IMG/VR virus record: IMGVR_UViG_3300044966_000953
Span: 1 to 22,542 of that record
DNA: 22,542 nucleotides
Strand: one strand, 5' to 3'
Source: a virus
Notes under the pieces: model-generated
Told to the model about the DNA's origin: nothing
The model's database searches: none
Seen by the model: the letters and a program-made list of their open reading frames with translations, nothing else
Part shown: positions 1 to 22,542 of the stretch, piece after piece
How the letters are laid out: each line of letters opens with the position of its first letter
Numbering within the stretch: the first letter of the stretch is position 1
Position numbers and translations under genes: made by a program

Positions 1-274
1 CCGAAAATGCCTGTCCCCATGTTCTTTGTATTCCTTCTGGTGCCGCTGGTGGCTCTGCTGGTGTTGCTGCTGGTGTTGCTGCTGGTGTTGCTGCTGGTGT
101 TGTTGCTTCAGCAATAACTCTTTCTGCAAAAGTAACTCTTGCATTTGGCTTAAATTTTCTTTTATTTATAGACATAAAGTTATCAATATGAAGATATGAA
201 TCAACTTCTGTTATTGCATACATTTTTGCTGTTTCGCATATCATTCGTTGAATAACTGGATGTAAATTTTTCAT
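1..274 (-). CDS. Partial hypothetical protein with TPAA-repeat linker
   Basis: The 5' part of a minus-strand gene that runs off the left edge; at least 91 codons are open. The ATG at 272-274 overlaps the TGA of the upstream protease gene as ATGA, which suggests translational coupling. The first ~55 residues (starting MKNLHPVIQRMICETAKMYA) look like a small globular helical domain. They are followed by a linker of four Thr-Pro-Ala-Ala units encoded by a 12-bp tandem DNA repeat, then an unfinished segment (EGIQRTWGQAF). No recognised family. A short folded head followed by a Pro/Ala tether is also seen in the gene at 7266-7796, so it may belong to the same class of modular phage proteins; that is inference. 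The missing 3' part could change this reading. Confidence 0.75.
   Translation of the reverse strand, partial: MKNLHPVIQRMICETAKMYAITEVDSYLHIDNFMSINKRKFKPNARVTFAERVIAEATTPAATPAATPAATPAEPPAAPEGIQRTWGQAFS
61..108. repeat. 12-bp tandem repeat (3 perfect + 1 degenerate copy)
   Basis: The unit GTGTTGCTGCTG is repeated exactly at 61-72, 73-84 and 85-96, with a diverged fourth copy at 97-108. Read on the minus strand it encodes Thr/Pro/Ala repeats in the partial gene at the left edge. The length is a multiple of three, so copy-number change would alter linker length without shifting frame. Confidence 0.85.
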
Positions 275-996
275 TTGCTTAAACTTTCCAATAAAGAATA
301 GTAAAAAATCTTAGGAATACTTTTGTCTTCTTTATTTATTAAAAAATATTTATTTTTGTCTAATATTTCTTTAATTTTATCGATTGATTTAAAAACAGAA
401 ATATCTGTAACGATTTGTCCGTTGTAACTTTTTATGCCAACGCAAACACCAATTGCTTTATTTTTCTTAAACATTGGACCACCGGAATCACCGGGAACAC
501 AGGATATGCTTGTTCTTATTGAAATCATATCTGTGGATAGTCCGCTAATAAAACCTTTAGATAATCTTGGACTTTCTCCCAATCCACAACCAATTGAAAA
601 AACATCATCATCAATATAATTTTCTGAATTAAAATCAATATCAATAGTGTTTAATTGATTTTCTGAAAAAAATACAATTATTGATAAATCAAAATTTGTA
701 TTGGCGGATATAACAATAGCTTTGTACTCTTTGTACCCAATAACAGAAGAATCTTTATATTCTGGCACTGCTATTTTTATTTTTTCTTCGCATACATGAG
801 CACAAGATATTACTGTGTTGATATAATAATTTTCTATTGCTTTTTGGCTTCTGACTATAAATCCTGTTCCTGTGTTTTTTTCTGACAAACTTTTGATCAT
901 TACAGTTGGTTTTAAGCAGTTTTCATATAATGGTAATTTTGAATCTGGTATTTTGTAAAATATCAAGGAGCAAACTAATAAAAATATTTTGTGCAT
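271..996 (-). CDS. Trypsin-like serine protease, signal-like N-terminus
   Basis: Chymotrypsin/trypsin-fold (S1-type) endopeptidase of about 241 residues. The triad is visible: His in TVISCAHV (about residue 67), Asp in NFDLSII (about 103) and the nucleophile Ser in GDSGGP (about 171). TGTGFIV near residue 43 is the usual first strand after the N-terminus. I place the start at the ATG at 996, not the in-frame GTG at 1029, because MHKIFLLVCSLIFYKIPDS then becomes a signal-peptide-like N-terminus and purine-rich AGAAAG lies upstream. LLVC does not fit a lipobox well. The 3' end overlaps the next gene as ATGA. The spacing and sequence are closer to short HtrA-like or virus-type S1 proteases than to digestive trypsins, and no PDZ domain is present. 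Substrate unknown; maturation of virion proteins or action at the host envelope are both possible. Protease assignment is firm, role is not. Confidence 0.85.
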   Translation of the reverse strand: MHKIFLLVCSLIFYKIPDSKLPLYENCLKPTVMIKSLSEKNTGTGFIVRSQKAIENYYINTVISCAHVCEEKIKIAVPEYKDSSVIGYKEYKAIVISANTNFDLSIIVFFSENQLNTIDIDFNSENYIDDDVFSIGCGLGESPRLSKGFISGLSTDMISIRTSISCVPGDSGGPMFKKNKAIGVCVGIKSYNGQIVTDISVFKSIDKIKEILDKNKYFLINKEDKSIPKIFYYSLLESLSK

Positions 997-1022
997 TTTG
1001 TTGCTTCTTTCTATTTTAATAT

Positions 1023-1238
1023 ATGCCACAAAACTGCTTTTTCACAACAAGAAAAGATGACAAAGACATTTTAAGAATGTGTCCTCTTTGTATAAAGTGC
1101 GGCTCTAAATGCGAAACAGCATTCTTTTGGGAAGGATCTAGCCTTGGTTATGGAAAACACAAGATTATTTGCGGAGACTGTCAGCATGTAATTCATGATC
1201 CTTTTGATTCGGAGGCGACCAAAAAGTCGAGCAATTAA
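1023..1238 (+). CDS. Small Cys-rich (zinc-ribbon-like) protein
   Basis: A 71-residue protein with Cys20, Cys23, Cys26, Cys30, Cys50 and Cys53 arranged as CPLC-IKCGSKC and a later CGDC, a pattern suited to one zinc-ribbon or rubredoxin-like knuckle pair. The start at 1023 is the first ATG after an in-frame TAA at 1017 and has no clear Shine-Dalgarno; ATG at 1077 (Met19) is an alternative that would keep all six motif cysteines. It is divergent from the protease gene with only 26 bases between the starts. Its stop overlaps the next start as TAATG, so the two are probably co-translated. Function unknown; zinc binding is inferred only from the spacing. Confidence 0.6.
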   Translation: MPQNCFFTTRKDDKDILRMCPLCIKCGSKCETAFFWEGSSLGYGKHKIICGDCQHVIHDPFDSEATKKSSN

Positions 1239-1843
1239 TGTTTGTAAAAAATCTGTTTAAGTCTGAACAAGAAAAAATAACCAAAGTAGCTTCAAAAAAA
1301 ATAGAAGATAAAATTGGATTAAAAGAAGTCGTTTATCTTGGATTTCAAGATAGATTATATTTACCTAAAATTAATAAAAACACAGAAATTATACATTCTG
1401 ATTCTGTAAAAATATCAACCGTTCTTAGATTAGTAAGAGATAAACCTAACATATTCATGGATTATCTAACAAAAGATAATATCAGCCTTGATGAAGATCA
1501 TAGTTCTGCAATAAAACATTATTTCTCTCATAAAAATTATTCAAAAATATTAAAAACACTTACAAAACTTGATTTAATGCAATTAAAAAATAATCTTAAA
1601 TCAATTTCTGGAAGAATCAAGAAAACATATATTGTTAATGACAAGATTGATTTAGTGGTTAAAAATTTAGATTTAGAAGATGTGGTTTTCGTTGTTTCAA
1701 GTAAAAATTTTGATAATTTAGATTTTTTGATCAAATCAAGAAATGCTTCTAAGATTATTTTTAAGAATTGTAACAAAGATTTAAATACATTTTTAGAAGA
1801 AAACAAATTTGAAGAGATTCATAAAAGTGTTTTTTTTCGTTGA
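1238..1843 (+). CDS. Hypothetical protein, 201 aa
   Basis: A Lys- and Asn-rich 201-residue protein that I do not recognise. It is predicted mixed alpha/beta: an N-terminal amphipathic helix (KNLFKSEQEKITKVASKKIE), a central helical stretch around residues 85-125 and a C-terminal part with VVFVVSS and KIIFKN strands. There is no signal peptide or membrane segment. It starts on the TAATG overlap with the Cys-rich gene, so it is likely in the same transcript. A run of eight T residues lies just before the stop. The pattern resembles an early or accessory phage protein rather than a virion component, but this is only an impression. Confidence 0.65.
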   Translation: MFVKNLFKSEQEKITKVASKKIEDKIGLKEVVYLGFQDRLYLPKINKNTEIIHSDSVKISTVLRLVRDKPNIFMDYLTKDNISLDEDHSSAIKHYFSHKNYSKILKTLTKLDLMQLKNNLKSISGRIKKTYIVNDKIDLVVKNLDLEDVVFVVSSKNFDNLDFLIKSRNASKIIFKNCNKDLNTFLEENKFEEIHKSVFFR

Positions 1844-1858
1844 TATGCTAAATAGATT

Positions 1859-2074
1859 ATGCAAGGTTTTAGTTCGTTTTTTTATGAAAGTGACGCTGGT
1901 CCAATTGTTGGCAGTCATACGAACGATGCAATCTTGCAAGCAAGTGGAATTCGTAGTAAATATGGGGCAGTAGAAGCAGAAAGCCAATATAATTCAAATG
2001 TTTCTGATTGTACCTTTTTAGGCAAGTGTGAAAAAAATAAGCATAGGTATAAATACAAAAAAGGGAGAAAATAA
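1859..2074 (+). CDS. Small hypothetical protein, 71 aa
   Basis: A 71-residue ORF starting MQGFSSFFYESDAGPIVG and ending in a strongly basic tail (KCEKNKHRYKYKKGRK). It fills the gap between the 201-aa gene and the 109-aa gene, and its TAA directly abuts the next ATG. The Shine-Dalgarno is weak. Minus-strand frames also open here, but the codon use (A/T-ending), the collinear orientation and the tight junction favour this frame. The tyrosine/glycine-rich middle and basic tail could suit a small virion protein contacting nucleic acid; no family is recognised. Confidence 0.5.
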   Translation: MQGFSSFFYESDAGPIVGSHTNDAILQASGIRSKYGAVEAESQYNSNVSDCTFLGKCEKNKHRYKYKKGRK

Positions 2075-2404
2075 ATGGCAAATCCAAAACCAACTATTAC
2101 ATTTACTTTAAATTTGGCTAATCCAGAAAGTTCATCACTACCTTATAGTGATATTTTGAAGGGTAATCAGACTGTTACTGAAGCAGCTGCACAAGTTGAT
2201 GCTCGTTCAAGCTGGCTTTCAACTTTGACTGGCGCATCTACAGAAGGTGGAGAAGGTTCAGGTCAGGGTTCTGGTGGCAATATTGCCCAGAAGAATGGCT
2301 CCACTATTGTTGCATATGGATTGAATGCTCTTTATATTAAGAGAACATACGCAGCAACTGGTACTTCAAGTGATCTAATGACCGTTGTTTCAGAAGTGTG
2401 GTAA
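2075..2404 (+). CDS. Probable small virion protein, 109 aa
   Basis: A 109-residue protein preceded by GGGAG with a short spacer to the ATG. Residues 1-55 are followed by a Gly/Ser linker (TEGGEGSGQGSGGN, about 56-70) and a short C-terminal segment with the pattern GLNALYIKRTYAATGTSS. The Thr/Ser/Ala-rich, charge-poor composition is typical of phage structural proteins rather than regulatory ones. Its TAA is followed two bases later by the next ATG (2407), so it is in an operon with the genes that follow. No specific family assigned. Confidence 0.65.
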   Translation: MANPKPTITFTLNLANPESSSLPYSDILKGNQTVTEAAAQVDARSSWLSTLTGASTEGGEGSGQGSGGNIAQKNGSTIVAYGLNALYIKRTYAATGTSSDLMTVVSEVW

Positions 2405-2406
2405 TA

Positions 2407-2724
2407 ATGTTCAATTTTGCAGAAGTAAATGAAAGTTTAAGAAACTACAGGCAAGAACGAAAAGCTGGAGATGAGCAGAAAGCCCTTGATTTAATTAGTC
2501 GAGGGCATGAGCTTTATGGCGAAGAGTTCTGGCAGAATTTTATGTCACTATCTGGTGATATAGATGGGTTTTCATCATTGCTTGGAATTAGTAAACAAAA
2601 AATTGCCGGTTGGAGACAAAAAATAAAGAAATATCTTACTAAATACTATAGCAGCACTGATGATCTTGATGAAAAACCAAATAAACGTCGATTAATCAGA
2701 GCTAAAGATTACGAAGAAGAATAA
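2407..2724 (+). CDS. Hypothetical helical protein, 105 aa
   Basis: An all-helical, highly charged protein (MFNFAEVNESLRNYRQERK...). I use the ATG at 2407 rather than the in-frame GTG at 2398, which would overlap the previous gene. A segment near residues 50-75 (SGDIDGFSSLLGISKQKIAGWRQKI) could be read as a helix-turn-helix-like stretch: LLGISKQKIAGW resembles a recognition-helix region. The C-terminus is Arg/Lys/Glu-rich. A DNA-binding role is possible but weakly supported; a small assembly factor is equally likely given the neighbouring genes. Confidence 0.6.
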   Translation: MFNFAEVNESLRNYRQERKAGDEQKALDLISRGHELYGEEFWQNFMSLSGDIDGFSSLLGISKQKIAGWRQKIKKYLTKYYSSTDDLDEKPNKRRLIRAKDYEEE

Positions 2725-2736
2725 CAGGAGACAATC

Positions 2737-3099
2737 ATGGCACTTGCAAAGTTTTCAGAATGGGTTGAATTTTATGAAAATAAAAATGAAAATGAAAATG
2801 CTGGCGGAGCAGTTAACATGCAGATGCCTCCTTCAAGTAACACTTTCAAAACAGGTGTAGAAGAACCTGAAGTTTCTGAAGCTGAATTACACAAAAATTT
2901 TGGAGTATTTAAAAATCAGTTTGAAAATTTAATGAAAAGAGTTAATAGAACCAAACGAATTCCAGTAAAAACTTCAAGAGACATAATCGTTAGTTTATTA
3001 AATTCAATTACAGAAAGATCTAATTTAAAGGGTACTGAAAAGGCGAAAATAAAACAACTTTTGACAATTGTTGACAACAATCCAGATCAACAACAATGA
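2737..3099 (+). CDS. Hypothetical protein with N-terminal FxEW motif, 120 aa
   Basis: Begins after a strong Shine-Dalgarno (ACAGGAGACAATC before the ATG). The N-terminus MALAKFSEWVEFYENKN carries an aromatic F-x-E-W motif followed by an Asn/Glu-rich and Pro-containing flexible linker (to about residue 50). A helical C-terminal domain follows, with many Lys/Arg (NLMKRVNRTKRIPVKTSRDI) and a Gln-rich tail. The short tag, linker, helical domain layout recurs in phage virion-associated proteins. Function unknown. Confidence 0.65.
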   Translation: MALAKFSEWVEFYENKNENENAGGAVNMQMPPSSNTFKTGVEEPEVSEAELHKNFGVFKNQFENLMKRVNRTKRIPVKTSRDIIVSLLNSITERSNLKGTEKAKIKQLLTIVDNNPDQQQ

Positions 3100-3112
3100 T
3101 GTCTGAAAATTT

Positions 3113-3709
3113 ATGAACCACAACATAAAAAAGATACAGAACCTTAGAACAGGTCCGTCTCCTGATGTGAATAAATTAAACGATAAGATAACACCAGATC
3201 ATATAAAAAAGCCTTTTTTGACCCCAAAAGTAGTAAAAAATACTTCTAATAGGGACAATTTAAGAGTTGATGAAAAAAGAAAAGTTATTGAAGATAACTT
3301 TGCGATGAATTTGATGAATGGTGTTACTGGGTTTCTAAAACCATCTACAAATTGGTATTTGAATTTTGGCGGTACTGGCGATTTAATTTTATTGCTTGCA
3401 GGATGTTATAACGACCCTAACGCACAAATTGTATTTTGTGCCAATACTTGTAGCTTAGAATTATGCAAAGAAATTCTAGATTTTTTCAAAAAAGATTATT
3501 ATCTTTCTCGTAATGTCATGGGTTCAAGAGCCGCTAATACAATTCATGATTACATGAGAAGTAGAACAAATTTAAAGCCAAGTGGGCACTTAGCAAAAGG
3601 ACTTTACTTTGGTGACTGGCCTGTTAATCAAGATTATTATGAAAAAAATATAAAAATTAAAACAGATTGGATTCAAGAACTAGGGAAAGAATCCATTTTT
3701 CAAAGATGA
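3113..3709 (+). CDS. GT9-like glycosyltransferase, N-terminal half (frameshifted)
   Basis: The first 198 residues of a probable GT-B-fold glycosyltransferase related to the GT9 (ADP-heptosyltransferase-like) family. The segment NWYLNFGGTGDLILLLAG resembles the N-terminal strand-loop-helix in which GT9 enzymes show a G-D-x-(I/L) motif, followed by IVFCANTCS and a second helix. A Lys/Asn-rich region of about 60 residues precedes the domain. The reading frame ends at TGA 3707-3709, but the adjacent +1 frame continues at once with the expected second domain, so the two parts were almost certainly one protein of about 350 residues, the normal size of the family. It could be a real pseudogene, a recoded gene or an assembly indel. 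Confidence 0.6.
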   Translation: MNHNIKKIQNLRTGPSPDVNKLNDKITPDHIKKPFLTPKVVKNTSNRDNLRVDEKRKVIEDNFAMNLMNGVTGFLKPSTNWYLNFGGTGDLILLLAGCYNDPNAQIVFCANTCSLELCKEILDFFKKDYYLSRNVMGSRAANTIHDYMRSRTNLKPSGHLAKGLYFGDWPVNQDYYEKNIKIKTDWIQELGKESIFQR

Positions 3710-4172
3710 CAGAGTTGTTATAGTTCAGCCTTCTGGATCAACTAAATCCTTAGATAGACAAAGATACTTATCACAAAATGAATATAATTCTTTGGTAAAA
3801 AGACTTGTAAATGAAAATTATCATGTGATTACAACTGGATCTTTGGCAGATAAGGAATTTTATAATTGGCGACCTTGGACTGTTAAAAATTATTTCATGA
3901 CATCTGGACAATTATTTGGATTTAATAAAGTTTCATCTATAAACATATCAACATTTTTACAAACAATAAATTGTGCTGAAAAAGTAATTTCTATGGATAC
4001 ATGGTTAAAAACATATTCATCAATATGCGGAATTGAAACAATAGTAATTCAAAGTAGATGCAGAGGCGGATATTTAAGGGTCGGTTCAGATGTAGGAGAC
4101 AGTATATTTCTTAACACCAAATGGTGGCCAAATATGCGTATTGTTAAATTTGAAGACCTAACTAGTTTTTAA
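3684..4172 (+). CDS. GT9-like glycosyltransferase, C-terminal half (+1 frame)
   Basis: An open frame without a good start of its own: the first possible initiator is a TTG at 3792. The frame is open from 3684, giving NPFFKDDRVVIVQPSGSTKS, the classical GT9 second-domain strand ending in a P-(S/G)-S nucleotide-sugar loop, then an amphipathic helix and VITTGS. Near the C-terminus, VISMDTWLKTYSSICGIETIVIQ matches the GT9 pattern S-x-D-T-x-x-x-H/K-x-A/S-x-x-x-G. It follows the N-terminal half by one base of frame. The sugar and acceptor are unknown. The stop (4170-4172) overlaps the stop of the convergent gene in the shared TTAA at 4169-4172. Confidence 0.6.
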   Translation, partial: GKNPFFKDDRVVIVQPSGSTKSLDRQRYLSQNEYNSLVKRLVNENYHVITTGSLADKEFYNWRPWTVKNYFMTSGQLFGFNKVSSINISTFLQTINCAEKVISMDTWLKTYSSICGIETIVIQSRCRGGYLRVGSDVGDSIFLNTKWWPNMRIVKFEDLTSF

Positions 4173-4540
4173 TATGGACAAATTTTAGTAGCTGATATTG
4201 TGAACGATAATTGTTTTTCAAAAAATTGCTTTGCTATTATTAAAGCATTATATTCTGTTGTGAGTTCATCTTCTTGATAAATCCCATTTGTTGTATCAAT
4301 ATAAAGGAAATAGATAGCACCATTTGTTAATTTTTTGCTGATTAATTTGACTTGTTTAATAGTTACTTTTTCTAATATTCCTTTATATGCTGAGGGAACA
4401 ATAAATAATAAATCCCCAACATTCCATTTATGCGGATAATTATTAGTTTTCCAGTAGTTTACGCAGAAACCTAAATCTGCACCACCAGATCCAGTGAATG
4501 AATGAGTTGATGCCAAAATATATGCTGGTGAGGATGCCAT
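4169..4540 (-). CDS. Probable virion/fibre-associated protein, 123 aa
   Basis: A 123-residue protein with a Ser/Gly-rich N-terminus (MASSPAYILASTHSFTGSGGAD) and a compact beta-rich middle (WNVGDLLFIVPSAYKGILEKVTIKQV) suggesting a small carbohydrate-binding-like or tail-tip domain. It is the last gene of a minus-strand group with the repeat-containing fibre protein, four bases downstream of that gene's stop, so it is probably co-transcribed. The N-terminal FTGSGGA echoes the FGSGSFELIGSA repeats of its neighbour. It may be a fibre tip or a fibre chaperone; no family recognised. Confidence 0.6.
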   Translation of the reverse strand: MASSPAYILASTHSFTGSGGADLGFCVNYWKTNNYPHKWNVGDLLFIVPSAYKGILEKVTIKQVKLISKKLTNGAIYFLYIDTTNGIYQEDELTTEYNALIIAKQFFEKQLSFTISATKICPY

Positions 4541-4552
4541 ATAACTAGTTAT
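4541..4552. repeat. 12-bp perfect palindrome
   Basis: ATAACTAGTTAT reads the same on both strands and sits in the junction between the fibre gene stop and the next minus-strand start. It may be an incidental AT-rich palindrome; an operator is possible but has no other support. Confidence 0.4.
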
Positions 4553-5558
4553 TAATTATGTTGTTAATTTGTTGTATTTTTTCATTATAGTATGCAATTT
4601 TAGAATTATAATTTTTTTTGTTTCTTGTTTGTTCTTCTGGCGGTGTTAAAAAAGATCTTTGTGGAACTGTTCCCTGATTTGTTTCATACAATAAAGAATC
4701 ATTAATACCATATATTTGTATTACTTTTTCATTATACGCATTTATGTTTTTGCCATAATCATTTATGTTAAATTTAACTGCCAATAAAGAATCAGAAACA
4801 GTAACCGGAGAAACATTATTTAACATATTTGTAATTTTATCTAATTTTTCAGAATAAGATCCTAACAAATTTCCCAATTTGTTTTGATAAGCAATTTGTG
4901 ATGATGCGTTATCATATATTTTATCTTGTGAAAAAACTTTATCATCAGATTTGTACATTACAGCATCTGATGTTCCAATTATTTTTTCTACTTTTTTCGG
5001 ATCAAGAAGTTCATCTTTAAAATATTGATTAATTGTAAAGTTAACTTTTGTGTTGTAACTTGTTGGAGCAGGAGGTATAATATTATTTAATCTATTTTTG
5101 ATAATATCAATTTTTTCTTGATAATTAGAAACTTTATTTTTATAATTTACACTATTAAATGCTTGTATTTCTGAAACTGTTAGCAAACTATCATTTGTAA
5201 AATCGTATTTATTTCCAAGTCTTGTAGCAGTATAAATTGGATTGGATGCATTTCTAGATATTTGTTTAACTTGATATTGCTGATTTGTTGTGCTATATCC
5301 AAAATCATTCAGGTTAAATTTCAAATTAATAGAACTTTGAGGAATATTTATTGATGAAGTTCCAGTTATTTCAAATTGTCCAGCACCTTGAAATTGGTAT
5401 TCACCAATAATTACTTGAGCAGATCCAAAAAGTTCAAACAATCCACTCGCAGCATATGGAAATGCTTGATTAGATAAAGCACTACCTATTAATTCAAAAG
5501 ATCCAGAACCAAAATAATTTTTACTTTTTTCAAGGTTTAAAATATATTGGATAATCAT
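4545..5558 (-). CDS. Repeat-built probable tail-fibre/virion protein, 337 aa
   Basis: Starts by ATGA overlap with the upstream gene. Two repeat systems are visible. Residues 16-68 hold three ~20-aa copies of an F-x-G-S-G-x-F-E-L-x-G-S-A motif (at 16, 36 and 57), like the glycine-serine beta repeats of phage virion proteins. Residues ~78-337 hold three ~90-aa units, each opening with F-N-(L/I)-N-D-Y or a variant (81, 174, 263) and closing with a coiled-coil-like helix Y-x-x-K-(V/L/I)-..-Y-x-E-K-I-..-I-..-L-N-N (about 138-160, 224-249, 316-337). The final unit ends exactly at the C-terminus. This modular, helix-plus-beta architecture suggests a trimeric adhesin shaft or a baseplate fibre. Receptor unknown. 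Confidence 0.65.
   Translation of the reverse strand: MIIQYILNLEKSKNYFGSGSFELIGSALSNQAFPYAASGLFELFGSAQVIIGEYQFQGAGQFEITGTSSINIPQSSINLKFNLNDFGYSTTNQQYQVKQISRNASNPIYTATRLGNKYDFTNDSLLTVSEIQAFNSVNYKNKVSNYQEKIDIIKNRLNNIIPPAPTSYNTKVNFTINQYFKDELLDPKKVEKIIGTSDAVMYKSDDKVFSQDKIYDNASSQIAYQNKLGNLLGSYSEKLDKITNMLNNVSPVTVSDSLLAVKFNINDYGKNINAYNEKVIQIYGINDSLLYETNQGTVPQRSFLTPPEEQTRNKKNYNSKIAYYNEKIQQINNIINN
4548..5327 (-). repeat. Three ~90-aa protein repeats encoded in tandem
   Basis: The DNA segment encodes three diverged copies of a unit that starts FN(L/I)ND(F/Y) and ends in Y-x-E-K-(I/L)-x-x-I-x-x-x-(L/I)-N-N. Spacing between unit starts is 93 and 89 residues. Sequence identity is too low for recombination at the DNA level, so this is an old duplication. 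Confidence 0.65.
5349..5519 (-). repeat. Three ~20-aa GSG-FEL-GSA repeats
   Basis: Three consecutive copies of the pattern G/A-S/A-G-x-F-E-(L/I)-x-G-(S/T)-(A/S) occur at residues 16-27, 36-47 and 57-68 of the fibre-like protein, with spacings of 20 and 21 residues. Confidence 0.75.
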
Positions 5559-6067
5559 GACACTGAATGTCCAATTATTGATGCATACAAATCTTGTGTG
5601 TTCGGATTATCGTTACGCATGGTAACTCTTAGGTATGTTGCACCTGAAATCGCAATTGGGTGTTCAAAATTTAAATTTAGGGTTGGATTAGCTGATGAGA
5701 AAAAACCAATACAATATGTGCCAGAAGCTGCTCCTGTGGCAGCAGCAGCATATTCAACAATTACTTTGCATGGACCGCCAGAGGCGCTTGCTATAATATT
5801 TTTGAGATACAATGTATCGCCAGCAGCAATGCTGTAATATGCAACAACAACACTAGAATTCTGAAGAACTGATGCTTGTGTACCATATATTGCAACATTG
5901 CCATCAGAAGGCTCTGAAATTGACACAGAACCGCTGATCGGCTGTGTTACGCTACTTCCATCAACACTAAGCATGCCGCTTGTAATAGCGGCAATTTTGG
6001 AAAGATCACCACCAGTATAAGTTCTGTCAAATAAGTTAACGCCTAATCCTGTAATAATATCAGCCAT
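5555..6067 (-). CDS. Beta-rich virion protein (fibre/decoration-like), 170 aa
   Basis: Preceded by AGGAG six bases from the ATG (minus strand). The protein has almost no charged stretches and is rich in Ser, Ala, Thr, Ile and Val. Its regularly alternating strands (SVVVAYYSIAAGDTLYLKNIIASASG; CKVIVEYAAAA; ATYLRVTMRNDNPNTQDLYASIIGHS) suggest a jelly-roll or beta-sandwich. The ending N-x-D/N-P-x-x-Q-D-x-Y-x-x-I-x-G is a pattern I associate with phage surface proteins having a galactose-binding-like fold. The next gene starts within its stop (ATGA), so the two are translated together. Probably a decoration or fibre-base protein; unverified. Confidence 0.65.
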   Translation of the reverse strand: MADIITGLGVNLFDRTYTGGDLSKIAAITSGMLSVDGSSVTQPISGSVSISEPSDGNVAIYGTQASVLQNSSVVVAYYSIAAGDTLYLKNIIASASGGPCKVIVEYAAAATGAASGTYCIGFFSSANPTLNLNFEHPIAISGATYLRVTMRNDNPNTQDLYASIIGHSVS

Positions 6068-6088
6068 TAATTACTCCTATTAACCTAT

Positions 6089-6958
6089 TTAGTTATTTGT
6101 CAATACAAAATCTACAAACTGCATAGACATTTGCATAATTGGCGCTTCAAAATTATTATTTTTAGAAATTATTTCTGCGATTTCTCTTCTCTTGAAGAAT
6201 TCTTCTATATCTGAGTTTACAACCTTGACACTATGAACTGTTAATCCAGATTGATCTATATATTCTCTATAAGTTTTGACAGGATAAATTATTTTATTTG
6301 TTGGATAGTTTTTTATATCTGGATATAAGTATCTTAATTCATTTTCTGTTAAAAACAAATGAGCAAAAGCTTTATTTATTTTATTATAAGTGTGTCCTCC
6401 ATGTCTTGATATGAATGGATGTGCTCTTATGTATATTTTTCCATTATCTGCTAGTATTTCTTTTAAAAATTTAAGACATTCTGGTATTGTTATATCTTCT
6501 AGATGATCAAGAACGTCATAAAGTATGATTATGTCATATGGTCCATTTTCTTTTACAACATCTTTATCAAATGTTATGAATCCTTGATCTTTTTTTATTT
6601 TTACTTTTGGACTACAGATATAATCATATCCAACTGTGATTATTGGATTTCTTTCAGTAATTGCTTGTACTAAATGTCCTTCTCCGCAACCAAAATCAAG
6701 TATTTTTTTGTTTTCAAAACTTTCATCAATAAAAATATCTCTAATACCTTCTGCTCTTTCAATTTTGTCTAATTCATTATTTTCATTACATAATAAATCA
6801 GGATCAACAGCACTAGGCCAATCTGGAGAGTTTAACAAATGTTGTAATGCTTCCAAGTGATTATTATTAGATGCAGGTTGTTGAAGTACATCTTTTTTTA
6901 ATTCTTTTAAGATTTTTTCTAGGGAATCAATTTTGTTCAATAAATTATTTGTGGTCAT
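6089..6958 (-). CDS. Class I SAM-dependent methyltransferase, 289 aa
   Basis: A Rossmann-fold methyltransferase. Residues 5-27 form a short coiled coil (LLNKIDSLEKILKELKKDVL). Motif I is ILDFGCGEGHL (86-96), the acidic residue after strand 2 is Asp112 in VGYDY, and the motif-IV strand is GPYDIIILYDVLDHLED (139-155). A signature near residues 180-205, HPFISRHGGHTYNKINKAFAHL, matches, from memory, methyltransferases of T4-like and other large marine phages, in which H-P-W/F-S-R-H-G-x-H is followed by a N-K-A-x-x-H-L helix. It heads a minus-strand group with three probable virion proteins, so it may modify a virion protein or a glycan. It has no N-P-P-Y motif, so a DNA N6-adenine or N4-cytosine target is less likely. 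Substrate unknown. Confidence 0.8.
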   Translation of the reverse strand: MTTNNLLNKIDSLEKILKELKKDVLQQPASNNNHLEALQHLLNSPDWPSAVDPDLLCNENNELDKIERAEGIRDIFIDESFENKKILDFGCGEGHLVQAITERNPIITVGYDYICSPKVKIKKDQGFITFDKDVVKENGPYDIIILYDVLDHLEDITIPECLKFLKEILADNGKIYIRAHPFISRHGGHTYNKINKAFAHLFLTENELRYLYPDIKNYPTNKIIYPVKTYREYIDQSGLTVHSVKVVNSDIEEFFKRREIAEIISKNNNFEAPIMQMSMQFVDFVLTNN

Positions 6959-6979
6959 ACAAATTATATAGGAATAATT

Positions 6980-7258
6980 ATGAGAATAAAAAATAAGAAA
7001 AATTACAAACTTGGAAATAATTATTGTTGTTTGTGTGGCGAAAATGATCCAAATGTCCTAGACGTACATAGAATTTACGAAGGGGCACGAGGAGGGGTTT
7101 ACGATAGCCGGAATTGTATTGTTTGTTGTGCTAACTGCCACAGAAAAGTACATGCAGGAACAATCAAAATAGTTAGAAAACATCCAACTTTAAGTCATAG
7201 ATACTATATAGAAGTGATAGAAAATAATGAAACAAAATTCATAGAAGCACCTTTGTGA
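6980..7258 (+). CDS. Small HNH endonuclease-like protein, 92 aa
   Basis: Shine-Dalgarno AGGA precedes the ATG. The protein has an HNH/beta-beta-alpha-metal core: a first zinc knuckle at C16-x-x-C19, DVHRI (His30, candidate general base), Asn45 in YDSRNCIVC, then C50-x-x-C53-H54 and VH58. The usual second His after the first is Arg31 (V-H-R instead of V-H-H). At 92 residues it is a bare HNH domain without an extra DNA-binding domain. It is divergent from the methyltransferase gene (21 bases apart) and followed 7 bases later by the Ala/Pro-Gln gene. It could be a freestanding homing-type nuclease, a packaging-associated HNH or a degenerate derivative. Confidence 0.8.
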   Translation: MRIKNKKNYKLGNNYCCLCGENDPNVLDVHRIYEGARGGVYDSRNCIVCCANCHRKVHAGTIKIVRKHPTLSHRYYIEVIENNETKFIEAPL

Positions 7259-7265
7259 GGCAATT

Positions 7266-7796
<531 letters not shown>

Positions 7797-7820
7797 ACTT
7801 TGGAGAGTAAATATAGTTGA

Positions 7821-7827
7821 AAGGAGG
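7821..7827 (+). promoter_or_regulatory. Very strong Shine-Dalgarno (AAGGAGG)
   Basis: A full anti-Shine-Dalgarno match lies six bases before the ATG at 7834. It is the strongest ribosome-binding site in the window and supports the 44-codon gene. Confidence 0.85.
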
Positions 7828-7833
7828 AAAACT

Positions 7834-7968
7834 ATGTTGGACACACTATTTTGGTTTGCTTGTGGTCTTATTGTAGGTTGGAATCTTTTACCTCAACCTT
7901 GGTATATTAAAATGGCTTACGATTCCATGATTTCAATGGTTAAAAGTTGGTTAATTGGAAGCAAATAA
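7834..7968 (+). CDS. Small single-pass membrane protein, 44 aa
   Basis: A 44-residue protein MLDTLFWFACGLIVGWNL... It has one hydrophobic helix (about residues 4-19) ending in G-W-N-L-L-P-Q-P, then an amphipathic C-terminal helix (YIKMAYDSMISMVKSWLIG). The pattern F-x-x-G-x-x-x-G-W-N-x-x-P-Q-P recalls small conserved membrane proteins of large myoviruses, but that is from memory. It has the best Shine-Dalgarno of the window and is followed by a strong terminator, so it ends the transcript of the 6980-7968 group. Role unknown; candidates are lysis, superinfection or membrane attachment. Confidence 0.8.
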   Translation: MLDTLFWFACGLIVGWNLLPQPWYIKMAYDSMISMVKSWLIGSK

Positions 7969-7984
7969 ATAATAAACTATAAAT

Positions 7985-8024
7985 AAAAAAATATGCCGTT
8001 CTGAAAAGAACGGCATATTTTTTT
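7985..8024. terminator. Strong bidirectional intrinsic terminator
   Basis: The GC-containing stem ATGCCGTTCT / AGAACGGCAT closes a GAAA tetraloop (8003-8006) and is flanked by A- and T-runs, giving an 18-bp stem in total (7985-8002 with 8007-8024). It ends transcription of the plus-strand 44-aa gene and of the minus-strand gene that stops at 8024. Confidence 0.95.
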
Positions 8025-8359
8025 CAAGAATTTTTTGTTTTCTTAACCCATTCACCAAAACTAATGACTTTTCTGATTATCGTGTCTGGTGTGTCGCTCA
8101 TGTGTTGTGTGTCCATTTCTTCTGGAACTTCATCAGATTCGTCTGAATCACAACCACAATCTTCCATCTCTTTATCATAACTAAAAGCACTTGCTACATC
8201 TGAAATAGCACTTCTTGATGTTGAAATCTTGTGTTCCATCCAGTCATCAAGTGTTTCTCCTTCTTTTATTGTTTCAAGGAGTTTTTTAACATTTTTATAA
8301 ATATCATATAGGTTTCTTCTTGCCATATATGATTTACCTTCAGGATGATTTTCGTTCAT
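8024..8359 (-). CDS. Hypothetical protein with KI-type helical domain and C-terminal EW motif, 111 aa
   Basis: Shine-Dalgarno GAGG precedes the ATG; an internal Met12 is an alternative. The helical domain ARRNLYDIYKNVKKLLETIKEGETLDDWMEHKISTSRSAISDVASAFSYDKE (about 13-65, shown in parts: L-Y-x-I, L-x-x-W, K-I-x-x-x-x-x-x-I) matches a short domain I recall from proteins of marine T4-like phages, where A-x-x-L-Y-x-x-x-x..L..W...KI..A...+..V is the pattern. An acidic Cys/Asp/Glu segment (DCGCDSDESDEVPEE) follows, and the tail is VISFGEWVKK. It is the last minus-strand gene before the terminator. Role unknown; association with the virion or packaging is suggested by the tag. Confidence 0.65.
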   Translation of the reverse strand: MNENHPEGKSYMARRNLYDIYKNVKKLLETIKEGETLDDWMEHKISTSRSAISDVASAFSYDKEMEDCGCDSDESDEVPEEMDTQHMSDTPDTIIRKVISFGEWVKKTKNS

Positions 8360-8367
8360 TTTTAACC

Positions 8368-8916
8368 TCAGTTAGACTTACTAAATACAGTGTTAGAATA
8401 ATCAGTTCCACTATTTTTTACAGCTACAGCATCATTATCTTTATTTTTTATAACAATGTTGCCAACAACATCTCTTGGCATAGAACTTGTAATTCCAGCC
8501 ATTTGTTCTTTTTCTGCACTAGCAGATTTAATGAAAAATTTTCTAATTACAGAGCCAAGTAATTCAACCAGAAGTTTGGCCAATTTTTCTTTATCTTTTT
8601 CTCCAGTATTATCCATGATATCTTCAAGCATTTGTTGAATATCAAGTTGATAAGAAGCTCCATACGGCTGAGTATCTGGCATTTTCTGAACTCTAAAAGC
8701 AATTATTTCGTTATTTAAATAAATTCTAACTCCACCAAAACTTAATTCTTTAGAAGGATCGTAAACAAAAATATATGGTTGATGATCATCATCCGTATAA
8801 TTATCAATTTGTAAATAATCTTCTTTCAAAGCTTTGAGAATAATTTCAAGCTTGCGCTCGGCAATGATTCTTAGCCCGTGCTTCATTTTATGTAAATATT
8901 CTAAAAACATTGCCAT
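8368..8916 (-). CDS. Hypothetical protein, 182 aa
   Basis: Shine-Dalgarno AAGGA lies nine bases before the ATG. The first ~120 residues look globular: a helix (FLEYLHKMKHGLRIIAERKLEIILKAL), then beta strands (PYIFVYDPS; GGVRIYLNNEIIAFRVQKMP), then a second helical part (LLVELLGSVIRKFF). The last ~45 residues (from SASAEKEQ) are a flexible, hydrophilic tail. It lies between the 423-aa and 111-aa genes and is one base from the former, so the three form one operon. Not recognised. Confidence 0.65.
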   Translation of the reverse strand: MAMFLEYLHKMKHGLRIIAERKLEIILKALKEDYLQIDNYTDDDHQPYIFVYDPSKELSFGGVRIYLNNEIIAFRVQKMPDTQPYGASYQLDIQQMLEDIMDNTGEKDKEKLAKLLVELLGSVIRKFFIKSASAEKEQMAGITSSMPRDVVGNIVIKNKDNDAVAVKNSGTDYSNTVFSKSN

Positions 8917-8917
8917 A

Positions 8918-10189
8918 TTAACAGTTCCTTAATATTTGTTCAGGAATGCTTGCAATACATCTTGTTAAGCCTACCAAATCACTTGGATTACCGTTATAAG
9001 GTAATTCTTTAATGTTCAGTCCGTTAACAACTCCTGAAGCTTCTTTGAGTGTGTCAATAGTAGCATTAAGAAAAAGCATTCCATCTTTTCTGCTAACAAA
9101 TTCTGCTCGTTCTTTTAAAGGCATTCCATTTTCATCAACATCTCCAGTATCTTTTTGGAATAATATTTTCATATCCATAAGCGTTACAAGTTCGCCATCT
9201 GTATTAAACAGGGCTTCTGATGCATCATTCTGGAAGGTATTAACCATAAATGATCCATTTTCATAACCACTTCTGAGCAAGTTTGCTAAATCAAAACCAA
9301 CAAAATAAACAGTGCCGTTATCTGCAAGAATATTTACAATAAACAGACGTTTTTCAAAATATGAAGCAACTGATTCTACAAGAATACGATGTCTGAGAAC
9401 TCTTTTTTCTTCTGGCGCACCACTATCAAGCTTCTCCAATTCTGGATCAGCTAAATATTTCTGCGGATCATCTTGCTGAAGCGTCCAACGACCAAGATCA
9501 ATGGCACCAAACTTGCTGTTAAATCTTGTAGAGATTTTCATTGAATAATTTTTTTCATTATAAATGATATCTTCTTGCTGACCACCTGAACCAACTTGAA
9601 TTGCGCCAATCAAAGAAGCGATATATTTTCTATGAAGATCTGCTTTGTTGCTGTAGTAACCTGAAATTTTAATAAACGTATTAACTAATTCAGGCATTGT
9701 AGACAAAACTGTAACAAAGTGGTTAACAATTGAAGTAGATGGATTCGCTGTGTCAAGATCATCTCTAATCTTTTTACGCATATCACCAGATGCTTTATTA
9801 ATATTTGAATTTTGTCTTAGAAAACAAACTTGAAGATTGTCTTCCACAAATTTTCTTTGATAAGTTGATAATTCAGCATCTCTAATTTGATTGATCATTA
9901 CAACCAAACTGTTGACATCATTTTTAACACTTTCTCTGAAAAATTTAGATCTCCAATTTGGAAAATCAGAACTTTCTTTCTTTTCTGGCATGTCCGGGCC
10001 TGATGGATCATCGAATTCCGGCACGGGACTATTCATCGGGTTTTGAGCTTGCGGGAGTCCTAGCTGAGTGCTTTTCTGGTCTGCTTCTGGCGATAAGCTA
10101 CTAGGATCTGATCCCATAAATCCATCGGGAGGAGGCGCTGGATTCTCCTGTTCTCTTAACAACCAATCTTCGAGATTAATCCAACTCAT
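8918..10189 (-). CDS. Probable structural/assembly protein, 423 aa
   Basis: The ATG at 10189 lies inside the upstream gene's end (14-base overlap) behind AGAAGAAA. The N-terminus MSWINLEDWLLREQENPAPPPDG carries an L-x-D-W tag followed by a Pro/Ser/Asp-rich disordered segment to about residue 78. After it come a helical domain (NWRSKFFRESVKNDVNSLVVMINQIRD...) and a mixed alpha/beta C-terminal domain (LFIVNILADNGTVYFVGFDLANLL). The protein has no membrane segment or catalytic motif that I can see. Size, tag and context suit a virion assembly or packaging-related protein of a large phage. No family named. Confidence 0.65.
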   Translation of the reverse strand: MSWINLEDWLLREQENPAPPPDGFMGSDPSSLSPEADQKSTQLGLPQAQNPMNSPVPEFDDPSGPDMPEKKESSDFPNWRSKFFRESVKNDVNSLVVMINQIRDAELSTYQRKFVEDNLQVCFLRQNSNINKASGDMRKKIRDDLDTANPSTSIVNHFVTVLSTMPELVNTFIKISGYYSNKADLHRKYIASLIGAIQVGSGGQQEDIIYNEKNYSMKISTRFNSKFGAIDLGRWTLQQDDPQKYLADPELEKLDSGAPEEKRVLRHRILVESVASYFEKRLFIVNILADNGTVYFVGFDLANLLRSGYENGSFMVNTFQNDASEALFNTDGELVTLMDMKILFQKDTGDVDENGMPLKERAEFVSRKDGMLFLNATIDTLKEASGVVNGLNIKELPYNGNPSDLVGLTRCIASIPEQILRNC

Positions 10190-10595
10190 TTGTTTCTTCT
10201 TTCTTCTTTATCTTATTTATTGCTTCTAATAAATTTCTTCTATCAGTAATCGTGATATTGTTTGTTTGACTCGCAGAAATCTTAGATATTTGTCTATCTT
10301 TCAATCTCAAACTTGTCATTAGGTCCGCAACTTTGCCTTTACTGCTCGCAATATCTGATTTTAATTTTGCTAAATTAACCAATGCTTCTTTTGACGCACT
10401 GCTTCCATCACCTTCATTAATGACCATTTCTACAAAACTAGACAACAGATCGTCTACTTGAGTTCTATCACTTCTTAAATCATCTAAAATTTCATTATAA
10501 AGATTCAAAAGATCTTCATCAGTGACTGCTGAAGATCCAGTTGGAGGCACAACCACTGGCATTTGTGGTATCAAGTTGTTATTTTTTCTACTCAT
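10176..10595 (-). CDS. Hypothetical helical protein, 139 aa
   Basis: The head gene of a minus-strand operon. A Pro-rich N-terminus (LIPQMPVVVPPTGSSAVTDED) is followed by long charged helices (DLLNLYNEILDDLRSDRTQVDDLL; KSDIASSKGKVADLMTSLRLKDRQI) and a C-terminal TITDRRNLLEAINKIKKK. It overlaps the 423-aa gene by 14 bases, implying coupled expression. The helical oligomer-like pattern could fit a small packaging or scaffold-type factor, but there is no identifying motif. It is divergent from the gene at 10651. Confidence 0.65.
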   Translation of the reverse strand: MSRKNNNLIPQMPVVVPPTGSSAVTDEDLLNLYNEILDDLRSDRTQVDDLLSSFVEMVINEGDGSSASKEALVNLAKLKSDIASSKGKVADLMTSLRLKDRQISKISASQTNNITITDRRNLLEAINKIKKKEETNELD

Positions 10596-10650
10596 ATTAT
10601 TATTTTATTTACTCTCGTTCAAAAAAAATACATAATTAATAAATATTTTA
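10596..10650. promoter_or_regulatory. Divergent intergenic region, likely promoter site
   Basis: The 55 bases between the minus-strand gene starting at 10595 and the plus-strand gene at 10651 are almost all A/T. They must carry the promoters for the 8024-10595 operon and the tail operon unless these read from within coding DNA. AATAAATA near 10640 resembles a T4-type late -10 element (TATAAATA), but such sequences are frequent by chance here. No hairpin is visible. Confidence 0.3.
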
Positions 10651-11034
10651 ATGACACCTCCAAGAAAAAACTTGAGTGAAGATCTTGATGCTCAAATCAA
10701 GACTACACATGATCTTGCAACAAGGATTGATGAAAGAGTCAAACTTTTAGTAGAGAATCATGATAAGATAGAATCTAAACTAGAAAGATTCTTGGATAAA
10801 CAAATTGATATTGTATCAAAAGTTATAATAAATGAACAAAATATAGAATATATAGAAGACTCAATGTCCAAAATGGATGAGAGAATTTCAGATATAGAAC
10901 AAAATCATTTATTATTAGATAATTTTAAAAAAGGAACCGAATCAACATTCAAAAATATAGGAAAACACTTAGTTAATATAGTATTAACTGTTTTGATTGG
11001 TTATATTTTGTATGTTTTGAAATTCGAAAGGTGA
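10651..11034 (+). CDS. Coiled-coil protein with C-terminal membrane anchor (XhlA-like), 127 aa
   Basis: Residues ~8-90 form a long heptad-patterned helix (DLDAQIKTTHDLATRIDERV; SKMDERISDIEQNHLLLDNF). They are followed by one C-terminal hydrophobic helix (HLVNIVLTVLIGYILYVL, about 106-123) and a short basic tail KFER. This coil-then-anchor layout resembles XhlA-type haemolysin/lysis accessory proteins and some phage tail-anchored proteins. The Shine-Dalgarno is weak. It is the first gene of the plus-strand tail block and its TGA is six bases before the next ATG. A lysis role is plausible but unproven; a tail-related membrane tether is the alternative. Confidence 0.65.
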   Translation: MTPPRKNLSEDLDAQIKTTHDLATRIDERVKLLVENHDKIESKLERFLDKQIDIVSKVIINEQNIEYIEDSMSKMDERISDIEQNHLLLDNFKKGTESTFKNIGKHLVNIVLTVLIGYILYVLKFER

Positions 11035-11039
11035 AAATT

Positions 11040-12326
11040 ATGGCAGATGATTTTTTGTCAAAACTTAGACTAAAAGACAGCAAAGAGTCTACTTTTTTTA
11101 AACCATTCAAAGTTTCATCATCAATGAACGCTTTGTTAAAACCAATAGTTGATGCATTTGAAAACTCAGACAAAGTAACAATTGGTTACTCTACACTTGA
11201 GAAAAACAAAGGACTTACAAAACCAACACTCAAAAGAAAAACTATTTATCTTACTGGCGGCGCTCTAAGAGATCACCTAAAAGGCAAAACATTCAGAAAT
11301 TATGATCTAGTAACTGACGCAACGCCAGATGAAATCATCATGATTCTCAAAAATGCTGAAACAAATTTTATATTTCTATCAGAACCAGAACAAACTAATA
11401 AAAATGATATAATTTTCTATCCATCAAGATATGATGATGAAAACAACATGATGGAACTTGCTGTTGAAAGAAATGGCCAAAAAGCTTACATTTCAACAAT
11501 GAATTCAAACACAAAAGATAGAAGTAAAAATGTAAGAAAAGCAAAATTTTGCACAAGTATTGATCTAGATTCCAAAACTAGAGATCTTACTATTAATTCA
11601 CTTTATTTGAAACTTAAAAATTCAGATGGAGAAAATGCAGAACTGCTTGATCCAGTTGGAGGAGTGCATGATCTAAAATCTGGACAAATTGTTACTATTT
11701 CCGGCGTTGAAGATACTCTTAATAGATATCCATATCTTGGATTTAGATTGGCTAGTCTTGCAACTAGATTTTCTGATGATAAAAGAATTCCCGAAAAAAT
11801 TATTCATGTTATGGATGATGCAGATATTGATATGGATTTAAATCCACATGTTCTAAAAGATATGTTCGTTAAAACAATTGAAGATTCAACAACTTATCTT
11901 GAAGATTATTTGAAAAATTTAGTTGATTCAAAAATGATTTACAAATTGTTTGATGATTGTACTATCAGTGAAATAAAACCAGATCTTCCAAATAATAAAA
12001 TTACTTTAATTGCATATTTGTTGTGCAAAAATAGTCCTGACAAGATTCAGTCTGTTCTTTCAAAATGTGGATTTTTATCAACTGATATAGATGAAATATT
12101 AATATTCGTAAAGATGGCAAATGAATCTTTGCGTGGCAGTGTTGATTTGGCAAATGTAGAATCATATTTCAAAAAGCCAAGCAGATTGCCAAAATCACGA
12201 ATACAAGAATTTATTCATCTTTTCAAAAAAGGTCAAGAGCATAGAAAAACTAAAGAAGATAGTAATGAAATACAAGATGATTTTGATGACGAAAATGTGG
12301 AAAGATATATAAAGAGAATTGAATAA
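11040..12326 (+). CDS. Poly(A)-polymerase/CCA-transferase-like protein with altered active site, 428 aa
   Basis: Start is the ATG at 11040, six bases behind AAAGGTG; an in-frame GTG at 11031 adds three residues. The head domain of class II tRNA nucleotidyltransferases/poly(A) polymerases is evident: LTGGALRD (71-78), then KTFRNYDLVTDATPDEI (83-99), aligning with the family's GKKPKDFDVTTNATPEQV-type motif. A later TRDLTINSLYL (180-190) matches R-R-D-F-T-I-N-A-L, and DPVGGVHDLKSGQI (204-216) matches the D-x-x-G-G-x-x-D-L-K motif. The first metal-binding Asp of D-x-D is Asn87 (N-Y-D), the first Arg of RRD is Thr180, and the E-D-x-x-R templating motif reads RYPYLGFR (229-236). Catalysis may be lost or changed. 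It lies in the tail operon next to the GLNLHYL gene (TAATG overlap). Confidence 0.85.
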   Translation: MADDFLSKLRLKDSKESTFFKPFKVSSSMNALLKPIVDAFENSDKVTIGYSTLEKNKGLTKPTLKRKTIYLTGGALRDHLKGKTFRNYDLVTDATPDEIIMILKNAETNFIFLSEPEQTNKNDIIFYPSRYDDENNMMELAVERNGQKAYISTMNSNTKDRSKNVRKAKFCTSIDLDSKTRDLTINSLYLKLKNSDGENAELLDPVGGVHDLKSGQIVTISGVEDTLNRYPYLGFRLASLATRFSDDKRIPEKIIHVMDDADIDMDLNPHVLKDMFVKTIEDSTTYLEDYLKNLVDSKMIYKLFDDCTISEIKPDLPNNKITLIAYLLCKNSPDKIQSVLSKCGFLSTDIDEILIFVKMANESLRGSVDLANVESYFKKPSRLPKSRIQEFIHLFKKGQEHRKTKEDSNEIQDDFDDENVERYIKRIE

Positions 12327-12817
12327 TGGCTGCATCACAGTTTGGCAGACTTTTTCAAGATATAACTCTAGAAAAAGCCAGAGCTAACCAATATGGACCA
12401 TCAGTAAGAACAATAGCTAATGGATCTCTCGTTACGTTTGGTTATCAATTTGCCAAACATGATAATTATCCATTAGTAATACTAACAAGGATAACAAATC
12501 AATACTTTTCAGGTCTTAATTTACATTATTTAACTTTTAATGATATTAAATTAGTGTTGCAAAAGGATAGGATAAATGCGTGTAATCCTATGTTTGGTTA
12601 CCCAAATGTTAAAGTTTATGAAAATTTGTTGGGTTCTTTTCGTAAATACAAAAGAGTTGGTGTTCGTAACTTAAAAAAACTTGATTGTGCTTTGATTTTA
12701 AACGCATTAGCAACACCTAGATCAATTGATCCAGAAGAAGTTGAAGCTATTAGAGAAAGTGTTAAATCACAAATTTCTCAATTGTTTAATGTAGGCGCAG
12801 AAGAACTTAAATCATAG
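12326..12817 (+). CDS. GLNLHYL-motif phage protein, 163 aa
   Basis: Starts on the TAATG overlap with the preceding gene. The pattern G-S-L-V-T-F-x-Y (33-40), Y-P-L-V-I-L-T (48-54), G-L-N-L-H-Y-L (63-69) and R-x-Y-K-R-V-G-V-R-N-L-K-K-L is one I recall from conserved proteins of T4-like and other large myoviruses that lie in the tail or DNA-end region. There is no membrane segment. It directly precedes the tape-measure gene, which suits a tail-assembly or baseplate-associated role. The exact family name is not certain to me. Confidence 0.7.
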   Translation: MAASQFGRLFQDITLEKARANQYGPSVRTIANGSLVTFGYQFAKHDNYPLVILTRITNQYFSGLNLHYLTFNDIKLVLQKDRINACNPMFGYPNVKVYENLLGSFRKYKRVGVRNLKKLDCALILNALATPRSIDPEEVEAIRESVKSQISQLFNVGAEELKS

Positions 12818-12827
12818 TAGGTGATAC

Positions 12828-15800
12828 ATGGCTGAGATGAATGCTGCTGATTTTGCAAAAGAATTGTTAAGATCATGCCAAAATGCAAAACCATATGACA
12901 AAAAAGCAGATAATAAAAACAATGATATGGCACAACTTAATATTTTGCTTTCAAAATTCACCAAGAATTTTGATGAAAATTTTAAAAAAATGGAAAATTA
13001 TCTCAATCAAATAGCAGCATTAGCAAAAAATAATCAAAAAAGTAGTGAAGAATATGACAAATTAACAAAACTGCAAACAGATGCTTACAAAGGAAACAAA
13101 TTAAAGAAAAACACAGAACAAGAGCAAAATTATTTTAAAGAAAACAAAAAAATAGGAGCCGCATCCTTAAGATATTATAAAAAAGCTTCAGAAAAAGGCA
13201 GTATTTATGTACATGATGTTGGTGCTCACAAATTTCTAAACCAAATAAATATAGCATTAAAAGGAGCAGATGCATTTAGTGGTTTCGATACAAATAAAAT
13301 GTTCACAGCAGACTTTTATAAAAGTATTGAAACAGGAATAGGAAGCGCAGCCACAACTGCAAACGAAGCAATCAAAAAAGAACCACCAGCAGATGCAAAA
13401 AAACCACCATCAAAAGGAGGTGGAGAAGATAAAGAAGTTCATTTATCGGAGCATGATCCTTTAGAAACAAGCGCATCAATGATTAGAATCGCCAAAGTTT
13501 TAAGTTTGATAGATAAAGTAGAATCAGCCCTTTTTGGTTTGGGAGAAAAACAAAAAGGCATACAACAACTTACTTTTGGCGGACTTGTAAAAAATGAAGT
13601 GGCATTTATGTCTGCTTCTAGAGAAGCAGCTTTTGAATTAGGAAATGCAACTAAAGAAACACAAGGATTGCTTACAGCAAATGAAAAAATTGGAAGAACT
13701 GTATCAGAAACAGGAGCAGACAGAGATGACTTCCAACAAAATTATTTGAAAAATCTTAAAGCCGGTGTGAAAAATATAAAAACTGCCCAACAAATTACGG
13801 TTTCTCAATTAAACACAGAGAGACAATTGGGCATGGCTGCTGGTGATTTAAATGAAACATTTCGTGATTTTGCTGTAGCCGGAAGAATGAATGAGGGCCA
13901 AATTGCTGATATGGGCCGAGGAATGAGAGAAGTAGCCAGAAATACTGGTCTTACTGGTGAATCTCTGAAAGCCGCTGTTTCTTCTAGCAAATCATTTACA
14001 GAAAATTTGAGAAAAGCAGCAACTTTAACCGCAACAGCTTCAAAGAATGTTCTTGAAGCAACCGCTAATTTTCAAAAATTAGGTGTTGCTGAAGCTGGTG
14101 GCGAGCTTCTCAAAAAATTGACAAGTAGCACAGATTTATTGATGGATTCCACATCAAAAACTGCAACATTTTTATACATGGCAGCAGGTTCAGCAGGAAA
14201 AATTGGAGATCTGCAAAAAGGAACATTATTAAAATCCAAGCAAGGCATAAAAGAATTAGCTAAAGGGATGGAAAATGTTCTTAAAAAATTCGGAGTTAGC
14301 AGTCTTGAGGCAGTCGATCAATTATCTGATGAAGCAAAAGTAAGCATAAACTTTCAATTAAAAACAACACTAGGAGTTGAATTAGGAGAAGCTAGATCAT
14401 TGATCGAAGCTGTTAAAGAAACTGGGAAAACTTTTGGTGATAGATTAGACGATGTTCAAAAGAAACTTAATGGTAATATCACAGCTGAAGAAAAAATCGC
14501 AATACTAGAAGAAAAAAGAAGACTAGAAACCTCAAAATCTTTAGAAGTTTTGACAGCTTTGGACGAAGCCGCCAAAGGCGCAAAAGATATGAATCAAGCT
14601 TTGTCTACATTTTCAAAACGAAAAGGAGAATTTGAAAATGATATCAAGGCAATGGGAGGAAGTTTCACAGACGGAATAGATGCCGCAAGAACAGCAATTA
14701 ACACAAGCCTTAAATCAATTAATGAAGGATTGCTAAAAGCCGGAAAACAACAAATTAAAATTGATACATCAGAAATAGAAAATGCTTTGAAAGATCCAAC
14801 TGCTTTAAGAGAATTGTCTGCCAAACTTTCAAAAGGCGAACAACAATTAGCAACAGCGCAAAAGTCACAATTAGATCCAATAAAACAAACAGAACAAACA
14901 TTAAGAGAATATAATGACTTCTTTAGAAGCTATTCATCAAGTATTATTACTGGAGTTTTAGGAACAATTGGAGCAATTGGTATCGGAACAATTGCTGTAG
15001 TCGGTATTTTAACAATGATTTCTTTGCAAGTTATGGGAATCATGAAAGCACTTGACGGGTTTCTTTTCATGAGTAAGAAACCAACAACAGAATCAAAACC
15101 CGGTTGGGTAGAGTATCTTGCAGCCAGAATAAAAGGCGCTATTCGAAGTGTTATGCCAGCTGCTCCAGCAATATCCGGCGGAGGTACAACAAGTCCAGCC
15201 CCAGTAGCAACCACAGCTGCCGCCGCTGCCAATGCTGCTCCAGGAGCCGCTGCTTCTACAAGTTCTTTGAAAAGTATTGGTAAAACGATGCTTACTAGTG
15301 CTGCACAAATCACAGCTGTTCTTGGTCCGCTTCTTCTTCTAATTGCAGCAACAACACTTCTTGTTTCTTATATGATCAAAAAGTTTGATATAAAACCAGC
15401 TGATGTAATGTTTGCATCAATTAGTTTAGGCATCTTACTTTTAGCAGCTGGCGGTATTATGTATGCCTTAACACAAGGCGAAAAAAATACAGAAAAGCAA
15501 ACTGGTGGAAAGATGATTTCTGCTAAAGCATTAGGAAAAATGGCTTTAATGGGAATCATTCTAACTCTTGCTTCTGGAGTTATAGTAACTTTAATGGGTG
15601 GAATATTTGCGATTGTTCACGGTGTTTTGAAATCAACAAAATTTAAAGCTGGAGAAGGATTCAAAGCATCACAAGGTCTTATGGAATTGTTTATGATTTC
15701 TGGGGCATTATTTGCAGCAATCGCAGGTTTGTTTCATGTTGTTGAAAATGGTTCTAATTTGTTTGGCGCAAAAATTTGGAAAAGTATTGGACTTATGTTT

Positions 15801-18800
15801 TTGCTTGGTCTTGGTTTGTATTTATTTGGCGGTGCTTTGGTGCAATTTATGGCTTCTATGGTTCAATTTGTTCAATCTGTTTTACAATCTATGAAATTAG
15901 ACGCAAAAGAAATTCTTAACGTAGCTGCCAAGCTGGGTGCAATGGCTGTTGTTCTTGGAGTGTTAGTCGGCGTTATTTTGATGATTGCTGGCGCAGTTAA
16001 ACTTCTTGCATTGATGTTTCCTACTATGACAACCACCATTACTTTTGCTCCGCTTGCTGAAGGAGCTTTGTTACAACTAGCAGGAACAATGGCTATCCTT
16101 CTGGTGGGAATGCTTGCGTTTGCTGCTATTGGATATTTATTTGGCGCAGATTTAATCGCCAATATAGCAATTGGCGCTGCTGCTGTTATTATTATGGCAC
16201 TTGCAATGCTGATTATTGCCGCAGCAATAATTGGTTTGGCAGCAGGAGTTTCTGCTTTATCTAGCACGGTCAAAGAATCAGCATTAGCTGCCGCACTGGC
16301 ACCATTGGCTTCTTGGCAATTAATAATTTTTTCATTAGTTGTTGCTGGTCTTGCTATTGCGATGATGGTTTTTGCAACATTAATAAACTCATCAGGAGTT
16401 GATGTTGGCGCAATTATGCAAGCTGTGTTGATTGTAACCGTTGTAATGCTTGCTTGTGCGTTAATAGCTGGTGTGTTGATGCTTGGTTTGTGGGGAATTA
16501 TAGCACTCGGTTCACAAATAGCAGGAATGCAAGTTGCTGCTAGTTATGCATGGCTGGCAGCAGGAGCATTGATTTTGTTAGGGATTGCTTTAGGACTTTT
16601 AATGTTTGGAATGGCATTGCTTGTTGATATTGTATCCCGAAGCAATTTGAAACTTGAGTCAATTGTTTATACAGTTTCTGTAATTGTAGCTTTAGCTCTT
16701 GGAGTAGGGTTAATTGGAGCCGCTATTGGTTTTGGTTTAATGGGTTTAATACAGCTTCAGACAAAAGCAGGACCATTTTTAGCAGCTGCTGGAAATGCTG
16801 CGATTGGCCTTGGATTAATTGCTATAGGCGTTGCAATTGTTACAGTCGGAATTCTTTTGTTATGGGCAGCGTCTCAACTTCTTTCAACAGATATTTTGCT
16901 TAAAGTAGCCACCACGTTTACTCTTCTAACACTTGCTTTGGTTGCTATTGCGATAGGAGCAGTGCTTTCAGCACTCGCTCTAGTTGTAATTGCTGCTGCC
17001 GGATTGTCATTTGTGTATGCTGCGGGACTTGGAACACTGGGTCTTTTCTTTATTAGTGCTGGTTTAACAAGGATTTCCGATTCTATAACTGGAAAAAATC
17101 TAAGGGGTTTTACGCTTGAAGAAACGCTTAATATACTTATAGAAAATTTGTATATTTTTGATTATCTTGTTGAGGTAATGGAAGAAATTGCCTCTTCATT
17201 TATGGCAGTTATACCTTCGTTATCACAAGCAACCATTTCTGCTGCAATGATTTTTGTTTGGGGCGTTTTGTTTGGAGTTGCTTCAGTATTAGCATATGTT
17301 GGACTTCTTTCTATTTCTGTAGGATTAGGTTATCTAAACGCTGGCTTTGGATTCCTAACAGAGGTGGTTAACTCGCTTTATGATAAAATTGAGTTTTTGC
17401 GAGAGAGAATTCCAGAAGTATTTAGAGGTTTGGCAAGCGCATTTATTGTAATGGCATCTTCATTAGCAGTTATAATTATAGCAGCTAGTTTATTGGGTGC
17501 AATAGCATTAGTAGCAGCTTATCTATGGCCAGCTTTAGTAACTGGTTTAGGTCTTATTGCTGTTATGATAATAGGTTTGGGCCTTGCAACTTATGCAATT
17601 ACTGGTGCAATAAAACAGACAGGTCTTGATACTAAAGGAGAAGAGCTTAAGAAATGGAGTGGAATATTTTCTGATATTGCAAAAATTATGATTGATATGT
17701 CTACTGCATTGATGGCATTTTCAAGAGCTATGAGTTCATTAAGTTTTTCTATGTTTTTCATGGGTGGATCATCAATAAGAAAAAATGAAAAAACAGGAGA
17801 GGAAACAACAGTAATTGGAATTATTCTTGCCGATATATTTAACGCATTAGAAATGATGGTTGGCAGATTGCAAAAAGTTGATTTAGATCCTGCTGAATTA
17901 AAGAAAATGTCTGAAAAAACTCAGATTATTGGCGAAATGATGAAAGAAATGTCTAAGGTTGTTGCATCTTTTGCAAAATATGTTTTGCCTTTATTTCAAA
18001 AATCTATAATACAACTTATAACAGGAAGTTCTAGCACTGTAGATCAAATTATTGCTGCTCAAAGTGATATAAAAATTAAATTGCCACAAGTATTTGGGGT
18101 TGTGATCTTTATCGGCGAACAATTTGCACAAGCAGTAGCTGATATGGGTGTAGCACTAAACTCAGTTGATAAAGCTAAGAAATTAGGAGAACTTTCAAAA
18201 GCTATTGGCGAAATAATGACAAACTTTGCTTATAATTTACCATATATTCGACAAGGTGCCGAAAATTTAATCAAGCAATCAAAAGAACAAGATGGATGGA
18301 GGGCGAAGATCCAGCCAGTACAAAATACGTTGGCAGAGGGCATCGAGGCGCTAAAGTTAATTATTGATACTATTTCTCCTAAAATTCAATCTTTAACAAT
18401 TGATGAAAGTCTAGGAAAGAAATTGAACCTAGCTTCTTCCGCACTTGGAGATTTAGGAAAATCTTTCTCTGAACTTGGTAAAGTAGTAAACATGTTTGTG
18501 AGTGGATATGTTTCAAGTGGTGAACTTGCGGAATTTTCTAAAAATAAAGAAAAATACAAGAATGATATGAACAGTGCATTAGCTGCAATTGTTGAGTTGT
18601 TGACCGCTGCTGATACGAAGTTAGCTAAAATGAAAAATTTTGATGCATTGCCGAAGAAACTAGCAACTATGGGTGAAGCCACCAAGAATATGGGAAAAGC
18701 TCTTGAAGCTTTTAAAGATAGCTCAAAAGTATTTACAAGCAAAAAACTAACCAAAGATTTGCAAAAACTTGCAGCAGAGGGAAAAAACCCTGCAAACAAT

Positions 18801-20696
18801 GTCGCAACATTGTTTATAGGTTTTGTGTATGACAGTTTTGTACAACCAATTTTAGATAAAAATACTAATCCTGCAAAAGTAACTAAAGCGTTGGAAGTAG
18901 TATCTGCATCTGCAAAAGCAACAGAAGCAGTAGCTAGTGTTCTGGATAAATTCGGCAAAGATTTTGGAAAACTTTTTGCTAGTAAAAACATTGAAAATAT
19001 TAGTAAAATGATTGGCGAAGTTACTAATGATGCTGGTATTGTTAATTTGGGTAAATTTTTGGGAGACTTCTTTAAATTTATTGATACTAAAATTTTAGCG
19101 GAAATAAACAAAATAAATTTTGATAATATTTTGGATTCTCAGGATATTTTGGTTGAATTGCCAAAAGTTATTGATGGTCTAGTATCTCTATTCAGGAGCT
19201 TTGGAGAATTAACAAGATTTGCTCAAAGTAAAGAACTGAAAAGATCAGGAGATCAAAAAACAGCCATAGATGTTTTGAACGCATGGACTACAGGTACAGA
19301 AGGCCAACAATTAGGACAAGCAATTGCAAACTTTATGACGTTTGCACAAGACCACTTATTAGAACCAATCGTTAAAGTTATGGGAAAAATTAACTTAGAT
19401 ACTATGATGGATGCATCTGATGCGATGAAAACAATATCAGATGTAATGATAAATTTACAAAAAGCAATGGTTAGTTTTGGTGAACTTGGTGCAATGTTGA
19501 CAAAACAAAAAGGATCTGGGGCAAATGCAACAACATATGCAAAACAATTAACACAATTCATTAATGATTTGCAAAGAGACAGCACAGGAGAAGCACTTGG
19601 GTTATTGCCAGATTTCTTTACATTTATAAGTGGACATTTGCTTGCTCCATTGGTGAAGATTGATACAGGGGGAATTGGACCAGAAGAATTAAAAGTTGCT
19701 GCTGAAACTCTTGAAACAATCCCTAAAGTAATTACATCTTTGGCAAATATGATGAAAAGTTTTGATCAAACTTTCAGTGGTGGAACCAAGACTGTTGATG
19801 GAAAAGCGGTAAAACAAGTAGCTGATTTTATTCCAAAAGCAACTGAAATGGCAACAGAATTAGGAAAACACACAGAATCAATAGGCAAATTGTTTAAGAC
19901 GATTTCTGAAGGATTAATAGATCCAATATTCAATTATAATTTACCACCGGGCGATGTTAAAGAAGCAGGAGAATCTTACACTGCACTTTCCGAGCTTTTA
20001 CCAAAATTTGCCAGCTTCATGATGGAAATGGAAGCTAATTTGTCTGGTATTAACTTTAATGGTGTTGGACAAATAATTCAAAATCTTTCGTCAATATCAA
20101 CAATTGGTGGTTCTGGATTAGTAGAACATTTTGCAAATGCTAATGATTATTTAACAACTTTGCTTGGCACTATGGAAGCCACTTTAGAAAAAATGAGCAA
20201 AGTGATGGATATAAACGCCCAAATTAATGGTTTGGGAGGCAGAGTAACAGCAACAATTGAATCTCCAGTTACTGCTGTTCAAAACAATGTTGTAAGAGCA
20301 GCTGGTACTGCAACTACTCCTATTGCTGGAGCGACTGTTGCTGGCACTGGAGCAACCGCAGTTTCTGCAAATAATGCAACACAAGTAGCAGCTGTGCCAA
20401 CCACACCGACTACAACAACAGCATTATCAAACCCAACTACAGCTAGTACAGTTAATAATACAACAACTGTTGCAAATGCTCCAAGCACTGTGCAAGAAGC
20501 AAACAGTAAATCTATTAACGATAACTTAATTTCTGCTGTTGCACTGTTAGGACAAATTTTAAATGCGACTAGTTCTCAAGGCGGTTCTGCTTTATCTGGA
20601 AGTAGCGGTGGAGTAAAAACAGCTTCATCAGGATCTGGAATGGCAGGAGGAGCAGGCAATGCGATAGGCGGCACTAGCGACACCACATCAGCTTAA
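12828..20696 (+). CDS. Tape-measure protein, 2622 aa
   Basis: Start ATG at 12828 behind TAGGTGAT. Layout: residues 1-180 are charged helices; ~183-213 a Lys/Pro/Gly linker; ~214-700 long coiled-coil helices rich in Lys, Glu and Ala; ~703-1605 a very hydrophobic stretch with at least 15 segments long enough for membrane or pore helices, interrupted near 775-812 by a Pro/Ala linker. Residues ~1614-2440 hold about ten degenerate ~77-95-aa helical repeats, and ~2470-2622 is a Thr/Ala/Asn/Gly-rich flexible tail. A very long helical protein with a hydrophobic middle, followed by baseplate genes, is the classical tape-measure signature. It sets tail length and probably takes part in DNA ejection across the inner membrane. 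At about 0.15 nm per residue it predicts a tail near 390 nm (inference). Confidence 0.93.
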   Translation: MAEMNAADFAKELLRSCQNAKPYDKKADNKNNDMAQLNILLSKFTKNFDENFKKMENYLNQIAALAKNNQKSSEEYDKLTKLQTDAYKGNKLKKNTEQEQNYFKENKKIGAASLRYYKKASEKGSIYVHDVGAHKFLNQINIALKGADAFSGFDTNKMFTADFYKSIETGIGSAATTANEAIKKEPPADAKKPPSKGGGEDKEVHLSEHDPLETSASMIRIAKVLSLIDKVESALFGLGEKQKGIQQLTFGGLVKNEVAFMSASREAAFELGNATKETQGLLTANEKIGRTVSETGADRDDFQQNYLKNLKAGVKNIKTAQQITVSQLNTERQLGMAAGDLNETFRDFAVAGRMNEGQIADMGRGMREVARNTGLTGESLKAAVSSSKSFTENLRKAATLTATASKNVLEATANFQKLGVAEAGGELLKKLTSSTDLLMDSTSKTATFLYMAAGSAGKIGDLQKGTLLKSKQGIKELAKGMENVLKKFGVSSLEAVDQLSDEAKVSINFQLKTTLGVELGEARSLIEAVKETGKTFGDRLDDVQKKLNGNITAEEKIAILEEKRRLETSKSLEVLTALDEAAKGAKDMNQALSTFSKRKGEFENDIKAMGGSFTDGIDAARTAINTSLKSINEGLLKAGKQQIKIDTSEIENALKDPTALRELSAKLSKGEQQLATAQKSQLDPIKQTEQTLREYNDFFRSYSSSIITGVLGTIGAIGIGTIAVVGILTMISLQVMGIMKALDGFLFMSKKPTTESKPGWVEYLAARIKGAIRSVMPAAPAISGGGTTSPAPVATTAAAAANAAPGAAASTSSLKSIGKTMLTSAAQITAVLGPLLLLIAATTLLVSYMIKKFDIKPADVMFASISLGILLLAAGGIMYALTQGEKNTEKQTGGKMISAKALGKMALMGIILTLASGVIVTLMGGIFAIVHGVLKSTKFKAGEGFKASQGLMELFMISGALFAAIAGLFHVVENGSNLFGAKIWKSIGLMFLLGLGLYLFGGALVQFMASMVQFVQSVLQSMKLDAKEILNVAAKLGAMAVVLGVLVGVILMIAGAVKLLALMFPTMTTTITFAPLAEGALLQLAGTMAILLVGMLAFAAIGYLFGADLIANIAIGAAAVIIMALAMLIIAAAIIGLAAGVSALSSTVKESALAAALAPLASWQLIIFSLVVAGLAIAMMVFATLINSSGVDVGAIMQAVLIVTVVMLACALIAGVLMLGLWGIIALGSQIAGMQVAASYAWLAAGALILLGIALGLLMFGMALLVDIVSRSNLKLESIVYTVSVIVALALGVGLIGAAIGFGLMGLIQLQTKAGPFLAAAGNAAIGLGLIAIGVAIVTVGILLLWAASQLLSTDILLKVATTFTLLTLALVAIAIGAVLSALALVVIAAAGLSFVYAAGLGTLGLFFISAGLTRISDSITGKNLRGFTLEETLNILIENLYIFDYLVEVMEEIASSFMAVIPSLSQATISAAMIFVWGVLFGVASVLAYVGLLSISVGLGYLNAGFGFLTEVVNSLYDKIEFLRERIPEVFRGLASAFIVMASSLAVIIIAASLLGAIALVAAYLWPALVTGLGLIAVMIIGLGLATYAITGAIKQTGLDTKGEELKKWSGIFSDIAKIMIDMSTALMAFSRAMSSLSFSMFFMGGSSIRKNEKTGEETTVIGIILADIFNALEMMVGRLQKVDLDPAELKKMSEKTQIIGEMMKEMSKVVASFAKYVLPLFQKSIIQLITGSSSTVDQIIAAQSDIKIKLPQVFGVVIFIGEQFAQAVADMGVALNSVDKAKKLGELSKAIGEIMTNFAYNLPYIRQGAENLIKQSKEQDGWRAKIQPVQNTLAEGIEALKLIIDTISPKIQSLTIDESLGKKLNLASSALGDLGKSFSELGKVVNMFVSGYVSSGELAEFSKNKEKYKNDMNSALAAIVELLTAADTKLAKMKNFDALPKKLATMGEATKNMGKALEAFKDSSKVFTSKKLTKDLQKLAAEGKNPANNVATLFIGFVYDSFVQPILDKNTNPAKVTKALEVVSASAKATEAVASVLDKFGKDFGKLFASKNIENISKMIGEVTNDAGIVNLGKFLGDFFKFIDTKILAEINKINFDNILDSQDILVELPKVIDGLVSLFRSFGELTRFAQSKELKRSGDQKTAIDVLNAWTTGTEGQQLGQAIANFMTFAQDHLLEPIVKVMGKINLDTMMDASDAMKTISDVMINLQKAMVSFGELGAMLTKQKGSGANATTYAKQLTQFINDLQRDSTGEALGLLPDFFTFISGHLLAPLVKIDTGGIGPEELKVAAETLETIPKVITSLANMMKSFDQTFSGGTKTVDGKAVKQVADFIPKATEMATELGKHTESIGKLFKTISEGLIDPIFNYNLPPGDVKEAGESYTALSELLPKFASFMMEMEANLSGINFNGVGQIIQNLSSISTIGGSGLVEHFANANDYLTTLLGTMEATLEKMSKVMDINAQINGLGGRVTATIESPVTAVQNNVVRAAGTATTPIAGATVAGTGATAVSANNATQVAAVPTTPTTTTALSNPTTASTVNNTTTVANAPSTVQEANSKSINDNLISAVALLGQILNATSSQGGSALSGSSGGVKTASSGSGMAGGAGNAIGGTSDTTSA
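17669..20040 (+). repeat. About ten degenerate ~80-aa repeats in the tape-measure protein
   Basis: Units begin near residues 1614, 1692, 1777, 1859, 1937, 2014, 2097, 2189, 2284 and 2373. Each contains a hydrophobic helix followed by S-F-(G/A)-x-x-x or a variant, for example VVASFAKY, GLVSLFRSFGELTR, AMVSFGELGAML and MMKSFDQTF. Intervals are 77-95 residues. DNA identity is low, so they are ancient. Confidence 0.6.
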
Positions 20697-20710
20697 AAGG
20701 AAAAAAACAT

Positions 20711-21262
20711 ATGGCAAACGCAACAGATAGTAACGGTAATTTAATAGAAATAGCTGATTGCTATATAAGAGCATCTGGAAATCCAGCGGTCAAAATAGCA
20801 ATGAATAATTTACCTGAAATCAGCGATAGCAAAAGCGCAACTTATAGCGAAGAAACAGCAATGGGCAGGTCAGTTCCAATTAAAGCATTCGCTCAAGGAT
20901 CATCAAGAAAAATTGGGTGGAAAATGATAGTTATTGCTCCAAGCAATAATGAGCAATTAAAAGCAATAAACAATTTAAGATTTCTTGAATCTTGTGTTTA
21001 CCCAAAAGCAGATCCATCAAATATTTTGCCATATATTCCGCCAAGAGTTCTCTCTATTAAATGTGGCAGACTCTTATCAGATTCAGAACTTTCTGTGATT
21101 TTGACAGATTATAGTGTTGATTTTCCTACTGACCAACCTTGGTCATCCAAAATAAACACACTATATTTGCCTTTTAAATTTACTTTAAGTTTGACTTTTG
21201 AAGTTGTTTATGATTCCAGACAATTGCCGGGAGCTGATAGAATAATTAAATTGGGAGGATGA
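20711..21262 (+). CDS. Probable tail-tube initiator/baseplate adaptor protein, 183 aa
   Basis: Begins behind AAGGA. The N-terminal half has SATYSEETAMGRSVPIKAFAQGSSRKIGWKMIVIAP (42-77, in parts G-R-S-x-P-I-K and R-x-I-x-x-x-M), a pattern recalled from tail/baseplate adaptor proteins downstream of tape measures. The C-terminal half is beta-rich (LSVILTDYSVDFPTDQPW; LYLPFKFTLSLTFEVVYDS) ending in Q-L-P-G-A-D-R-I. Gene order tape measure, this gene, LysM-like gene, hub gene is that of myovirus tails, so it likely joins tube to baseplate. Its TGA overlaps the next gene's first possible start. No LysM of its own is visible. Confidence 0.7.
   Translation: MANATDSNGNLIEIADCYIRASGNPAVKIAMNNLPEISDSKSATYSEETAMGRSVPIKAFAQGSSRKIGWKMIVIAPSNNEQLKAINNLRFLESCVYPKADPSNILPYIPPRVLSIKCGRLLSDSELSVILTDYSVDFPTDQPWSSKINTLYLPFKFTLSLTFEVVYDSRQLPGADRIIKLGG
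21253..21258 (+). promoter_or_regulatory. Shine-Dalgarno GGGAGG deciding the start at 21265
   Basis: The motif lies six bases before the ATG at 21265. An in-frame ATG at 21259 abuts it and is too close to be used from the same site. Confidence 0.6.
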
Positions 21263-21264
21263 TA

Positions 21265-21588
21265 ATGCCTAATAAAATAGAAACATTAGATACAGCAAAC
21301 GCTAGAACTTTTGTAAATGCAACTAGTAGATATGTTGATTCAACTGTTGTTGTATATGGTCAGGATAGAAAAGTAACATTTACAACGTATAAGAGAATAG
21401 ATAAAACTTCTCAATTTGACAAATTTCTTGTTATACCAGAAGGATATGCGTATAGACCAGATTTGGTTTCTAATAGAGTTTTTGGATATCCAGATTCATG
21501 GTGGCTTATTATGGAAGTCAATAATATATATGATATAAAAGATTTCGTCGCAGGTAAAACAATAAGAATTCCAAATCAGGTATTATAA
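21265..21588 (+). CDS. LysM-like baseplate wedge protein (gp53-type), 107 aa
   Basis: Start taken at ATG 21265 on Shine-Dalgarno spacing. The C-terminal half shows the LysM-like signature of small myovirus baseplate proteins: VIPEGYAYRPDLVSNRVFG (56-74), SWWLIMEVNNIYD (78-90) and AGKTIRIPN (96-104), i.e. a Y-R-P-D-L-I/V-S then W-W-x-I/L-x-x-x-N then G-x-x-L/I-x-I-P pattern. The N-terminal ~50 residues are beta-rich with Y-x-x-I-D-K. In T4 the equivalent gp53 binds at the baseplate wedge; analogous small LysM proteins follow the tape measure in other myoviruses. The position right after the adaptor supports this. Assignment is to fold and role, not to a specific orthologue. Confidence 0.8.
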   Translation: MPNKIETLDTANARTFVNATSRYVDSTVVVYGQDRKVTFTTYKRIDKTSQFDKFLVIPEGYAYRPDLVSNRVFGYPDSWWLIMEVNNIYDIKDFVAGKTIRIPNQVL

Positions 21589-21590
21589 TA

Positions 21591-22542
21591 ATGGCATTTC
21601 CTCCTAGATATACAGTTGATCCAACATTTGGGCCAATTCCTAATTTTTCTTATTGCGGAAGAATAAGAAAGCCACTTCCATCATCTGGATCTAGCGGAAT
21701 TAATCCTTCTATCAATTTTGAAAGTTATGCTCCTTATATTATTTTGCGTTTTCAAGATCCAAGCACAAGAGGAGGCAGACGTATAAGATATCAATATGCA
21801 ATTACAACAGGAAATTTAGCTGGACAAAATAGAACAGCAAGCATTAAGTCTCTTCATTACGAAGTTAATCAAAGTGGAAAAGCAACTGTTGATATAGTTG
21901 ATTCATCTGGTGATGATTTTGTTAATTTTTATAGTTCACTTTTTACAAATGGGTGTTTGCCAGGAACAGGAAGACCAAGAAGAGGTCAACCACAAGGTTT
22001 AAGAGTTTCTTTAGATTTCGGATGGATATTTACAGGAAGTACTGGCGTTACTACAATTTATTCAAATTCATTTGCTAAAAGTGGCAATTTTCCTCAAAGA
22101 GGAAGCGGGAAAGAAATTTATTTTAATTTAACAAAAATTGATGTTAATTATGAAGGTGGAATATGGAAATACAAAGTTGAACTTACTGGCCCAGATGATG
22201 GAAATAAGAAAAGAACAGCAAGTAGAACATATGGAAAATCAAACCAATTAGTAACTTTAATAGATGCTGCTTCTAAGCATTTATCAGGAGACTGTAAAGA
22301 TCCTCAAGTTCCAAACAAAGTAGAAACAATAAGAAAAAACGCAGATGGAACATGGACTCCGTTTAAATTTGAAAACAGCACTCCAAATGGTCCTAAAGGT
22401 GTATATCCAGGATTTAACGACGATCCATTATCTGCAATTAGAAAAAATCTTGACGCTGTTGTTACAGATAGAGGTAGAGGCGTTTATATGTTTTTCAATG
22501 TTGGAGACGAAAGTAAAAAAATATATTTAGTTGTAGGTAATT
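21591..22542 (+). CDS. Probable baseplate hub protein (partial, 3' end missing)
   Basis: The open frame runs from the ATG at 21591 to the right edge (about 317 residues), so the C-terminus is absent. No strong Shine-Dalgarno is present and the start lies two bases after the previous stop. The segment SYAPYIILRFQDPSTRGGRRIRYQ (45-68, in parts), then IKSLHYEVNQSGKATVDIVDSSGDDF (85-110), resembles the first beta domain of gp27/VgrG-type hubs, where a sequence S-L-x-Y-x-x-x-x-x-G-x-A-x-x-x-x-x-D occurs. It is Gly/Ser/Arg-rich and lacks membrane segments. Position after the LysM-like gene fits a hub. The hub assignment is inference; other baseplate beta proteins are possible. Confidence 0.65.
   Translation, partial: MAFPPRYTVDPTFGPIPNFSYCGRIRKPLPSSGSSGINPSINFESYAPYIILRFQDPSTRGGRRIRYQYAITTGNLAGQNRTASIKSLHYEVNQSGKATVDIVDSSGDDFVNFYSSLFTNGCLPGTGRPRRGQPQGLRVSLDFGWIFTGSTGVTTIYSNSFAKSGNFPQRGSGKEIYFNLTKIDVNYEGGIWKYKVELTGPDDGNKKRTASRTYGKSNQLVTLIDAASKHLSGDCKDPQVPNKVETIRKNADGTWTPFKFENSTPNGPKGVYPGFNDDPLSAIRKNLDAVVTDRGRGVYMFFNVGDESKKIYLVVGN

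What the first reader, a model, noticed from the sequence alone, without database searches (positions are those of the whole stretch)
3684..4172. Glycosyltransferase split by a +1 frameshift at a TGAC stop
The frame ending at TGA 3707-3709 is continued without gap in the +1 frame by the second GT-B domain (VVIVQPSGS then MDTWLK..G). The stop is UGA followed by C, the weak-termination context known from the prfB programmed +1 shift, preceded by an AGA codon rather than the CUU used there. The event could be an assembly indel near the T-run at 3696-3700, a pseudogene or true recoding.
Basis: seen in the sequence. Interest (0 to 1): 0.55.

Follow-up and report, generated by a model that had tools for sequence, protein, structure and literature searches.

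The report
Broken sugar-transfer gene in a phage
A phage gene resembling sugar-transferring enzymes is interrupted by a single reading-frame slip that its known relatives do not share, most likely a recent mutation or a sequence error, so it looks ordinary rather than a new way of reading genes.

Summary
ORF A (3113-3709) and the stop-free frame B (3684-4172, +1 to A) are two halves of one protein. 15 of 15 related phage records that cover the junction carry the gene in a single open frame. One orthologue is predicted to have a GT-B fold closest to GT9 heptosyltransferases, with the break in the linker between the two domains.

In 5 of 5 close relatives G-K is followed by N-P or H-P. Frame B encodes GKNP at 3684-3695, frame A GKES. 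So the frames most likely cross at about 3683-3692, before the T-run and the TGA, which is then just an out-of-frame stop. The score margin is modest: 5.0 bits, or 2.8 with 14 relatives.

I found no support for programmed recoding: no relative shares the split, AGA is the common Arg codon, TGA ends 9 of 23 other genes, and no prfB-like stimulator or RNA structure was seen.

Both halves keep conserved residues, so the lesion is very recent or artefactual. Best reading: a lone frameshift indel, natural mutation or contig error; without reads I could not separate these. Low interest.

The parts
3113..3709 (+). ORF A: N-terminal part (first Rossmann-like domain) of the GT-B-like protein; in-frame homology most likely ends at about 3683-3692, then out-of-frame codons to TGA 3707-3709
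3684..4172 (+). Frame B: C-terminal part (second Rossmann-like domain, VVIVQPSGS ... KVISMDTWLKTY), no ATG, GTG or TTG in frame before TTG 3792
3683..3692 (+). Interval in which the reading frame most likely changes (left bound: frame-B TAG 3681-3683; right bound: frame-B Pro codon 3693-3695, matching a Pro found in the five close relatives)
3696..3700 (+).
3707..3710 (+). TGA stop followed by C; most likely an incidental out-of-frame stop

Best explanation
The gene encodes one phage protein of about 350 residues, predicted to be a GT-B glycosyltransferase resembling GT9 heptosyltransferases. In this contig it carries one frame-changing indel between the two domains, most likely at about 3683-3692. 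Read as it stands, translation would give the first domain plus a few wrong residues and stop at the TGA at 3707; the second domain would not be made (inferred from the sequence). The indel is either a recent natural loss-of-function mutation in the sampled phage (my estimate: about one half) or an error in the contig (about two fifths). The split and the intact relatives are shown; the source of the indel is not.
For: 15 of 15 records covering the junction are open in one frame through it (ORF lists). The closest, L006, L009, L010 and L011, are 45-53% identical to the window in each half (L012 similar) and share its gene order. The 14 other window genes that match a relative, one of them cut by the window's start, match in their own frame only, apart from two antisense shadows. 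The window keeps 18 of 18 (N half) and 18 of 19 (C half) residues invariant in 13 relatives, with similar branch lengths on both sides (0.41 and 0.47), so no long decay. No recoding signal found: AGA is 79% of Arg codons, 183 of 200 shuffles of 3684-3790 fold at least as well, and the only SD-like 4-mer found in 3641-3800 is AGGG at 3682, 25 nt before the stop. Antonov et al. treat a lone, non-clustered frame transition as a sequencing error or recent indel, among other possibilities (PMC3711429, sections Singletons and Pseudogene clusters).
Against: Lineage-specific recoding is therefore not formally excluded; GGG at 3683-3685 is a rare codon here (24 of 471 Gly codons), and a Gly tRNA could re-pair on the overlapping +1 codon (my inference). 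Against my slight lean to a natural mutation: Antonov et al. expect lone frame transitions validated by BLASTp to be sequencing errors rather than genuine indels.
Confidence: 0.92

Rival explanations
1. Programmed +1 frameshift at AGA TGA C, working like the prfB site: the ribosome stalls at the weak UGA-C stop and slips one base forward.
For: A TGA followed by C and a +1 continuation are really present. A crossing at the TGA is only 5.0 bits (five relatives) or 2.8 bits (14 relatives) below the best one.
Against: Homology favours a crossing upstream of the TGA. No SD-like 4-mer lies just before the stop and no stable structure follows. AGA is the commonest Arg codon and would re-pair poorly in +1 (inference). 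15 of 15 relatives lack the split.
Confidence: 0.02
2. Lineage-specific recoding (+1 slip) at a rare GGG codon at 3683-3685, giving the full-length enzyme as a minor product.
For: GGG is rare in the window (24 of 471 Gly codons, about 5%). The position fits the favoured crossing. Both halves keep their conserved residues.
Against: The next codon is AAA, 86% of Lys codons, so neither a stop nor a rare codon follows. No structure in 3684-3790; no relative with the arrangement. Conserved halves are equally expected from a very recent indel.
Confidence: 0.05
3. Two separate functional proteins, one per GT-B domain, from a split gene.
For: The break lies between the two predicted domains (residues 203-209 of L006; helix 198-202, strand 213-217).
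Against: Frame B has no ATG, GTG or TTG before 3792, which lies inside the second domain, and no SD-like 4-mer precedes that codon. None of the 15 relatives has two genes here.
Confidence: 0.01

Closest known systems
Single-frame orthologues in uncultured phages (LR756511.1, 595 kb; IMG/VR contigs behind L002, L003, L006, L009-L015, L017, L018, L020, L022)
   Same: Homologous along the protein: 29-53% identity per half in the 13 compared. In the close group the gene order is the same.
   Different: One open frame there, two in the window.
GT9 heptosyltransferases WaaC (2h1f) and heptosyltransferase II (1psw)
   Same: Predicted two-domain GT-B fold: Z 13.9 over 230 residues (rmsd 3.7) and Z 13.8 over 237 (rmsd 4.4); Foldseek E 5.5e-5 for 1psw.
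   Different: About 10% identity, and Foldseek's own TM-scores are only about 0.4. No Pfam family supports membership for the four sequences scanned. Substrate unknown.
prfB programmed +1 frameshift (site details recalled; review PMC5009743 seen in passages)
   Same: A TGA-C stop near a +1 frame change.
   Different: AGA instead of the slippery Leu codon, no nearby SD-like stimulator, frame change probably upstream of the stop, not shared by relatives.

Membership tests
Programmed +1 ribosomal frameshift (prfB type) | Frame change located at the stop codon | tested here: inconclusive
   Best crossings are at 3682-3688; the TGA scores 5.0 bits lower (five close relatives) or 2.8 bits lower (14 relatives): disfavoured, not excluded
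Programmed +1 ribosomal frameshift (prfB type) | Shift arrangement conserved in related genes | tested here: not met
   0 of 15 relatives covering the junction have a frame change
Programmed +1 ribosomal frameshift (prfB type) | SD-like stimulator a few bases upstream of the stop (recalled) | tested here: not met
   Of six 4-mers sought in 3641-3800, only AGGG at 3682 was found
Programmed +1 ribosomal frameshift (prfB type) | Full-length product made in cells | not testable with these tools
   needs proteomics or ribosome profiling
Frameshifted gene (recent indel) or sequence error | Intact homologues, lone break, both halves still conserved | tested here: met
Frameshifted gene (recent indel) or sequence error | Reads confirm (mutation) or deny (error) the indel | not testable with these tools
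   no reads; no near-identical contig found
Glycosyltransferase family 9 (GT9) | GT-B fold with GT9 proteins as closest solved structures | tested here: met
   on the L006 orthologue (not on the window protein), mean pLDDT 78
Glycosyltransferase family 9 (GT9) | Match to a Pfam glycosyltransferase profile | tested here: not met
   none at E<=1 for both window halves and for L002 and L003; L006 was not scanned; so only GT9-like
Glycosyltransferase family 9 (GT9) | Sugar-transfer activity | not testable with these tools
   needs an assay

The most novel reading that the evidence does not exclude
A lineage-specific +1 recoding event at a rare GGG codon in the hinge between the domains of a phage GT-B enzyme, which would set a ratio of single-domain to full-length protein without a stop codon at the slip site.
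Probability: 0.05. Interest if true: 0.5.

Novelty: already known. Interest (0 to 1): 0.1.

Why it matters
As a frameshift lesion or contig error it matters mainly for annotation: the two ORFs should be treated as one broken gene, and the TGA-C context should not be listed as a recoding site. The GT9-like protein, kept at one spot among the same neighbours in the close relatives, matched no Pfam or PHROG family in the four sequences scanned and may deserve naming.

Tried and rejected
Rejected: prfB-like shift at the TGA; TGA read as a sense codon (frame A after the TGA soon reaches a TAA, sequence, and TGA ends 9 of 23 other complete window genes); two genes with an internal start; long-standing pseudogene; a -2 change (best 436.1 and 423.6 bits against 440.5 and 428.3 for +1).

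Led nowhere: megablast of the window against phages, P0001 alone against viral contigs, genome-contig scan, PDB sequence search with two relatives, DNA pattern for a near-identical contig, tRNA search. Papers: one search found 19 papers, 12 listed; of PMC3711429 I read the abstract and the sections Singletons and Pseudogene clusters, of PMC5009743 passages only. One search found 2, seen as a listing. I made no search for this locus in print.

Rows dropped: L004, L005, L008, L016 and L019 come from the same contigs as other loci. L021 begins after the junction. The tree leaves out L012, L021 and L022; the 14-relative profile leaves out L021 and L022. In one search I ignored two antisense matches as shadows of real genes; window genes 1023-1238, 2737-3099 and 7266-7796 had no match, and from about 9605 on no relative sequence was held, so those frames were not checked against relatives.

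Full report
What is there. The window is an IMG/VR virus record of 22,542 bases and is all that is held of its genome. ORF A runs from ATG 3113 to TGA 3707-3709 (198 residues). Frame B is open from 3684 to 4172 in the +1 frame. The stated TGA, following C, preceding AGA and T-run are all correct. An open off-frame run of 162 codons is not chance: among 821 off-frame runs on the sense strand of six window genes the longest is 81 codons.

Relatives. Scans of viral contigs and of phage records gave 15 distinct records that cover the junction: L002, L003, L006, L007 (LR756511.1, 595 kb, uncultured phage), L009-L015, L017, L018, L020 and L022. L011 and L012 are nearly identical by eye; L018 and L022 come from one sample and look alike (not aligned). 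L021 starts after the junction. All 15 read the gene in one open frame (ORFs of five also, and eight). The protein of L006 matches the window in two frames: residues 28-209 in frame A (46%) and 203-361 in frame B (54%).

Where the frame changes. The close group reads TDWVELFGKNPIF (L006), TDWVDRFGKNPLF (L009), TDWIERFGKNPLF (L010) and TNWIEKFGKHPHF (L011, L012). Window frame A gives TDWIQELGKESIFQR-stop and frame B gives stop-GKNPFFKDDRVVIVQPSGS. Frame B thus already carries the N/H-P of the close group. Scoring every crossing with profile HMMs gives, for five close relatives, 440.5 bits at 3682, 3685 and 3688, 439.5 at 3691, 436.1 at the T-run and 435.5 at the TGA. For 14 relatives the values are 428.3, 428.2, 427.1 and 425.5. 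A -2 change scores at best 436.1 and 423.6. The margins are modest but point the same way. L002 and L003 have two residues fewer here and do not decide. The TGA at 3707 is then simply the first stop met out of frame.

Is it recoding? TGA ends 9 of 23 other complete window genes, and AGA makes up 168 of the Arg codons (79%), so neither is unusual here. The stretch 3684-3790 folds less stably than its shuffles (z +1.2; 183 of 200 fold at least as well). The only SD-like 4-mer among those sought in 3641-3800 is at 3682. No relative has the arrangement. GGG, at the favoured crossing, is rare (24 of 471 Gly codons) and could in principle let a Gly tRNA slip (inference), so a lineage-specific event is kept as the novel case at low probability.

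State of the gene. The window keeps 18 of 18 (N half) and 18 of 19 (C half) residues invariant in 13 relatives, and its branch lengths are 0.41 and 0.47. Against L006, L009, L010 and L011 alone it is the most divergent, keeping 59 of 96 and 59 of 84 residues that these four share, where each of the four keeps 59 of 59 to 69; this fits its place outside that group in both trees. The 14 other window genes with a match in the relatives, one cut by the window's start and one (8918-10189) covered only up to 9604, match in their own frame; three genes had no match, and from about 9605 on no relative sequence was held. A very recent indel or a contig error fits; reads would decide. Antonov et al. (PMC3711429, complete prokaryotic genomes) say that lone frame transitions can be sequencing errors, recent indels, false positives or orphan recoding, and expect those validated by BLASTp to be sequencing errors rather than genuine indels. 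That counts somewhat against my slight lean to a natural mutation, which rests only on the intact neighbours and the short runs at the site.

What the gene is. A model of the L006 orthologue, from an alignment of it with six others, has mean pLDDT 78, with residues 1-10 and 27-63 under 50. Its best solved matches are GT9 heptosyltransferases: 2h1f Z 13.9 over 230 residues, 1psw Z 13.8 over 237, and the GT9 protein 3tov Z 12.9. Foldseek gives E 5.5e-5 for 1psw, the only PDB match below 0.001, with TM-scores near 0.4. Among the 50 viral matches listed two are named glycosyl transferase family 9. UDP-GlcNAc 2-epimerases and their like follow at Z of about 10-12, so the fold is better supported than the family. 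Pfam and PHROGs give nothing significant for the window halves or for L002 and L003. The break falls at residues 203-209 of L006, between helix 198-202 and strand 213-217, that is, at the domain linker.

Verdict. A real split gene with an ordinary cause, not a recoding signal; interest 0.1.

Noticed in passing
window 12828-20696: A 2622-residue ORF with long hydrophobic stretches (tape-measure-like, by size and look; inference). One phage record matches it, LR756511.1, over 13% of its length; no Pfam family at E<=0.01.
   Followed up: partly
window 11031-12326: 431-residue protein with a PolyA polymerase head domain (PF01743, E 2.1e-19); 19 phage records match it, several annotated as tRNA nucleotidyltransferase. 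ARAGORN finds no tRNA gene in the window.
   Followed up: partly
window 271-1029 (-): Trypsin-like peptidase (PF13365, E 1.1e-16) with homologues in L002, L003, L007, L013, L014 and L018.
   Followed up: no
window 6089-6958 (-): Methyltransferase (PF13489, E 8.5e-16) near the GT-like gene, with homologues in L006, L009, L010, L012 and L021.
   Followed up: no
window 7834-7968: A 44-residue ORF in an otherwise empty gap; the stretch 7828-7947 is 60% identical to an L009 frame, so it is probably a small gene.
   Followed up: no
window 7266-7796: Protein with Pro/Ala repeats and a poly-glutamine run near its end; no match at E<=1e-5 in the relatives compared.
   Followed up: no
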